In this document: one piece after another, positions 1 through 64,000 of the stretch
Position numbering within the stretch: the first letter of the stretch is position 1
How the letters are laid out: each line of letters begins with the position of its first letter
Source: Nocardia vinacea NBRC 16497
GTDB lineage: Bacteria; Actinomycetota; Actinomycetes; Mycobacteriales; Mycobacteriaceae
Assembly: GCF_000308835.1 (NCBI RefSeq)
Contig: NZ_BAGN01000006.1
Span: forward strand, 62,001-126,000
Direction of reading: 5' to 3'
Length of the DNA: 64,000 nucleotides
Made by a program: the position numbers and the translations under genes
The notes under the pieces: generated by a model
Told to the model about the DNA's origin: nothing
Seen by the model: only the letters and a program-made list of their open reading frames with translations
The model's database searches: none

Positions 1-851
1 CATTTCAACCCCCAACAGACTTCCGGTACGAGCAGTCGACCGTTCTCCGTCCGGCCCCCTGCATTGCCAACTACCCCATTGGACGCAGTAGATCATGTAT
101 AGGTTCCACTGGGTAGCAACGTTTTCGATGAATCGAGGGCGACCTGCTGGGTCATCGGTTCTACGCTCTCATCTGCAAACATCTGGTTGCCCTGCAGCGG
201 CTGCGCACCGAGCGGCGGACCGACCGTGGTACTCGGTTCTGTCCGGACCGGACACTAATTTCTCGGCGGTGAGCTGTGGTTTCCACCGCGCGCTGACATC
301 AACCGGTTGTGTTTGCTCGGTTAGACTGCCTATCGTTCTTCTCAACGTGGTTCTTTGGTCCGATCAGGGCCGAATCCGGCGGAATAATCCAGAGACGATG
401 TGCTCGGCTGATCACGTCGACACCTGCACGGGGGACGATAAGCATATGGCTTACCACTGGTATTAAAGACAAACTTGTGGGGATATCCCATGCGCCAGGG
501 TACTGCTGAGGATGAATGCTCTGCCTCAGGAACATAGTTCTACCTGTGACTGCAATGGTGAATGCACCCACTGTGCGGGTGTCCGCATCAGATCCTGGGG
601 CAGGAGCGCAAATAATTTGTAGCAAGATCCGAAATATCTGCAGATCGCAAGGCTGAATATTGCCGATTACCAGGGGTTCTCTAGAAGGCGGTTCTCGTAT
701 AGTCGGAGTCCGAGTGGATTCCTTTTGACGGACGAAAGGGGGCATCGGTAACAAGTTGTCTGGGGTCGGTCGCCGAAGTGTGATACGGGGATGCGCCTGA
801 ATCAAACGCTACCGGCTCTGCTAGTGATAATCTCGACATAGGAGAAAATGC
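1..851. other. Long leader region with no convincing gene
   Basis: The open frames here are short, overlap on both strands and resemble no family I recognise. The base composition is less GC-rich than the rest of the window, like the cluster that follows. The 3' end holds the ribosome binding site AGGAGA at 840-845 for the precursor gene, and a GATAAT hexamer at 826-831 that could be a -10 box, without an obvious -35. The region probably contains the promoter of the RiPP cluster and possibly decayed sequence. Confidence 0.5.
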
Positions 852-1001
852 ATGTCCATCGATACGGCTGTACTACAGAAATCCACGGAGGGATCCGCGG
901 AGCCGATCGTGTTCGAACTTCTGGCCGATGCTGCCGATTTCATTGAGCTGGCTTACCAGCCGGTGTGCTCAGTAGTGTGTTCCGACCCGACCTCGGGCTA
1001 A
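852..1001 (+). CDS. Putative RiPP precursor peptide (49 aa)
   Basis: A short reading frame missed by ordinary length cut-offs. The ATG at 852 lies 6 bases after AGGAGA (840-845). The product has an acidic, hydrophobic leader (Glu17 to Leu33, including FELLADAADFIEL) and a short tail AYQPVCSVVCSDPTSG with Cys39 and Cys43. A leader followed by a Cys-bearing C-terminal core, directly upstream of a DUF692/MNIO enzyme, is the usual layout for MNIO-modified RiPPs. Gln36-Pro37 stands just before the Cys pair, so cleavage after Tyr35 would expose an N-terminal Gln for the cyclase encoded at the end of the cluster. No homologue is known to me; the precursor role is inferred from position, length and composition. 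Confidence 0.75.
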   Translation: MSIDTAVLQKSTEGSAEPIVFELLADAADFIELAYQPVCSVVCSDPTSG

Positions 1002-1041
1002 TGCTCTGACCCGGCCTACTACTTAATAGCCGCTGCAATGT

Positions 1042-1082
1042 GGCGGTGCTTGGCGTAGCCCAAGGTCTGGCCCAGCACCGCC
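1042..1082 (+). promoter_or_regulatory. Stem-loop between precursor and MNIO genes
   Basis: GGCGGTGCT at 1042-1050 pairs perfectly with AGCACCGCC at 1074-1082 across a 23-base loop that can itself fold partly. No T-run follows, so it is not a clear intrinsic terminator. Its place right after a small precursor gene and before the enzyme gene suggests partial attenuation or 3' protection of the precursor message, giving more substrate than enzyme. This role is inferred. Confidence 0.45.
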
Positions 1083-1112
1083 CGTTGTTGCCCTGGATAT
1101 TGGCGGATTTAG

Positions 1113-2861
1113 GTGAGCACTACGAATGGCTTCTCCAAGCAACGGCTGCCCAGATTGGGTGCTGGTTTGGGTTATCGCACAGCGATTCACGACAACATCA
1201 TGCAATCGTTGGACTACATTGATTGGCTGGAAATCATTGCCGACCAGTTCATGCCGCTCAATAACGCCACCCGATTGAGACTAGCTGAGTTCCGCCGCGG
1301 TAGTCCGTGTGTGTCGCACAGCCTGGAATTATCCCTGGCTTCGATCGCGCCGGTGCCGGCGGACTACGGGCAATCGGTCCTGGACATCGCGGAGTTCCTT
1401 GCGGCTCCCTGGTTTTCCGATCATTTGGCATTCAATCGACTCGGGCTGATAAATACCGGTTCTTTCCTACCACCATTCCGCGACCTTTCATCCGTACATC
1501 GGGTCGCGAATCGGGTCCGCAGCTTGCAAGCCAGTGCGGGGCGACCTTTTCTCATCGAGAATGTTGCTGGTGCTATCGATCCAGGCGGCGATTTGGATGA
1601 GGTCGATTTTCTGAATGAGGTCGCCGCGCAGGCTGACTGTGGCATTTTGCTCGATATCGCCAATCTGATCGGTCGTTGCATGAGCTTGGGATGGAATGTC
1701 CTCGATTACCTCGACCGCCTCGATCTGGACCGCGTGACCCAAATCCATGTTGCCGGTGGGAAATGGCAGGAGGGGCATCTCCGCGACACCCACGATCAGC
1801 CCGTCTCTGACGATGTGTGGTCACTGCTGGCTCATGTCGCTGCGCGTACAACTATCAACGCGGTGCTAATTGAGCGCGACGCGAACTTTCCGACCGACTT
1901 CGGAGTACTACTCGCGGAACTGAGCCGCGCCAGGAATATCCTGGCCGATCCACAGGGTTTCGTGCAACCGTTCACGGGTGTACCAGCCATCACCACTCCC
2001 CATGTCGATGTTGCCTCCCAGCAACAGCTTGAAAGCACAGTCGAGCGCGTTGTCCTGGCAGCGGGTGGCGACTTGGACGAGCGGCGTCCTCCGAGCACAT
2101 ACCTCGCCGATGGACAGTGGCGCGAATTGCGCAGGTTCGGTGCCGAGGTCCTGCAAAAACGCAGGCAACTCGTGGATATGGCCTTTCCCGCCACCCTGAT
2201 ACTGCTTGGCCCGAGAAGCGATCAAGCAGCGTTGATCAAAGAGTTCGCTATGCAACATCCGCGGGTGCGTGCCTTCGATGAGGATGTCGGATTCAAGATC
2301 GCCGAGATCAGTCGCTTTTCGAGTTTCGCCGCGGTCATGGCCGAAGCGCGACAGCTGTCGCCGGCAGCGAGGGTGGTGATCTCCTTCGAGGCCGCATTGG
2401 CTGCGGCCACCTTGGTCGAGCTGCCGGGACCCGCTTCCGTCGACTGTCCGACCGATACCTGCGTTGTTACCGACGGCCACTTCCACCTTTGTGCAGCCGC
2501 GACCATCGCGCTGGCCCGTTCGGTGCATCTCGTAAGCGCCGAATTCAACGTAGCGGCGGTCCGTGCTGCCGTGATTGCGCGTCAGGCGGCTTCGCCGGAA
2601 GACCTCGATCGACTGTGCGTCGAGCGTGCCGAGCCGATCGAACTGCTGGTGGCACCGTCAAGCGAGGGAAAGCCTCGGATGTTCCGTTTGGGTAGACAGG
2701 AGGCGACCCTTCTTCAGTCGATCCCGGGAACCGTTCACGTCGACCATGGTGCTCGAGCCGCAATGCCGAAAGATGATTTCGGGCGAAGTCTACTCGCTGC
2801 GGCATTTCGTGCTCGCACGATAGCTATCACTCATTCGATGAATTGTGACGGTCAGGAATGA
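1113..2861 (+). CDS. DUF692/MNIO multinuclear iron oxidase with C-terminal extension
   Basis: 582 residues from a GTG start. Residues about 15-280 are a DUF692 (MNIO, MbnB/TglH-type) TIM barrel, a family that uses two or three iron ions and oxygen to modify Cys or other residues in RiPP precursors. Likely metal-ligand motifs are present: His69, SDHLAF (Asp103, His104), IEN (Glu149, Asn150), LLDIAN (Asp181, Asn184), IHVAG (His212), DTH (Asp225, His227) and IERD (Glu254). Residues about 300-582 form a second region I cannot assign. Stand-alone MNIOs are about 280-300 residues and often need a separate partner, so this may be a fused partner domain (inference). Its stop overlaps the next start (ATGA). 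Probable substrate: the 49-residue peptide encoded just upstream. Confidence 0.85.
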   Translation: MSTTNGFSKQRLPRLGAGLGYRTAIHDNIMQSLDYIDWLEIIADQFMPLNNATRLRLAEFRRGSPCVSHSLELSLASIAPVPADYGQSVLDIAEFLAAPWFSDHLAFNRLGLINTGSFLPPFRDLSSVHRVANRVRSLQASAGRPFLIENVAGAIDPGGDLDEVDFLNEVAAQADCGILLDIANLIGRCMSLGWNVLDYLDRLDLDRVTQIHVAGGKWQEGHLRDTHDQPVSDDVWSLLAHVAARTTINAVLIERDANFPTDFGVLLAELSRARNILADPQGFVQPFTGVPAITTPHVDVASQQQLESTVERVVLAAGGDLDERRPPSTYLADGQWRELRRFGAEVLQKRRQLVDMAFPATLILLGPRSDQAALIKEFAMQHPRVRAFDEDVGFKIAEISRFSSFAAVMAEARQLSPAARVVISFEAALAAATLVELPGPASVDCPTDTCVVTDGHFHLCAAATIALARSVHLVSAEFNVAAVRAAVIARQAASPEDLDRLCVERAEPIELLVAPSSEGKPRMFRLGRQEATLLQSIPGTVHVDHGARAAMPKDDFGRSLLAAAFRARTIAITHSMNCDGQE

Positions 2862-4876
2862 AAATTGTAGCGGTGGTCAAATATCCGCCTATACAAGGCG
2901 GTGTGAGTGCACAGAGTTATTGGCTGTGTCGACGGCTGGCCGAACAGGGAAATCAGGTTACCGTCGTCACCAACGCGGCAGAGGTCGAGCCTGAATATCG
3001 GATGTGGCTCGGCCCCGACGATCTGCGCGACCTTCAGGGTAGCTATCAAACGGGAGGCTCGGTGCGGGTCCTGTGGACCGAGTATTGGGATGAATGGCGC
3101 TGGCACCACATCCCGTCGAGCAATCCGATGCTCTCCAAGCTGGCATCACTGGCGATCGACGCTGTCCGCGCGCAGCAGGCCGACCTGATCCTGTCGTACT
3201 ACCTCGAACCGTACGGCCAGGCCGCCGCAATCGCGGCACAGGCAACCGGCGTTCGCTGGTTGACCAAACATGCTGGGAGTGACCGTTACCGCCTGCTGAA
3301 CAACCCCGAACTCGGTACCTACTACAAGCACGTCCTGCGGGCGGCGGACGGAGTGATCACCACTGGCGATCCTCTGCTCGGGCTGGCTGTCGAGGCCGAC
3401 AAGCTGATCGACGGCCCGGCCGAACAGTACATTCCTCCGCAGTTCTCCAATGGTGCGAAGCCGCTGGACCTCAACGTGGAGATACAGAGATTCGGCGCCT
3501 ACGGTAATGCGGCTGTCACCAACAACGCGCCTCTCTCCGCCGACAAGGCAATTATCGGAGCCTACGGGAAAGTTGGCCGAACGAAGGGCACGTTCGACCT
3601 GTTGGAAGCCTTCGCTCGGTCGCCTGAACTGCGTTCTCGAGCACAGTTGGTCCTGATGTGTGGTGGCCCGCTCATGTCGAAGGTGCGCGAGTTCATCGCC
3701 CGCGAAGGCCTCGATTCGGAGGTCTGGACTATACCGTTCATGCCCCATTGGCGCGTACCTGAGTTCATTCGCGCATGCAAGCTGATATGCTTTCTCGAGC
3801 GACAGTTCGCGATCCCCCAGCACGGTCCGAATATTCTCCATGAGATATCTGCATGCGGCGGGCAGGGTCTGGTCTCGGGTGAAATAGCTGCCAAGAATTC
3901 AACCGAGGTCGCGGAGAACCCGAATATTCACGTAATTCCGGATCCAACCGACATTGCCTTGCTGGCCAAGACTATTCTCCAGTTGGTCGGCAATGAAGTG
4001 CTGCCGACTGTCGACATGGATCGAGTTACGCCCGAAAGGATCGTCACAGCGGACCGGCGTTTGTCGGAACTAGCCACACAGATAGCGGCGTTCGCGAAGA
4101 AACCTATCGGCGAGAATTACCGCTCGTCCGTGACAAGCATTGAATCGCCGAGTGCGGTCGGAAACTATGTAGATGAATTATTGAAGCGCTATGCGCCGAC
4201 AATCGACAGCGTTGCTGGGAATGATATACGACGGCAGATTGCCGACCATGCCTGGCCGCTAGACGCATACTTCTTGACACACGTCGTTGGCGCAGTCGAT
4301 CAGGTGGTGGCGGCCAGGACCGGTCATGCGGATTACGACATCCTGGTCTCGGAATCCGATCTGCTGTGGATGTCATGTGATATCGAGTCCGTACAGGGTG
4401 CTGCCCGATTCAGTCTGCCAATCGGTGCTTTGCCGGATAATATTGCCGCGCCGTCGACATGGTCAGCGCCGGACGGTCGATACAAGCGCTGCTGGCTCAC
4501 TACGAACTCGATTCGCTATCGGCGTTACTCCGCAAACACCGTTCGACACATCCTCGACAAGCGGAAAGCATCTGAGGCGGCGCGTGGAAAGTCGGCGGCG
4601 ACGAATCTCGATGGGCTGGAATCAGGGCAGCGAACACATTCCGTGCTGGTTGTCAAGCAAGGCAATCTCGAAGGGAACTTCATCGTCGTACACGAGTCTG
4701 TTGCGAGTTTCTTGCAGTCATGTGATGGCACTCGCAGTCCGGATGAAATCCTCCGCGGTTTGGCTGACGAATTCTCCGAAGCCGACACCATAGTGTCGGC
4801 GGCGATCGAGAATCTTCAGCGATTCAACATCATCAAAAGTATTTGGTATCCCTTAGCGGGGCCGACGGCATGGTAG
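2858..4876 (+). CDS. Glycosyltransferase (GT4-like) fused to PqqD-like RiPP recognition domain
   Basis: 672 residues, starting inside the MNIO stop (ATGA overlap), so translation is probably coupled. Residues 1 to about 420 look like a GT-B glycosyltransferase: N-terminal MKIVAVVKYPPIQGGVSAQS glycine-rich loop, IGAYGKVGRTKGTFDLLEAF at the start of the C-terminal lobe, and HGPNILHEISACG near the donor site. Residues about 430-590 are unassigned. Residues about 594-665 resemble PqqD/RRE domains (hydrophobic strands, then LQSCDGTRSPDEILRGLADEF and a final helix), which bind leader peptides. The fusion suggests a sugar transferred onto the precursor peptide, on Ser, Thr or Cys. Family calls are by motif; donor and acceptor are unknown. 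Confidence 0.75.
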   Translation: MKIVAVVKYPPIQGGVSAQSYWLCRRLAEQGNQVTVVTNAAEVEPEYRMWLGPDDLRDLQGSYQTGGSVRVLWTEYWDEWRWHHIPSSNPMLSKLASLAIDAVRAQQADLILSYYLEPYGQAAAIAAQATGVRWLTKHAGSDRYRLLNNPELGTYYKHVLRAADGVITTGDPLLGLAVEADKLIDGPAEQYIPPQFSNGAKPLDLNVEIQRFGAYGNAAVTNNAPLSADKAIIGAYGKVGRTKGTFDLLEAFARSPELRSRAQLVLMCGGPLMSKVREFIAREGLDSEVWTIPFMPHWRVPEFIRACKLICFLERQFAIPQHGPNILHEISACGGQGLVSGEIAAKNSTEVAENPNIHVIPDPTDIALLAKTILQLVGNEVLPTVDMDRVTPERIVTADRRLSELATQIAAFAKKPIGENYRSSVTSIESPSAVGNYVDELLKRYAPTIDSVAGNDIRRQIADHAWPLDAYFLTHVVGAVDQVVAARTGHADYDILVSESDLLWMSCDIESVQGAARFSLPIGALPDNIAAPSTWSAPDGRYKRCWLTTNSIRYRRYSANTVRHILDKRKASEAARGKSAATNLDGLESGQRTHSVLVVKQGNLEGNFIVVHESVASFLQSCDGTRSPDEILRGLADEFSEADTIVSAAIENLQRFNIIKSIWYPLAGPTAW

Positions 4877-5007
4877 CTTTGCGGGTCAACTCCGGGGTCT
4901 CGAGGTCTGACTGCCATGTCGGATCCTGAACCAGCGTCTCTGCGACACCATCGCGGCACTGACGGTCGGCCGTGCCTGGATATCCGACATCGGCGGGGTG
5001 GGTAGGC

Positions 5008-6300
5008 GTGACAGATCCCACTGTGTCCGACACGAAACGTAACTTCCGTTTGCTCTGGTCCGGTCAGACCGTTAGCCAGCTCGGCAGCATGGTCACGACC
5101 GTAGCTCTGCCGGTCGCGGCTGTTTCGTGGTTGCACGGATCGACATTGGATGTCGGCTTCATCGGAATGTTGCAGTTTCTGCCAGCTTTGATACTTACTC
5201 TGCCCGTGGGCGCCTGGGTGGATCGCCGAAAGAAACGACCCCTGGTGATCGCAGCAAATATCGGACAAGCATGTGCTATCGGCAGCATACCGATTACTGC
5301 GGCGTGGGGATGGTTGTCCATCTACCAGCTCTACCTCGTGGCGCCGGTCATTGGAATGCTGAGTCTTATATCCCAACTCAGCTCCTCGAGCTATATACGT
5401 ACCCTGGTGCCGAAGGGATCTCTACAGCAGGCGAATTCACGACTGCAGGCCAGCGGATCGGCAGCGCGAGTGGTCGGCCCGGGTATCGGCGGCGTATTGA
5501 TCAGCGCGTTCGGAGCCCCGTTCGCTCTTGCTGCGGACGCCATCAGTTTCATGATTTCAGCAGGAACGCTCAGCGTCATCCGTGCCGAGGAGCCGCCGGA
5601 GTCGCTAGCCCGCCGGGATACGACCTATCTGTCGTCGATCACCGAGGGAATGTCCTTGGTATACCGCGACAGACAACTACGTAGCATCATAATATGCGCG
5701 GCCATTGCCAACCTATGTCTGAGCGCGATCGGCACTGTGGAAATTCCGTACTTGCTCAACGAGATGAATGTCGGCTCGTCTGCCGTCGGTGTTATCGTTG
5801 CGGTCGGCAGCGTCGGTGGAATCATCGGGGCGGCTACGGCCGGTTGGTTGTCGCGTAAAATAGGTGACGGCTGGTCGATCTGGCTGGGGCTTGCAATCTT
5901 GGGTCCATTCGGCGTTTTCTTACCACTGGCTTGGCATGGCACCGGTATTGCCTTTTTTGTCCTGGGTCTGTTTTTCTTGGAATGCGGAATCACCGTTTCG
6001 AGTGTGATAGCGATAACCTTCCAGCAGACATATTGTCCGCACGATATGCTGGCGCGCGTCGGCGCATCCTTCCGGGTTCTGCTTATGGGCACAATTCCGT
6101 TCGGCGCATTGCTCGGCGGTGTAGCAGGCTCGCAGTTCGGCGACCGCAACGCCCTCTGGATTTTTGCGATGGTCAATTTTATCCCAGGAATATTGTGGTC
6201 GCTGAGCGGCGCCAGCCGGCGCCGACACTTGCCCTCCGAGCCTCGGTCGAGCATGGCGGGATCCCACATCGCATCCGGTGAGGTGGCCCATGGTTCGTAA
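5008..6300 (+). CDS. MFS transporter, probable exporter of the cluster product
   Basis: About 430 residues with roughly 12 hydrophobic segments and an N-terminal cytoplasmic stub (FRLLWSGQTVSQLGSMV), typical of the MFS_3/EntS-like exporter group. The loop after helix 2 carries the MFS motif-A variant DRRKKRPLV. The start is uncertain: GTG at 5008 is chosen because hydrophobic homology begins soon after, but GTG at 4972 in the same frame is possible. It lies 131 bases after the glycosyltransferase gene, in the same direction as the RiPP genes. Likely role: export of the mature peptide or self-resistance. The cluster has no peptidase-ABC transporter, so leader removal must be done by another protease. 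Confidence 0.85.
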   Translation: MTDPTVSDTKRNFRLLWSGQTVSQLGSMVTTVALPVAAVSWLHGSTLDVGFIGMLQFLPALILTLPVGAWVDRRKKRPLVIAANIGQACAIGSIPITAAWGWLSIYQLYLVAPVIGMLSLISQLSSSSYIRTLVPKGSLQQANSRLQASGSAARVVGPGIGGVLISAFGAPFALAADAISFMISAGTLSVIRAEEPPESLARRDTTYLSSITEGMSLVYRDRQLRSIIICAAIANLCLSAIGTVEIPYLLNEMNVGSSAVGVIVAVGSVGGIIGAATAGWLSRKIGDGWSIWLGLAILGPFGVFLPLAWHGTGIAFFVLGLFFLECGITVSSVIAITFQQTYCPHDMLARVGASFRVLLMGTIPFGALLGGVAGSQFGDRNALWIFAMVNFIPGILWSLSGASRRRHLPSEPRSSMAGSHIASGEVAHGS

Positions 6301-6342
6301 GGTCTCGTCATGCCAGACTTTTAGATAGCAAGGAGAGACACT

Positions 6343-8079
6343 GTGTGCGGAATTGTAGGCGGTATCGGTGAACTTCGCCCTTTTGCAACTTCAGCGATGT
6401 TGTCGAGTATTGCTCATCGTGGTCCGGACGGTACCGGACTGCATATCAAGCCCAACGTTTCTGTAGGCGCTGCACGGCTGGCGATTGTGGACATCGAAGG
6501 CGGTGCGCAGCCTATATACTCGTCCGACGGTCGACATTGCATCGTTTTCAATGGCGAGATATACAACCACCAACAGTTGCGCGCGTCATTGCAGAGACGT
6601 GGGCGTCACTTCCGGTCGGTCACGGACGGAGAGGTGGTGTTGCAGCAGTTCCTTGAATACGGCCCGCAGGGCCTTCGTGAACTGTCCGGTATGTACGCGT
6701 TCTGTATCACAGGACCGGACTGGCTATTTCTGGCACGCGACCCACTAGGAATTAAACCCCTATACATCTATCGCTCTCCTGATGCCCGAACACTGCTATT
6801 CTCCTCGGAGATCAAGGCGCTGCTGCAATCCCCGGTCCATCGGCCTTCTGTGGATATGACCGCCATAGCGGATTGGCTATTGGTCGGCCATCCGTGTGGC
6901 GACCGGACATTCGTAGAACAAGTTCGGGCAGTGCCGCCCGGAACGGGAATACGAGCGACTATTCATGCCGGTGAACTTCGCTACGAACATATCTCGACTA
7001 CGGAAAATGTCGTACTCAACGTAGCGGAGGGCCGTGATTCCGTAGCCGAGAAAGTCTTCGAACAGGAACTTGTGTCCGCTGTGCGAACGCATATCGAAGC
7101 GGACGTCGAAGTCGGTATCGCCCTGTCCGGTGGAATCGATTCCAGTCTGCTCGCGGCTATGGCACCCCAGCGACTCCGATCCTTTACCGTCGCCGAACGG
7201 GAAGACGACGGTGACCTCACCGGAGCTCGTGCCATAGCTCGATCTTTACGTCTCGACCATCACGAACACCTGATAAACACACAGGATTATTTCGACAACA
7301 TCGTTCGGTCGGTCTTGATCGAGGAACAGCCGGCTGCATTGGGCGGGCTTCCGCTGTATTTCCTATGTTTGACCATGTCGCGTCATGTCAAGTGTGCGGT
7401 CATCGGCGAAGGTGCTGACGAACTCTTCGGTGGCTACCGTGAGTATATGGATCCGGCGCTGTATCTCGATGACTCCTCCAGCAGGCTCCGAATGCTCGCC
7501 GACGCGGGGCTGAGGCCCAGTGACGACGCGTTGGAGCTCGTCGAAATGAAGGCAGCCGCTGGACCGGACCGCGATCGTAGGGTGCACGCTTTTCATGCGA
7601 ATCTCGGTAATACATTGGTTCGTCGACATTTAGAAGTGGTCGACAAGTATTCGATGGCGGTTGGTTTGGAACTCCGCGTCCCGTATTTGGACAACGCGGT
7701 ATACCAGTCGGCAATGGCGGTCCCGGTCGGCGCCAAGGTGGATGTTGAATCGCGAACTCAAAAGGTTCTGCTCCGCGAGTTGCTCCAAAATAGACTCGGC
7801 GCATCCGCGGCGTCCGTGCTCAGGCGTCGGAAGCAAGGCTTTCCGGCGAGCGGAGTGCGCCACGCCGCAAGCTTCGCTCGGTACTGTGAATGCATAGTCT
7901 CCGATGACTACATCAAAGCTCATCCGTTGGGCGTGGCGCTTCCGACGAAGTACATGCTTGTTATGTACGACCTGTTCGAGGAGCTGATGTTGCGCAACGC
8001 CGGATGTCGACCGGTGGGCTTCGACCTGGCCGAGTTCATACGATTGCGCTCCACGAGTCGACAACCCACGGGGGCATGA
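6343..8079 (+). CDS. Asparagine synthetase (glutamine-hydrolysing), AsnB type
   Basis: 578 residues from GTG with ribosome site AAGGAGAG (about 6330-6337). The N-terminal class-II glutaminase domain is intact: after Met removal Cys2 of MCGIVGGIG is the nucleophile, with HRGPDG and FNGEIYN following. The synthetase domain has the PP-loop SGGIDSS (from residue 262), GEGADELFGGY and KYSMAVGLELRVPYLD. It should take the amide nitrogen of Gln and transfer it to an AMP-activated carboxylate. In this RiPP setting it may amidate a peptide carboxylate (Asp45, a Glu or the C-terminus) rather than make free Asn. The intact glutaminase argues against a pure lasso-type cyclase, and no lasso B-protein protease is nearby. 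It overlaps the next gene by ATGA. Confidence 0.85.
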   Translation: MCGIVGGIGELRPFATSAMLSSIAHRGPDGTGLHIKPNVSVGAARLAIVDIEGGAQPIYSSDGRHCIVFNGEIYNHQQLRASLQRRGRHFRSVTDGEVVLQQFLEYGPQGLRELSGMYAFCITGPDWLFLARDPLGIKPLYIYRSPDARTLLFSSEIKALLQSPVHRPSVDMTAIADWLLVGHPCGDRTFVEQVRAVPPGTGIRATIHAGELRYEHISTTENVVLNVAEGRDSVAEKVFEQELVSAVRTHIEADVEVGIALSGGIDSSLLAAMAPQRLRSFTVAEREDDGDLTGARAIARSLRLDHHEHLINTQDYFDNIVRSVLIEEQPAALGGLPLYFLCLTMSRHVKCAVIGEGADELFGGYREYMDPALYLDDSSSRLRMLADAGLRPSDDALELVEMKAAAGPDRDRRVHAFHANLGNTLVRRHLEVVDKYSMAVGLELRVPYLDNAVYQSAMAVPVGAKVDVESRTQKVLLRELLQNRLGASAASVLRRRKQGFPASGVRHAASFARYCECIVSDDYIKAHPLGVALPTKYMLVMYDLFEELMLRNAGCRPVGFDLAEFIRLRSTSRQPTGA

Positions 8080-8780
8080 GCTTGATAATCTACGATCCGG
8101 TTGTAATCCAGTCGATTTCGCATAACCCGACTGCTTTTACGCAAGGTTTGGAGATGTTCGACGGTGATCTTCTGGAGAGCAGCGGCGGTCACGGTGATTC
8201 GCAGATATACCGGTACCGCGGCACGGGGCCTGCTGTGGTGAACAGAGTTCGTCTCGGCGGAAACCTTTTCGGCGAAGACATCTGTGTTATTGATGACCAG
8301 CTGGTCCAGTTGACGTGGCGAGATTCAGTGGCCCTGCGATGGAGCCTGCCGGATCTCAATTTGATCGAAAAAGTACCATATGACCGCGAAGGTTGGGGCA
8401 TGTGTACAGACGGCAACTACTGTTACACATCGGATGGTACTGCTGAGATAGCCGTCCGCGATCGGCGGTCCCTTCGTCCGGTGCGCTCGATCTCGGCGCA
8501 TATACCGAGCGGAGAACTGATCAGCGGCCTCAACGCGTTATCCTATGGCGGCGGCGTTCTGTGGGCGAATAAGGTGCAGTCCTGTAGCTTATTCGAGATC
8601 GATCCGCAAACCGGGGTTGTCATCGGCATGGTCAATCTGTGGGACCTATTCATGAATGCGCCCGATAATAGCGGCTACGGGGCGAATGGATTGATCGTGG
8701 ATCTGTCCGGGGGCGAACGGACCCTATGGGTGACGGGAAAGCTACACCCCAGACTCATAAAACTAGTGCTCGAGGGTTGA
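8076..8780 (+). CDS. Glutaminyl-peptide cyclotransferase (glutamine cyclotransferase family)
   Basis: 234 residues if translation starts at the ATG overlapping the asparagine synthetase stop; a longer in-frame start at 8004 is less likely. The sequence follows the beta-propeller glutamine cyclotransferase family: FTQGLEM near the N-terminus, QLTWRD, YDREGWGMCTDG, SDGTAEI, and the C-terminal VTGKLHPRLIKL. The family turns an N-terminal Gln of a peptide into pyroglutamate. No signal peptide is seen, so it would act in the cytoplasm. It closes the RiPP gene cluster; the candidate substrate is the precursor tail beginning Gln36-Pro37 after leader removal. The family call is firm, the substrate is inferred. 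Confidence 0.88.
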   Translation: MSLIIYDPVVIQSISHNPTAFTQGLEMFDGDLLESSGGHGDSQIYRYRGTGPAVVNRVRLGGNLFGEDICVIDDQLVQLTWRDSVALRWSLPDLNLIEKVPYDREGWGMCTDGNYCYTSDGTAEIAVRDRRSLRPVRSISAHIPSGELISGLNALSYGGGVLWANKVQSCSLFEIDPQTGVVIGMVNLWDLFMNAPDNSGYGANGLIVDLSGGERTLWVTGKLHPRLIKLVLEG

Positions 8781-8800
8781 AGGCTCTCGCACAATGGCGG

Positions 8801-9463
8801 TCAGCTGGGGTCGGAGCCGCTGATAGCGGCGAACCATATGGTCGATGCTGCGGCGATGCATACCGCGCCGGTGAAGGCACCGAGACCACCACCGGCGACG
8901 TAAACCCAAAACAGGCCGACGAAGGGAGCGGCGACAGTTGCTTGTGCATCGAGGAGGAGGCGGCGGACTATCCGGGTAGCGGTGGTGGTCAGTGCGGTGG
9001 CATCGGGGTCGGGACGGGTGGGGTTGTCCAGGAGACGCCCGGGGGGCTCGGTATCGCGGAGGCGGCCCGAGGGGTAGACGCGATGACCTGCGATCCGGAC
9101 GGATCGGTCGGTGAAGTCGGCTTGCCCGGCGGTAATGGTCATCAGCACGGGTTCGAAATAGACGGGAAGCCAGCGCGGTTCGGCGGTATCGTGAATTTCG
9201 AGCCAGGATCGACTGACCAGACGATGCTGTTGCCGCACCCGTGAGATATCAACGGTGCGTGGGGTTTCCATAGATCCGATCCGAAAAATCCACAGCGCGA
9301 CCGCCAGTCGATATGCCGTGTAACCAATGATCCCCAACGCCACGACTGCCAGCGCCGCCACTTGGTCCGGATCGGCGAACGGCGCCCAGGCGAGGGAAGT
9401 CGCCAGGGCGCCGATCGTCACGCAGATCGGATAGGCCAGTGGGTGGCCTGTTCCGAAACTCAC
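8801..9463 (-). CDS. Uncharacterised membrane protein
   Basis: 220 residues from a GTG that overlaps the stop of the upstream receptor gene (GTGA), so it is the last gene of the ABC importer operon. It has two hydrophobic segments near the N-terminus (about residues 10-60), a soluble middle of about 100 residues, and two hydrophobic segments near the C-terminus (about 170-215). I do not recognise the family. The tight coupling suggests a link to the transporter, but no function can be read from the sequence. It faces the RiPP cluster tail to tail with a gap of 20 bases. Confidence 0.7.
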   Translation of the reverse strand: MSFGTGHPLAYPICVTIGALATSLAWAPFADPDQVAALAVVALGIIGYTAYRLAVALWIFRIGSMETPRTVDISRVRQQHRLVSRSWLEIHDTAEPRWLPVYFEPVLMTITAGQADFTDRSVRIAGHRVYPSGRLRDTEPPGRLLDNPTRPDPDATALTTTATRIVRRLLLDAQATVAAPFVGLFWVYVAGGGLGAFTGAVCIAAASTIWFAAISGSDPS

Positions 9464-11139
9464 TTCAAGAAGCCGATTTTCGTGTAGTCGAGGGAAGCGA
9501 GGCCAGCCGCGCCGTAGTTGGCGAGATTGTCCCGAACTGCCACATTTCCGGGGGATTGCATCAGCGGCAGCGAGTGGCCTTCTTCGAAGACCTTGCGGTC
9601 GATCTGATTGGCCAGCTCCGTCGCCTTTGCCGGATCGAGTTCCGATACCGCCTGCTCGATCAGAGCATTGATCTCCGGCGAACCGATCCGGCCGTAGTTG
9701 CCCTGCAGATCGGCGGGGTTGTACCCGTAGATCTGGTTGAGGCTGCCGAGCGGGAACGGATCACCGACCCAGATCCACTGCGCCACATCGAAATCACCGG
9801 GCTGGATCACCTCGGTGAAGTAGCCCTTGCCCGGCTTGGTCACGATGTTGAGCTTGACCCCGATCTGTGCCAGGTTCTGCTGGATGATCTGGGCGATCTG
9901 CACCCAGGTGTCGTCGTTGTACATGATGTCGCGGATTTCCAGCTTGCGGCCATCCTTTTCGCGGACATCCCCGTTGAGCTTCCAGCCGAGGTCATCGAGT
10001 TCCTTTGCCGCGGCGGCGGCATCGAAGCCAAGGCTGTTGTCCTGGTATCCGGCCTGCCCCTGGATATAGACATGGTTGTTCAACGGCTTCGGGTTCTCGA
10101 CCAGTCCGTTCTGCATCGCGGTGACGATCCCCTGGCGGTCGATGGCTTTCGAGATGGCGACGCGCAGTTTCGGATCCGCAAGAATCGAGCCCGGCGCACC
10201 ATTGAAGGTGAAATGGCTCCAGCTGTTACCGGGCGCGCGCCGGATCGCCACACCGGGGGTGCTCTTCGCGGTTTTCAGTTCGTCGCGGGTGCCGATGCCG
10301 ATCGCATCGATCTCATTGTTCTGCAGCGCGGGCAGCTGAGCTTTGGAATCCAGAACGCTGTAGGTGATGGTGTCGAGCTTCGGAGTGGCGCCCCACCATT
10401 TGGGGTTGCGGCCGAGCACAATCCGGCCTTGTGCCCTATCTGTGGACTGCACCAGGAACGGACCGGCAGTCAGCGTGATGGCATCGACCAGACTCTTGTT
10501 GAATGCTTCCGGTGTGCCCGTGACCGACTTGGGGAACAGGAACGAGTTGCCCGCGAACTGGCCCCGCCACTCGGCGAAATGCTGCTTGAAGGTAATGACC
10601 GCCTGTCGATCGTCGACGCCGCGCTCGACCTTCTCCACGCGATCGAAGCCACTGTTGTTCGCGATAAGGAAAGCTTTGTCGTTTCCGCTGAGCGCGTTGG
10701 CCTGCGATTGAATGTCTTCCCAGGTCATCGGAGTGCCATCGGACCAGACCGCCTGAGGATTGAACGTGTAGGTGACCTGCTGCGGGCTGGTGTTGGTGAG
10801 CTGGATATCGGTGAAATAGTCGGTATTGATCGTCAGCTGACCGGCGGCATCGGTTCTGAAAGAACGCGGCATCATCGGCCGCTCCAGGGAAGCGATCTCG
10901 AAGTCGTTTCCATCGTTGGACAGCGTGTTCCAGTTCGCTGGGAACGCGGAGATCGCCAGCCGCAGATTGCCGCCGTCACGCAGGTCGGCGACATCGCGGG
11001 GGTTGATGTCGTTGGTCGTGCCGAGCGCGGCGGCGGAGCCCTCGGGTGCGCTCTCGTCGTCCGCACCACACCCCGTCGCTATCAATCCGATGGCGAGCAG
11101 GGGTACCGCGAGGCGGGTTACCGATGAACGAAGCCGCAT
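9460..11139 (-). CDS. ABC transporter substrate-binding lipoprotein (family 5), copy 2
   Basis: 559 residues. The ATG at 11139 is preceded by GGAAGGAG. It has a lipoprotein signal peptide with lipobox LIATGC near residue 24, then a peptide/opine/nickel-type (SBP_bac_5) fold with PQAVWSDGTPMTWEDI and KAIDRQGIVTAMQNGLVENP. The longer upstream open frame runs through the other receptor gene and is not real. It is closely similar along its whole length to the next receptor gene upstream, pointing to a tandem duplication. It should deliver an oligopeptide-like ligand to the permeases encoded upstream in the operon. Confidence 0.9.
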   Translation of the reverse strand: MRLRSSVTRLAVPLLAIGLIATGCGADDESAPEGSAAALGTTNDINPRDVADLRDGGNLRLAISAFPANWNTLSNDGNDFEIASLERPMMPRSFRTDAAGQLTINTDYFTDIQLTNTSPQQVTYTFNPQAVWSDGTPMTWEDIQSQANALSGNDKAFLIANNSGFDRVEKVERGVDDRQAVITFKQHFAEWRGQFAGNSFLFPKSVTGTPEAFNKSLVDAITLTAGPFLVQSTDRAQGRIVLGRNPKWWGATPKLDTITYSVLDSKAQLPALQNNEIDAIGIGTRDELKTAKSTPGVAIRRAPGNSWSHFTFNGAPGSILADPKLRVAISKAIDRQGIVTAMQNGLVENPKPLNNHVYIQGQAGYQDNSLGFDAAAAAKELDDLGWKLNGDVREKDGRKLEIRDIMYNDDTWVQIAQIIQQNLAQIGVKLNIVTKPGKGYFTEVIQPGDFDVAQWIWVGDPFPLGSLNQIYGYNPADLQGNYGRIGSPEINALIEQAVSELDPAKATELANQIDRKVFEEGHSLPLMQSPGNVAVRDNLANYGAAGLASLDYTKIGFLK

Positions 11140-11171
11140 GGGTCGCTCCTTCCAGCAGACGTGCTGCGTAG

Positions 11172-12863
11172 TTACTTCAGGAAGCCGATCTTGGTGTAGT
11201 CGTAGGAGGCCAGGCCGGGAGCACCATAATTGGCGAGATCGGCACGCACGCCAACATTGCCGGTGGACTGTACGAGGGGAACAGAGAAGCCGATCTCGAA
11301 CAGCTTGCGGTCCACATCGTTGGCGAGGTCGTTCGCCTTGTTCGGATCGAGTTCGGCGAGGGTCCGCTCGATCAGATCGTTGATCTCGGGCGTGCCGATC
11401 CGGCCGTAGTTGCCCTGTAGTTCGGTCGGGTTGTAGCCGTACACCTGTGGGATGCTGCTGAGGGGGAAGGCATCGCCTTGCCAGATCCAGTGCGCCACGT
11501 CGAAGTCGCCAGGCTTGATCACATTGGTGAAATAGCCAGGGCCCGGCTTGGTATCGATGACCAACTTTACGCCGATCCGGGCCAAGTTCTGCTGGATGAT
11601 CTGCGCGATCTGCACCCACTGCTGGGCGTTGTACATAACATCGCGGATTTCCAGCTTGCGACCATCCTTCTCCCGCACATCGCCGTTCAGCTTCCAGCCG
11701 AGCGCGTCGAGTTCCTTGGCTGCGGACTCTGGATCGTAGGGCAGGCTGTTGTCGCGGTAGCCGACCTGACCGTCGACGAAGATATGGTTGTTCAACGGTC
11801 TCGGCGCCGCCACCAGGCCATTCTGTACCGCGTTCGCGATGCCCTGGCGATCGATCGCCTTCGAAATGGCCACGCGTACCGCGGGATCGGCCACGATCGA
11901 GCCCGGCGATCCGTTGAAGCTCAGGTGCGACCAACTATTGCCCGCCGCGCGTCGGATAGCGATGCCGACAGTGCTGCGTGCGGTCCTCATGTCATCGATA
12001 GAGGAGATTCCTACCGCATCGATCTCGTTGTTCTGCAACGCGGGGATCAATGCTTCGCTGGCCAGCACCGAGAACGTGATGGTGTCCAGCTTGGGCTTGT
12101 CGCCCCACCACAACTGGTTGCGGCTCAGTACGATTCGGCCTTGGGCCCGATCCACCGATTGCACCAGAAAGGGTCCCGCGGTCAGCGTGATGTCGTTGAG
12201 CAGACTCTTGTTGAATGCCTCCGGTGATTCGGTGACCGACTTCGGGAATAGAAAACTGTTGCCCGCGAATTGGCCACGCCATTCGGCGTAGTGCTGCTTG
12301 AAGGTGATGACGGCCTGCCGTTCGTTGGTGCCGCGCTCGACCTTCTCGACCCGGTCGAAGCCATTGGTCAGCTTGATCAGGTAGCTCTTGTCCGCACCGC
12401 TGAGCGCTGCCGCCTGGGATCTGAGGTCCTCCCAGGTGATCGGGCTGCCGTCGGACCAGACCGCCTTGGGATTGATCGTGTATGTGACCTGCTGTGGGTT
12501 CGTGTTGGTGAGCTCGACGTCCGTGAAATAGTCAGTGTTGACCGAGAATTCGCCGGAGGCGCTGGTACGGAATGCCCGCGGCATCATCGGCCGCTCGAGC
12601 GCACCGACCTCGCCCGAGGCGTCGGTGTGCAGGGCATTCCAGTTCTCCGGCAGGGCAGTCAGCGCGAGCCGCAGGTTGCCGCCGTCACGTAGCGCGTCGA
12701 CGTCATGCGGATTGATATCGCTCGTTGTGCCGAGTTCGGCCACCGATCCTTCGGGCGCGCTCTCATCCGCGCTGGAACATCCGGCGAAAACCAGCCCAAA
12801 TGCGAATAGCGGCACAGCGAATCGAGTGCGCAGCGGCGTGTTCCGCGCGTTCGACATCGTCAT
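11172..12863 (-). CDS. ABC transporter substrate-binding lipoprotein (family 5), copy 1
   Basis: About 563 residues (start ATG 12863, or ATG 12857 two codons later). The signal peptide ends in lipobox LVFAGC, so it is a lipid-anchored receptor. It has the SBP_bac_5 pattern (AVWSDGSPITWEDL, KAIDRQGIANAVQNGLV). It sits 124 bases after the fused ATPase gene and 32 bases before its own paralogue. The two copies keep nearly the same residues through most of the protein but differ at scattered sites, so they may bind related ligands. The ribosome site is weak; an upstream in-frame extension to 12977 lacks a secretion signal and is rejected. Confidence 0.88.
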   Translation of the reverse strand: MTMSNARNTPLRTRFAVPLFAFGLVFAGCSSADESAPEGSVAELGTTSDINPHDVDALRDGGNLRLALTALPENWNALHTDASGEVGALERPMMPRAFRTSASGEFSVNTDYFTDVELTNTNPQQVTYTINPKAVWSDGSPITWEDLRSQAAALSGADKSYLIKLTNGFDRVEKVERGTNERQAVITFKQHYAEWRGQFAGNSFLFPKSVTESPEAFNKSLLNDITLTAGPFLVQSVDRAQGRIVLSRNQLWWGDKPKLDTITFSVLASEALIPALQNNEIDAVGISSIDDMRTARSTVGIAIRRAAGNSWSHLSFNGSPGSIVADPAVRVAISKAIDRQGIANAVQNGLVAAPRPLNNHIFVDGQVGYRDNSLPYDPESAAKELDALGWKLNGDVREKDGRKLEIRDVMYNAQQWVQIAQIIQQNLARIGVKLVIDTKPGPGYFTNVIKPGDFDVAHWIWQGDAFPLSSIPQVYGYNPTELQGNYGRIGTPEINDLIERTLAELDPNKANDLANDVDRKLFEIGFSVPLVQSTGNVGVRADLANYGAPGLASYDYTKIGFLK

Positions 12864-12987
12864 TTCACGAATCCGATCGTGGGTGGCGGGCGCGATGTCC
12901 CGCAGATCGGTGACCTTCGAGATCGTTACGTGCAGTGCGGGATCAGCCCACCGCATTCCGCTCGATCGGATCCGCATCGCGCTCTCC

Positions 12988-14847
12988 CTACTGGCTGACG
13001 ACCGGAACCGGGACCGCGTCGATCAGCGCGCGGGTGTACGCGTGCCGTGGATCCGCGAAAATCTGCTCGGCGGGACCGGATTCGACGATCTTGCCGCGAT
13101 ACATCACCGCGATGTGGTGGGCCAGGTTGCGCACCACGGACAGGTCGTGTGAGACGAACAGGTAGGACAGTCCACGTTCGGTTTGCAGGTTGCGCAACAG
13201 GTTCAGCACGCCCGCCTGGATCGAGACATCCAATGACGACACCGGTTCGTCCAGTACCAGCATCTCCGGGTCGAGCGCCAGTGCGCGAGCGATGCTGATG
13301 CGCTGCTTCTGCCCACCGGAGAAGTCCGCGGGGTATCGGTCGGCGTGCTCGGGGCGCAGCCCGACCTGTTCCAGCAGGTCCGGTACTCGACGTGCGATTT
13401 CGGTGCGCGATCGCCCGTCGATGCGCATCGGTTCGGCCAGCGCGTCGAAGATCGGCAGGCGCGGATCCAGCGACGCGGTCGGGTCCTGGAACACGATCTG
13501 CATCTTCCTGCGGATCGCGCGCTTCTGGGTCTTGGTGAGGGTCGCGACGTCGCTGCCCATGATTTCGATGGTTCCCGATTCCGGTCGGACCAGGTCGAGA
13601 ATCTGGGTGAGTGTGGTGGATTTGCCGGACCCGGACTCGCCGACCAGTGCTAACGTGCGGCCCGACCGCACCTCGAAACTGATGCCGTCGACGGCCCGCA
13701 CCTCGCCCTTGTTGCGTCGGAACACGACGCCGGAGGTAATAGGGAAAGTCTTCACCAGGTCGGAAACGCGAAGCACCACACCGGTATCGACGGCTGCCTC
13801 TGCCTCTGCCTGTGGTTCGGCGACCTCACTGCGGTACGCCTGGAAGAGGTCGGCGGTGCCGACCTCGGCGGTGCGAATGCAGGCGGCGGCGTGCCCAGGA
13901 TTCGTCTTCTCCAACGGTGGTTCGGCCGCACGGCAGTCGTCGATCGCGATGGGGCATCGTGGCGCGAACGAGCAGCCCTTCGGCAGTGCGTGCATTGCGG
14001 GCGGCGCGCCGACTATCGGAATGAGCGGCGAGCGGGCCGGGCCGTCCATCCGCGGGATCGAACCGAGCAGTCCGACCGTATAGGGCATCCGTGGCGCGCT
14101 GAAAAGTTCATCGGCTGGTGCGGTTTCGACGATCCGTCCGGCGTACATCACAGCGACCCGGTCGGCCAGAGTGGCCGCGATACCCATGTCATGGGTGATC
14201 ATGATGACGCCTGCGCCGGTGATATCGCGTGCCTTGCGCAGCAGGTTGAGGATTTGCTTCTGCACCGTGACGTCGAGCGCAGTGGTCGGTTCGTCGCAGA
14301 TGATCAGCGAGGGATCGTTGGCGATCGCCATGGCGATGACGACGCGCTGGCGTTGACCGCCGGAAAACTCGTGCGGGAAGGCCCGCGCGCGCAGTTCTGG
14401 ATCAGGGATGCCGACGAGTTCCAGCAGTTCCACCGCGCGTCGCTTCGCGTCGGCCTTGTTCGTAGAGCCGTGCGCCAATAGGGCTTCGGTGATCTGCTCG
14501 CCGACCCGGTAGACGGGGGTCAGTGCCGAAAGCGGATCCTGGAAGACCATGCTGATGGAACTGCCACGCAGCCGCGACATCTGCCGATCGCCGAGCCCGA
14601 GCAGTTCGCGACCGCGCAAGCGGATGGATCCGTTGACCCGTGCCTGATCCGGCAGCAGCCCCATAACCGCGAGCGATGATACGGATTTGCCCGACCCCGA
14701 TTCGCCGACGATCGCCAGGACTTCACCATCGGAGACGGTGTAGGTCACGCCGCGGACCGCGTCGATGCGGCCCTCTTCGCTGGGGAAGGAGACCCGCAGA
14801 TCGGTGACCTCGAGCAATGGCGCGGTCGAATTCTTCTCCGGGATCAT
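12988..14847 (-). CDS. Fused double ABC ATPase of peptide importer (DppD-DppF type)
   Basis: 619 residues containing two complete nucleotide-binding domains. The first (about residues 10-330) has Walker A GESGSGKS, signature FSGGQRQR and Walker [10 protein letters not shown], followed by the oligopeptide-transporter C-terminal extension with conserved cysteines (GCSFAPRCP). The second (about 350-619) has [16 protein letters not shown] and LVLDEPVS. Separate dppD and dppF genes are the more usual form; here both ATPases are one chain. The start overlaps the stop of the permease gene (ATGA). It powers import through the two permeases encoded upstream. Confidence 0.93.
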
Positions 14848-15764
14848 GCCTGCGCCTTCTTCTTCGACCTGGCCCGCGCGGCGCTGGGATCGAAGGCGTC
14901 GCGCAGGCCGTCACCGACCAGATTCGCGCACAACACCGTCATGATCAGCAGGCCACCGGCGAACAGGAACAGCCACGGGTAGGTCAGTGCCGATTTGGTG
15001 CCGTCTGCGATGAGCGAGCCGAGCGAGACGTCCGGTTTCTGGACTCCGAAACCGAGGTAGCTCAGGCCGGTTTCGGCCATGATCGACGCGCCGATATTGA
15101 GAGTTGTGTCGATGATCAGGATCGATGCGATGTTGGGCAGCACGTGGCTGAGGATGACGGTCCTGGTCGGCGCCCCCATATACCGTGCCGCCCGGACGAA
15201 TTCACGTTCGCGCAGGCTCATCGTGAGCCCACGCACGATCCGTGCACTTATCATCCAGCCGAAAAGGCTGAGCAGGACGATGAGTAACAGGATCGAGCCA
15301 CTGCCCTTGGTCCGCGGGGCAAAGATGGCCACGATGATGAAGCTGGGCACCACGAGCAGTAGATCGACCAGCCACATGATGGCCCGGTCGGTCCAGCCGC
15401 CGAGCAGTCCGCACACCGCCCCGGCCAGCGCGGCGATGACAGTACTGAAGATCGCAACACAGAACCCGATGATGAGAGACTTTTGCAGTCCGCGCATGGT
15501 CTGCGCGAGCACATCCTGACCGATCTGGTTGGTACCGAACGGGTGTTTGCCACTTGGTGGTTTGAGTAGCGAGGTGTAGTCGAGCTGCTGGTAGTCGTAG
15601 GGCAGCAACGACGGTAACGCGAAGGCGGCGATAAACATCGCGACGAGGATGATTGTGCCTACAACCGCTGGCTTGTTGCGCAGGAAGCGTCGCCAGACCA
15701 ACTTGCGCCTGCCCGCAGCGGCGACCGAGGGCGCGCCCTGAACGATGATCTCGGCTTCGGTCAT
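14844..15764 (-). CDS. Peptide ABC transporter permease (DppC type)
   Basis: 306 residues starting at ATG 15764, which overlaps the stop of the other permease gene (ATGA). It has an N-terminal OppC-type segment ([18 protein letters not shown]), then a BPD-type permease domain with five further hydrophobic segments and an EAA-like loop ([22 protein letters not shown]). It forms the membrane pore with the DppB-type partner. The longer open frame up to 15920 overlaps dppB and is not used. Confidence 0.92.
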
Positions 15765-16738
15765 CAAACACGCACCCTGGGATCGAGAATCGCGTACACG
15801 ACATCGGAGAGCAGGCCGGACAACAGCACTACCAATCCGGCGAATGCGGTGATCGTGACGACGGGATAAAGGTCCTGGGCGTTGATCGAGTCGACCAGCC
15901 ATTCGCCCATGCCGTGCCAACCGAAGATCTTCTCGGTAAAGGTCGCACCGGTGATCAGTCCACCGAAGCTATACGCGAACAGCGTCGCCATGGGGATCAA
16001 CGCGGTGCGCAGACCGTGCTTGTACAGCGCCTTACTGCGGGTGAGGCCCTTGGCGCGGGCGGTGCGGATGAAATCGTTCTGCAACACATCGAGCATGGCA
16101 TTGCGCTGGTAGCGGCTGTAGCCCGCCATACCGCCCAGCGCGAGTGCCAGCGTCGGCAGCACCATGTGCTGGAGCCGATCTATGAACTGAGCGCCGAAAC
16201 CGGCGACCGCGTTGGCCGAGGTCTCCCCGGTATAGAGGAATATCTGCTGCCCAGTTATCGAATTGACTTCCAGCGCACCGTATTTCAGCAATGTCGCGAG
16301 CAGGAACACGGGGGTGCTCAGGATGAGTAGCGAAATTATGGTGGTGAAGTAGTCGCTGAATCTGTATTGCCGGATCGCGCCGGCGGCTCCGATCAGGACA
16401 CCGAGGACCGTGCCGATCACCGAGCCGACGATCAGCAACCGCAGGCTCACCGCGATCCGACGGCCGAGCTCGTCGCTGACCGGCTGACCGGCGAGCGTGT
16501 TACCGAAGTCGCCGTGCGCCACGCCTTTCACCCAGGCGATGTAGCGCTGCGGGATCGGATCGTTGAGATGCAGCTCCTCGGCCTTCGCGTCGATCACTGA
16601 TTGCGGTGGGCGCGGATTGCGTTGTTCGAGACTGTCCAGTGGTCGAAACGTCAGCGACGCCAGACTGAACGTCAGGAACGAAGCCAGCAGCAACAGCACG
16701 ACATAATTGAGCGCGCGTCGTAGCAGGAAGCCGGTCAT
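15764..16738 (-). CDS. Peptide ABC transporter permease (DppB type)
   Basis: 324 residues; ATG at 16738 behind an AGAGGA ribosome site. First gene of the importer operon. It has about six membrane segments, the N-terminal TM typical of DppB/OppB (LLRRALNYVVLLLLASFLTF), GDFGNTLAGQPVSDEL, and the EAA-loop region FIRTARAKGLTRSKALYKHG. The operon order is dppB, dppC, fused dppDF, two receptors, membrane protein, with 4-base overlaps at most junctions, so expression is likely one transcript from the 159-base gap shared with the divergent gene at 16898. Confidence 0.92.
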   Translation of the reverse strand: MTGFLLRRALNYVVLLLLASFLTFSLASLTFRPLDSLEQRNPRPPQSVIDAKAEELHLNDPIPQRYIAWVKGVAHGDFGNTLAGQPVSDELGRRIAVSLRLLIVGSVIGTVLGVLIGAAGAIRQYRFSDYFTTIISLLILSTPVFLLATLLKYGALEVNSITGQQIFLYTGETSANAVAGFGAQFIDRLQHMVLPTLALALGGMAGYSRYQRNAMLDVLQNDFIRTARAKGLTRSKALYKHGLRTALIPMATLFAYSFGGLITGATFTEKIFGWHGMGEWLVDSINAQDLYPVVTITAFAGLVVLLSGLLSDVVYAILDPRVRV

Positions 16739-16897
16739 CAGTCCTCTGGTCCTACGGCTGGTCGGGCCAGCATCGAGTATTAGCCCCTGATCATAAGGAC
16801 GTGCGTGCGAGCGTGCGTGACACGCGTGAGATCGGCATGTCCTTTATTCTGTCGAGACGGTGCGTCCAGGCTTTTCCCGGCGCTCTAAGGGGGACTC

Positions 16898-17779
16898 ATG
16901 AGTTATCCGCAATATGAGCCTTATCCATCGGCTCCGGCACCAGCACCTGGTGGCGGCACCGCGATCACGGCCGGTGTGCTGGCGAGTATCGGCAGTGCGG
17001 GCCAATTGCTCGGCGGTGGTTTCAATATCGTGCTCGGGCTCACCGACCTGGCCCGTGATCTGTCGGAATACGACTCGACCGGCCTGTTCGCGCAGAGCTG
17101 GATCAAGACCTACCTGCTGGTGACCGGTTCGATCGCGGTGGTCACGGCGTTCCTACTCGGGGTCGGTGCGGTCATGATGTTCACCAGGCGGCCGCTCGGT
17201 CGGGTGCTCGTCGTTGCCGGATGCGCGGTGGTGGTGATCGCGGGGATCACGGAGTACGCGGTAACCCTGCACTACACCACCTCGGGCGGGAGCGCGGCTG
17301 AGATCGGCGGCGGCATCGGTGGTCTGTTCGGGCTGATCTTCCCGATCGCGACCGCGGTGCTCGCCCTCGTGCCCCCGACAACGCGCTGGCTCAACTACAA
17401 CCCGGTAGCCGCGCCGTCGGTGGCCATGTATCCGTACGGACCTGCTGTGCCAACCGCTGGGTATCCGTCTGGTGCTGCTGTGCCTCCGGCTGGGTATCCG
17501 TCTGGTGCTGCTGTGCCTCCGGCCGGGTATCCGTCCGGTCCTGCTGTACCACCGGCCGGGTATCCACCGTATCCGCCGTCGCCTTATCCGCAATACGGTC
17601 CGTCAGCCGATGTTCCCCCGTATCCGCAAGCAGGTGCCGATCAGGCAGGCGCGCAGCCGCAATGGGGAGCGAATCCGCAGGCAGCACCGGATTCTGCACC
17701 ACCAGATCTGGCTGAACGGCAGTCCGACCCGACGATGAAGGCCGAGGACTCCCCGTGGCGGCGACCGCCATCGCAGTGA
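16898..17779 (+). CDS. Pro-rich membrane protein, function unknown
   Basis: 293 residues. The N-terminus starts MSYPQYEPYPSAPAPAPGG, then about four hydrophobic segments (residues about 25-165), then a Pro/Tyr/Gly-rich tail with three to four in-frame copies of an 11-residue unit GYPSGAAVPPA. Such tails are common in membrane proteins of mycolic-acid bacteria. Two smaller proteins of similar build lie near 26.5-27.4 kb. It is transcribed divergently from the peptide importer operon. No enzyme motif is seen. Confidence 0.8.
   Translation: MSYPQYEPYPSAPAPAPGGGTAITAGVLASIGSAGQLLGGGFNIVLGLTDLARDLSEYDSTGLFAQSWIKTYLLVTGSIAVVTAFLLGVGAVMMFTRRPLGRVLVVAGCAVVVIAGITEYAVTLHYTTSGGSAAEIGGGIGGLFGLIFPIATAVLALVPPTTRWLNYNPVAAPSVAMYPYGPAVPTAGYPSGAAVPPAGYPSGAAVPPAGYPSGPAVPPAGYPPYPPSPYPQYGPSADVPPYPQAGADQAGAQPQWGANPQAAPDSAPPDLAERQSDPTMKAEDSPWRRPPSQ
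17456..17565 (+). repeat. 33-bp in-frame tandem repeat
   Basis: Three units of 33 bases (from 17456, 17489 and 17522) and part of a fourth, encoding GYPSGAAVPPA. Units 1 and 2 are almost identical in DNA, including synonymous positions, which indicates recent expansion; unit 3 and the partial copy have drifted. Confidence 0.8.
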
Positions 17780-17823
17780 TAGCCGCGACCGCGCCGAGAT
17801 GGTCTTCCGGCAGGATGGAATAG

Positions 17824-18654
17824 GTGACGCGCCTGCACCTGCCCAAGCCGAAGATGGTTGCCACCGATGTGGACGGCACCCTCATCGATCACGACGAGCG
17901 GGTCACCGCGCGAACGAAGACGGCCGTGGCTGCTCTGATCTCCGACGGGGTGCCGTTCGTGCTGGCCACCGGACGCCCGCCGCGCTGGATCGATCCGGTG
18001 GTCGACGGGCTGGGTTATGCGCCGCTGTGCGTCTGCGGCAATGGTGCGGTGATCTACGACAGCGCCGCCGACCGCGTGCTCGCCAGCCGGACCCTGGACG
18101 TGGACACCCTGGCCTGGATCGCCGACCTGGCCGAACGCGCACTGCCCGGCTGTGGTCTGGCCGCCGAACGCGTCGGCGCCAGTGCGCACGACGCGGTGAC
18201 GCCGCAATTCGTGAGCTCACCGGAATACGAACATGCCTGGCTGAATCCGGATGACACCGAGGTTTCGCGCGCCGAGGTCATCGATGCGCCCGCGATCAAG
18301 ATGCTGGTCCGACTACGCGGCGCCCCCAGTGCCGATATGCGCGCGGTCCTCGCACCGCTGATCGGCGACCGCGCCGATATCACCTACTCGACCGATCACG
18401 GACTGATCGAACTCTCCGCGCCCGGCGTCACGAAGGCGTCCGGCCTGGCTATCGTCGCCCAACGCCTCGGTGTCGAACATTCGGCGATCATCGCATTCGG
18501 CGATATGCCCAACGATGTTCCGATGCTGACCATGGTCGGCCATGGCGTCGCGATGGCCAATGCGCATCCGGAGGCGCTCGCCGCCGCGGACGAGATTGCG
18601 GCGGCGAACTCCGAAGACGGTGTGGCGCAAGTGCTCGAGCGCTGGTGGGTGTGA
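17824..18654 (+). CDS. HAD-superfamily phosphatase (Cof/IIB type)
   Basis: 276 residues from GTG. HAD motif I is DVDGTLID with Asp15 and Asp17, motif II is LATGRPPRW, and the C-terminal motif IV is AFGDMPNDVPML. The intervening cap is of the IIB (Cof) class, which dephosphorylates sugar phosphates and cofactors such as FMN or PLP. Substrate cannot be told. It is tail to tail with the amidase gene, with only 9 bases between stops. Confidence 0.88.
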   Translation: MTRLHLPKPKMVATDVDGTLIDHDERVTARTKTAVAALISDGVPFVLATGRPPRWIDPVVDGLGYAPLCVCGNGAVIYDSAADRVLASRTLDVDTLAWIADLAERALPGCGLAAERVGASAHDAVTPQFVSSPEYEHAWLNPDDTEVSRAEVIDAPAIKMLVRLRGAPSADMRAVLAPLIGDRADITYSTDHGLIELSAPGVTKASGLAIVAQRLGVEHSAIIAFGDMPNDVPMLTMVGHGVAMANAHPEALAAADEIAAANSEDGVAQVLERWWV

Positions 18655-18663
18655 ACGCTCCGG

Positions 18664-20949
18664 TCAGCTGGCCGGTGCGGGGACTGGTTCGGGGCCTGGC
18701 GCGATAACCTGGCCGACCGGGTTGCGGTTGACCTGCTGCTGGTAAGTGTCGTTATAGGTCTTCCGGACGGTGGTGATGATGCCGGTCAGCTGGTTGAGAA
18801 TCAGTGAGCCGTACTGGAAGTCGGTTCGCAGCCCGTTCGGCACCGAGTAGCTGTTGCTCATCGGCAGCCCGAGAAGCCCGGCATCCCCGCCGAGGGCGAG
18901 GAAGCGATCCAGGATCGCGCCCATCACCTCGAACACCTGACCGTTCGGGCCGGTATAGACGTACCCGTTGACGAACTTCGCGTACTGCTGCCCCTGCGCG
19001 GCGGGCAGCGGCTCCGACACCGCCGCGCCGAGCGGGCCATCCGGACCGCCCTTATCGGCCCAGTGCTTGGCGATCGCATTCTGATTCACCATGCCGAGCA
19101 GCTTGGCCGTGAGTGCGGCCAGCGTGGCGATATCGGTCTGGGTCTGCGGGTCGGTCTGGGTCTGCGGTTGCTGGGTTGTCGGCGCCTGTGCCTGCTGTTG
19201 CGGCTTGGTGGACATGCCGGACGGTGCCGATATCCCCGCTGCGATATCCCGAATGCGGTCCATATCGGCGTAGGCGGAGTCACCGGGGCAGCTGGTATTG
19301 CCGACGTCGCGATGCGCGAACACCACCGGCAGCCGGACCGCCTCACCCTGCGCATACGAGGTGAAGTCGGTGCCCTCGGAATACATCGTGGTGTAGCCCT
19401 TGGGATCCAGGCCCGCGATCTTGGACCGCCACCCGATGAACCGGCCGATCGCATTGATCGCCTCTTCCGACGGTTCCTCGGATTCGTAGTTGCCCATCAG
19501 TGCGACACCCGAGGTGTTCTCGTTGAACCCACCTGCGTGCGCGCCCTGCACCGGGCGATCCAGTCCGCCGAAGCGGCCCTCGAAGATCTGGCCGTACTTG
19601 TCGACCAGTGCGTTGTAGCCGATATCGCACCAGCCCAAGGTCTTTGCGTGATACGTGTAGATCGCGCGGACGATGCCCGCCGATTCGGCCCGGGTGTAGT
19701 CGTTGCGGCCCGCGGTGTGGTGCACGGTGAGGCCGCCGAGCTGGTCGTCGTAGGTGGGTTCCTCGCAGCGGATGGATTCGTCCGCGCCCCACTGGGATCG
19801 GGTGATGACATTGGGTCCGCCACCGGGGAGCGCCGCGGCGACATTGTTGAGCGCGCCGTCGATCGCGCCGCGGCCCGGATCGATCAACACGGCCGTCAGT
19901 GCGGCGGCGGTCTGGGCCGGATCATCGGAACGTCCGGCCGCCGGGGTTGGCAGCATCGGCACGGCGCCCTCCGCGTCACCCGCGACGGGGGGACGCGGTG
20001 CGGCCGCCACGGCAGGCTTGCGGGTCACCAGGATCTGCACGGACTGGGTATTGCCGACGTAGATCGGCTCGGTGCCGGTGGTGCCGCCGATCGCCTGATC
20101 GTTGCGACGGGTATCGACGGCCTCGGTGTCGTACCAGGGACCCCACATGCCATCGGACTGACGGGCCCGGACCAACGCCTTGGTATTCACCAGATCGTGC
20201 GCGGTCAGCGCGACAACGCTGAACGGGGTATCGCGGCTGAGCTCCTTGACCTGCGCGCCCACCTGGCTGAGGAGTTCCGGAGGGACGGCGCCAGGTGACA
20301 GTGCCGGTGTGTCGGGGGTGACGTCGGGCTCGAGCTGGGTGGGATCGGCGATGAAGGCGACGGCTGGGGACCGGCCTTGGGTCGGTTGACCGGGGGTTGA
20401 GCCCTGATCTGGGATGGTTTGGCCTGGGATGGTTTGGCCAGGTAGTGGTTGGCCTGGGATGGTTTGGGCGGGTAGCGGTTGGCCCGGAACGGTTTGGCCG
20501 GGCAGCGGTTGGCCCGGAACGGTTTGGCCAGGTAGTGATTGGCCCGGGACCGTTTGGCCGGGCAGTGATTGGCCGGGAACGGATTGGCTCGGTGTGCTCT
20601 GTCCGGGATCGAGCTTGGGTAGTGGAATTTCCTTCGGTAGCTCGACACCGGGTGGCAGTGGCAAACCCTGGGGAACCGGAATGGATTCCGGAATCGGCAG
20701 CATGCGTAGATCCGAAAGATGCAGATCAGGCAGGTCGAGACCGGTGAGTTCGCGTAGCGGAAGGGTGATGTCGGGCGCCGTGGTGAGAACCACCTCGGCC
20801 AATTGCGCGGGGATTGCGGTGAGCTCGCTACCGGTTGTCGAGCGGTAATCGGTCGAATCGCTCAGCGTGAACGTCGCGAGCGGAGCCGCTACCGCAAGTG
20901 TGGTGACAACCGGGAGCACGTAGGAACGTTTCGGTTTGCGGTACGGCAC
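18664..20949 (-). CDS. PGRP-type N-acetylmuramoyl-L-alanine amidase with LGFP repeats
   Basis: About 761 residues if GTG 20949 is the start, 6 bases after GGAG; ATG 20955 or TTG 20961 would add two or four residues. Order: N-terminal membrane or signal segment (SYVLPVVTTLAVAAPLATF), a long Pro/Gln-rich linker made of PGQ-type repeats, a domain typical of actinobacterial amidases, then the PGRP/amidase_2 catalytic domain (RSQWGADES, TVHHTAGRNDYTR, AHRDVGNTSCPGD) with zinc ligands His, His and Cys. The C-terminus has about two LGFP repeats (GPLGAAVSEP, GLLGLPMSNS) expected to bind arabinogalactan. It cleaves the amide between muramic acid and the peptide stem, outside the membrane. It is divergent from a SpoIID-like wall gene. 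Confidence 0.9.
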   Translation of the reverse strand: MPYRKPKRSYVLPVVTTLAVAAPLATFTLSDSTDYRSTTGSELTAIPAQLAEVVLTTAPDITLPLRELTGLDLPDLHLSDLRMLPIPESIPVPQGLPLPPGVELPKEIPLPKLDPGQSTPSQSVPGQSLPGQTVPGQSLPGQTVPGQPLPGQTVPGQPLPAQTIPGQPLPGQTIPGQTIPDQGSTPGQPTQGRSPAVAFIADPTQLEPDVTPDTPALSPGAVPPELLSQVGAQVKELSRDTPFSVVALTAHDLVNTKALVRARQSDGMWGPWYDTEAVDTRRNDQAIGGTTGTEPIYVGNTQSVQILVTRKPAVAAAPRPPVAGDAEGAVPMLPTPAAGRSDDPAQTAAALTAVLIDPGRGAIDGALNNVAAALPGGGPNVITRSQWGADESIRCEEPTYDDQLGGLTVHHTAGRNDYTRAESAGIVRAIYTYHAKTLGWCDIGYNALVDKYGQIFEGRFGGLDRPVQGAHAGGFNENTSGVALMGNYESEEPSEEAINAIGRFIGWRSKIAGLDPKGYTTMYSEGTDFTSYAQGEAVRLPVVFAHRDVGNTSCPGDSAYADMDRIRDIAAGISAPSGMSTKPQQQAQAPTTQQPQTQTDPQTQTDIATLAALTAKLLGMVNQNAIAKHWADKGGPDGPLGAAVSEPLPAAQGQQYAKFVNGYVYTGPNGQVFEVMGAILDRFLALGGDAGLLGLPMSNSYSVPNGLRTDFQYGSLILNQLTGIITTVRKTYNDTYQQQVNRNPVGQVIAPGPEPVPAPAS
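20397..20605 (-). repeat. Low-complexity PGQ repeat in the amidase linker
   Basis: About a dozen units of roughly 15-18 bases encode variants of PGQTV, PGQSL and PGQPL. The DNA units are near-identical (the plus strand reads repeated GGTTTGGCC and GGNAGNGGTTGGCC). The stretch is probably extended outside the membrane as a wall-spanning spacer and is prone to copy-number change. Confidence 0.8.
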
Positions 20950-21172
20950 GAGCATCTCCAATCAGGTCGAACCGAGCGATCATCTGCATGAATGTCAGGG
21001 TTGCTTCCTGATGCATCAACGATCACACTAGTTCACAACTGTCACAGGTCTAAACCTCTGATTGAGGGATTATGTGATTGCTCGAATGTAGCTCTCGATT
21101 TGCGACCGGATGGAACGACATGCCGACAGGTATCGAACCGATCGGGTCCTGGAAAACCGTGGGAGTGAACGG

Positions 21173-22894
21173 ATGCGAAGTAGACGGCACCGGAATGACA
21201 CGACGCGCGGGGAGCGAAAATTGCGGGTGAAAACGAATGCATCACGCGAACGAATTGGCGGGCAGCGGATATCGGGAACTCCGATTTCCATCCGTCCGAT
21301 GCTGGTCACCGGTGGTGCGGCCGTCCTGGCCAGCACCATACTCGCGTTCTGGGTCTGGCCGACCGACGCGCTTGTCCGTCCGTTGGCCGGACCGGGCCAT
21401 GGGCGCGGTATGAGTCAGGTCGGCGCGTTCGACAGTGCCCTTGAAGGCTGGGCTGCCGAACGCATCCTCGATCGCTACTACCCGGGCGCGACGCTCAGCA
21501 AAATCTCGGCGACCACCGTCGGGGTGCGGCTGTTCACCCAGGACGACTCGACGCTGGACGCCTATGCCGACGCCGGATTGCGAGTCGCGGGCCAAATGCT
21601 GCCGCGCGGCCAGGTCGCGCATCTCACCGCGCTACCCGACGGCGGCGCGAATGTGGTTGTCACGATGGGCTGTGACGGTGCGGTGCTGTGGCAGCGGGCG
21701 ACCGCCGACCCGTGGATCTATCCGCTCAACCCGCGGCCCAACCGTCCCGCCGCCGAACATCTGACGCTGTGCGGTGGTTCGGCATATCGCGGCTCACTCG
21801 GTGTTGCCATGGAAAACGGTGCGGCGCGCACGGTGAATCGCGTCGATGTCGAGGACTATCTGCTCGGTGTCGTCCCGGCCGAGGTGCAGGCCAACTGGGT
21901 CGACAAGGGAGCGACGGAAGCCCTTCGCGCACAAGCGATCGCGGCACGTTCGTACGCGCTGGCCGAGCATCGCTACCCATACGCGCAGACTTGCGATACC
22001 ACCGACTGCCAGGAGTATCCAGGCACTGCCAAGGAGGATCCGCGCGCGGCCGCTGCCATCGCATCGACCGCGGGGACGGTGCTTTTGCGGGACGGCCGAA
22101 TCCTGCGTTCGGAGTACTCCTCCGCACCGGACGGTGGCGAACCGGCCGATATCTACGCCTTCGATGTCGGACCGACGCCCGCCGAACTCGGCACCCCGGT
22201 GGTCGGTGCGGGTAATCCGGTGGATCCCCGCAAGCAGACTCTCGTCGCCGAATCCCCGATCGATGCCGAATACCGCCGGATCGGCGGTGCGAGCAGCGCG
22301 GTCGGCCAGCCGCTCGGCCCCGAAATGGCGCTACCCCAAAACGGCGGTACCTACCGGCTTTTCACCAACGGCGTCATCATCGCGACACCGACGCTCGGTG
22401 CCCAGGTCGTCGACTTCACGACGCTGATGCAGCTGGTGCCGGATGCGCACGAGGGCAAGCCCGGCGGCACCGTGCTGCCGGGCAGTAACGGGCGCGCCGT
22501 ACCACCCGGCGCGAATGGCACGCCCGAGAGCGCAGTGCCCGGTGCTGCGAATGGCGCGCCTGAAAGCGCGGCGCCCGGAAGTGCGGTACCGCCCGGTGTG
22601 CACAGCTCACCCGGGAGCACAGTGCCCGGTGGCACGAACGCCGTGCCTGAGAGTGCCGCACCCGGCAATGCCGCGCCCGCGAGCGCGCCGCCCGGCGGCG
22701 ACGTCCCGCCTGGAAGCGCCGTGCCGGACGGTAACGTCCCGCTTGGAAGCGCCGTGCCCGAGGGCGCGCTCGCGCCCGGAACCACCGTCGCCCCGACCAC
22801 GGCATCGACCCCAACCCCGCCACCCCCACGTGCTCCCGCGATCCCCTCGGTCGCGCCGACAGACGAGGATTCGCAGCTGACCGAAGAGCCGTAG
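21173..22894 (+). CDS. SpoIID/LytB-like wall hydrolase with LGFP-like segment and Pro-rich tail
   Basis: 573 residues from ATG 21173 (GGGAG 7 bases upstream); an in-frame ATG at 21110 is possible but lacks a good ribosome site. One membrane anchor near the N-terminus (VTGGAAVLASTILAFWVW), then GHGRGMSQVGAF and the SpoIID domain VEDYLLGVVPAEVQ with Glu237 at the place of the family's catalytic Glu, and ALRAQAIAARSYAL. After it comes one LGFP-like unit (GGASSAVGQPLGPE) and a tail of about 150 residues rich in VPG/APG/ESA repeats. SpoIID enzymes are lytic transglycosylases that cut glycan strands stripped of peptides, which fits the amidase gene next door. Confidence 0.85.
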   Translation: MRSRRHRNDTTRGERKLRVKTNASRERIGGQRISGTPISIRPMLVTGGAAVLASTILAFWVWPTDALVRPLAGPGHGRGMSQVGAFDSALEGWAAERILDRYYPGATLSKISATTVGVRLFTQDDSTLDAYADAGLRVAGQMLPRGQVAHLTALPDGGANVVVTMGCDGAVLWQRATADPWIYPLNPRPNRPAAEHLTLCGGSAYRGSLGVAMENGAARTVNRVDVEDYLLGVVPAEVQANWVDKGATEALRAQAIAARSYALAEHRYPYAQTCDTTDCQEYPGTAKEDPRAAAAIASTAGTVLLRDGRILRSEYSSAPDGGEPADIYAFDVGPTPAELGTPVVGAGNPVDPRKQTLVAESPIDAEYRRIGGASSAVGQPLGPEMALPQNGGTYRLFTNGVIIATPTLGAQVVDFTTLMQLVPDAHEGKPGGTVLPGSNGRAVPPGANGTPESAVPGAANGAPESAAPGSAVPPGVHSSPGSTVPGGTNAVPESAAPGNAAPASAPPGGDVPPGSAVPDGNVPLGSAVPEGALAPGTTVAPTTASTPTPPPPRAPAIPSVAPTDEDSQLTEEP

Positions 22895-22954
22895 TCACCG
22901 AGCCGTTTTGGACCATTCGCGTCGGCCACGGGAGTCGTGGCGTCCGCGCGATTG

Positions 22955-23215
22955 CCGGTGCAGCGTCGCCGAATCCACTTACGCGAGTCGGAGCGACGAC
23001 GAGTTCGAGTTGCGTGACGCATTCGTTCGGTCAGGTGGCCTCGGTCCGGGGCGGCGCAGCCTTGCCTCGGCCGGTGCCGCGTCGGCGAATCTATTTACGC
23101 GAGTTGGAGCTAGACGACGAGTTCGAGTTGCGTGACGCATTCGTTCGGCCAGGTGGCCTCGATCTGGCGCGGCGCAACCTTTGCCTCGGCCGGTGCCGCT
23201 ATTAGCGAATTCGCC
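22955..23215. repeat. Tandem direct repeat, unit about 116-119 bp
   Basis: Two full units and a partial third. CCGGTG anchors lie at 22955, 23071 and 23190; the block GAGTTCGAGTTGCGTGACGC occurs at 23001 and again at 23119. Units 1 and 2 are about 90% alike by eye. The array fills the gap between the convergent SpoIID-like and MarR genes. Open frames through it change reading frame between units and look non-coding. Confidence 0.75.
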
Positions 23216-23259
23216 TGCGCGACAAGAGCTGTAACTGGCGTGGTCGGGCATTTGTCGAA

Positions 23260-23760
23260 TCAGGACGACGCGGTGTCGCCCAACGATTCGGTCAGGGTTC
23301 GCAGCAGATCGGCCAGGTGACCGCGGTCCTGCTTATCCAGTGCGGCGAGGAGGCGTTGCTCGTTCGCCATGTGCAAGGGCAGTAGGTCGTCGATCAGGGT
23401 GCGGCCTGCGGCGGTGAGTTGGACGCGGATTGCTCTGCGGTCCTCTGGGCAGGGTGCGCGCTCGACGAGGCCCTTGGCTGCGAGTCGGTCGATGCGGTTG
23501 GTGATGGCGCCCGAGGTGAGCATGGCGACCTGGTTGAGGGCGCCCGCGGTGAGTCCGTCGGCGCCGCCCGAGCGACGCAGGGTCGCGAGCATGTCGAACT
23601 CCCAGAACTCCAGTCCGTGTCCGGCGAAGAACTTCTTCAGGTCCTGTTCCAGCAGGCGGGACAGCCGTTGGATGCGTCCGATCACCGCCATCGGTGACAC
23701 GTCGACGTCCGGCCGTTCCCGGTTCCAGTGCGCGGTGAACAGATCGATCGAGTCGGCCAC
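23260..23760 (-). CDS. MarR-family transcriptional regulator
   Basis: 166 residues from GTG 23760, chosen because AGAGGA lies 6 bases upstream; the longer ATG start at 23796 has no ribosome site and would cover the operator half-site. It has the winged helix-turn-helix (FEFWEFDMLATLRRSGG-type start as LEFWEFDMLATLRRSG, LTAGALNQVAMLTSGAITNR, wing VERAPCPEDRRAIRVQLT). Dimerisation helices are at both ends. It is divergent from a drug/metabolite exporter gene and probably represses it, released by a small ligand. Confidence 0.88.
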   Translation of the reverse strand: MADSIDLFTAHWNRERPDVDVSPMAVIGRIQRLSRLLEQDLKKFFAGHGLEFWEFDMLATLRRSGGADGLTAGALNQVAMLTSGAITNRIDRLAAKGLVERAPCPEDRRAIRVQLTAAGRTLIDDLLPLHMANEQRLLAALDKQDRGHLADLLRTLTESLGDTASS

Positions 23761-23782
23761 GGCGTTCCTCTCGATAGTGATT

Positions 23783-23845
23783 ATCTCAACATTCATCTAC
23801 TTGACGGCGAGATATGCCAGCGAGTAGATATTTCAACGTTGAGAT
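23783..23845. promoter_or_regulatory. Operator region for the MarR/EamA pair
   Basis: ATTTCAACGTTGAGAT at 23830-23845 is a near-perfect 16-base palindrome (7 of 8 pairs). A second, weaker copy ATCTCAACATTCATCT lies at 23783-23798 near the MarR start. Spacing and symmetry fit binding by a MarR dimer that controls both divergent genes. Confidence 0.65.
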
Positions 23846-23866
23846 TATCAATGAGGAGCGACCAAC

Positions 23867-24802
23867 ATGACAACAACCACCGCCGCGCGCGACTCGTACG
23901 CCGGCACCCTGGCGCTCGCCGCACTCGCCCCGATCGCATGGGGCTCCACCTACGCCGTGACCACTGAATTCCTGCCGCCGGACCGTCCGCTCTTCACCGC
24001 GCTGATGCGCGCGCTGCCCGCCGGGCTCGCGCTGCTCGCCATCACCCGCGTGCTGCCGCGCGGGGTCTGGCTCGGGCGCGCCGCTGCCCTCGGTGTCCTC
24101 AATATCGGCGCGTTCTTCCCGCTGTTGTTCCTCGCCGCGTACCGGCTGCCGGGCGGTGTCGCCGGTGTTCTGGGTGCGGTCGCACCGATGTTCGCGCTGG
24201 CCTTCGCAACAGTCGTGCTCGCCGAAAAACCCAACGGGCGCAAGGTGATCGCGGGCCTGATCGGTGTCTTCGGGGTCGCACTTGTGGTGCTGCGCGCCAA
24301 TGCGCAACTCGATACGGTCGGTGTGATCGCCGGACTCGCCGGTGCGGCGTCCATGGCGATGGGCACGGTGCTCACTCAGCGTTGGGGTCGACCCGAGGGT
24401 GTCGGACCGCTCGCGATCACCGGCTGGCAGCTCACCGCGGGTGGCCTGTTCATCGCGCCGCTCGCCTTCCTGATCGAGGGTGCGCCGCCCGCACTCGACG
24501 GCCGGGCCGTCGGCGGCTACCTGTACCTCGGCGTCATCGGTACCGCGCTGGCGTACTTCCTCTGGTTCCGCGGCATCGCCAAGGTGCCGGCGACCTCGGT
24601 CGCCTTCCTCGGACTGCTCAGCCCGGTATCTGCGGCGGTGATCGGCTGGATCGCGCTCGGTCAAGCATTGAGCCCGCTGCAGGTGGTCGGACTCGGTATC
24701 GCGCTCGGCGGCACGCTGCTCGGTCAGATGGTCGCAAAGCCGCGGATCGAACCTGCCGTGGTCATACCTCGAGTGCCGGTCGGCGCACATCAAAGGGGTT
24801 GA
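23867..24802 (+). CDS. EamA/DMT-family transporter
   Basis: 311 residues with about ten hydrophobic helices arranged as two EamA halves (ALAPIAWGSTYAVTTEF and the RLPGGVAGVLGAVAPMFALAF segment in the first; LAYFLWFRGIAKVPATSVAF and LSPVSAAVIGWIALGQ in the second). GAGGAG at 23853-23858 serves the ATG. EamA proteins usually export amino acids, metabolites or drugs. Likely repressed by the divergent MarR protein. Confidence 0.88.
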   Translation: MTTTTAARDSYAGTLALAALAPIAWGSTYAVTTEFLPPDRPLFTALMRALPAGLALLAITRVLPRGVWLGRAAALGVLNIGAFFPLLFLAAYRLPGGVAGVLGAVAPMFALAFATVVLAEKPNGRKVIAGLIGVFGVALVVLRANAQLDTVGVIAGLAGAASMAMGTVLTQRWGRPEGVGPLAITGWQLTAGGLFIAPLAFLIEGAPPALDGRAVGGYLYLGVIGTALAYFLWFRGIAKVPATSVAFLGLLSPVSAAVIGWIALGQALSPLQVVGLGIALGGTLLGQMVAKPRIEPAVVIPRVPVGAHQRG

Positions 24803-24804
24803 CC

Positions 24805-24819
24805 TTGACGTAACGTCAA
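24805..24819. promoter_or_regulatory. Perfect palindrome upstream of MerR gene
   Basis: TTGACGTAACGTCAA is a perfect 15-base palindrome just after the eamA stop and 45 bases before the MerR-family start. TTGAC at 24799-24803 and TTGCAAG just after may be promoter parts. MerR proteins bind such symmetric sites within their own promoter, so autoregulation is likely. Confidence 0.7.
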
Positions 24820-24863
24820 CTTGCAAGCTGGTTGTACCGACGAGAAAGAAGGGAGAACAGGTC

Positions 24864-25625
24864 ATGCGAACGGGCACCGAATGGTCCATCCAGGATCTGG
24901 CCAAGGCGGCCGGTACCACCAGCCGAACGCTGCGCCACTACGGGCAGCTCGGGCTGCTGCCGCCGAGCCGGATCGGCGCCAACGGCTACCGCTACTACGA
25001 CCAGGACTCCCTGGTTCGGCTGCAACGCATCCTGCTGCTGCGCGAACTCGGCCTCGGCCTTCCGGTCATCGCCGAAGTTCTCGCGGGCGAACAGGACACC
25101 GCCGCCGCGCTGCGCGCGCACCTGGAACTGCTTCGGCAGGAACAGGATCGGATCCGGCGCCAGATCGAGTCGGTGACCACCACGCTGCACAAGACGGAAC
25201 GAGGTGAACAACTCATGGCAGCAGAGGTTTTCGACGGTTTCGACCACACTCGGTACAAGGATGAGGTGATCGAACGCTGGGGTAAGGCCGCCTACGAAAG
25301 CGCCGACCGCTGGTGGCGCTCGCTCAGCGAGGCGGATAAGCAGGCGTACTTCCAGACCCACCTGGATATCGCCGCCGACTACGGCCGGGCGCACGCCGCC
25401 GGACTCGCCCCGGACAACGACGAGGTCCAGGCCATCGTCGCGCGGCATTACGACTGGATCGGGGTCGGTTCACAGCGCCGCCCGTCGTACGAGTACTTCA
25501 CCGGACTCGGCGAAATGTACGTCGCCGACCCGCGTTTCGCGGCCAACTACGACGTACACGGTGACGGCACAACCGAATTCGTGCGTGACGCGATGAAGGC
25601 GTACGCCGAGGCCAACCTGCGGTAG
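24864..25625 (+). CDS. MerR-family regulator with TipAS ligand-binding domain
   Basis: 253 residues. Residues about 7-75 are the MerR helix-turn-helix and wing (WSIQDLAKAAGTTSRTLRHY, NGYRYYDQDSLVRLQRILLL), followed by a coiled-coil helix (about 80-118). Residues about 130-253 match the TipAS antibiotic-recognition fold (YKDEVIERWGKAAYESADRWW, HYDWIG, YVADPRFAANYD). TipA-like proteins sense thiopeptides or other hydrophobic drugs and activate their own promoter. A palindrome sits at the expected place. Confidence 0.9.
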   Translation: MRTGTEWSIQDLAKAAGTTSRTLRHYGQLGLLPPSRIGANGYRYYDQDSLVRLQRILLLRELGLGLPVIAEVLAGEQDTAAALRAHLELLRQEQDRIRRQIESVTTTLHKTERGEQLMAAEVFDGFDHTRYKDEVIERWGKAAYESADRWWRSLSEADKQAYFQTHLDIAADYGRAHAAGLAPDNDEVQAIVARHYDWIGVGSQRRPSYEYFTGLGEMYVADPRFAANYDVHGDGTTEFVRDAMKAYAEANLR

Positions 25626-25653
25626 TTCGAAAGCTGCCGTCTGACGGTGGATC

Positions 25654-25692
25654 GAGTGGGGCGTCCGCATGTTGCGTGCGGGCGCCCCACTC
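25654..25692 (+). terminator. Strong stem-loop after the MerR gene
   Basis: GAGTGGGGCGTCCGCA pairs with TGCGGGCGCCCCACTC over 16 pairs with one mismatch and a 7-base loop, 28 bases after the stop codon. There is no clear T-run, as is common in GC-rich actinobacteria. Confidence 0.7.
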
Positions 25693-25888
25693 GCGGTATC
25701 CGCTGCTCGATCGCCAGCCGGCTGCGCAAACGCCGATTGGGCGCACCGTGATGTCCCGTGCGACGAGCAGCCGAACCGTGCCGTGCCGCCTAACGGCCGC
25801 TGGATTGCGCAAAGCCGCGACGCTACTGAGCGGAGCCCGGCGGCCGTAGGATCGGGTGGTCCGCAATCATCGGGGAGGAGCGCCGATC

Positions 25889-26428
25889 ATGCTTTACCGG
25901 AGTGGGGATCGGTCGCCGAGTGGGGTGGTCGCGCAGATCGGCGCGGCGATTGCGGTGCTGTACGGGTTGGGAAGCCTGCTCGGGGGCACCTTGCTCGTCG
26001 TCGACTTCATCGACAATCGAAGCCGGTTCGACAATTCGCTCGTCATCTTCACTACGCTCGGCGCGGCGCTGATGGCCTTTGCCATGATCTTCGGCGGTAT
26101 CCAGCTCTGGCGTCAGGACGAAACCGGGCGCTACACGCTGATCGTCGCATCCGGCCTATCGCTCGCGATCGGCATTGTCGGACTTGCCGTTTCGCTCACC
26201 GACTACGAATTCGGCCTCGGCATCTTCTGGTGGTCCACCGCCGACCACCCGATCTGGGTACCGCCCTTCTTCGGCCTGGTCGGCCAGGTGACCGCCCTCA
26301 TCCAGGAAAACCTGCTTCGCACCGCCATAGACCTAACCCAACCCCTCCTCATCCTGCTCCTGTGCGCCAACAGATTTGCCGCTCGCTGGACCGCCGCTCG
26401 CCCCGCCCACCCCGCACTGACCTACTGA
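25889..26428 (+). CDS. Uncharacterised small membrane protein
   Basis: 179 residues from ATG 25889, preceded by GGGGAGGAG. Four hydrophobic segments are visible (about residues 14-35, 50-75, 85-105, 130-165). No enzyme or transporter motif is seen. Its layout resembles the N-terminal membrane part of the nearby Pro-rich membrane proteins but without the repeat tail. Function unknown. Confidence 0.7.
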   Translation: MLYRSGDRSPSGVVAQIGAAIAVLYGLGSLLGGTLLVVDFIDNRSRFDNSLVIFTTLGAALMAFAMIFGGIQLWRQDETGRYTLIVASGLSLAIGIVGLAVSLTDYEFGLGIFWWSTADHPIWVPPFFGLVGQVTALIQENLLRTAIDLTQPLLILLLCANRFAARWTAARPAHPALTY

Positions 26429-26535
26429 TCGCCGCTCCGCTCATCGCCGCAGTGCCCAGCACCGGCGATCGGGCTGCGGTCGAGTAATCGCGGTTCGTGC
26501 GTTGACGTTCTGGCCCAACGAAAGCGGGGGATTCG

Positions 26536-26604
26536 ATGAGTCATCCGTACGGACAGCCCGGCCATCCACAGCAGCCCGGCACACCAGCTGCCGCACTTTA
26601 CTGA
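26536..26604 (+). pseudogene. Short remnant of a Pro/Gln-rich membrane protein gene
   Basis: A 22-residue frame, MSHPYGQPGHPQQPGTPAAA followed by two residues and a stop, has GGGGGA upstream. It closely resembles the N-termini of the proteins at 16898 and 26672 (MSYPQYEPYP, MGYPHGQPGYGY). The membrane part is missing, so it is probably the stump of a lost paralogue; a true micro-peptide cannot be excluded. Confidence 0.4.
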
Positions 26605-26671
26605 TCGCACGCTTCGAGCGAAACGGCTGGGTACGGTACAGTTTCGCGATCGGAGTGGGAGGGAGATCTCG

Positions 26672-27376
26672 ATGGGGTATCCACACGGCCAGCCGGGTTA
26701 CGGTTATTCGCAACCGGCATACGGCTATCCGGGGCGGCCGAGTGGTACGGCCGCGATGACCGCAGGGGTCATCGCGGTTATCGTCGGCCTGCTCGGCCTT
26801 GTCGGAGTGGTGATCGGATTGTCCGCCGTGGTCGGCGAGAGCAGGTCGCACAACGATCACAGTTTCGGTCCGTCCGCACCGGAAGTACCCGGTTATGTCT
26901 ACGGCTTGATCGGCCTCGGTGCGGTTATCGCTTTGCTATGGCTGTTCGGCGCGATCCTCCTGTTCCGCCGCAGTACTGCAGGCCGGGTGATCCTGATCGT
27001 TTTGTCCGCGCTCGGATTGATCGGCGCTATCATCACCGCCATAAACGGAGCTCCCGGCAGCCTCGTGGTGGGTTTGATCCCGCTGATCATTCTCGCCTGC
27101 GCCGCGTCCGGCTCCACCCGTGACTGGATAGCCGCGGGTCGCGCACCGTACCCCTACGGCCAGCCGGTTCAGCCGTATGTGCAGCCTGCGCCCTATGGTC
27201 AGCCGGTGCAGCCCTTTGCCCCGCCGTTTGCGCAGCCCATCCAGCCACCGGCCCCTCCGTATGTGCAGCCCGCGCCCTTCGGTCAGCCAGCGCCGTATGG
27301 TCAGCCGGATCCGTATCAGCAGCCTGGATTTCAGCCCGGGCAGTATCCGCAGCAGCAGCCTTATCCGTATCAGTGA
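26672..27376 (+). CDS. Pro/Gln-rich tetraspan membrane protein, function unknown
   Basis: 234 residues. N-terminal MGYPHGQPGYGYSQPAYGYP, then four hydrophobic segments (about residues 27-50, 72-95, 105-123, 126-145), then a tail rich in QPV-QPY-QPA-PYG repeats to the end. Same architecture as the protein at 16898 but with different tail repeats. No catalytic motif. It is convergent with the TetR gene, 21 bases apart. Confidence 0.8.
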   Translation: MGYPHGQPGYGYSQPAYGYPGRPSGTAAMTAGVIAVIVGLLGLVGVVIGLSAVVGESRSHNDHSFGPSAPEVPGYVYGLIGLGAVIALLWLFGAILLFRRSTAGRVILIVLSALGLIGAIITAINGAPGSLVVGLIPLIILACAASGSTRDWIAAGRAPYPYGQPVQPYVQPAPYGQPVQPFAPPFAQPIQPPAPPYVQPAPFGQPAPYGQPDPYQQPGFQPGQYPQQQPYPYQ

Positions 27377-27397
27377 AGTTGACGTGCTGAGTTTCGT

Positions 27398-28060
27398 TCA
27401 AGTGCCACATGCGTTTTCGGATGCGCGGCGGTGCTGACCCTTCAGCGCTTGCATCAGTTGATCTTCGGTGATGGGGGGCACCGGGAGGGGGTGGGCGGCG
27501 GTGGCTCGGAGGCCGTCCAGGACCAGGGCGAGGTGACGCCGCCAGGCTTCGGGGGCGATTTTGGCGGTGGCCTCGATGATTCGGGTGTGCGACCAGGTGA
27601 TGAAGGCGATGTCTTCCAGGACCCAGTCGGGGCGTAGCGCGCCGGATTCCTGAGCGCGCGCGACGATTTGTCGCATCAGGCCATGGCCGAACTCCTGGGC
27701 GTGCGCGATGGCGGGGCTGGGGGCGCCGCGCAGGGCGAGGTCGCTGAGGAGGCGGTCGGCGGCCTGGAGTGCGCAGACCTTCTCGACCAGGTAGACGAAA
27801 GCGTCCCAGGGGTCCTGGATTTCCATCGCCTCCTGAGCGATGCGGCCGCCTGTCTCGATGCGGTCCTCGACGGCCGCGGCGATGAGGTCGTCGCGGGTGG
27901 GGAAGCGGTTGTAGAGCGTGCCGATGGCGACGCCCGCGCGGGCGGCGATTTCCTTGAGCGGCGCGTCCAGACCGCGTTCCTCGAAGACCTCGCGGGCGGC
28001 GTTGACGAGCGCGTCCCGATTGCGTTGGGCGTCGCTGCGTAACGGCTTGTCCACGGGCAT
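27398..28060 (-). CDS. TetR-family transcriptional regulator
   Basis: 220 residues. The N-terminal DNA-binding domain is classic (RNRDALVNAAREVFEERG, LKEIAARAGVAIGTLYNRFP, TRDDLIAAAV). The C-terminal ligand domain is helical and diverged. It is divergent from a short-chain dehydrogenase gene with two palindromes in the gap, so it most likely represses that gene and itself. Confidence 0.9.
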   Translation of the reverse strand: MPVDKPLRSDAQRNRDALVNAAREVFEERGLDAPLKEIAARAGVAIGTLYNRFPTRDDLIAAAVEDRIETGGRIAQEAMEIQDPWDAFVYLVEKVCALQAADRLLSDLALRGAPSPAIAHAQEFGHGLMRQIVARAQESGALRPDWVLEDIAFITWSHTRIIEATAKIAPEAWRRHLALVLDGLRATAAHPLPVPPITEDQLMQALKGQHRRASENACGT

Positions 28061-28094
28061 TCGCCGATCCTACAAATCCGGTACCCGATTTATC

Positions 28095-28150
28095 TTGAGC
28101 ATAGGTTCAACTTAATGCTAGCGTCGACACTAACTTGAACCACTGCTCAA
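28095..28150. promoter_or_regulatory. Twin operators for TetR/SDR pair
   Basis: TTGAGCATAGGTTCAA (28095-28110) and TTGAACCACTGCTCAA (28135-28150) are imperfect palindromes with arms TTGARC/GYTCAA, 40 bases centre to centre. Both are followed by CTTARTG, so they also form a direct repeat. This fits cooperative binding by two TetR dimers across the divergent promoters. Confidence 0.7.
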
Positions 28151-28164
28151 CTTAGTGAGGAAGT

Positions 28165-28887
28165 ATGACCAAGACGATCGCGATCTTCGGCTTCGGACCA
28201 GGACTCGGCATGGGGACCGGACGGCGATTCGGCCGGGAAGGATTCCGGGTGGCGGTCATCGGCCGGAATCCGGACAAGGCCCGCGGGCATGCCGCGGAAC
28301 TGGCCGCCGAGGGCATCGAGGCCGCGGCCTTCCCCGCCGATCTCACCGACGAAAAGCAGCTGTACAGCGTGGTCGATGACATCACCGACAAGTTCGGGCA
28401 GATCGATGTCGCGATGCACGGCGCGGCGGGCGATGCGGTCGATCGCATCCCGACCACCCTCGATGTCGACGCCGCCAATCTGCGCGTCCCGCTGGAATTG
28501 AAGGTCTACTCACCGATCTGGATGACCCGCGCGCTCGCGCCCGCGATGATCGAGCGCGGCGCAGGGGCACTGCTGTTTTCGTCCGGATACTCCGACGGGT
28601 ATCCGGTCCCGTACCTGTCCAACTTCGGCGTCGCGCTCGGCGCGCAGCGCACCTACATTCGCCAGCTCGCGATCGAACTGCAGGGCACCGGCGTCTATGT
28701 CGGCCTGCTCAATATCGGCGTGCTGATCGGCAACAGCAAGGCCGAGCGCCTGGTCGACGAGCAGCCGGAACTGTTCCCGGCCGGGCTCGAGATCGTCCGC
28801 ATGACCAATGACGAACTGGGCGACCACTATTGGCGCATGTACACCGACCGCGACACCGTCGAGTCGGATATCGGCTTTCCGGAGTAG
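28165..28887 (+). CDS. Short-chain dehydrogenase/reductase
   Basis: 240 residues. The N-terminal Rossmann loop is GFGPGLGMGTGRRF, a variant of TGxxxGxG. After it come the segment around DLTD and the AAG-type motif (MHGAAGD). The usual catalytic Tyr-x-x-x-Lys is not clear: around FSSGYSDGYPVPYLSNFGVALGAQ there are Tyr residues but no canonical Lys at +4, so it may be an atypical member. NAD(P)-dependent oxidoreductase of unknown substrate, likely induced when the divergent TetR protein binds its ligand. Confidence 0.8.
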   Translation: MTKTIAIFGFGPGLGMGTGRRFGREGFRVAVIGRNPDKARGHAAELAAEGIEAAAFPADLTDEKQLYSVVDDITDKFGQIDVAMHGAAGDAVDRIPTTLDVDAANLRVPLELKVYSPIWMTRALAPAMIERGAGALLFSSGYSDGYPVPYLSNFGVALGAQRTYIRQLAIELQGTGVYVGLLNIGVLIGNSKAERLVDEQPELFPAGLEIVRMTNDELGDHYWRMYTDRDTVESDIGFPE

Positions 28888-28965
28888 TTCATGGTGTTGG
28901 CCGCCGGATCGCCCTGCGGTACGACTCGCGATTCGAGGCCGAGATATGCGCGCCGATCAGCGGTG

Positions 28966-29190
28966 CGGCCGCGCCCTATTCTCACCCTGTCGGGCCGACG
29001 CATCGATGCCGCCGAGGCGCTGCGCATCGGCTTGGTCGCGGAGGTCGTACCCGCGGCGGAGTTGATGGATATCGTGGGCCGCCTCGCCCGAGATATCGCA
29101 CGCGGTCCGCGCGAGGCGCTGATACGAACGAAGGCGAAGGCGGTGCGGCGCATGGGCATAGACGTGGGGATGGCGACGCTGGCGATGTGA
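28966..29190 (+). pseudogene. C-terminal fragment of an enoyl-CoA hydratase/isomerase gene
   Basis: The frame encodes LTLSGRRIDAAEALRIGLVA, then EVVPAAELMD and a helix with RGPREALIRTKAKAVRR, the recognisable C-terminal third of crotonase-family proteins. The CoA-binding and oxyanion-hole parts that should precede it are absent; the SDR gene ends just before. No sensible start exists, so this is a decayed gene. Confidence 0.65.
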
Positions 29191-32900
<3,710 letters not shown>

Positions 32901-32904
<4 letters not shown>

Positions 32905-33527
32905 GTCTGGAAGCCACCGCCGCGGACGACAACACCGCGGTGCACTCGAGTGCGAACGGTCACGGTGGCCCGGTGTCGGCGGTGCCGTCGGCGCCGCAGC
33001 CGCCCGAGGTCAAGATCATCAACGCGGTCCAGGCGACCATCGGCACCAAGCCCGAGGTGATCAAGGCCGCGCGTGGTATGTCGCATTTCGGTGAGCACGC
33101 GCTCGGCTGGATCGGCATCGCGGCCGCGGGCTGGCTCGTCGACAAACCGCGGCGCCGGCAGTGGGCCGGGGTCGCGGTCGGCGCGGTCGGCGCGCACGCG
33201 GCATCGATCGTCATCAAGCGCATCGTCCGGCGTCCGCGCCCGAATGATCCATCGGTGCAGGTCAACGTCTCGACGCCGAGCAAGTTGAGCTTCCCGTCCT
33301 CGCACGCGACCTCGACCACGGCAGCGGCGGTGTTGCTCGGCAGACTGACCGGGCTACCCTTGCCTGCGGTGCTCGTCCCACCGATGTTGCTCTCCCGGGT
33401 TGTGCTCGGGGTGCACTATCCCTCCGACGTGCTCGCCGGTTCCGCGCTCGGCGCCGCGTCCGCCGCTGTTGTGCTTGCCGCCGAAAAGAGACTCGATAGT
33501 GACCGCACAAGAAAAGACCTTGGTTGA
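32901..33527 (+). CDS. PAP2-family phosphatase (Rv3807c-like)
   Basis: 208 residues from GTG overlapping the glfT2 stop. PAP2 motifs: KRIVRRPRPN, PSSHATSTTAA, and SRVVLGVHYPSDVLAG. Several membrane segments. Placed between glfT2 and ubiA as in mycobacteria, where the homologue is thought to remove the 5-phosphate from decaprenyl-phosphoryl-5-phosphoribose made by UbiA. The substrate assignment comes from synteny. Confidence 0.9.
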
Positions 33528-33528
33528 C

Positions 33529-34461
33529 ATGAGTGAAGAGCCGACCAGCACGGACCTAGCCGAAGCAGTAGTCAAGGGCCCGCCCAAGACACTGGCCGGC
33601 GGGCTGTTCAAGGCGGTCCGCCCGCGTCAGTGGGTCAAGAACGTGCTGGTGCTCGCCGCACCGCTGGCAGCCGGTCCAGATACGGCCACCGACTTGGCCG
33701 TGCTCGGACACGTCGGGCTCGCCTTCGTGGTCTTCTGCATGGCGGCCTCGGGCATCTACCTGGTCAACGACGCGCTCGACGTGGAGGCCGACCGGGCGCA
33801 CCCGACCAAGCGGTACCGCCCGATCGCCGCGGGCGTGGTCCCGGTGAATCTGGCCTACCTGCTCTCAGTGGTGCTGCTGCTCGGCTCGATCGCCGGATCG
33901 TTCCTGGCCTCCTGGCATCTGGCCGTGGTGATGACCGTCTACATCGGCATCCAGCTGGCCTACTGCTTCGGCCTCAAGCACCAGGCGGTGCTGGACATCT
34001 GCATCGTGTCCTCCGGCTTCCTGCTGCGCGCGGTCGCCGGTGGCGCGGCCGCGAATATCGACCTGTCGCAATGGTTCCTGCTGATCATGGCGTTCGGCTC
34101 GCTGTTCATGGCCGCGGGTAAGCGCTATGCGGAACTTCAGATCGCGCTGAGCACCGGCGCCAAGATCCGCAAGTCGCTGGAGTACTACACACCGACATAT
34201 CTGCGCTTCATCTGGACTCTCGCCGCGACCGCGGTGGTGGTGTTCTACGGCCTGTGGGCGTTCCAACAGGACAGCCTCAAGCACACCAACTGGTTCGCAA
34301 TCTCGATGATTCCGTTTACCATCGCAATCCTGCGTTACGCGGTCGACGTCGATGGCGGCGAGGCCGGTGAACCCGAAGAGATCGCGCTGGGGGATCGCAT
34401 CCTCCAGTTCCTCGCAATCGCCTGGATCGGAGCGGTAGGTGTCGCTGTCTATCTCACCTGA
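33529..34461 (+). CDS. ubiA: Decaprenyl-phosphate 5-phosphoribosyltransferase
   Basis: 310 residues from ATG 33529, one base after the previous stop; GTG 33499 would add ten residues. UbiA prenyltransferase fold with about nine helices: RPRQWVKNVLVLAAPLAAG, the first Asp motif NDALDVEADRAHPTKRYRP, and the second region YCFGLKHQAVLDI. Very close to Rv3806c. It transfers 5-phosphoribose to decaprenyl phosphate, the first step toward the arabinan donor DPA. Its 3' end overlaps aftB by 23 bases. Confidence 0.95.
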   Translation: MSEEPTSTDLAEAVVKGPPKTLAGGLFKAVRPRQWVKNVLVLAAPLAAGPDTATDLAVLGHVGLAFVVFCMAASGIYLVNDALDVEADRAHPTKRYRPIAAGVVPVNLAYLLSVVLLLGSIAGSFLASWHLAVVMTVYIGIQLAYCFGLKHQAVLDICIVSSGFLLRAVAGGAAANIDLSQWFLLIMAFGSLFMAAGKRYAELQIALSTGAKIRKSLEYYTPTYLRFIWTLAATAVVVFYGLWAFQQDSLKHTNWFAISMIPFTIAILRYAVDVDGGEAGEPEEIALGDRILQFLAIAWIGAVGVAVYLT

Positions 34462-36392
34462 CGAACTGCTGGTAGAGGGAGTGGAGCGAACAGAACAAGT
34501 GACGGAGGAGCCGGCCGAAGGGTCGGCTCGTTCCGCCTTGCGGTTCGCCAGGCTATCCCGAGCCACCTTCGTCGGTGGGATCGCGCTCACCGTCGCACTA
34601 TTCTCGGTCGGCGCCTGGCAGCGACGCTGGATCGCCGACGACGGCCTCATCGTGCTGCGCACGGTGCGGAATCTGTTGGCGGGCAACGGTCCGGTCTTCA
34701 ACGAGGGCGAGCGCGTCGAGACCAATACCAGTACCGCATGGACCTATCTGGTGTGGTTCTTCAGTTGGCTCACGAGGGCCAGGCTGGAGTACGTCGTACT
34801 CGGCGTCGCGCTGACGGTGTCGATGCTGGCGATCGTCTTCGCCATGCTCGGCACTGCCCGGCTGTGGGGCGGCACCAAATCGGCGCTACTGCTGCCGGCG
34901 GGCGTATTCGTCTACATCGCCCTGCCGCCCGCCCGTGACTACGCCACCTCCGGTCTGGAGAGCGGTCTGGTCATCTGCTGGCTGGGCCTGCTGTGGTGGC
35001 AGCTGATGCGCTGGAGTCAGACCGAGCGGGTGAAGCTGCCCGCGCTGTTCGGGCTGGTGTTCCTCGCCGGACTCGCACCGCTGATCCGTCCGGAGATGAC
35101 GCTGGTCGGCGCCCTGTCGCTGCTGATGATCTTCTTGGCCCCGATGTCGCAGTCCCGGCTGCATCCGATCGTGTTGCGCGGCTTGATCGTTGCCGCCGCC
35201 GGACTGGTGCCGATGTGCTACCAGGTCTGGCGGATGGGCTACTACGGCCTGCCCTATCCGAATACCGCGGTCGCCAAGGATGCGGGCGGCGCCAAGTGGG
35301 GGCAGGGCTTCAAATACCTCTGGGGATCTGGTCGGTCCGTACTACCTGTGGGTGCCGCTGCTGGTGCTGCTGGTGCTCGGTGTGGTCGCGGGCCGCTCGG
35401 CGCGTGCCGACAAGGCAGCCGACGAGCGCTGGACGGTGCGGCGGGTCCGTGCATGGCTGCACTCGCCGAGTGCGGTGGTCGCGCTCATGCTCGGCAGCGG
35501 ATTCGTCCTCACGATCTATGCCCTGCGCGTCGGCGGTGACTTCATGCACGGCCGGATGCTGCTGCCGCAGCTGTTCTGCCTGCTGCTGCCGGTCGCCGTG
35601 GTGCCGATTCGGCTGCCCGAGGGCGGTCTGCGGGCGGTGACCGCGAAGGATTGGTCCTTCGCGGTGATCACGCTCGCGCTGCTCGGGACCGCGGGCTGGG
35701 CGCTGTTCGCGGCGAACACCACGGCCATCAAGTCCGGCACCAAGATCAGTGCCTCCGGCATCGTCGACGAGCGCGTCTACTACGTCCTCAATACCGGCCA
35801 CGACCATCCGATCCTGGCCGAGGACTACCTGGACTACCCGCGCGTGCGGGCCATGGTGAACAACATCGCCGAAACCCCCGACGGCGGTCTGCTGCTGAAC
35901 TCGCCGTCGTTCATGTTCTGGTACATCGCGCCCCCGCCGCAGCCGATTCCCGACGGTGGTGCCGGGCATACCGTCTACTTCCTCAATCTCGGAATGACCA
36001 GCATGAACGTCCCGCTGGACGTGCGCGTCATCGACCAGATGGGCCTGGCCTATCCGCTGGCCGCGCACACCGACCGGCTCACCGACGGCCGGATCGGCCA
36101 CGACAAGAGCCTGTATCCGGACTGGGTCGTGGTGGATACCGGCATGGTCGACCGGCATCCGTGGATGCCCTGGTACATGGACGAGAAGTGGGTCACCCAG
36201 GCGCGCACCGCCATGAGCTGCCCGGACACCGTGGCACTGAATATCTCTTACCGTGATCCGCTCACCTGGGGTCGCTTCAAGCACAACCTGATCCACGCAC
36301 TGCACTTCGCGAAGTACCGGATCGATCGCGTGCCGAAGTACGAGATCGAGCGGTGCGGGCTGGTGGATCCGTATCCTCAACCGCAAAGATAA
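34439..36392 (+). CDS. aftB: Arabinofuranosyltransferase AftB, split by a +1 frameshift
   Basis: The gene is in two frames. The first part (34439 to about 35325) encodes the GT-C N-terminus: WIADDGLIVLRTVRNLLAGNG with the catalytic Asp pair, ETNTSTAWTYLVW, then membrane helices. The second part continues in the next frame from DLVGPYYLWVPLLVLL to the stop at 36392 and includes GGDFMHGRMLLPQLFCLLLP and the periplasmic C-terminal domain. One extra G in the GGGG run at 35322-35325 explains the break; removing it gives a 650-residue protein of normal AftB length. AftB adds the terminal beta-1,2 arabinose that carries mycolates. Because the gene is expected to be important and the rest is clean, a base-calling error is the first suspect. 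Confidence 0.9.
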
Positions 36393-36409
36393 GAAGCAAC
36401 TCCTGTCAC

Positions 36410-36439
36410 ACTGAGCCCATGGATCTCCGTGGGCTCAGT
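36410..36439 (+). terminator. Intrinsic-type terminator of the glf-aftB operon
   Basis: ACTGAGCCCA and TGGGCTCAGT form a perfect 10-bp stem around a 10-base loop, 17 bases after the aftB stop, followed by TCTTTC. Confidence 0.8.
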
Positions 36440-36631
36440 TCTTTCACTGACCAGGGCAGATAAACGTGGCGCATATCGCTTTATCTCTTTTTGATAACGT
36501 CACCGCATCGATGAAGCGATATGGTACGTGGGAACGCCCGTTGGGGCGTCCGATTTCGACATGGGCCCATCCAGTGGTCAACGTAGAGACGCGGCCGTAG
36601 TACGACCGCATAACGAAAGGCCTATAACCAG

Positions 36632-37723
36632 ATGCGAGGCGTGATCGGGCGAAGGACGCAGAATGGACGTCTGAAAACCCGTAGAGCCGGTTCGTGGCTC
36701 AAGCGGTCGGTGCTGATGTCGCTGGCTATCTTGCTGCCGCTCGGGGTGTCAGTAGCAGGTCCGGCGGGTTCCGCGTCGGCTGCGTTCAACCCGGACGGTT
36801 TCGATTTCTGGGTCGACTCCAGTATGGGTCCGATCAAGTCGCGGATCTTCCGCGCCGCGGACGGCAATACCGGACGCGTGGTCTACGCGCTGGACGGTAT
36901 GCGGGCCCGCGGTGACCTGAACGGCTGGGAGATCGAGACCGAGGTCGCCCGTGAGCTGACCAAGTGGAATATCAATGTCGTCATGCCGGTCGGCGGCCCG
37001 TCCAGCTTCTATGCGGACTGGAACGCGCCGGGTAACTTCCTCGGCTTGAGCACCGGTTCGTCGGGTTCGGCCAATGGTTCGTCCTCCGGGTCCGCGATGA
37101 CCGGCTCCTCGGGTTGGAACGAGACCCTCGGCAAGTCGAACACCTACAAGTGGGAGACCTTCCTGACCAGCGATCTGCGCAATGCCCTGCGTGATCGCCT
37201 CGGCTTCAGCCCGACCCGCAACGGTGTCTTCGGGCTGTCCATGGGCGGCAGTGCCGCGCTGACGCTCTCGGCCTACCACCCGGACCAGTTCGTCTATGCC
37301 GGTTCGTATTCCGGTTACCTGAACATCTCCGCGCCGGGTATGCGCGAGGCGCTGCGCGTCGCGATGATCAGCGCGGGCGGCTACAACATCGACGCGATGG
37401 CGCCGCCGTGGGGTCCGCAGTGGCTGCGCATGGATCCGTTCGTCTTCGCGCCGCAGCTGATCCGGAACAACACCAGGCTCTGGGTGGCCGCCGGTAGCGC
37501 ACTGCCCGGTCCGGCCGACGCGAGCTCGCCGATCGACATCATCCAGGGCACGCCGCTGGAGGCGCTCGCACTGGTCAACACCCGGGCCTTCCAGGTCCGG
37601 ATGGCGACGCTGGGTGCGCAGAATGTCACCTACAGCTTCCCGTCCGTCGGCATCCACAACTGGCACAACTGGGAGTCCGAGGTCTACCGCATGATCCCGG
37701 ATCTCTCTGCCAATATCGGGTAA
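36632..37723 (+). CDS. Mycolyltransferase, antigen 85 family (copy 1)
   Basis: 363 residues. N-terminal signal peptide (LMSLAILLPLGVSVAGPAGSASA, cleavage after ASA near residue 50), then the alpha/beta hydrolase: VVYALDGMRARGDLNGWEIE, VVMPVGGPSSFYADW, the nucleophile motif GLSMGGS, the SGYLNISAPGMREALR helix, and the C-terminal catalytic His in SVGIHNWHNW. It transfers mycolic acid between trehalose monomycolate and arabinogalactan or trehalose, in the envelope. A Ser/Gly-rich insertion (about residues 133-155) distinguishes it from copy 3. It starts its own unit after the aftB terminator. Confidence 0.95.
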   Translation: MRGVIGRRTQNGRLKTRRAGSWLKRSVLMSLAILLPLGVSVAGPAGSASAAFNPDGFDFWVDSSMGPIKSRIFRAADGNTGRVVYALDGMRARGDLNGWEIETEVARELTKWNINVVMPVGGPSSFYADWNAPGNFLGLSTGSSGSANGSSSGSAMTGSSGWNETLGKSNTYKWETFLTSDLRNALRDRLGFSPTRNGVFGLSMGGSAALTLSAYHPDQFVYAGSYSGYLNISAPGMREALRVAMISAGGYNIDAMAPPWGPQWLRMDPFVFAPQLIRNNTRLWVAAGSALPGPADASSPIDIIQGTPLEALALVNTRAFQVRMATLGAQNVTYSFPSVGIHNWHNWESEVYRMIPDLSANIG

Positions 37724-37737
37724 TACCCGGCCCCTCG

Positions 37738-37771
37738 AAACCGCCTGGTGTGTTCGCACGCCAGGCGGTTT
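37738..37771 (+). terminator. Terminator after mycolyltransferase copy 1
   Basis: AAACCGCCTGG and CCAGGCGGTTT form a perfect 11-bp stem with a 12-base loop, followed by a T-rich stretch (TTTGTTTG). A textbook intrinsic terminator, 14 bases after the stop. Confidence 0.9.
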
Positions 37772-38018
37772 TTGTTTGCTCGCATCCGTCCGAAACCCCC
37801 ATTGACAACGAATCAGCTGCTGGATGCCTTCGGTAGTTGTGGGGTGAATCACTTTCCAGCAACATGGAAGCATTCGCTGGTGATTGATGTGCGGAGAACA
37901 TGCATAGAGGTCGAATCGTCCGTTTTGGGTAGGGCGGTGCATCTTTATGTCAGATGAGGGACCAGTCGAGATTGCCTGACATTTGCTGGCTGGCCGTCCG
38001 GATGAAAGGTCGAGTCGA

Positions 38019-39113
38019 ATGCGAAGTGTGCGCTGGAAACGTAGGCCCCCGCGTCCGAATCCGGGATATGCCTCGGGTTCCTGGGCGAGGAAATTGGTAT
38101 TCGGCGTGGCGACGGCCATGCTGTTACCGCTCGGCATCTCCGTAGCGGGCAGCGGCGCGACCGCATCGGCGGGCTTCAACCCGGCGGCCTTCGACTTCTG
38201 GGTCGATTCCCCGGTGATGGGTCCGATCAAGAGCCGGGTGCTGCGTGCGGCGGACGGCAATACCAACCGCGTCGTCTATGTGCTCGACGGCCAGCGGGCA
38301 CCGGAAACGCTCAATGGCTGGGAGATCGAGACCAACGTCCCCGAGGTCCTCGCGAGCTGGAATATCAATGTAGTCATGCCGGTCGGCGGCATGTCGAGCT
38401 TCTACGCGGACTGGAATGCGCCGAGTAACTTCTTCGGCGTCACGCCCGGTTCGATGGGTTCGTCCACCGGATCCGGTGCGACGGAAGCCTTTATGGCAGG
38501 GCCCGGGAAGAGCTATCGCTACGACTGGGAAACGTTCCTGACCGAGCAATTGCGACCGGCACTGCGGGATCGCTTGGGCTTCAATCCGAATCGCAATGGT
38601 GTGTTCGGGTTGTCGATGGGTGGCAGTGCCGCGCTGACGCTTGCGGCCTATCATCCGGACCAGTTCAGCTTCGCCGGAGCGTTCTCGGGCTACCTCAATA
38701 TTTCGGCGCCGGGTATGCGGGAGGCGATTCGGACGGCGATGATGGACGCGGGCGGCTACAACGTGGACTCGATGGCGCCGCCGTGGGGTCCGCAGTGGCT
38801 GCGGATGGATCCGTTCGTTTTCGCGCCGCGCTTGATCGCGAACGGCACCCGGGTGTGGGTCGCCGCCGGTAGTGCGCTGCCGATGCCCGAGGATCTGAAT
38901 ATTCCGTTGCCGGTTGCCGCGGATCGTCTCCTCAGGGGCTCGCCGCTCGAGGCGCTCGCCTTGGCGAATACCAGGGCATTTCAGGTCCGCATGATGTCGT
39001 TGGGGGCGCAGAACGTGGTGTATTCGTTCCCGCCCGCCGGTCTGCATGCGTGGACCAACTGGCAGGACGAGGCCTATCGGATGATTCCGGACATGTCCGC
39101 CAATATCGGCTGA
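38019..39113 (+). CDS. Mycolyltransferase, antigen 85 family (copy 2)
   Basis: 364 residues from ATG 38019 (AAAGG at 38005-38009); an upstream in-frame start at 37983 lacks support. Signal peptide FGVATAMLLPLGISVAGSG, then the same fold as copy 1: VVYVLDGQRAPETLNGWEIE, VVMPVGGMSSFYADW, GLSMGGS nucleophile, His in AGLHAWTNW. It is clearly a recent paralogue of copy 1, sharing its Ser/Gly-rich insertion site and the C-terminal MIPD-SANIG. Secreted; mycolate transfer to the cell wall or trehalose. Confidence 0.94.
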   Translation: MRSVRWKRRPPRPNPGYASGSWARKLVFGVATAMLLPLGISVAGSGATASAGFNPAAFDFWVDSPVMGPIKSRVLRAADGNTNRVVYVLDGQRAPETLNGWEIETNVPEVLASWNINVVMPVGGMSSFYADWNAPSNFFGVTPGSMGSSTGSGATEAFMAGPGKSYRYDWETFLTEQLRPALRDRLGFNPNRNGVFGLSMGGSAALTLAAYHPDQFSFAGAFSGYLNISAPGMREAIRTAMMDAGGYNVDSMAPPWGPQWLRMDPFVFAPRLIANGTRVWVAAGSALPMPEDLNIPLPVAADRLLRGSPLEALALANTRAFQVRMMSLGAQNVVYSFPPAGLHAWTNWQDEAYRMIPDMSANIG

Positions 39114-39165
39114 GTCGTCTATCGGCCGCCGCTCGCTCCCGGCGGGCATGTGTTGCTTGCGGTGC

Positions 39166-39195
39166 AAGCCGCCCGGTGCACGGACCGGGCGGCTT
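39166..39195 (+). terminator. Terminator after mycolyltransferase copy 2
   Basis: AAGCCGCCCGGT and ACCGGGCGGCTT form a perfect 12-bp stem with a 6-base loop, 52 bases after the stop, followed by TGTTC. Confidence 0.85.
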
Positions 39196-39570
39196 TGTTC
39201 TGGGCCGTATCGAGCATTTGCCCGCTGGTTGGCTGGATGATCGCTGGCTCGGGAGTTTCGGCGCGGCATGCCCGGCGAAGGATCGTGGTAACTGTTCGCG
39301 TCGGTAATTCCCGGACCCGGCACGATCCGACATCGCGGCGGCTTCTGGTTCGAGCATGTGCCAGTAGAAGAGTGATAACGCCGAGACCTTCAGTGCGCGG
39401 GAGAGTATCGGTGTCGAGTTTCGATCCTCATGCTCGACAGCGGCGAGCAACGGTGCTCGCATGGGCGAAAGATCGAATCGCTGCGACATCACGGAGTGCG
39501 CTGAATAGTTGCCGGTGACTGGCTGCGGAGCTCGGCGGTTGGGGGGTGGAATTCGCATTGGCAGATCTCC

Positions 39571-39818
39571 CTGGTGCTGCCGCAGTGGAATATCAACGTT
39601 GTCATTCCGGTCGACGGGCAATCCAATTCGGCTATGCCGGTTCGTATTCGGGCTACCTGAATATTTCGGCGCCCGGTATGCGCGAGGCGCTGCGGCTGGT
39701 CCGGCTGCATTCCCGCGGCCCGACGAACGCGGTCTTCCGCTACCCGGCGGGCGGTGTGCACGCCTGGCGCTACCGGGCCGGCCAAGTGCTCGAGACGCTT
39801 CCGGATCTGAGCCGGTAG
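39571..39818 (+). pseudogene. Collapsed mycolyltransferase gene
   Basis: Fragments of an antigen-85 gene remain in two frames: WNINVVIPVDGQS (from 39586), then YAGSYSGYLNISAPGMREAL in the next frame, joined almost at once to FRYPAGGVHAW and a terminal LPDLSR. Compared with the neighbours, the part from the Trp/Asp-rich loop through the GLSMGGS nucleophile is deleted, and so is the segment between the SGYLNIS helix and the catalytic His. It cannot be active. Confidence 0.8.
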
Positions 39819-40157
39819 CTCGGGTAAGGATTCGGACTCCCTAGTGACCCCCTAATCTTTGTCCGAAATTCCCGTTCCGACACGACATCTCCGCACGAAC
39901 GCGATAAGGTCTCCGCACGATCACAGCTTGTGAACGGGCGGAATTCGGCCACTCGAATACCCCGGTCTTGCTAAGGCTTCGCACGTCGAATAACCTCCAG
40001 CGAGCGCAAGTGTGACCAGATCGTTGTAGCGCCGTCTCTTGTGCCGGAATGTCGGGTACCGGTTCGCATGTGACGTGCGTCTCGTTGGCAGCACGGGTGT
40101 CGCCCGGTCCGCAAGGGCCACGGGCGACACCACAACAGCAGAAAGAGAGCAGGATTC

Positions 40158-41195
40158 ATGCGTTTCGGCAGGGCGGCCGCGCCGAAGAGAACCAAGTCGG
40201 GACGGCGAGGCACCCCTCGTGGTTGGCGGAATCGAATTCTGGCTGTCGGTGCGGCGGCGTTGGCGCTACCGATCGCCGCGGGCGTGACGGGCCCGACCGT
40301 TGCTTTGGCGGCGCCGATGCACGGCCCCGCGTTGCGGACGCCGTCGGGCGGCTTCGAAGATCTGATGGTCCCGTCGCAGATGGGTCCGATCAAGGTCCAG
40401 GTGCAGTGGGCGGCGCGCGGCGGTGACGCGGCGCTCTACCTGCTCGATGGTCTGCGTGCTCGTGACGACCGCAATGCCTGGTCGTTCGAGACCAACGCCC
40501 TCCAGCAGTTCGGCAACGACAACATTTCGCTGATCATGCCGGTCGGGGGTCAGTCGAGCTTCTACGCCGACTGGTACGCGCCGAGCAACACCAACGGCCA
40601 GAAGACCACCTACAAGTGGGAAACCTTCCTGACCAAGGAACTCCCCGCCTTCCTCGAGGGCTACGGCGTGTCGCGCACGAAGAACGCGGTCGTCGGTCTC
40701 TCGATGGGTGGCTCGGCCGCGCTGGCGTTGGCCGCTTACCACCGCGACCAGTTCAAGTACGCCGCGTCCTTCTCCGGCTACCTGAACATCTCCGCGCCGG
40801 GTATGCGTGAGGCGATCCGCGTCGCGATGCTGGACGCGGGCCGCTACAACGTCGACTCGATGGCTGCGCCGTGGAGCTCGCAGTGGCTGCGGATGGACCC
40901 GTTCGTGTTCGCACCGCAGCTCAAGGGTCTGCCGATGTACATCTCGGCGGCCAGCGGTCTGCCGGGGCAGTACGACAACCCGAACTCGGCCGTCGGCTAC
41001 TTCAACACCGCCAACGGTATGGCGCTGGAGGCGCTGTCGCTGGTGAACACCCGCGCGTTCCAGTCTCGCCTGGCCTCGCTCGGCATTCCGGCCACGTTCG
41101 ACTTCCCGGCCTCGGGTACCCACTCGTGGAAGTACTGGGAGGGTGAGCTGTGGAACGCCCACAACGGCATCCTCGACGCCACCGGCGGTTGGTGA
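40158..41195 (+). CDS. Mycolyltransferase, antigen 85 family (copy 3)
   Basis: 345 residues. Basic N-terminus and signal peptide (RILAVGAAALALPIAAGVTG, cleavage near ALAAP), then LYLLDGLRARDDRNAWSFET, IMPVGGQSSFYADW, GLSMGGS nucleophile, SGYLNISAPGMREAIR, and catalytic His in SGTHSWKYW. It lacks the Ser-rich insertion of copies 1 and 2 and ends like classical Ag85 proteins, so it is probably the main fbp orthologue (Rv3804c position). Codon use is strongly GC-biased and uniform, suggesting high expression. Confidence 0.95.
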   Translation: MRFGRAAAPKRTKSGRRGTPRGWRNRILAVGAAALALPIAAGVTGPTVALAAPMHGPALRTPSGGFEDLMVPSQMGPIKVQVQWAARGGDAALYLLDGLRARDDRNAWSFETNALQQFGNDNISLIMPVGGQSSFYADWYAPSNTNGQKTTYKWETFLTKELPAFLEGYGVSRTKNAVVGLSMGGSAALALAAYHRDQFKYAASFSGYLNISAPGMREAIRVAMLDAGRYNVDSMAAPWSSQWLRMDPFVFAPQLKGLPMYISAASGLPGQYDNPNSAVGYFNTANGMALEALSLVNTRAFQSRLASLGIPATFDFPASGTHSWKYWEGELWNAHNGILDATGGW

Positions 41196-41215
41196 GCTAA
41201 GGGTCTAGACGCTGA

Positions 41216-41256
41216 ACGGCGCCGTCTGCTTCCGAACGGAAGCGGCGGCGCCGTTT
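41216..41256 (+). terminator. Nested stem-loop terminator after copy 3
   Basis: AACGGCGCCG (41216-41225) pairs perfectly with CGGCGCCGTT (41247-41256), enclosing a second hairpin GCTTCCG/CGGAAGC. It is 20 bases after the stop, followed by TCGCATT. Confidence 0.75.
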
Positions 41257-41330
41257 CGCATTCGGGCGGCGGATAAGCCTGTCCGCGTGTCTTACCCGCA
41301 ACCGCGCCGCAACCGGGGTAGGAAACACTT

Positions 41331-43208
41331 GTGGCAGGACTTGCATTCGGCAGATGGGTGCGGCGCGGGCGGCGTAGCGGACGTGTGACCTGTGGTCGGG
41401 TCGCGATGCTGGCCACCGCCATCGTGATCCCACTCGCCTCAGGGCTTTCCCCGAGCACCGCACCCGCAAACGCTCAACCCGCCGCCGCACCGGCTGTCGG
41501 CGCGACGGTGCAGCGGGTGGTGTGGCTCACCGATCGGCGAGTGGCGCTGTGGATCAATTCGCCATCGATGGCCACACCCATCCAGGTGCAGCTGCTGCTG
41601 GCCCGGGATTGGAACACGCACCCGGAGGCCAGGTTCCCGGCCCTGTTCATGCTCGACGGTCTGCGCGCCACCGATGAGGAGAGCGGCTGGACCCACGACG
41701 CCGGTGCGGTGGACTTCTACGCCGATAAGAACGTCACGGTGGTGCTGCCGGTCGGCGGCCAGTCCAGCTTCTACTCCGACTGGCTGCAGCCGGACAACGG
41801 CCGCAACTACAAATGGGAAACCTTCCTGACCAAGGAACTTCCGCCGCTGCTGGAGAGTCAGTGGCGCACCACGGATGTGCGTGGCATGGAAGGCATTTCG
41901 ATGGGCGGTACGGCCGCGATGTTCCTGGCCGGGCGCAATCCGAATTTCGCGAAATACGCCGCGTCGTACTCCGGTGTGCTGACCACGACCACCCTCGGCA
42001 TGCCGCAGGCGATCCAGTACGCCATGCACGATGCGGGCGGATTCGATTCGGCCGCCATGTGGGGTCCGCCGGGCGGTCCGGAGTGGGACGGCCACGACCC
42101 ATATGCGTTGGCGGACAAGCTCAAGGGCGTCAGCCTGTATATCTCCAGTGGTAACGGCTCGATCGGACCGTTCGACCAGGCCAGCGGCATTCCCGGGGTC
42201 AGCACCAACTACGCGGGCATGGGGTTGGAAATCCTCTCCAGGCTGACCTCGCAGAACTTCGTGACCAAACTCGGCAAGCTATCCATCCCCGCCCAGGTGA
42301 ATTACCGTCCCTCCGGCACACATTCGTGGCCGTACTGGGATTTCGAAATGCGCCAGTCCTGGCCGCAGGCCGCCGCCGCGCTCGGGGTCGATCCGAACAA
42401 ACCGGCCTGCCAGACCGGGGGCGCGATCGCCGCCCTGGCGAGCGGCAACGGCTGGCTCGGCGAATGCCTCACCGGTGAGTATCAGGTGGCCGGCGGCATC
42501 GCGCAGGACTTCAAGGGCGGCCGGGTCTTCTATTCGCAGGCCGACGGCGCGCACGCGGTCGGGGGCATGATCGGCGGCGGCTACCAGGCCGCGCTCGGCC
42601 CGGGCGGTGCGCTCGGCCTGCCCACCGATGACGAACGCGGGCTGCCGGACGGCCGTGGACGCATGCAGGCCTTCCAGAACGGCCTGCTCTACTGGACCCC
42701 GCGGACCGGCGCCCAAGTGGTGCGCGGCGCGATTCTCGACGAATGGGGTAGGCAGGGCTTCGAGCGTGGCCCGGCCGGATATCCCACCGGACCGGAGACC
42801 AAGGCGCCCAATAGGGACGGTGTGGTCCAGTCCTTCGAAAACGGTCCGTTCTACTACAGCGGGAAGACCGGTGTACATCATGTGCAGGGAATGATCCTGG
42901 GCAAGTACGCCGAATTGGGTTACGAGAACAGCCAACTCGGCTTCCCCACCGCGGACGAGGCCCCGAGCAAGGATTTCGGCCGCTACAGCAAGTTCGAGGG
43001 CGGAAATATCTACTGGAGCCCGCTGTCGGGTGCGTGGCCGGTGCGTTCGGGTCCGATAATGGATATGTGGTCGGTGGTCGGCTACGAGAACGGCAGGCTC
43101 GGGTATCCGACGAGTGACGAGTTCGCCGTTCCCGGGGGCGTCCAGCAGAATTTCCAGACCGGATTCATTACGGTGCGTGATGGCAAACCCGAGGTTCACG
43201 GCATTTAA
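41331..43208 (+). CDS. Mycolyltransferase with C-terminal LGFP repeats (copy 4)
   Basis: 625 residues from GTG. Signal peptide (VAMLATAIVIPLASGLSPS), then the antigen-85 domain (about residues 60-345): FMLDGLRATDEESGWTHD, VLPVGGQSSFYSDW, nucleophile EGISMGGT (Ser within GISMGG), His in SGTHSWPYW. Residues about 370-620 hold four to five LGFP repeats (GALGLPTDDER, GPAGYPTGPET, SQLGFPTADEA, GRLGYPTSDEF). This layout is like Corynebacterium Cmt1/PS1. The repeats should hold the enzyme on arabinogalactan. Its place after the Rv3804c-like gene corresponds to fbpD in mycobacteria, which lacks the repeats. Confidence 0.93.
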   Translation: MAGLAFGRWVRRGRRSGRVTCGRVAMLATAIVIPLASGLSPSTAPANAQPAAAPAVGATVQRVVWLTDRRVALWINSPSMATPIQVQLLLARDWNTHPEARFPALFMLDGLRATDEESGWTHDAGAVDFYADKNVTVVLPVGGQSSFYSDWLQPDNGRNYKWETFLTKELPPLLESQWRTTDVRGMEGISMGGTAAMFLAGRNPNFAKYAASYSGVLTTTTLGMPQAIQYAMHDAGGFDSAAMWGPPGGPEWDGHDPYALADKLKGVSLYISSGNGSIGPFDQASGIPGVSTNYAGMGLEILSRLTSQNFVTKLGKLSIPAQVNYRPSGTHSWPYWDFEMRQSWPQAAAALGVDPNKPACQTGGAIAALASGNGWLGECLTGEYQVAGGIAQDFKGGRVFYSQADGAHAVGGMIGGGYQAALGPGGALGLPTDDERGLPDGRGRMQAFQNGLLYWTPRTGAQVVRGAILDEWGRQGFERGPAGYPTGPETKAPNRDGVVQSFENGPFYYSGKTGVHHVQGMILGKYAELGYENSQLGFPTADEAPSKDFGRYSKFEGGNIYWSPLSGAWPVRSGPIMDMWSVVGYENGRLGYPTSDEFAVPGGVQQNFQTGFITVRDGKPEVHGI

Positions 43209-43310
43209 TTCCAACCGGTCTGTTTGCCGACCGCCTGCACCTATGCTCGGCTTTCCTCTAGCCTGGGTGGCGACCCGTCCCCTTAGCGAACAGATCGAGG
43301 ACACGAATTC

Positions 43311-43829
43311 ATGCATCGGACCCGCGGAAAGGTTATCGGCGTAGTCGTGGGGATCGCCGCTACCGGCTTGCTCGCCGCCTGTGGCAATAACGATTCGACT
43401 GTGACGAGCACGCCGACGCTGTCCCACACCACGACGGCGGCGGCGACGACCTCCGCCTCGACCAGTGCCGGTGCAACCGGTCAGCCGGCGCCGGCCCCTG
43501 AGACGCCCGCCGATACGGCGACGCCGGAGCGCCCGCAGCCCGTCCCGACCAATCCCTCGCCTGCTGACACGTCGAAGCTCACCGACAAGGACAAGAAGTT
43601 CCTCGACGCGCTCAAGGCCGCGGGCATTACCCCGTCCAGCCCGGACATCGCGCTGAGCATCGGAACCTACGTCTGCCAGGGCGTCGCGGCGAATGCCTCC
43701 GATCAGGATCTGATGACCTTCGCTACCGCGATGGCCGGATCGGATCCGTCCTTCGATCCGGCGAAGATGCCGGTGGAGCAGGCCGGCAAGATCTACATCG
43801 ACACGGCTAAGGCGACGTACTGCCAGTGA
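43311..43829 (+). CDS. DUF732-domain lipoprotein
   Basis: 172 residues. Lipoprotein signal with lipobox LLAAC (Cys near residue 24), a Thr/Ala/Pro-rich linker (about 25-90), and a C-terminal DUF732 domain (KFLDALKAAGI, then a pair of Cys in TYVCQGV and ATYCQ). DUF732 proteins are secreted, mostly in mycolic-acid bacteria, of unknown role. Its stop overlaps the cutinase-like start (GTGA), so the two are co-translated. Confidence 0.85.
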   Translation: MHRTRGKVIGVVVGIAATGLLAACGNNDSTVTSTPTLSHTTTAAATTSASTSAGATGQPAPAPETPADTATPERPQPVPTNPSPADTSKLTDKDKKFLDALKAAGITPSSPDIALSIGTYVCQGVAANASDQDLMTFATAMAGSDPSFDPAKMPVEQAGKIYIDTAKATYCQ

Positions 43830-44815
43830 GAGCGCGTCGCAGTTCGGCATCCCGCCGCTCCCGAAAACCGGCGGGGTGCCTGCTCTTCATCGGTCTGGTA
43901 GTGCTCGTCGTCGTCATCGCGCTGCTGCTGTGGTTCGTGCTCGCCGGACCGCTGCGCAAGCCGAAGCCCGGTCCGAAGCCGCCGCCGCCACCGACCTCCC
44001 AGCCGGCCTGGTGTCCCGATGTGCAGATGATTTCGATACCCGGTACCTGGGAATCGAACAGCAACGACGATCCGCACAATCCGACGGCCAATCCGATCTC
44101 GTTGATGCTCAACGTCTCCGGGCCGGTATCGCAGCAGTTCCCGGAGGGACGGCTCGATGTCTACACCGTTCCGTACGTCGCGCAGTTCTCCAATCCGATC
44201 GCGATTCCGCCGGACGGCCAGCAGTCGTATAACAACAGCCGTTCCGAGGGCTGGCAGCGCGCGCAGGACGCGATGGCGAATCGGTATCGCGACTGTCCGC
44301 TGACCACCTATGTGGTCGCCGGGTTCTCTCAGGGCGCGGTGATCGCGGGCGATATCGCCAACCAGATCGGCGCGGGCAAGGGACCGGTACCCGCGGACAA
44401 GGTGCTCGGCGTCATGCTGATCGCCGACGGCCGCCGCACCGGTGACAACGGACCGGGCCAGGCCATCCAGATCGGCACCGCGCCCACCGGAGTCGGCGCC
44501 GAGGTCTCGCTCAACGGGCTGAAGGTGCCCGGGATCACGATGACCGGTACCAGGTCGGGTGGGTTCGGCTCGCTCGCCGATCGCACATACACCATCTGCG
44601 CGCCGGGTGATCTGATCTGCGATTCGCCGCGCGATGCGTTGAGTCCCCTGAACATCGTCGGCAGCGTGCTGACCCTGGTCCACGCGATGGGCAACCCGGT
44701 GCACAGCCTCTACAACAGTTACGTAGTGGACGGCGATGGCACCACCGCGACACAGTGGACGGTGAACTGGGCCAACGGTTTGATAGAAGGAGCGCCACAT
44801 CCGGCGCATGCTTGA
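43826..44815 (+). CDS. Cutinase-like envelope lipase (Rv3802c-like)
   Basis: 329 residues from GTG. Short basic N-terminus and one membrane anchor (GCLLFIGLVVLVVVIALLLWF), a Pro-rich linker, then a cutinase fold with nucleophile motif VVAGFSQGAV, an Asp in CAPGDLICDSP, and His near VHAMGN or NPVHSLY. The order immediately before fadD32-pks13 matches Rv3802c, an essential phospholipase/thioesterase proposed to act in mycolate metabolism. It probably works on lipids at the outer face of the membrane. Confidence 0.9.
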   Translation: MRARRSSASRRSRKPAGCLLFIGLVVLVVVIALLLWFVLAGPLRKPKPGPKPPPPPTSQPAWCPDVQMISIPGTWESNSNDDPHNPTANPISLMLNVSGPVSQQFPEGRLDVYTVPYVAQFSNPIAIPPDGQQSYNNSRSEGWQRAQDAMANRYRDCPLTTYVVAGFSQGAVIAGDIANQIGAGKGPVPADKVLGVMLIADGRRTGDNGPGQAIQIGTAPTGVGAEVSLNGLKVPGITMTGTRSGGFGSLADRTYTICAPGDLICDSPRDALSPLNIVGSVLTLVHAMGNPVHSLYNSYVVDGDGTTATQWTVNWANGLIEGAPHPAHA

Positions 44816-44935
44816 CCGCCTCCCCGGGCCTTTTGCCGGTCGTGGGAGCCTCGACAGTGTCGTCGCGGGCCGGCGGTCGAGTGCGGGTGAGCCTCTGGGC
44901 GTACCCGGCGAGTTACCCATGTGCGCACGAAATCA
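44810..44935. repeat. Decayed half-copy of the palindromic element
   Basis: Shares with the element at 55913 the left end (CCGCCTCCCCGG, TTTTGCCGGTCGTG) and the inner arm (GGGCGTNCCCGGCGAGTTACCCATGTGC, ACGAAATCAG at 44926-44935 or so), with a GTCGCGGGCC block between. The matching right half is absent. It begins right at the stop of the cutinase-like gene. Confidence 0.7.
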
Positions 44936-45130
44936 GTTGTTGTCTTGGTGACTGGTCACATGAAACCCGCCTGATCGCGGTGCTAGTGACGCAAGCCTGG
45001 GCAACTACACACCACAACGCTGTAAAGTGCGCCTGATGATCGCGACGCCGGCCCTCGAGCCCCCAGAAGCGTGGGCACGATGCGGCCCGGCGGCGCGCCC
45101 ACATTTCCTTACAGCCAGGAGCATGAGTTC

Positions 45131-46171
45131 ATGACAGAAGCCGCACCGGCCACCACGGCGAGCCGTGACGCGGATGCTGAGTTGACCGCGCTGGGTACTC
45201 CGCTGCGGCCCTTCCGCTTCGCGGCAGCGGGCGAGGGAAATAAGCAAGAGGGCGGGGCCAGGAAGTTCATCCAGACCGCGCAGACGGCCGAGGAGTACGG
45301 CTTCGACACCTTCGTCGTGCCGGATCACCTGGGTGACCAGATCGGCCCGATCGCCGCACTCGGCGCGCTGACCCAGGCCACCGAGCGGATCCGGCTGGGA
45401 ACCTCGGTGCTGGCCAACGGCTTCCGGCATCCGGTGGTGCTGGCCAAGGACCTCGCCACCATCGATGTGCTGTCCAAGGGCCGCCTCGAGGTCGGCGTCG
45501 GCGCGGGCTGGAAGCAGGACGAATTCGTCGCGGCGGGTCTGCCGTACGAATCGCCGGGCGTGCGCCTTGCGAAGCTGGACGAGACCCTGACCATCCTCGA
45601 TGTGCTGCTGCGTGGCCAGGAATGCACCTTCGATGGCAAGTACTACCAGGTGAACGGCATCAAGGGCACGCCACGGCCGCGGCAGGGTCCGCGCCCGCCG
45701 ATCTGCACCGGCGGTGGCGGTCCGAAAATGCTGCGTCTGGCCGCCAAGCACGCCGATATCGTTTCGGTCGTTCCGGTCACCACCAAGAACGGCAAGGGCC
45801 TGCTGTCCGGCATCACCTTGGAGAAGACCATCGAGAAGGTGAACCTGATCAAGGAAGCGGCGGGTGAGCGTTTCGCCGATATCGAGCTGAACTGGGCCAT
45901 TACCGCGATCGTCATCACCGACGACCGGGAGAAGACCGCCGAGATGGCGCTGTCCGCGATCGAGCGCGGACTGCACCCGGACCTCGAGGTCGACGTAAAA
46001 TTGTCGGTCGAGGAAATCCTCGCCTCGCCGTATGTGGCGATCGGCACATTCGAGGAGATCGCCGAACAGATCCGTCAGGTGCGGCAACTCACATCGATGT
46101 CCTATGTCGGTGTGTTCCCAACCCAGATGGACGCGTTCGCGCCGATTATTCCGCTGCTGCGGGGGGAGTGA
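45131..46171 (+). CDS. LLM-class F420-dependent oxidoreductase
   Basis: 346 residues from ATG 45131 (AGGAGC 8 bases upstream); the open frame extends 20 codons further but without a ribosome site. Luciferase-like TIM barrel: PFRFAAAGEG, AEEYGFDTFVVPDHLG, ATERIRLGTSVLANGFRHPV, DVLSKGRLEVGVGAGW, and TGGGGPKMLRLAAKHADI. Typical of the F420 (TIGR03621-like) subgroup, which reduces or oxidises small molecules with coenzyme F420. Substrate unknown. It interrupts the otherwise conserved cutinase-fadD32 order. Confidence 0.88.
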   Translation: MTEAAPATTASRDADAELTALGTPLRPFRFAAAGEGNKQEGGARKFIQTAQTAEEYGFDTFVVPDHLGDQIGPIAALGALTQATERIRLGTSVLANGFRHPVVLAKDLATIDVLSKGRLEVGVGAGWKQDEFVAAGLPYESPGVRLAKLDETLTILDVLLRGQECTFDGKYYQVNGIKGTPRPRQGPRPPICTGGGGPKMLRLAAKHADIVSVVPVTTKNGKGLLSGITLEKTIEKVNLIKEAAGERFADIELNWAITAIVITDDREKTAEMALSAIERGLHPDLEVDVKLSVEEILASPYVAIGTFEEIAEQIRQVRQLTSMSYVGVFPTQMDAFAPIIPLLRGE

Positions 46172-46220
46172 CCCGGTCTTCTCTGTAACATGACTCTGGT
46201 TTGAGAACATCTAGCCGATA

Positions 46221-46241
46221 GCGGTCTACCGCGCAGACCGC
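46221..46241 (+). terminator. Small stem-loop after the F420 enzyme gene
   Basis: GCGGTCT and AGACCGC form a 7-bp stem with a 7-base loop, followed by AATAAAAT. It lies between the oxidoreductase and fadD32; it could be a weak terminator or a leader structure. Confidence 0.4.
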
Positions 46242-46363
46242 AATAAAATCTGCAGGCTGGCTCTCGCATGTAGAGCACCCGCGGGCGATAGCGAGTCGGG
46301 GCCTCACAGGTAACAGCGGCGTTGTCGCCGTCTTGCTGCGTGTGCCTCGGAGGAGATGAAGGA

Positions 46364-48280
46364 ATGGAAGAGACTTTCGACGATTACCTGGATGAGACCG
46401 GGAACATCCGTATTCCCGATGATCACACCCTGGTGGACCACGTCGAGAAGCACACCCGCAACGACGCGAACACCCTCGCGTACCGCTACATCGATTACTC
46501 GCGCGAGCGTGACGGTGAGGCGCAGGAGCTGACGTGGCGTGAGTTCGGTATTCGGCTGCGCGCGGTGGCCGCTCGACTGCAACAGGTGACCAACCCGGGT
46601 GACCGGGTCGCGATCCTCGCCCCGCAGGGCCTGGATTACGTGATCTCCTTCTTCGCCGCGATCTACGCGGGCACCATCTCGGTGCCGCTGTTCGACCCGG
46701 ACGAGCCGGGTCACACCGACCGCCTGCACGCGGTGCTCGGCGACTGCGAACCCTCGGCCATTCTGACCGCGAGCTCCTCCGCGGCCGGTGTGCGCCAGTT
46801 CTTCCGCTCGCTGCCCGCCGCCCAGCGTCCGCGCATCATCGCGGTCGACGCGATCCCGGACGCCGTCGGCGAGAGCTGGGTGCGTCCCGATGTCGCCGTC
46901 GATGACATCGCCTACCTGCAGTACACCTCGGGCTCCACGCGCGTCCCGGCCGGTGTCGAGATCACCCACCGGGCGGTCGGCACCAATCTGCTGCAGATGG
47001 TCGACGCGATCAACCTGGACTGGAACTCGCGCGGTGTCACCTGGCTGCCGCTATTCCACGATATGGGCCTGCTGACGGTGATCCTGCCCGCGGTCGGCGG
47101 CAAGTACATCACCATCATGTCGCCGAGCGCGTTCGTGCGCCGTCCGTACCGCTGGATCAAGGAACTGGCCGCACACAACGACGGCGCCGGAACCTTCGCC
47201 GCCGCACCGAACTTCGCCTTCGAGCACGCCGCCGCGCGTGGTCTGCCGAAGAACGGCGAATCGCTGGACCTGTCGAATGTCATCGGCCTGATCAACGGCA
47301 GTGAGCCGGTGACCACCTCGTCGATGAAGAAGTTCAACGACGCGTTCGCCCCGTACGGCCTGCCCAAGACCGCGATCAAGCCCTGCTACGGCATGGCCGA
47401 GGCGACGCTGTTCGTCTCCGCGACCAAGGCCGAGGACGAGGCCAAGGTCGTCTACGTCGACCGCAACGAGCTCAACGCCGGTCGCATGGTCAAGGTCGAG
47501 CAGGGCGCCGAGAACGCCATCGCGCAGGTCTCCTGCGGTTATGTCGCGCTGTCGCAGTGGGCCGCCATCGTCGATCCGGAGACCGTCGATTCCGACGGCG
47601 GCGGGCACGAGCTGGCCGACGGTCAGGTCGGTGAGATCTGGCTGCACGGCAACAATATGGGCATCGGCTACTGGGGTCGTCCGGACGAGACCGCAGCGAC
47701 CTTCCACAACAAGGTCGCCCATCGTCTCACCGAGGGCAGCCACACCGAGGGCACCGCGGCCGACGCCAACTGGATGCGCACCGGCGACTACGGCGTGTAC
47801 TTCGAGGGCGAGCTGTACATCACGGGGCGGGTGAAGGACCTCGTGATCGTCGACGGTCGCAACCACTACCCGCAGGACCTCGAGTTCTCCGCGCAGGAGG
47901 CCTCGAAGGCGCTGCGGCCCGGTTTCGTCGCCGCGTTCTCGGTACCCGCGAACCAGCTGCCCGCCGAGGTGTTCGAACAGGGCAGCCATTCCGGCCTGAG
48001 CTTCGATGCCGACGATGCCTCCGAGCAACTCGTCATCGTGGGCGAGCGCGGACCCGGCGCAGGCAAAGCCGACCCGCTGCCCATCGCCGACGCGGTCCGC
48101 GCGGCGGTATCCCAGCGTCACGGTGTGACCGTGCGCGACGTGCTCTTGGTTCCCGCGGGTTCGATTCCACGGACCTCCAGCGGCAAGATCGCTCGACGCG
48201 CCTGCAAGACTGCTTATCTGGAGGGAACGCTGCGGGGTGGTTACACCCAGCAGGCCTTCCCCGATGCACCGGAAGAGTAA
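46364..48280 (+). CDS. fadD32: Long-chain fatty-acid--AMP ligase FadD32
   Basis: 638 residues from ATG 46364 with AGGAGATGAAGGA upstream. Adenylating-enzyme motifs: [59 protein letters not shown], and C-terminal [16 protein letters not shown]. It carries the FAAL-type insertion between the subdomains. It activates the meromycolic acid as an acyl-AMP and loads it on the N-terminal ACP of Pks13. Position and length match Rv3801c; pks13 follows 106 bases later. Confidence 0.96.
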
Positions 48281-48386
48281 TTGCCCGAGGGTGGCTCGAC
48301 CCGAATATCGGCGCTCTGCGTGGCTTCCCACGTCAGACGTCGATTCGCGGCGCGCCCGGTACGCAGACAGGTAGCTTGAGGAACTG

Positions 48387-51300
48387 ATGGCTGACAACGA
48401 GGGCACGCCCGAACAGACGACCGAGATCGTGCTCGCCGATGCGGACGCGATCGATCCCACTGGCGCCGGAGACGTTTCGCAACCGGCCGCGCGGACCGAT
48501 ATATCCGTCGCGGAGCTGCGGGAGTGGCTGCGACGCTGGGTCGCCGACGCGACCGGTCAATCGATCGAGCAGATCACGGTGGACCGGCCGATGGAGGAAT
48601 TCGGGCTGGCCTCACGCGATGCCATCGCACTCGGCGGTGATATCGAAGAGCTGACCGGTGTGGTGCTGACGGCGACGATCGTCTATCAGCATCCGACCAT
48701 CGCGTCGCTGGCCGAGGTTGTCGTCAACGGTGAGCCGGAGTTGCCGCTGGAATCCGCCGACGATTCGTTCTACACCGCCGGTTATCAGCCGGGCGAGGCG
48801 CACGATATCGCGATCGTCGGCCTGTCCACCCGGCTGCCGGGCGCGGGCGATACCCCCGAATCGACCTGGGAATTCCTGATCAACCGCGGTGACGCGATCC
48901 GGGAACTGCCAGCGGGACGCTGGGAGGAGTTCACCGCCGACCCGGCGGTTGCGGCGAAGGTCGCCGAGGGCAATACGCTCGGCGGCTACCTCGACCAAGA
49001 CGTCGTCAAGACCTTCGACGCGGAGTTCTTCGCGATGTCGCCGATCGAGGTCGAGCGGGTCGATCCGCAGCAGCGGCTCATGATGGAGCTGACCTGGGAA
49101 GCGTTGGAGCACGCGCGAATTCCCGCGAGTGACCTCAAGGGCGAGTCGGTCGGTGTCTTCGTCGGCACCTCCACCAATGACTTCCAACTGGTGTCGGCAC
49201 TCGGGCTTGGCCAATCCGATCCGACGGCGCCTGCCTCGGCCGACGCGTACGCGCTGACCGGCGGGTCCTCCGGCATCATCGCCAACCGGATCTCCTACTT
49301 CTATGACTTCCGCGGTCCGTCGGTCGCCGTCGATACCGCCTGCTCGTCCACGCTGGTCGCGGTTCACCAAGCGGTGCGCGCACTGCGCGAGGGTGATGCC
49401 GACTTGGCCCTGGCAGGTGGCGTGAATATGTTGCTCGCGCCCGCGATTACCCTCGGCTTCGACTCGATCGGCGCGGTCGCGAAGAACGGTCGCATCAAGG
49501 CTTTCTCGTCCGATGCGGACGGCATGGTCCGGTCTGAGGGCGCGGGCCTGGTGGTCCTCAAGCGCCTGGCCGATGCCGAACGTGATGGCGATCGGATACT
49601 CGCCGTGATCAAGGGCTCGGCGGTCAATTCCGACGGCCGGTCAAACGGCATCGTGGCGCCGAATCCGGATGCCCAGGCCGACGTACTGCGCCGCGCCTAT
49701 CGCGATGCGGGCATCGCGCCCTCCACGGTCGACTATATCGAGGCGCACGGTACCGGCACGCTGCTCGGCGATCCGATCGAGGCCGATGCGCTCGGACGGG
49801 TGATCGGCCGCGGCCGCGATGACGACAAGCCTGCGCTGCTCGGCTCGGCGAAGACGAACTTCGGCCACCTGGAGTCCGGTGCGGGCGCGGCCAGCTTGGC
49901 CAAGGTGATCATGGCGCTGCAGCACAATGTGCTGCCTCCGAACGTCAACTATGTCGGACCGAATCCGTATATCCCGTTCGATCAGGCCCACCTGAAGGTC
50001 GTCGACGAGCCGACCGAATTCCCGCGCTACAGCGGCACCGCGACCATTGGTATTTCCGGCTTCGGTTTCGGTGGCACCAATGCGCACGTCGTGGTGCAGG
50101 AGTACGTGCCAGCACAGGCTGCGGCTGTAGAGCCCGCGGTTACCGCGGCTGACGATCTCGTTTCCGATGACGAGACGACCGATGTGGTCGCTGAGGCGAC
50201 CGAGGTTGTCGCTGAGGCGGAAGCAGTGGAAACCGCGGCGCGCGAGGCCGAATGGTCCGATGAGCGGGAAGAGCCGCTGCCGGTGATCCTGGCGGTCTCG
50301 GCGTACCTGCCCTCGCGTCGTCGCCGTGCCGCCGCGGAGCTGGCTGACTGGCTGGAGACCGAGCAGGGCCGCAGTACTCCGCTCGCGGATGTGGCGCGAT
50401 CGCTGGCCAAGCGCAGTCACTGGCGCTCCCGCGGGGTCGTGCTCGCCAAGACGCATGAAGAAGCTGTCGCCGGATTGCGCGCAGTCGCTGCAGGCAAGCC
50501 GGGTGCCGGTGTATTCACCGCGGATGCCCCGGCCGCGCAGGGCCCGGTCTGGGTGCTGTCCGGATTCGGCGCGCAGCACCGCAAGATGGGTAAGCAGCTC
50601 TACCTGGAGAATTCGATCTTCCGCAAGGCCGTCGACGAGGTCGACGAGCTGGTGCAGGACGAGGCCGGGTATTCGGTGCGCGAGATGATCCTGGACGACG
50701 CCCAGGATTACAACGTCGGCACCTCGCAGGTCGGCATCTTCACCATTCAGATCGGTCTGGCCGCACTGCTGCGCGCGCACGGCGCGCAACCCGATGCGGT
50801 GGTCGGTCATTCGATGGGTGAGGTGGCCGGAGCCTATATCTCCGGTGGTCTCGTGCTCGAGGATGCGGTGCGCGTGATCTGCGCCCGTTCGCGCCTGATG
50901 GGCGAGGGCGAGGCGATGATCAGCGATGACGATGTGCGCAATATGGCGCTGGTCGAGCTGAGTGCCGCCGATGTCGAGGCGATGCTGGTCGACTATCCGG
51001 ATGTCGAGTGCGCGGTGTACGCGGCGCCGACGAATACCGTGATCGGCGGCCCGCAGGATCAGGTCGCGGCCATCGTTGCCAAGGTCGAGGAGGCGGGCAA
51101 ATTCGCTCGTGTGCTGGCGACCCGCGGCGCCGGGCACACCTCGCAGATGGATCCGCTGCTCGGCGAGTTGGCGGCGGAATTGGCCGGTATCGAGCCGACC
51201 AAGTTGACGGCGGGCCTGTACTCGACCGTCAACAAGGAAGAGTTCTACCGGCCCGGCAGCGATCCGGTGCACGACGAGGCCTACTGGGTCAAGAACATGC

Positions 51301-53750
51301 GCCACTCGGTGTACTTCACCAATGCGGTGAAGCTCGCGGTGGACACCGGCCACACCACCTTCCTGGAATTGGCGCCGAATTCCGTTGCGCTGATGCAGGT
51401 TCTCGGCACGACCTTCGCGGCGGGTGTGCACGATGCGCAGCTCATCCCGACGCTCAAGCGCAAGGAAGACGAGTCGGCGGGCGTAATCTCCGCGCTGGCC
51501 CAGCTTTACGTGCACGGGCATCGCGTGGATCTGCCGTCGCTGCTGCCCGCGGGCGACTACGCCGATATTCCGCGCACCGCATTCCTGCGCAAGCAGTACT
51601 GGCCGAAGGCGACGATGGCCGGTGGCAGCGGCAATGCCCGCGTGCCCGGTGCGCATGTCGCGCTGCCGGACGGTCGGCACGCGTGGGAGGTGCAGGCCTC
51701 GGCCGTCACCGATCTCGCGGTGCTGGTGAAAACCGCTGCGGCACAGGTGCTCAGCGAGGTGTCGTTGGGTGCTTCGGTCCCGCACGCGGTGCTGCCGGCC
51801 ACCGGAACGTTGACCACCACGTTGATCCCGCACCTGGGTGGTGCGTCGGTGCAGGTGCATGCGCGCGCGGGTGCGAGCTTCCAGCTGCTGTTCGAGGCGG
51901 TCGTCGCCTCGGGGGCGCCGCTTCCCGAACCCGTTGTCGCCGCTGCGGTTCCGGGAGCCGAGGTCGCGACCACCGGGGACGCCGATCTCGAGATCGTCGA
52001 AACCTTCGGTGAGCGTTGGGATCCGGCGGGCACCCAGACCCTGGAGGAGCGGCTGGCGCTGATCGTCGCCGAGTCGATGGGTTACGCGGTCGAGGATCTG
52101 CCGATGGAGATCCCGCTGATGGAGCTCGGCCTCGACTCGCTGATGGCCATGCGCATCAAGAACCGCGTCGAATACGAATTCGATATTCCGCAGCTGCAGA
52201 TCCAGGCCGTGCGCGATGCCAACCTGAACGAGGTCGGCAAGGTGCTGCACTACGCGATCGAGCATCGCGACGAGGTGCAGGCAATCGCCGATAAGCAGGC
52301 GGCCGGTGAGGAGATCGCGGTCGACGGCGGATTCATCGCTGCGGCGCGCGCTGCGGTTGCGGCGGGTGCGGATCCGGTGGCCGTGGTGGCGAATGCCGCT
52401 GCCGGTGAAGGGGTTTCGCTGGATGCCGAGAACACCTCGGTGGAGGCGGAGGCCGAGAAGATCGTTGTCGAGGCCGAGACGGCCGCCGGTATCACTGGTG
52501 CCGCCGCGCCTGCCCCGGCCGCGCAGGTCGCTGCGGTCGAAGCGAACGAGGCCGCGATCGAACGCGCTCTGGACACCGAGAACACCACCGCGGTCGGCGC
52601 GGCCGAGACCGTGGCAGCTGCCGCGGCTCCCGCCGCCGCCGCGATCTTCGGTGGTCAGCCCGCCGGTGCCGAGGAAGACGATGTGCCGCCGCGCGACGCC
52701 GCCGAGCGGTTGACCTTCGCGACTTGGGCGATCGTCACCGGTAAGTCGGCGGGTGGCATTTTCAATACCCTGCCGATCCTCGAAGAAGAGGTCGCCGAGA
52801 AGTTGGCGACCCGACTGACCGAGCGGGTCAAGGCCGAGGTCACCGTCGATGATGTGCTCGACTGCGAGACCATCGAGCAGCTCGCCGATATCGTGCGCGA
52901 ACTGCAGAACAGCGGTGCCGATGTGGATGGGTTCGTGCGCCCGCTGCGGGCGCGCGCCGACGGCTCGAATGCGGTGCCGGTCTTCGTATTCCATCCATCG
53001 GGCGGCAACACGCTGGTCTACGAACCGCTGCTGAAGCGGCTTCCGGCCGATACCCCGATGTACGGTTTCGAGCGCGTCGAGGGCGATATCGCCGAGCGGG
53101 CGCGCCAGTACCTGCCCGAACTCCGCAAGATCCAAGGCAACGGTCCGTACGTGCTGTACGGCTGGTCGCTCGGCGCGGTGTTCGCGCTGCAGGTCGCCCA
53201 GTTGCTGCGCGCCGAGGGGGCCGATGTGCGCATCGTCGGTCTGATCGACCTGGCCATCCCGACCGAGGGCGAGGACAACAGCCCGGAGGAGCGGGTCCGT
53301 CGCATCCAGCGCTATCAGGCATTTGCGAAGAAGACCTACGGGGTCGAGGGTGAACTCCCGCAGGAGCAGTTGGAAGAGCTCGCCGCGGCCTCCGATGAGG
53401 AGCAGTTCAAGATGGTGTCGGATCTGATCAAGATCAGCGGCACCAAGATTCCCGGCGGTGTGCTCGAGCATCAGCGCACCTCGTGGATCGAGGGACGCCA
53501 CCTGGCCAAGACCACGCCGAGCCATTACGAGGGCGATGTGGTGCTCTATCTCGCGGATCGCTACCACGACGGCATGATCGAGCTCGAGCCGCGGTACGCG
53601 GATCGTCGACCCAATGGTGGTTGGGATGAATACATTCCGAACCTCGAGGTTATACATATCCCGGGTGACCACCTCCAGATCGTCGACGAGCCGCGGATCG
53701 GAAAGATCGGAGCCGACCTCACCGCGAAACTTGCTGTGATTGCCCCATAG
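48387..53750 (+). CDS. pks13: Polyketide synthase Pks13 (mycolate condensase)
   Basis: 1787 residues with the domain order ACP-KS-AT-ACP-TE. N-terminal ACP with phosphopantetheine Ser76 in FGLASRD; KS from about residue 132 with Cys319 in VDTACSST, EAHGTGTLLGDP and NFGHLESG; AT with Ser809 in VVGHSMGE; C-terminal ACP Ser1251 in LGLDSLMAMR; an Ala/Glu-rich linker of about 150 residues; thioesterase with Ser1594 in YGWSLGAVF. It condenses the FadD32-activated meromycolate with a carboxylated fatty acid to give the beta-keto precursor of mycolic acid. The Ala/Glu-rich linkers (about 575-625 and 1300-1430) are longer than structural needs suggest. Syntenic with Rv3800c. Confidence 0.97.
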   Translation: MADNEGTPEQTTEIVLADADAIDPTGAGDVSQPAARTDISVAELREWLRRWVADATGQSIEQITVDRPMEEFGLASRDAIALGGDIEELTGVVLTATIVYQHPTIASLAEVVVNGEPELPLESADDSFYTAGYQPGEAHDIAIVGLSTRLPGAGDTPESTWEFLINRGDAIRELPAGRWEEFTADPAVAAKVAEGNTLGGYLDQDVVKTFDAEFFAMSPIEVERVDPQQRLMMELTWEALEHARIPASDLKGESVGVFVGTSTNDFQLVSALGLGQSDPTAPASADAYALTGGSSGIIANRISYFYDFRGPSVAVDTACSSTLVAVHQAVRALREGDADLALAGGVNMLLAPAITLGFDSIGAVAKNGRIKAFSSDADGMVRSEGAGLVVLKRLADAERDGDRILAVIKGSAVNSDGRSNGIVAPNPDAQADVLRRAYRDAGIAPSTVDYIEAHGTGTLLGDPIEADALGRVIGRGRDDDKPALLGSAKTNFGHLESGAGAASLAKVIMALQHNVLPPNVNYVGPNPYIPFDQAHLKVVDEPTEFPRYSGTATIGISGFGFGGTNAHVVVQEYVPAQAAAVEPAVTAADDLVSDDETTDVVAEATEVVAEAEAVETAAREAEWSDEREEPLPVILAVSAYLPSRRRRAAAELADWLETEQGRSTPLADVARSLAKRSHWRSRGVVLAKTHEEAVAGLRAVAAGKPGAGVFTADAPAAQGPVWVLSGFGAQHRKMGKQLYLENSIFRKAVDEVDELVQDEAGYSVREMILDDAQDYNVGTSQVGIFTIQIGLAALLRAHGAQPDAVVGHSMGEVAGAYISGGLVLEDAVRVICARSRLMGEGEAMISDDDVRNMALVELSAADVEAMLVDYPDVECAVYAAPTNTVIGGPQDQVAAIVAKVEEAGKFARVLATRGAGHTSQMDPLLGELAAELAGIEPTKLTAGLYSTVNKEEFYRPGSDPVHDEAYWVKNMRHSVYFTNAVKLAVDTGHTTFLELAPNSVALMQVLGTTFAAGVHDAQLIPTLKRKEDESAGVISALAQLYVHGHRVDLPSLLPAGDYADIPRTAFLRKQYWPKATMAGGSGNARVPGAHVALPDGRHAWEVQASAVTDLAVLVKTAAAQVLSEVSLGASVPHAVLPATGTLTTTLIPHLGGASVQVHARAGASFQLLFEAVVASGAPLPEPVVAAAVPGAEVATTGDADLEIVETFGERWDPAGTQTLEERLALIVAESMGYAVEDLPMEIPLMELGLDSLMAMRIKNRVEYEFDIPQLQIQAVRDANLNEVGKVLHYAIEHRDEVQAIADKQAAGEEIAVDGGFIAAARAAVAAGADPVAVVANAAAGEGVSLDAENTSVEAEAEKIVVEAETAAGITGAAAPAPAAQVAAVEANEAAIERALDTENTTAVGAAETVAAAAAPAAAAIFGGQPAGAEEDDVPPRDAAERLTFATWAIVTGKSAGGIFNTLPILEEEVAEKLATRLTERVKAEVTVDDVLDCETIEQLADIVRELQNSGADVDGFVRPLRARADGSNAVPVFVFHPSGGNTLVYEPLLKRLPADTPMYGFERVEGDIAERARQYLPELRKIQGNGPYVLYGWSLGAVFALQVAQLLRAEGADVRIVGLIDLAIPTEGEDNSPEERVRRIQRYQAFAKKTYGVEGELPQEQLEELAAASDEEQFKMVSDLIKISGTKIPGGVLEHQRTSWIEGRHLAKTTPSHYEGDVVLYLADRYHDGMIELEPRYADRRPNGGWDEYIPNLEVIHIPGDHLQIVDEPRIGKIGADLTAKLAVIAP

Positions 53751-53778
53751 GGGTGCACCACCTGATGAGAGGGTTTAA

Positions 53779-55323
53779 GTGAGCACTACTGCCGAGAAAC
53801 TCGCCGACCTGCGCAAGAGACTGGAATTAGCGCAGGAACCGGCGGGCGAAGCGGGGGTGGCAAAGCGGGCGAAGAAGGGAATTCCAAGTGCCCGCGACCG
53901 GATCAATATGCTGTTGGATCCGGGAACCTTCGTGGAAATCGGTGCGCTGGTGCGGAAGCCGGGTGATCCGTCCGCGCTGTACGGCGACGGCGTGATCACC
54001 GGGCACGGCCTGGTCGAGGGGCGCCCGGTCGCGGTGTTCTCACACGACCAGACCGTTTACGGCGGTTCAGTCGGTGAGATGTTCGGCCGCAAGGTCGCCA
54101 AAATCATGGAGTACGCCGCGAAGGTCGGCTGCCCCGTGGTGGGCATCAACGATTCCGGCGGCGCGCGCGTGCAGGAGGCCGTGACCTCGTTGGCTTGGTA
54201 CGCCGAGCTGGGCAATCGCGCCGAGCCGCTATCGGGGATGGTGCCGCAGGTATCGCTGATTCTCGGCAAGTGCGCGGGTGGCGCGGTCTACGCGCCCATC
54301 AATACCGATGTGGTGGTGGCGACCGAAGAGGCGTACATGTTCGTCACCGGGCCCGGCGTGATCCGTGAGGTTACCGGCGAGGACGTGAGCCTCGAGGAAC
54401 TCGGCGGCGCGAACAGTCAAGCGCAGTACGGCAATATCCACCACGTCGCCAAGGATGAGCAGGCCGCGTTCGAATGGGTGCGCACGTATTTGGGCTTCCT
54501 GCCGACGAGCTGCCAGGAGCAGCCGCCGATCGTGAATCCGGGTCTGGAACCGGAGATCACCGAATCGGATCTGGCACTGAATTCGATTGTCCCGGACTCG
54601 GATAATTCCGGGTACGACATGCACGACATCCTGTTGCGCATATTCGACGACGGTGATTTCCACGAGATCGGCGCCGCGGCGGGGCGCAATGTCATCACCG
54701 GATTCGCGCGGGTGGACGGCCGCAGCGTCGGTGTGGTCGCGAATCAGCCGATGGTGTACGCGGGTGCGCTCGACGCCAGGGCCTCGGATAAGGCCGCGCA
54801 CTTCGTGCGGATGTGCGACGCGTTCGAGATTCCGCTCGTATTCGTCGTGGACACACCGGGATTCCTACCCGGTGTGGAACAGGAGAAGATCGGCGTCATC
54901 AAGCGCGGCGGCCGCTTCCTGTTCTCCTATGTCGAGGCGACCGTGCCGAAGGTGACCGTGGTTATCCGCAAGTCCTATGGCGGCGGCTATGCGGTGATGG
55001 GTTCGAAACAGCTCGGTGCGGACGTGAATCTGGCCTGGCCGACCGCGCGGATCGCGGTCATGGGCGCGGAGAGCGCGGTCAGCCTGATCGGCCGCAGGCA
55101 GATCGACGCGGCGCCGGAGGATCAGCGTGCCGCGGTGCGTCAGCAGATGATCGACTTCTACAACGCGACCGTGGCGACCCCGTGGGTCGCCGCGGAGCGC
55201 GGCTATATCGACGCCGTCATCGAACCGTCGACCACCCGCCTGGAACTCCGTCGCGCTCTCCACCTCCTGCGCGATAAAGCCCTCACCCGCAACCCCCGCA
55301 AACACCACCTCCTGCCGCTCTGA
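53779..55323 (+). CDS. accD4: Acyl-CoA carboxylase carboxyltransferase beta subunit AccD4
   Basis: 514 residues from GTG after GAGAGGG. Carboxyltransferase motifs: [43 protein letters not shown], and the C-terminal [10 protein letters not shown]-type loop (as [20 protein letters not shown]). It carboxylates the long acyl-CoA used as Pks13 extender, together with AccA3 and AccD5 encoded elsewhere. It lies 28 bases after pks13, as in Rv3799c. It ends at a long shared terminator facing the cyclophilin gene. Confidence 0.96.
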
Positions 55324-55325
55324 CG

Positions 55326-55364
55326 GCATCGGGCCGCATCCCCGGCGGGGATGCGGCCCGATGC
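55326..55364. terminator. Bidirectional terminator between accD4 and the cyclophilin gene
   Basis: GCATCGGGCCGCATCCCC and its exact complement GGGGATGCGGCCCGATGC form a perfect 18-bp stem with a 3-base loop (GGC). It sits between two converging genes, 2 bases after the accD4 stop and 18 before the other stop. Confidence 0.92.
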
Positions 55365-55382
55365 TCTTCGCGGCAGCGGAAG

Positions 55383-55880
55383 TCAGGCGATGGTCGCCGA
55401 CTCGATGACGACGTCGTCCTGCGGCACGTCCTGGTGCATGCCCGCCGAACCGGTGGATACCGCGGCGATCTTGTCGACCACCTCGGAGCCCTCGGCGACC
55501 TTGCCGAAGACCGCGTAGCCCCAGCCCTGCGGGGTCGGCGCGGAGTGGTTCAGGAAGCCGTTGTCGGAGATGTTGATGAAGAACTGCGCGGTGGCCGAAT
55601 GCGGGTCGTTCGTGCGGGCCATCGCGACGGTGTACTTGTCGTTCTTCAGGCCGTTGTTCGCTTCGTTCTGAATCGGGGCCTGCGTGCCCTTCTGCTGCAT
55701 CTCGGGGGTGAAGCCACCGCCCTGGATCATGAAACCCGGAATGACGCGGTGGAAGATTGTGCCGTTGTAGTGGCCGGCGTTCACGTAATTCACGAAGTTC
55801 GCGACGGTGTTCGGGGCCTTCGCGTCGTCGAGCTCCAGCACGATCTGTCCGTAGTTGGTTTCGAGATTCACCTTTGTCAT
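55383..55880 (-). CDS. Peptidyl-prolyl cis-trans isomerase, cyclophilin type
   Basis: 165 residues from ATG 55880. The whole protein is one cyclophilin domain: [20 protein letters not shown] with the active-site [29 protein letters not shown], and WGYAVFGKV. No signal peptide, so it is a cytoplasmic PpiA/PpiB-type foldase catalysing proline isomerisation. The longer frame to 56024 would run into the palindromic element and is not used. Confidence 0.93.
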
Positions 55881-55912
55881 ACCCCACACCTTTCCATCGT
55901 GTCCGTTACCGG

Positions 55913-56205
55913 GCTCCCCCGCCTCCCCGGATATTTTGCCGGTCGTGAGTGCCGGGCGACCAGCGTCGCGGGCCGTCGGTATCGTGATCGGCCCGGTTAT
56001 GGGCGTGCCCGGCGAGTTACCCATGTGCTAACGAAATCAGTGGTCACCTCCTGGAAGTTTGTCGGATACCCGACACCTGATTTCGTAAGAACATGGGTAA
56101 CTCGCCGGGCACGCCCAGAACCTGCGCTGATGCTCAACCGCCGGACGCCGACGCAACGCGGGGCGCACCCGAGTCTGGCCTGAAGACGCGGGGAGGCGGG
56201 GGAGC
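55913..56205. repeat. 293-bp palindromic element with 16-bp perfect terminal inverted repeats
   Basis: GCTCCCCCGCCTCCCC (55913-55928) is exactly repeated in reverse at 56190-56205. Inside, two 40-base arms (56001-56040 and 56077-56116; starting GGGCGTGCCCGGCGAGTTAC) pair with only two mismatches around a 36-base loop that has its own hairpin (GTCGG/CCGAC). It fills the gap between the divergent cyclophilin and emb genes; its right end supplies the purine-rich ribosome site of the emb gene. A decayed half-copy is at 44810. No open frame of its own. MITE-like or a large regulatory hairpin. Confidence 0.85.
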
Positions 56206-56210
56206 TACCA

Positions 56211-59200
56211 TTGCCAACCGTGCCCGACGTCGCTACCGCTGTCTTGACAAAACCGCCTGCCGCGCCCGAAATCGCACCGAGCGATTTCCGAACCGCGCGC
56301 CTCGTCGCGCTGGTCGCCGGCTTGCTCGGCGCACTGTTCGCGCTGGCAGCTCCGTTCTTACCGGTCAGCCAGACCACCGCGACGCTGAATTGGCCGCAGG
56401 ACGGCGCGCTCAACAGTGTGCAGGCGCCGCTGATGTCGCAGGTGCCGATCGATCTCGACGCCCGCATTCCGTGTTCGGCAATTGATCAGCTGCCGAGTTA
56501 CGGCGGGATGCTGCTGGCCACCGCGCCGCCGCAGGGCGACCGGGCCTCGCTCGAGGCGATGTTCGTGCGGGTCTCGGACACCACGGTGGATGTGGTCGAC
56601 CGCAATGCCGTGGTCGCCTCGGCCGAGCGTGCGCAGCTGGGCGCGTGCACGTCGATCACCATCAGCTCCGACATCAATCGGACCAGGGCGTCGTTCGACG
56701 GTGTGACCACGACCATCGAGCGGCCGGTCGAGGGCGCGGCGCCCGGGACGACGCAGAAGGTCGAGGTGCCGGTCGAGGGGCAGCTGAACGGCGATCTGCG
56801 GCCGCAGGTGGTCGGCGTCTTCACCGATCTGAAGGGCGCGGTGCCCACCGGCCTTTCGTTCCACATGACGGTGGACACCCGCTTCTCCTCCAGCCCGACC
56901 CCGGTCAAGTTGGTCGCGATGATCGCGGCGGTGCTGTGCACGCTGATCGCGCTCGGCGCACTGGCTCGGCTCGACGGCAGTGACGGGCGCGGGCACCGCC
57001 GGTTCCTGCCCGCCAACTGGCTGAAGCCGAACTGGGCGGACGGCGCGGTCGTCGGCACGCTGCTGCTGTGGCATTTCGTCGGCGCCAATACTTCCGACGA
57101 CGGCTACATCCTGAGCATGGTGCGGGTGGCGCCGCACGCGGGCTATATGGCCAACTACTTCCGCTGGTACGGCGTGCCGGAGGCGCCGTTCGGCTGGTAT
57201 TACTACGTCATCCAGGCCTTCTCGGAGATCTCTACGGCGAGCCCGTGGGTCCGGCTGCCCGCGCTGTTCTGCGCAATTCTCTGTTGGATGGTGATCAGCC
57301 GCGAGGTGGTGCCCCGGCTCGGGCGTGGGGTGCGCAACAGCAAGGTGGCGTTGTGGACCGGTGGGCTGGTCTTCCTGGCGTTCTGGCTGCCGTTCGACAA
57401 CGGTCTGCGCTCGGAGCCGATCGTCGCGCTCGGCGCGCTGCTGACCTGGGTGTCGATCGAGCGGGCCATTGCCACGGGTCGACTGCTTCCGGCCGCGGTG
57501 GCGATTCTGGTGGCCGCGTTCACCTTGGCGGCGGCACCGACCGGTCTGATGTGTGTGGCGGCGCTGCTCGCCGGTATCCGGCCGCTGGTGCGGATCGTGG
57601 TGCGGCGGCATCGGCAGTTCGCGGCGCAGGGCGTTGGCAAGTGGGGTTCGACGCTGCCGCTGCTCGCGCCGATCGCGGCGGCGGGTCTGCTGGTGCTGAT
57701 CGTGGTCTACAGCGACCAGACCTTCGCCGGAATCCAGGAGGCCAACCGGGTGCGGCAGGTGACCGGCCCGAATCTGGCCTGGTACGAGGACTACCTGCGT
57801 TACTACTACCTGTTCGTGGAGACCGTCGACGGATCGCTGTCGCGCCGCTTCGCCTTCCTGATCATGCTGCTGTGCCTGTTCACCACCATGCTGGTGCTGT
57901 TGCGGCGCAGGCAGGTTCCCGGCATCGCCAGCGGTCCGACCTGGCGGCTGATGGGCGTGGTCTTCGGAACCATCTTCTTCATGATGTTCAACCCGACGAA
58001 GTGGACCCACCACTTCGGCGCGTACGCGGGCATCGCCGGATCACTGGCCGCGGTCACCGCGGTGGCGGTTTCGGCAAGTGCGTTGCGGGCCAGGAAGAAT
58101 CGGGCGATCTTCCTCGCCGGATTGCTGTTCGTGCTGGCGATCGCGTTCTCGGGCATCAACGGCTACTGGTACGTGTCCAGCTTCGGCGTGCCTTGGTTCG
58201 ACAAGCGGATCTCGCTGCACGGCTACCAATCGAACACGTTCATGCTGGTGCTGTTCGGGCTGGCGCTGGCGCTGGTCGCCTGGTCGGCGCTGCGCGAGGA
58301 TTACACCAGGCCGCAGCCGTCGGCGAAGTCGGTGCGCGGCAAGCGGATTCGCAAGTTCGCCGCGATCCCGCTGACCGTCGTCGCCGCGCTGATGGTGCTG
58401 CTCGAGGTGTTCTCGCTGGTCAAGGGTGCGGTGGCGCAGTACCCGGCCTATTCGCTCGCGCGCTCGAATTTCGATGCGGTGCAGGGTAATTCGTGCGGTC
58501 TCGCCAATGATGTGCTGGTGGAACCGGATGTGAACAAAGGCAACGGCATGCTCACGCCGATCATCGATCCGGCGAATCCGCCGAAGAACGGTGATCCGCT
58601 GGCCGGCGCCGATCCGGTCGGCTTCGATCCGAACGGTGTGCCCGAGAAGCTCAGCGCCGACACCATCGAGGTGAAGCCGGGCACCGGCAACACCTCCACG
58701 CAGTCGGTCGGTCCGGTCGGCGCGGACGGGCAGAACGCGGGCACCGACGGCGGTTACGGCGCGACCGGTGTCAACGGCAGCCGGGCCACCCTGCCCTTCG
58801 GCCTCGACCCGGCCACCACACCGGTGATGGGCAGCTACCAGGGCGGCGTGCAGCAGCCCGCGCATCTGGTCTCCAGCTGGTACCAGCTGGCGCCGCGCTC
58901 GGATGATCATCCGCTGGTGGTCATTTCGGCTGCGGGCCGCATCCTGTCCGTCGACGACACCGGCGACACCAGGTACGGCCAGTCGCTGACCGTCGACTAC
59001 GGCAAGCACCTGCCCGACGGCAGTGTGCAGATGCTCGGCACCTACCTGCCGCGTGATATCGGTCCGTTCCCGTCGTGGCGCAATCTGCGCATCCCGCTCG
59101 ACGAGATCGCGCCCGATGCCGATGCGGTGCGCATTGTCGCCAACGACCCGATTCTGATCGGCGATCAGTGGCTGGCGTTCACCCCGCCGCGGATGCCGAA

Positions 59201-59588
59201 GTTGGCCACGCTCAACAGCTTTATCGGCTCCGAGCAGCCGGTGCTGCTGGACTGGGCGGTCGGGCTGCAGTTCCCGTGCCAGCGGCCGCTGGACCACAAG
59301 AACGGGGTGGCCGAGGTGCCCGGGTACCGGATCCTGCCGGACCGGCCACTGGCCATCAGCTCGACGAATACCTGGCAGGCCGAGGAATTCGGTGGGCTCT
59401 TGGGCTTCAGCCAGATGCTGGCGAAGTCGAGCACCATTCCGACGTATATGAAGAACGACTGGGCGCGGGACTGGGGTTCGCTGGAGCGCTACGACCAGTA
59501 CTACCCGAATGCGGTTCCGGCCAAGTTGAATACGGGTACGGCCAGCCGTTCCGGACTCTGGTCGCCCGGACAACTGCGCGTGTTCTAA
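56211..59588 (+). CDS. Arabinosyltransferase (Emb family)
   Basis: 1125 residues from TTG 56211, or 1122 from GTG 56220; GGGGGAG lies 7-8 bases before the TTG. GT-C membrane protein: N-terminal helix (LVALVAGLLGALFALAAPFL), a periplasmic beta domain (about 45-235), then about twelve helices with the catalytic Asp pair in VGANTSDDGYILSMVR, GVPEAPFGWYYYVI, and WTHHFGAYAGIAGSLAA. The C-terminal periplasmic domain (about 720-1125) is a carbohydrate-binding region. It extends arabinan in arabinogalactan or lipoarabinomannan using decaprenyl-phosphoryl arabinose; target of ethambutol in mycobacteria. Whether it is the EmbA, B or C equivalent cannot be told. Confidence 0.94.
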   Translation: MPTVPDVATAVLTKPPAAPEIAPSDFRTARLVALVAGLLGALFALAAPFLPVSQTTATLNWPQDGALNSVQAPLMSQVPIDLDARIPCSAIDQLPSYGGMLLATAPPQGDRASLEAMFVRVSDTTVDVVDRNAVVASAERAQLGACTSITISSDINRTRASFDGVTTTIERPVEGAAPGTTQKVEVPVEGQLNGDLRPQVVGVFTDLKGAVPTGLSFHMTVDTRFSSSPTPVKLVAMIAAVLCTLIALGALARLDGSDGRGHRRFLPANWLKPNWADGAVVGTLLLWHFVGANTSDDGYILSMVRVAPHAGYMANYFRWYGVPEAPFGWYYYVIQAFSEISTASPWVRLPALFCAILCWMVISREVVPRLGRGVRNSKVALWTGGLVFLAFWLPFDNGLRSEPIVALGALLTWVSIERAIATGRLLPAAVAILVAAFTLAAAPTGLMCVAALLAGIRPLVRIVVRRHRQFAAQGVGKWGSTLPLLAPIAAAGLLVLIVVYSDQTFAGIQEANRVRQVTGPNLAWYEDYLRYYYLFVETVDGSLSRRFAFLIMLLCLFTTMLVLLRRRQVPGIASGPTWRLMGVVFGTIFFMMFNPTKWTHHFGAYAGIAGSLAAVTAVAVSASALRARKNRAIFLAGLLFVLAIAFSGINGYWYVSSFGVPWFDKRISLHGYQSNTFMLVLFGLALALVAWSALREDYTRPQPSAKSVRGKRIRKFAAIPLTVVAALMVLLEVFSLVKGAVAQYPAYSLARSNFDAVQGNSCGLANDVLVEPDVNKGNGMLTPIIDPANPPKNGDPLAGADPVGFDPNGVPEKLSADTIEVKPGTGNTSTQSVGPVGADGQNAGTDGGYGATGVNGSRATLPFGLDPATTPVMGSYQGGVQQPAHLVSSWYQLAPRSDDHPLVVISAAGRILSVDDTGDTRYGQSLTVDYGKHLPDGSVQMLGTYLPRDIGPFPSWRNLRIPLDEIAPDADAVRIVANDPILIGDQWLAFTPPRMPKLATLNSFIGSEQPVLLDWAVGLQFPCQRPLDHKNGVAEVPGYRILPDRPLAISSTNTWQAEEFGGLLGFSQMLAKSSTIPTYMKNDWARDWGSLERYDQYYPNAVPAKLNTGTASRSGLWSPGQLRVF

Positions 59589-59602
59589 CTCGTAGCTATA
59601 CC

Positions 59603-59639
59603 GGCCCGTCGAATCGGAACTCCACCGATTCGGCGGGCC
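59603..59639 (+). terminator. Terminator after the emb gene
   Basis: GGCCCGTCGAATCGG pairs with CCGATTCGGCGGGCC (15 bp, one mismatch) across a 7-base loop, 14 bases after the stop, followed by TGTCCT. Confidence 0.85.
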
Positions 59640-59864
59640 TGTCCTATATCTAAATGCGACCGCGCGGAATGTTTGTCATAGTGCGGCGCTGTTCGCCCCG
59701 CGGAACTCGACTGCCTATTCGTGAGCCCACACAGACGAAAGCGTGGTGTGGTGCCCAACCGCGTGTGGCCTGTGCTTACGTGTCCTGGACAGCGAAAGGC
59801 CGCCGCGTTGGCGATTCGCGCCATTGCGACGGCCGGGTGGTCGGGTGGTCGATGAACGGCGGGC

Positions 59865-60026
59865 TCAGACTTTTGCCATACGCAGGCCGAGTTCACGACG
59901 GAGTAGCTCTTGTGGGGTTTGGCGGGATAACACACGCAGCACTGCCGGTCGAAGCTCCCGTAGTTCATCTTCGGTAAGCAGTCCGACGAGGTCGCGCAGA
60001 TCCATATCATCGAAGGCCGCGGTCAT
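59865..60026 (-). CDS. Possible small protein (53 aa), unknown
   Basis: A frame from ATG 60026 encodes MTAAFDDMDLRDLVGLLTED and ends RRELGLRMAKV. The composition (Leu/Glu/Arg-rich amphipathic helices, ELRELRPAVLRVLSRQ) looks protein-like. The ribosome site is poor and no family is recognised. The rest of 59640-60090 shows nothing else that I can support. Confidence 0.35.
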   Translation of the reverse strand: MTAAFDDMDLRDLVGLLTEDELRELRPAVLRVLSRQTPQELLRRELGLRMAKV

Positions 60027-60090
60027 GAATAAAAGGTTAAGGCCAGCTTCACCGCTGGGAAGGCATTCGTGGCCAACTTTTACGACATGG

Positions 60091-60492
60091 TCACGCTGGT
60101 TCACCGTCGTAACGTGCGCGTGCCGCGAACACTTCGTCCATGCGATCTTCGGCCCAGGTTTTTATGGCGTGCATCACAGGCTGCAGGCTGTGACCGAGCG
60201 CGGTGAGTTCGTAGTCGACGCGGACCGGCACCTCGGCGGTGATCCGGCGTTCGAGTAGGCCGTCGCGTTCCAGAGTGCGCAGGGTTTGGGTGAGCATTTT
60301 GGGGCTGACGCCGGAGATGATGCGGTTGATCTCGGCGTAGCGCAGCGGGCCGTCCGCGAGGGCGTTGAGTATCAGGCTGACCCATTTGTCGCTGATCCGG
60401 TCCAGCAGTTGGCGGGTGGGGCATTCGGCAATGTAGGCATCGTATTGCTGCTTTGCCAGGTCACGGCGTTGCGCCGCAGTTGTTGTCGCCAT
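60091..60492 (-). CDS. HxlR-family transcriptional regulator
   Basis: 133 residues from ATG 60492 with GAGGAAG upstream. HxlR winged helix: CPTRQLLDRISDKWVSLILN, LADGPLRYAEINRIISGVSP, KMLTQTLRTLERDGLLER, and VRVDYELTALGHSL. The conserved Cys of the family (in AECPT) is present, the residue that senses electrophiles or redox stress in several members. It is divergent from a quinone oxidoreductase gene that it probably controls. Confidence 0.92.
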   Translation of the reverse strand: MATTTAAQRRDLAKQQYDAYIAECPTRQLLDRISDKWVSLILNALADGPLRYAEINRIISGVSPKMLTQTLRTLERDGLLERRITAEVPVRVDYELTALGHSLQPVMHAIKTWAEDRMDEVFAARARYDGEPA

Positions 60493-60522
60493 CTGCTTCC
60501 TCGGACGATCGTTACGTACTTC

Positions 60523-60550
60523 TGGGTAACTACTACCCAATGGATAGTAG
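60523..60550. promoter_or_regulatory. Operator between HxlR and oxidoreductase genes
   Basis: Two overlapping inverted repeats: TGGGTA-ACTAC-TACCCA (60523-60539) and CTACTA-N9-TAGTAG (60530-60550). They are centred in the 111-base divergent gap, as expected for an HxlR dimer. Confidence 0.6.
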
Positions 60551-60603
60551 CTGACCTTAGGTTTGTCGACGAATTCGTATCTCGACAAGCGATAGGAAGC
60601 GCC

Positions 60604-61539
60604 ATGCGTGCGGTAGTAGTCCGCCACCCCGGTCCGAAGGCCGTCGTGGAAATCATCGAGGTGCCGACGCCCGAGCCCGGGCCCGGCGCGGTTCGGGTGA
60701 AAGTCGCTGCGGCAACGGTCAATCCGGTGGACCTCATGGTCCGTAACGGCGTCGGCGGGACCCCGTTCGCCGCCCCGCGCGACCAGTGGGGGATCGGCTG
60801 GGATGTCGCCGGCGTCATCGACGCCGTCGGTGCCGGTGCCGGTGCCGATTTCGCGGTGGGGCAGGCGGTGATCGGTATCAGCGACCGTCTCGATGTCGCG
60901 TTGGCCGCGCAATCCGACTATGTCGTGCTCGAAGCCCAAAATGTGGCCCCCGCACCGACTTCCGTACCGGCGACAGCGGCGGCCACCATTCCGCTCAACG
61001 GTCTCACCGCCCTCCAGGCCCTGGCCGCCCTCGAGCTGACCGCCGCCGATTCCCTCCTCATCACCGGCGCGGCAGGCGCGGTAGGCGGCTTCGCCGTCGA
61101 ACTCGCCGCGGCCCAGGGCATCCGAGTAATCGCCTCCGCTTCCGCTGCCGACGAACCCACCGTCCGCTCCCTTGGCGCCACCGACTTCATCCCCCGTGGA
61201 GCGAACCTCCCGGATGCCGTCCGCGCTCTCGTCCCCGGCGGCGTAACCGCGGCCCTCGACGCCGCGGCGCTCGGCCCCGAAACACTCGCCGCCGTCCGCG
61301 CCCGCGGCCGCTTCGTCTCCATCAGTGTCCCCGCCACTCCGATCCCCTTGCGCGGCACCGAGGTAACCACCGTGCTGGTCCACGCCGACCGCCCCCAACT
61401 CGACGAACTCGTCGCTCTGGTGGACAAAGGCCACCTCACCCTCCGGGTAGCCGAAACCTACCCCTTGGCTGCGGTAACCGCCGCCCACCAGCGTCTCGCG
61501 TCCGGTGGTCTCCGCGGTCGTCTCGTACTCATCCCCTAA
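60604..61539 (+). CDS. Zinc-independent quinone oxidoreductase (MDR superfamily)
   Basis: 311 residues from ATG 60604 (AGGAAG 60594-60599). Medium-chain reductase fold of the quinone-reductase type: VKVAAATVNPVDLMVRNGVG, WDVAGVIDAVG, and NADPH loop LITGAAGAVGGFAVELA. No zinc-binding Cys cluster. Likely reduces quinones or reactive enones with NADPH, under control of the divergent HxlR protein; such pairs respond to electrophile stress. Confidence 0.9.
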   Translation: MRAVVVRHPGPKAVVEIIEVPTPEPGPGAVRVKVAAATVNPVDLMVRNGVGGTPFAAPRDQWGIGWDVAGVIDAVGAGAGADFAVGQAVIGISDRLDVALAAQSDYVVLEAQNVAPAPTSVPATAAATIPLNGLTALQALAALELTAADSLLITGAAGAVGGFAVELAAAQGIRVIASASAADEPTVRSLGATDFIPRGANLPDAVRALVPGGVTAALDAAALGPETLAAVRARGRFVSISVPATPIPLRGTEVTTVLVHADRPQLDELVALVDKGHLTLRVAETYPLAAVTAAHQRLASGGLRGRLVLIP

Positions 61540-61586
61540 TTCCTCGAATTGTGTTCAGGCCGAAAGCACGCAGGCCGTGGAATGGG

Positions 61587-64000
61587 CTAGCGCGCGCGGA
61601 TCGGGTCGGCTTTCTTCCAGCCGTTGACCGATTGCACGGTAGTGGCGATGGTCGCGGGCTGGGCGGTGGGGTCGTAGGGGGTGAATTGTTCCAGGGAGCC
61701 CCAGTCTCGGGTCCAGTTGTGGGCGAGATAGGTGGGGATGGTCTGGGATTTCAGGAGTAGACCGGTCCAGCCGAGGGGGCCGCCGCCGATATCGTCCTGC
61801 CAGGCGTTGGAGGCGTCGGAGCCGACGCGGTCGGGCAGGATGCGCCAGTTGGGCACCTCGGCGACGCCGTCGTGGTGGTCGAAGGGGCGCTGGCAGGGGA
61901 AGGCCAGGCCGACGTGCCAGTCCAGCAGGACCGGAGCGGTTTCGCCGACAACGGAATTCAGCGTGGCCAAACGCGGCAGCCGGGGCGGGGTGACGGCCAG
62001 CCACTGCTTCTGGGTGATGTCGTTGTCGACCGCGACCAATCGCACCGCGTTCACTCCGGCGGGCAACTTGTCCAGTGGCACACGGAGATTGCGCCAGGAC
62101 GGTGCGGGCCCGATATCGAGCGGATCCACCGAACCCAGCGTCTGCACCTCGCCGTCCGCCCCGCGCACGCCGTACTCCAGGTGCAGCTCCTGCCCGTAGG
62201 TGAGTACACCGTCGGCGTCGATCGAGCGGATCCGGCCTGCCGCGGTAATGGAGAGCACCTGGTAGGCCGGGTCATTGCGCATGCTGTCGGTCAGATCGAG
62301 CCGGTACCACTGCGAGGTGAGCTTGGCCTGCTGCTGGTCGGCCCCCTCCTGGTAGCTGCCCATGATCGGGGTCCGCGACGGATCCAGACCGAACGGCAAT
62401 GCCACTGTGCTGCCATTGATTCCGGCCTGCTGACTGGTACCGCCGCCGGTGCCCGCACCGGTTGTGTTGGTGGTCTTGTTCTTCGAATCTTTATTGACCG
62501 AATTCGCGCCGCCGGTCACCGTTTCCTCGGCATCGGCGGTGAGGTCGGTGGCCACCCCGCTTGGCGTGAATCCCTTGGATTCCGCGGACAGTCCGTCGGC
62601 GGGGGAGCCGGTGTAGGGGAGCAGCAGCGAATTCGCGGTATCGGTCTCCACCAGCACCTCGTTGGCGAGCGCGCAGGTATTGCCGCTCAGCGATTCGAGA
62701 TTCGACTTGGCGATCGAGTACGCCGGGTACTGCGTGACCGCCGCCTTGGCCAGCGACGCCACCTCGAACAGTACGAGCAGCGCGGCCGCGATCGTCAACG
62801 GCGCGGAGGCGTAACGCTCGAACCGGCGTGGCGCATCGGTCTGCTCGCGGTACGGCTCGCGATAGTGCAGCCACACCGCGACGATCAGTGCCACCCCGCT
62901 GAGGCCGAGGAACAGCGTGGACAGGCCCTTACCCGCGACCAGCGGCGCCTTGTCCCACCACGGCACACCGTAACTGGATACGTACCACCAGCCATTCGAT
63001 CCGGTGAAGGTGATCGCCAGCAGGAACAGCACCGCCGCCGCGAACAGCGCCCGGTTGCGCGGCGAACGAATCCCATTGGTGCCAACGGCGACCGCCGCCA
63101 GCGCCGCAAGCGACCCGGCCAGCCCGGCGTAAACGCCGAAGTGGTGGGTCCATTTGGTCGGCGTGAACATCATCAGCAGCAGCGAGGCGAAGACGATGCC
63201 GAGAATCCGCACCGACGGCCCACGCGACGTTCCCGGAATACGCCCCTTGCGCAGCACCTGCAGCACACAGACCAGCAGGCACAGCAGCATGATCAGCACA
63301 CCGAACCGTCGCGCCAGCGATCCGTCCGGCGAGAGCATCAGCAGCGAATCCCACCGCGTCCGCTCGTCGAACCAGGCCACATTCGGTCCGACGAGGGTGC
63401 GCACCCGGGTCGCTTCCATGACCGTCGCCAGCGTTTGATCGGCGAAAACGATCACCAGCACGAGCGTTCCGGCGGCGAGCCCCGGTGCCAGCAATGCGGC
63501 ATACCGGAAGAACGCCGCCGACCGCGAGGTGCTGCGGTCGGTCCCATCCGCCAGTGTGCCCGCGGCATCGCGCGCCCGCCGAATAATGATCTGCAGCACC
63601 GGTCGCGAACCCGCGATCAGCGCGGCCACACAGATCAGCCCCGTCGGACCGGCCGCCAGCGAGAACGCGGCGATCAGCACACCGACCGCGGCGGGCAGCA
63701 GCCGTCCGGTCGCAATGGCCCGCTCGATCGAGCACCAGGTCAGCAGCGCACCCGCCGCGATCAGCGGTTCGGGCCGCAGACCGTTGTCATAGGGCAGCCA
63801 GAACGCGAGGAAGACCAGACCGGCGGTCCACAGCGCCACCTTGTGCCTGCGCACCCGAGCGCCCAAGCGCGGCAGCACCTCTCGGCTGATCACCATCCAG
63901 CACACGATTCCGGCGGCCAGCGTCGGCAGCCGCATCCACGGGCTGGCATCGGAGACTTTTGTCATCCAGGCCAGTACTTCGTAGGACCAGCCGAACGGCG
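61587..64000 (-). CDS. Arabinosyltransferase (Emb family), second gene, 5' end outside window
   Basis: The frame is open from the window edge (PFGWSYEVLAWMTKVSD) to the stop at 61587, about 804 residues visible. It matches the C-terminal two thirds of the first Emb protein: SPWMRLPTLAAGIVCWMVIS, WTHHFGVYAGLAGSLAA, and a C-terminal domain with LPFGLDPSRTPIMGSYQEGA and WYRLDLTDS. The catalytic Asp pair would lie beyond the edge. Transcribed toward the first emb gene. Together the two may act as the EmbA/EmbB-like pair, but this cannot be settled from a fragment. Confidence 0.93.
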   Translation of the reverse strand, partial: PFGWSYEVLAWMTKVSDASPWMRLPTLAAGIVCWMVISREVLPRLGARVRRHKVALWTAGLVFLAFWLPYDNGLRPEPLIAAGALLTWCSIERAIATGRLLPAAVGVLIAAFSLAAGPTGLICVAALIAGSRPVLQIIIRRARDAAGTLADGTDRSTSRSAAFFRYAALLAPGLAAGTLVLVIVFADQTLATVMEATRVRTLVGPNVAWFDERTRWDSLLMLSPDGSLARRFGVLIMLLCLLVCVLQVLRKGRIPGTSRGPSVRILGIVFASLLLMMFTPTKWTHHFGVYAGLAGSLAALAAVAVGTNGIRSPRNRALFAAAVLFLLAITFTGSNGWWYVSSYGVPWWDKAPLVAGKGLSTLFLGLSGVALIVAVWLHYREPYREQTDAPRRFERYASAPLTIAAALLVLFEVASLAKAAVTQYPAYSIAKSNLESLSGNTCALANEVLVETDTANSLLLPYTGSPADGLSAESKGFTPSGVATDLTADAEETVTGGANSVNKDSKNKTTNTTGAGTGGGTSQQAGINGSTVALPFGLDPSRTPIMGSYQEGADQQQAKLTSQWYRLDLTDSMRNDPAYQVLSITAAGRIRSIDADGVLTYGQELHLEYGVRGADGEVQTLGSVDPLDIGPAPSWRNLRVPLDKLPAGVNAVRLVAVDNDITQKQWLAVTPPRLPRLATLNSVVGETAPVLLDWHVGLAFPCQRPFDHHDGVAEVPNWRILPDRVGSDASNAWQDDIGGGPLGWTGLLLKSQTIPTYLAHNWTRDWGSLEQFTPYDPTAQPATIATTVQSVNGWKKADPIRAR

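Follow-up and report, generated by a model that had tools for sequence, protein, structure and literature searches.

At positions 852–8780 of the window (the whole 64-kb stretch of DNA that was analysed), we found six genes that probably form an uncharacterised MNIO-type RiPP gene cluster operating by the mechanism proposed below (probability about 0.7, as judged from sequence). MNIO enzymes perform unusual chemistry on peptides and, to our knowledge, few have been characterised. The assignment to a RiPP pathway, already made in the initial annotation, was supported by the MNIO, the glycosyltransferase, an RRE-like domain and Cys-bearing short frames at 11/11 loci.

Organization of the locus

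The open reading frames were co-directional on the + strand. In order, they encoded a precursor candidate of 49 residues, an MNIO, a glycosyltransferase of the GT4 type, an MFS exporter, an amidotransferase of the AsnB type and a glutaminyl cyclase. ATGA overlaps were located at 2858–2861 and 8076–8079. The six-gene arrangement with two overlaps was as initially described, and the lower GC content noted at the time was also borne out: it was 0.577 for 852–8780 versus 0.653 for 8781–64000, and same-length windows elsewhere in the 64-kb stretch had a mean of 0.654 and a minimum of 0.624. All enzyme frames were open and full length, with catalytic motifs kept and overlaps intact. The genes of the cluster did not include a peptidase. 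A strong RNA hairpin (1032–1091, + strand) lay between the precursor and enzyme genes. The predicted fold of 985–1125 had an energy of −57.1 kcal/mol (z −2.36); 3 of 200 shuffles reached an energy as low. The hairpin was not among the terminator-like sites detected; it may set the ratio of precursor to enzymes.

The MNIO and glycosyltransferase fusion proteins

The MNIO gene (1113–2861, + strand) encoded a two-domain fusion. As expected for an MNIO-modified RiPP cluster, its MNIO domain (1113–1943) exceeded the PF05114 cut-off of 25 with 221.2 bits at residues 16–277. Ten His/Asp/Glu/Asn columns were invariant across 8 relatives, and the profile matched 3bww, 8hci (TglH, 1.7e-41) and MbnB. The whole genome contained one MNIO. 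By profile alignment and a structure model, the second half of the gene (1968–2861, + strand) resembles an MNIO partner protein of PME-type 2, here joined to the enzyme. An hhalign comparison with 7 free-standing partners gave 66.9% (E 5.2e-5), with negative controls at 0.3% and 0.1%. This region and the C-terminal region of the glycosyltransferase were each folded alone with AF2. The top three Foldseek matches of the MNIO C-terminal model, which had middling confidence (pLDDT 61.2), were 8hi7_A, 3dee and 8hci_A (E 0.004–0.008; next 1.1), and structure comparison gave Z scores of 10.0, 9.7 and 9.5 (next 4.8). Neither C-terminal model had a Foldseek match as low as E 0.001. At the middling confidence of its model, the fused domain would represent the PME-type partner of MNIO RiPP clusters. 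The earlier reading did not include a partner domain fused to the MNIO.

The glycosyltransferase gene (2858–4876, + strand) encoded a GT4-type domain (2858–4120; PF13579, 42.1 bits; PF00534, 34.5 bits; both above cut-off), followed by a C-terminal domain (4121–4876) with a partner-like helical part and an RRE/PqqD-like end. The full-length protein shared 29–34% identity with nine relatives. Its PqqD stretch scored below the PF05402 cut-off of 23.4 (18.6 bits), and one relative (L037) scored marginally above it (23.5 bits). Set against the beta3-alpha3 order of an RRE, the tail was modelled with strands at 131–137, 172–179 and 185–190 and then three helices, the first two strands being separated by a further helix. 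Glycosyltransferase tails (9 rows) and partners (7 rows) matched at 97.1% (E 5.8e-11) in hhalign, and a direct comparison of the tails with the C-terminal half of the window MNIO gave only 1.2%. Foldseek with the tail model (pLDDT 68.8) returned 3dee as the top match (E 0.049), and in VIA-align 8hi7_A reached Z 9.8, with 182 aligned and an rmsd of 4.1, against 5.8 for the best of the other folds. In the profiles and models, the PqqD-like stretch is the end of a larger, TglI-like partner-fold domain. The glycosyltransferase–PqqD/RRE fusion of the initial annotation was thereby retained as to the presence of an RRE-like domain and revised as to its extent. A built-in peptide-holding module of one kind appears to be present in both the MNIO and the glycosyltransferase.

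Exporter, amidotransferase and cyclase

The MFS exporter (4972–6300, + strand; start perhaps at 5008) matched PF07690 (97.9 bits) and, under the cut-off, TIGR00900 (196 bits). No homologue was present at the 12 other loci. The AsnB (6343–8079, + strand), an Asn-synthetase-type amidotransferase with Cys2 and an SGGIDSS motif, matched PF00733 with 175.7 bits. Its score of 347.4 bits against TIGR01536 (cut-off 267.1) predicts an asparagine synthase (glutamine-hydrolysing) activity. The nearest solved structure was 7ylz, a hydroxyamidotransferase. A lasso cyclase assignment was rejected (NF033535, 139.5 bits; cut-off 525). The match to the AsnB of another locus (L052) was 38.9% across 581 columns (338 bits) and own-genome paralogues reached at most 186 bits; by these scores the enzyme is closer to cluster AsnBs than to those of its own genome.

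The last gene encoded a second, cluster-borne glutaminyl cyclase (8076–8780, + strand), which matched the glutamine cyclotransferase family PF05096 with 173.7 bits (cut-off 22.3) and carried a Glu that we take to be catalytic. The closest solved structure was 3nol (E 3.3e-33). Its start is most likely 8076 and not the first in-frame start, 8004, because of the ATGA overlap at 8076–8079. Its own genome had two glutaminyl cyclase matches, whereas each of the 146 further genomes that had any match had one.

The precursor candidate

The 49-aa precursor candidate (852–1001, + strand) had a Shine-Dalgarno sequence, AGGAG, close upstream. Its leader carried EPIVFE (residues 17–22), its C-terminal stretch (residues 36–49) was QPVCSVVCSDPTSG, and no Sec signal peptide was visible by eye. 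The leader motif [DE]Px(L/V/I)(F/L)E, defined after the loci had been inspected, was common to 8/11 loci. Within the window, the 852–1001 frame was the only one of 567 short frames (25–120 aa) with this motif. Among the 1513 short frames of 11 other stretches, 6 had the motif, each of them the frame preceding the MNIO. A profile HMM built from the precursors of six relatives did not single out the 852–1001 frame, which ranked only 20th (E 9.1). Its overall identity to Nocardia precursors was 24%. The core had only two Cys, as C-x3-C, whereas the cores of relatives were Cys-richer or contained CxxC. The sole Gln near a core and the sole cyclase both belonged to the window locus.

Occurrence in other genomes

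The glycosyltransferase family was found in 13 genomes from four families of one class. Since an MNIO adjoined the glycosyltransferase in 11 of the 13, the pairing is above chance. Of the other two genomes, one had a contig that stopped within the partner gene and the other (G277) had no detected MNIO. Wherever an MNIO was adjacent and the start was covered (11 loci), a Cys-bearing short frame headed the operon, directly upstream of the MNIO at 10 loci and ahead of AsnB at one; the leader motif at 8 of them adds to the conservation expected of a precursor beside an MNIO. The main outcome named as contrary to the initial annotation, homologous loci without such a frame, therefore did not arise. 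AsnB was present at 3/13 loci, and the cyclase and MFS genes at the window locus only. The initial view of the genes as one set consequently stood for the MNIO and glycosyltransferase, with the exception of the one genome having the latter alone, and not for AsnB, cyclase and exporter. From these comparisons, the core cassette is the precursor, MNIO, partner and glycosyltransferase-partner.

The genome-wide scan was limited to two peptide patterns and therefore under-counts. The genome samples gave 5/150 genomes for the genus, 2/397 for the order, 2/394 for the class, 1/100 for the family of G753, and 4/200 and 2/200 for other samples; these tallies are not additive because the samples overlap. 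No such cluster occurred in the rest of the 150 genus genomes searched, where the nearest glycosyltransferase had 44% identity. Plasmids yielded no near DNA match to the cluster; two distant glycosyltransferase matches (Agrobacterium and Rhizobium) had annotated neighbours that were not RiPP-like, and MNIO relatives on 354 plasmid records all covered less than 80% of the query. Viral contigs gave no match.

Proposed pathway

The chemistry we infer comprises Cys oxidation, glycosylation, amidation and pyroglutamate formation at Gln36. The precursor leader, around EPIVFE, would be held in turn by the MNIO-fused and then the glycosyltransferase-fused partner module. The MNIO would oxidise Cys39, Cys43 or both, and the glycosyltransferase would add a sugar to the core with Cys or Ser/Thr as the acceptor. 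With ammonia drawn from glutamine, AsnB would amidate one carboxylate, that of the C-terminal Gly49 or that of Asp45. Cleavage between Tyr35 and Gln36 would fall to a host protease encoded outside the cluster, Gln36 would be cyclised to pyroglutamate by the cyclase, and the finished peptide would leave the cell through the MFS exporter.

Only tentatively, and at less than even odds, we hypothesize a new class of RiPPs whose MNIO and glycosyltransferase use one recognition system via duplicated, fused MNIO-partner modules. Since modules are fused to both enzymes, one leader could be passed from oxidation to (S-)glycosylation. The same tentative hypothesis comprises a window product that is pyroglutamylated N-terminally, amidated, glycosylated and MNIO-modified at Cys, and 'partner' proteins that are general leader-binding adaptors and not MNIO-only, because the glycosyltransferase-partner module exists apart from any MNIO (G277). 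If the proposed pathway is right, glycosylation would join the repertoire of MNIO enzymes, the glycosyltransferase with its partner-like tail would be an anchor for mining further clusters, and the two self-contained fusion proteins would be handy for reconstitution. The genome with such a tail and no detected MNIO raises the question of whether 'MNIO partner' proteins generally serve as leader-peptide adaptors.

Alternative interpretations

The enzymes might belong to a RiPP pathway whose true precursor lies elsewhere or is a protein, the 852–1001 frame not being the (sole) substrate. Its 20th place in the relatives' precursor profile, its two Cys and its 24% identity to Nocardia precursors are consistent with this, but we consider it unlikely given that the frame lies directly before the MNIO, has a Shine-Dalgarno sequence and carries a leader motif unique among 567 frames. 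Exopolysaccharide loci commonly hold GT4 and AsnB enzymes, and 7ylz, nearest to AsnB, is a hydroxyamidotransferase, so that the glycosyltransferase and AsnB could be imagined to make a sugar amide for a cell-surface glycan or small metabolite, next to an accidental small frame. This is highly improbable: the glycosyltransferase tail is partner/RRE-like, a Cys frame heads 11/11 loci, and both MNIOs and partners of the PME type are associated with RiPPs (PMC12452194, PMC13097082).

That AsnB forms a nitrile (nitrilobacillin-like) or a lactam (lasso-like) instead of an amide, with the cyclase having a different substrate, is a minority possibility of some weight. According to the accessible text on nitrilobacillins (PMC13060819), AS-like enzymes of MNIO clusters can make nitriles, and the window AsnB does match NF033535, though far below its cut-off. 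The glutaminase Cys2, the synthetase motif and the TIGR01536 score above cut-off argue for amide formation, as with TsrC in the same text, and are still compatible with a nitrile. A degenerate, horizontally acquired remnant without a product would explain the low GC, the diverged core, the lack of a protease and the isolated occurrence within the genus (nearest glycosyltransferase 44%), but the full-length frames, catalytic motifs and overlaps make it quite improbable.

Comparison with known systems

Curated models of known MNIO systems all scored below cut-off: bufferin BufB (NF050167, 184.1 bits; cut-off 310), HvfB-type maturase (NF003818, 154.6; 360), methanobactin MbnB (TIGR04159, 40.8; 325), aminopyruvatide ApyH (NF050151, 100.3; 400) and chryseobasin ChrH (NF050165, 46.2; 600). 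A nitrilobacillin cluster was rejected because its alpha-KG HExxH enzyme and M16 peptidases were absent from the six genes in Pfam searches.

The enzyme combination had initially been regarded as new. Its parts are separately in print: the accessible portions of the respective papers describe an MNIO together with an Asn-synthetase-like enzyme in nitrilobacillin clusters (PMC13060819) and, as early as 2020, RRE-glycosyltransferase fusions (PMC7470986). What novelty is left was judged on open-licence papers without their supplements. The fusions from RRE-Finder (PMC7470986, in its accessible part, and PMC12710340) resemble the window enzyme in joining a glycosyltransferase to an RRE; those in PMC12710340 have PF00535 (GT2-type), whereas the window enzyme is GT4. 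One of the fusions in Fig. S7 of PMC7470986 could belong to the same family as the window enzyme.

As far as the available text of PMC13060819 goes, the nitrilobacillin (pes) cluster likewise combines an MNIO, a partner and an AS-like enzyme, and differs in its alpha-KG HExxH enzyme, M16 peptidases and pseudo-MNIO and in having no glycosyltransferase. The std cluster, in the available part of PMC13174530, is also an actinomycete system in which an MNIO occurs with an MFS exporter and a partner bearing an RRE; its chemistry is of the YcaO-TfuA and carbamoyltransferase kind, in contrast to the glycosyltransferase, AsnB and cyclase of the window. The bufferin/HvfB systems (PME-type 1) provided the best curated models for the window MNIO (BufB, HvfB), and 3dee (PME1) resembled the window modules. 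Unlike them, the window has a glycosyltransferase, AsnB and cyclase, and a precursor with no visible Sec signal peptide. In the pearlin system (TglHI), TglH matched the window MNIO profile (1.7e-41) and the fold of TglI (8hi7_A, 8hci_A) was among the top matches of both window C-terminal modules. The window substrate is not a pearlin-type C-terminal Cys scaffold, and the putative partner is fused to the MNIO, with a second copy on the glycosyltransferase.

Gene content and layout of the cluster

The cluster consisted of six frames on the plus strand (852–8780), which encoded a 49-residue peptide (852–1001), an MNIO (PF05114; 1113–2861), a GT4-type glycosyltransferase (GT; 2858–4876), an MFS protein (4972–6300), an AsnB-type amidotransferase (6343–8079) and a glutaminyl cyclase (8076–8780). 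The intergenic gaps were, in order, 111, −4, 95, 42 and −4 nt, so that two junctions were ATGA overlaps. The co-directional arrangement with two such overlaps proposed in the initial annotation was confirmed, as was a GC content below that of the flanks (0.577 vs 0.653 for 8781–64000 and 0.657 for the 12.1 kb directly upstream of the window). An RNA hairpin (z −2.36) was located at 1032–1091, between the precursor and the enzyme genes. Just 5' of the cluster, a divergent minus-strand frame (stretch L041, 10309–12096, reaching about window position 96) contained a P-loop-like GASGVGKTS stretch and, judged by eye, possibly encodes a regulator. Two neighbouring minus-strand frames (9460–12977) resembled each other, both being lipoprotein-like and of the solute-binding type of an ABC transporter, and looked by eye like a tandem duplication.

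Recurrence of the cassette

The GT was the best handle for locating related loci. Its family was present in 5 of 150 genomes of the window's genus (E 1e-20), with 44% identity to the closest other copy. A genome-wide scan with a five-GT alignment gave six named loci (Asanoa iriomotensis, Asanoa ishikariensis, Nocardia colli, N. tenerifensis, N. altamirensis and Actinosynnema sp. ALI-1.44), and further searches added genomes G277, G753, G1031, G968 and G1164. Including the window and genome G457, at least 13 distinct genomes from four families (f1, f14, f15, f41) of one class carried the GT, a lower bound drawn from overlapping genome samples. The MNIO adjoined the GT in 11 of these 13, and a partner protein, free-standing or fused, was encoded in 12 loci. 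N. tenerifensis, where the contig starts within the partner gene, was one of the two loci without an MNIO beside the GT; a genome-wide search of the complete G277 genome for PF05114 gave no match.

The remaining enzymes were patchy beside this recurring cassette, so the core is constant and the tailoring variable. AsnB occurred in three of the 13 loci (window, G753, G968), the window copy scoring 338 and 254 bits against the other two vs at most 186 bits against its own-genome paralogues. Twelve other stretches searched (4.7 to 20 kb) contained no homologue of the MFS protein and no convincing homologue of the cyclase. Thus the MNIO–GT pair of the initially annotated set recurred, but not the six types as one set. 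Cyclase homologues were found in 147 of 148 genus genomes, one apiece except for two in the window genome, and the cluster cyclase (29–37% to other genus cyclases) is therefore an extra, diverged copy. No hydrophobic N-terminus was visible by eye, so this enzyme would be cytoplasmic. Lantibiotic dehydratases were found in the vicinity of the cassette in at least four of the 13 loci, three of the genus Asanoa and G1164 (L042, 10984–14112; L043, 1916–4945; L076; L078, 15688–18621), which suggests mixed lanthipeptide/MNIO tailoring there. Next to the cassette in G753 (L052, 1692–5019 and 11061–14336) were genes for a carbamoyltransferase, another glycosyltransferase and an additional AsnB–methyltransferase fusion protein.

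Precursor frame and leader motif

In all 11 loci whose MNIO start was covered, a short Cys-bearing frame headed the operon, as the initial annotation had expected of homologous loci. It lay immediately 5' of the MNIO in ten; in G753 the order was two short Cys-bearing frames, AsnB, partner, MNIO and GT. In G968 (L077), a 77-residue Cys-tailed frame preceded the MNIO. Eight of the 11 frames shared a leader motif, [DE]Px(L/V/I)(F/L)E, picked post hoc from these same loci: the frames of the window (EPIVFE) and of Actinosynnema, and three each from Nocardia and the genus Asanoa. The motif was absent from the G753, G968 and G1164 frames. Across eleven non-window stretches it occurred in 6 of 1513 frames of 25–120 aa, all six being the frame preceding the MNIO, and in the window only the candidate precursor (1 of 567 short frames) had it. 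Shuffling this peptide produced the motif in 0.11% of cases. A sterner test failed: a profile HMM from six relatives' precursors ranked the window frame only 20th (E 9.1).

Partner-like modules on the MNIO and the GT

Beyond residue 277, the window MNIO had about 300 residues without a Pfam family. Its C-terminal half (1968–2861) aligned with seven free-standing MNIO-adjacent proteins of relatives (hhalign 66.9%, E 5.2e-5, 181 columns), vs 0.3% and 0.1% for two unrelated control stretches of the window. The same fusion was found in G968 (hhalign 76.3%, E 2.2e-5), a second natural MNIO–partner fusion; AsnB is divergently transcribed in that locus. An AF2 model of the region, of middling confidence (pLDDT 61.2), retrieved TglI, the partner of TglH, twice and 3dee as the top three Foldseek matches (E 0.004–0.008; next 1.1). 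Helical folds may reach middling VIA-align Z scores by chance, but these three related structures (10.0, 9.7 and 9.5) stood far above the next (4.8). Of these, 3dee belongs to the type 1 MNIO partners (PMC13097082); partners of this fold lacking the DUF2063 signature are PME-type 2 (PMC12452194).

The initial annotation described the GT as fused to a PqqD-like RRE. The PqqD match on its tail (4121–4876) fell short of the Pfam cut-off for the window protein and narrowly exceeded it for that of locus L037, but the whole tail aligned with partners (nine tails vs seven partners; hhalign 97.1%, E 5.8e-11, 196 columns). Its AF2 model (pLDDT 68.8) matched 3dee best in Foldseek (E 0.049) and TglI in VIA-align (Z 9.8 over 182 residues; best other fold 5.8). 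The G277 GT had a partner-like tail too (hhalign 92.4%, E 5.1e-7), in a genome without a detected MNIO. Because of these alignments, fold matches and the G277 tail, we read the GT tail as a putative PME-type 2 module carried on a glycosyltransferase. Direct comparison of GT tails with the window MNIO C-terminal half was negative (1.2%) and counts against this reading; we put this down to the single diverged sequence. Neighbours of the G277 GT (L051, 8564–10594) included radical SAM, LAL_C2/ATP-grasp and sulfotransferase genes.

Proposed pathway and comparison with known systems

Gene content, domain build and recurrence were seen in the sequences. In the pathway that we infer, the leader, around residues 17–22, would dock on the partner module of each of the two fusion enzymes. 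The MNIO would oxidise Cys39 and/or Cys43, and the GT would attach a sugar to the peptide. We lean, tentatively, towards Cys as the sugar acceptor, as the last nine residues of the Actinosynnema precursor (YPMPCGGCG) contain no Ser or Thr. Since AsnB retains Cys2 and SGGIDSS, amidation is the plain reading of its role, probably at Gly49 or Asp45. Gln36 immediately precedes the Cys core, and a cut after Tyr35 would expose it to the cyclase; the cluster has no protease gene.

That these enzyme types were not known together, as initially annotated, was true in part. Searches of the open-licence literature (main texts) retrieved no study that pairs an MNIO with a partner-domain-bearing glycosyltransferase or a glutaminyl cyclase, and the terms 'glycosyl', 'asparagine synth' and 'glutaminyl' were absent from the main text of PMC12452194, which surveys the MNIO landscape. 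The combination of an MNIO with an AS-like enzyme, however, is already described (PMC13060819). RRE-bearing partners are likewise described (PMC13174530), and RRE–glycosyltransferase fusions are mentioned as a remark (PMC7470986, PMC12710340).
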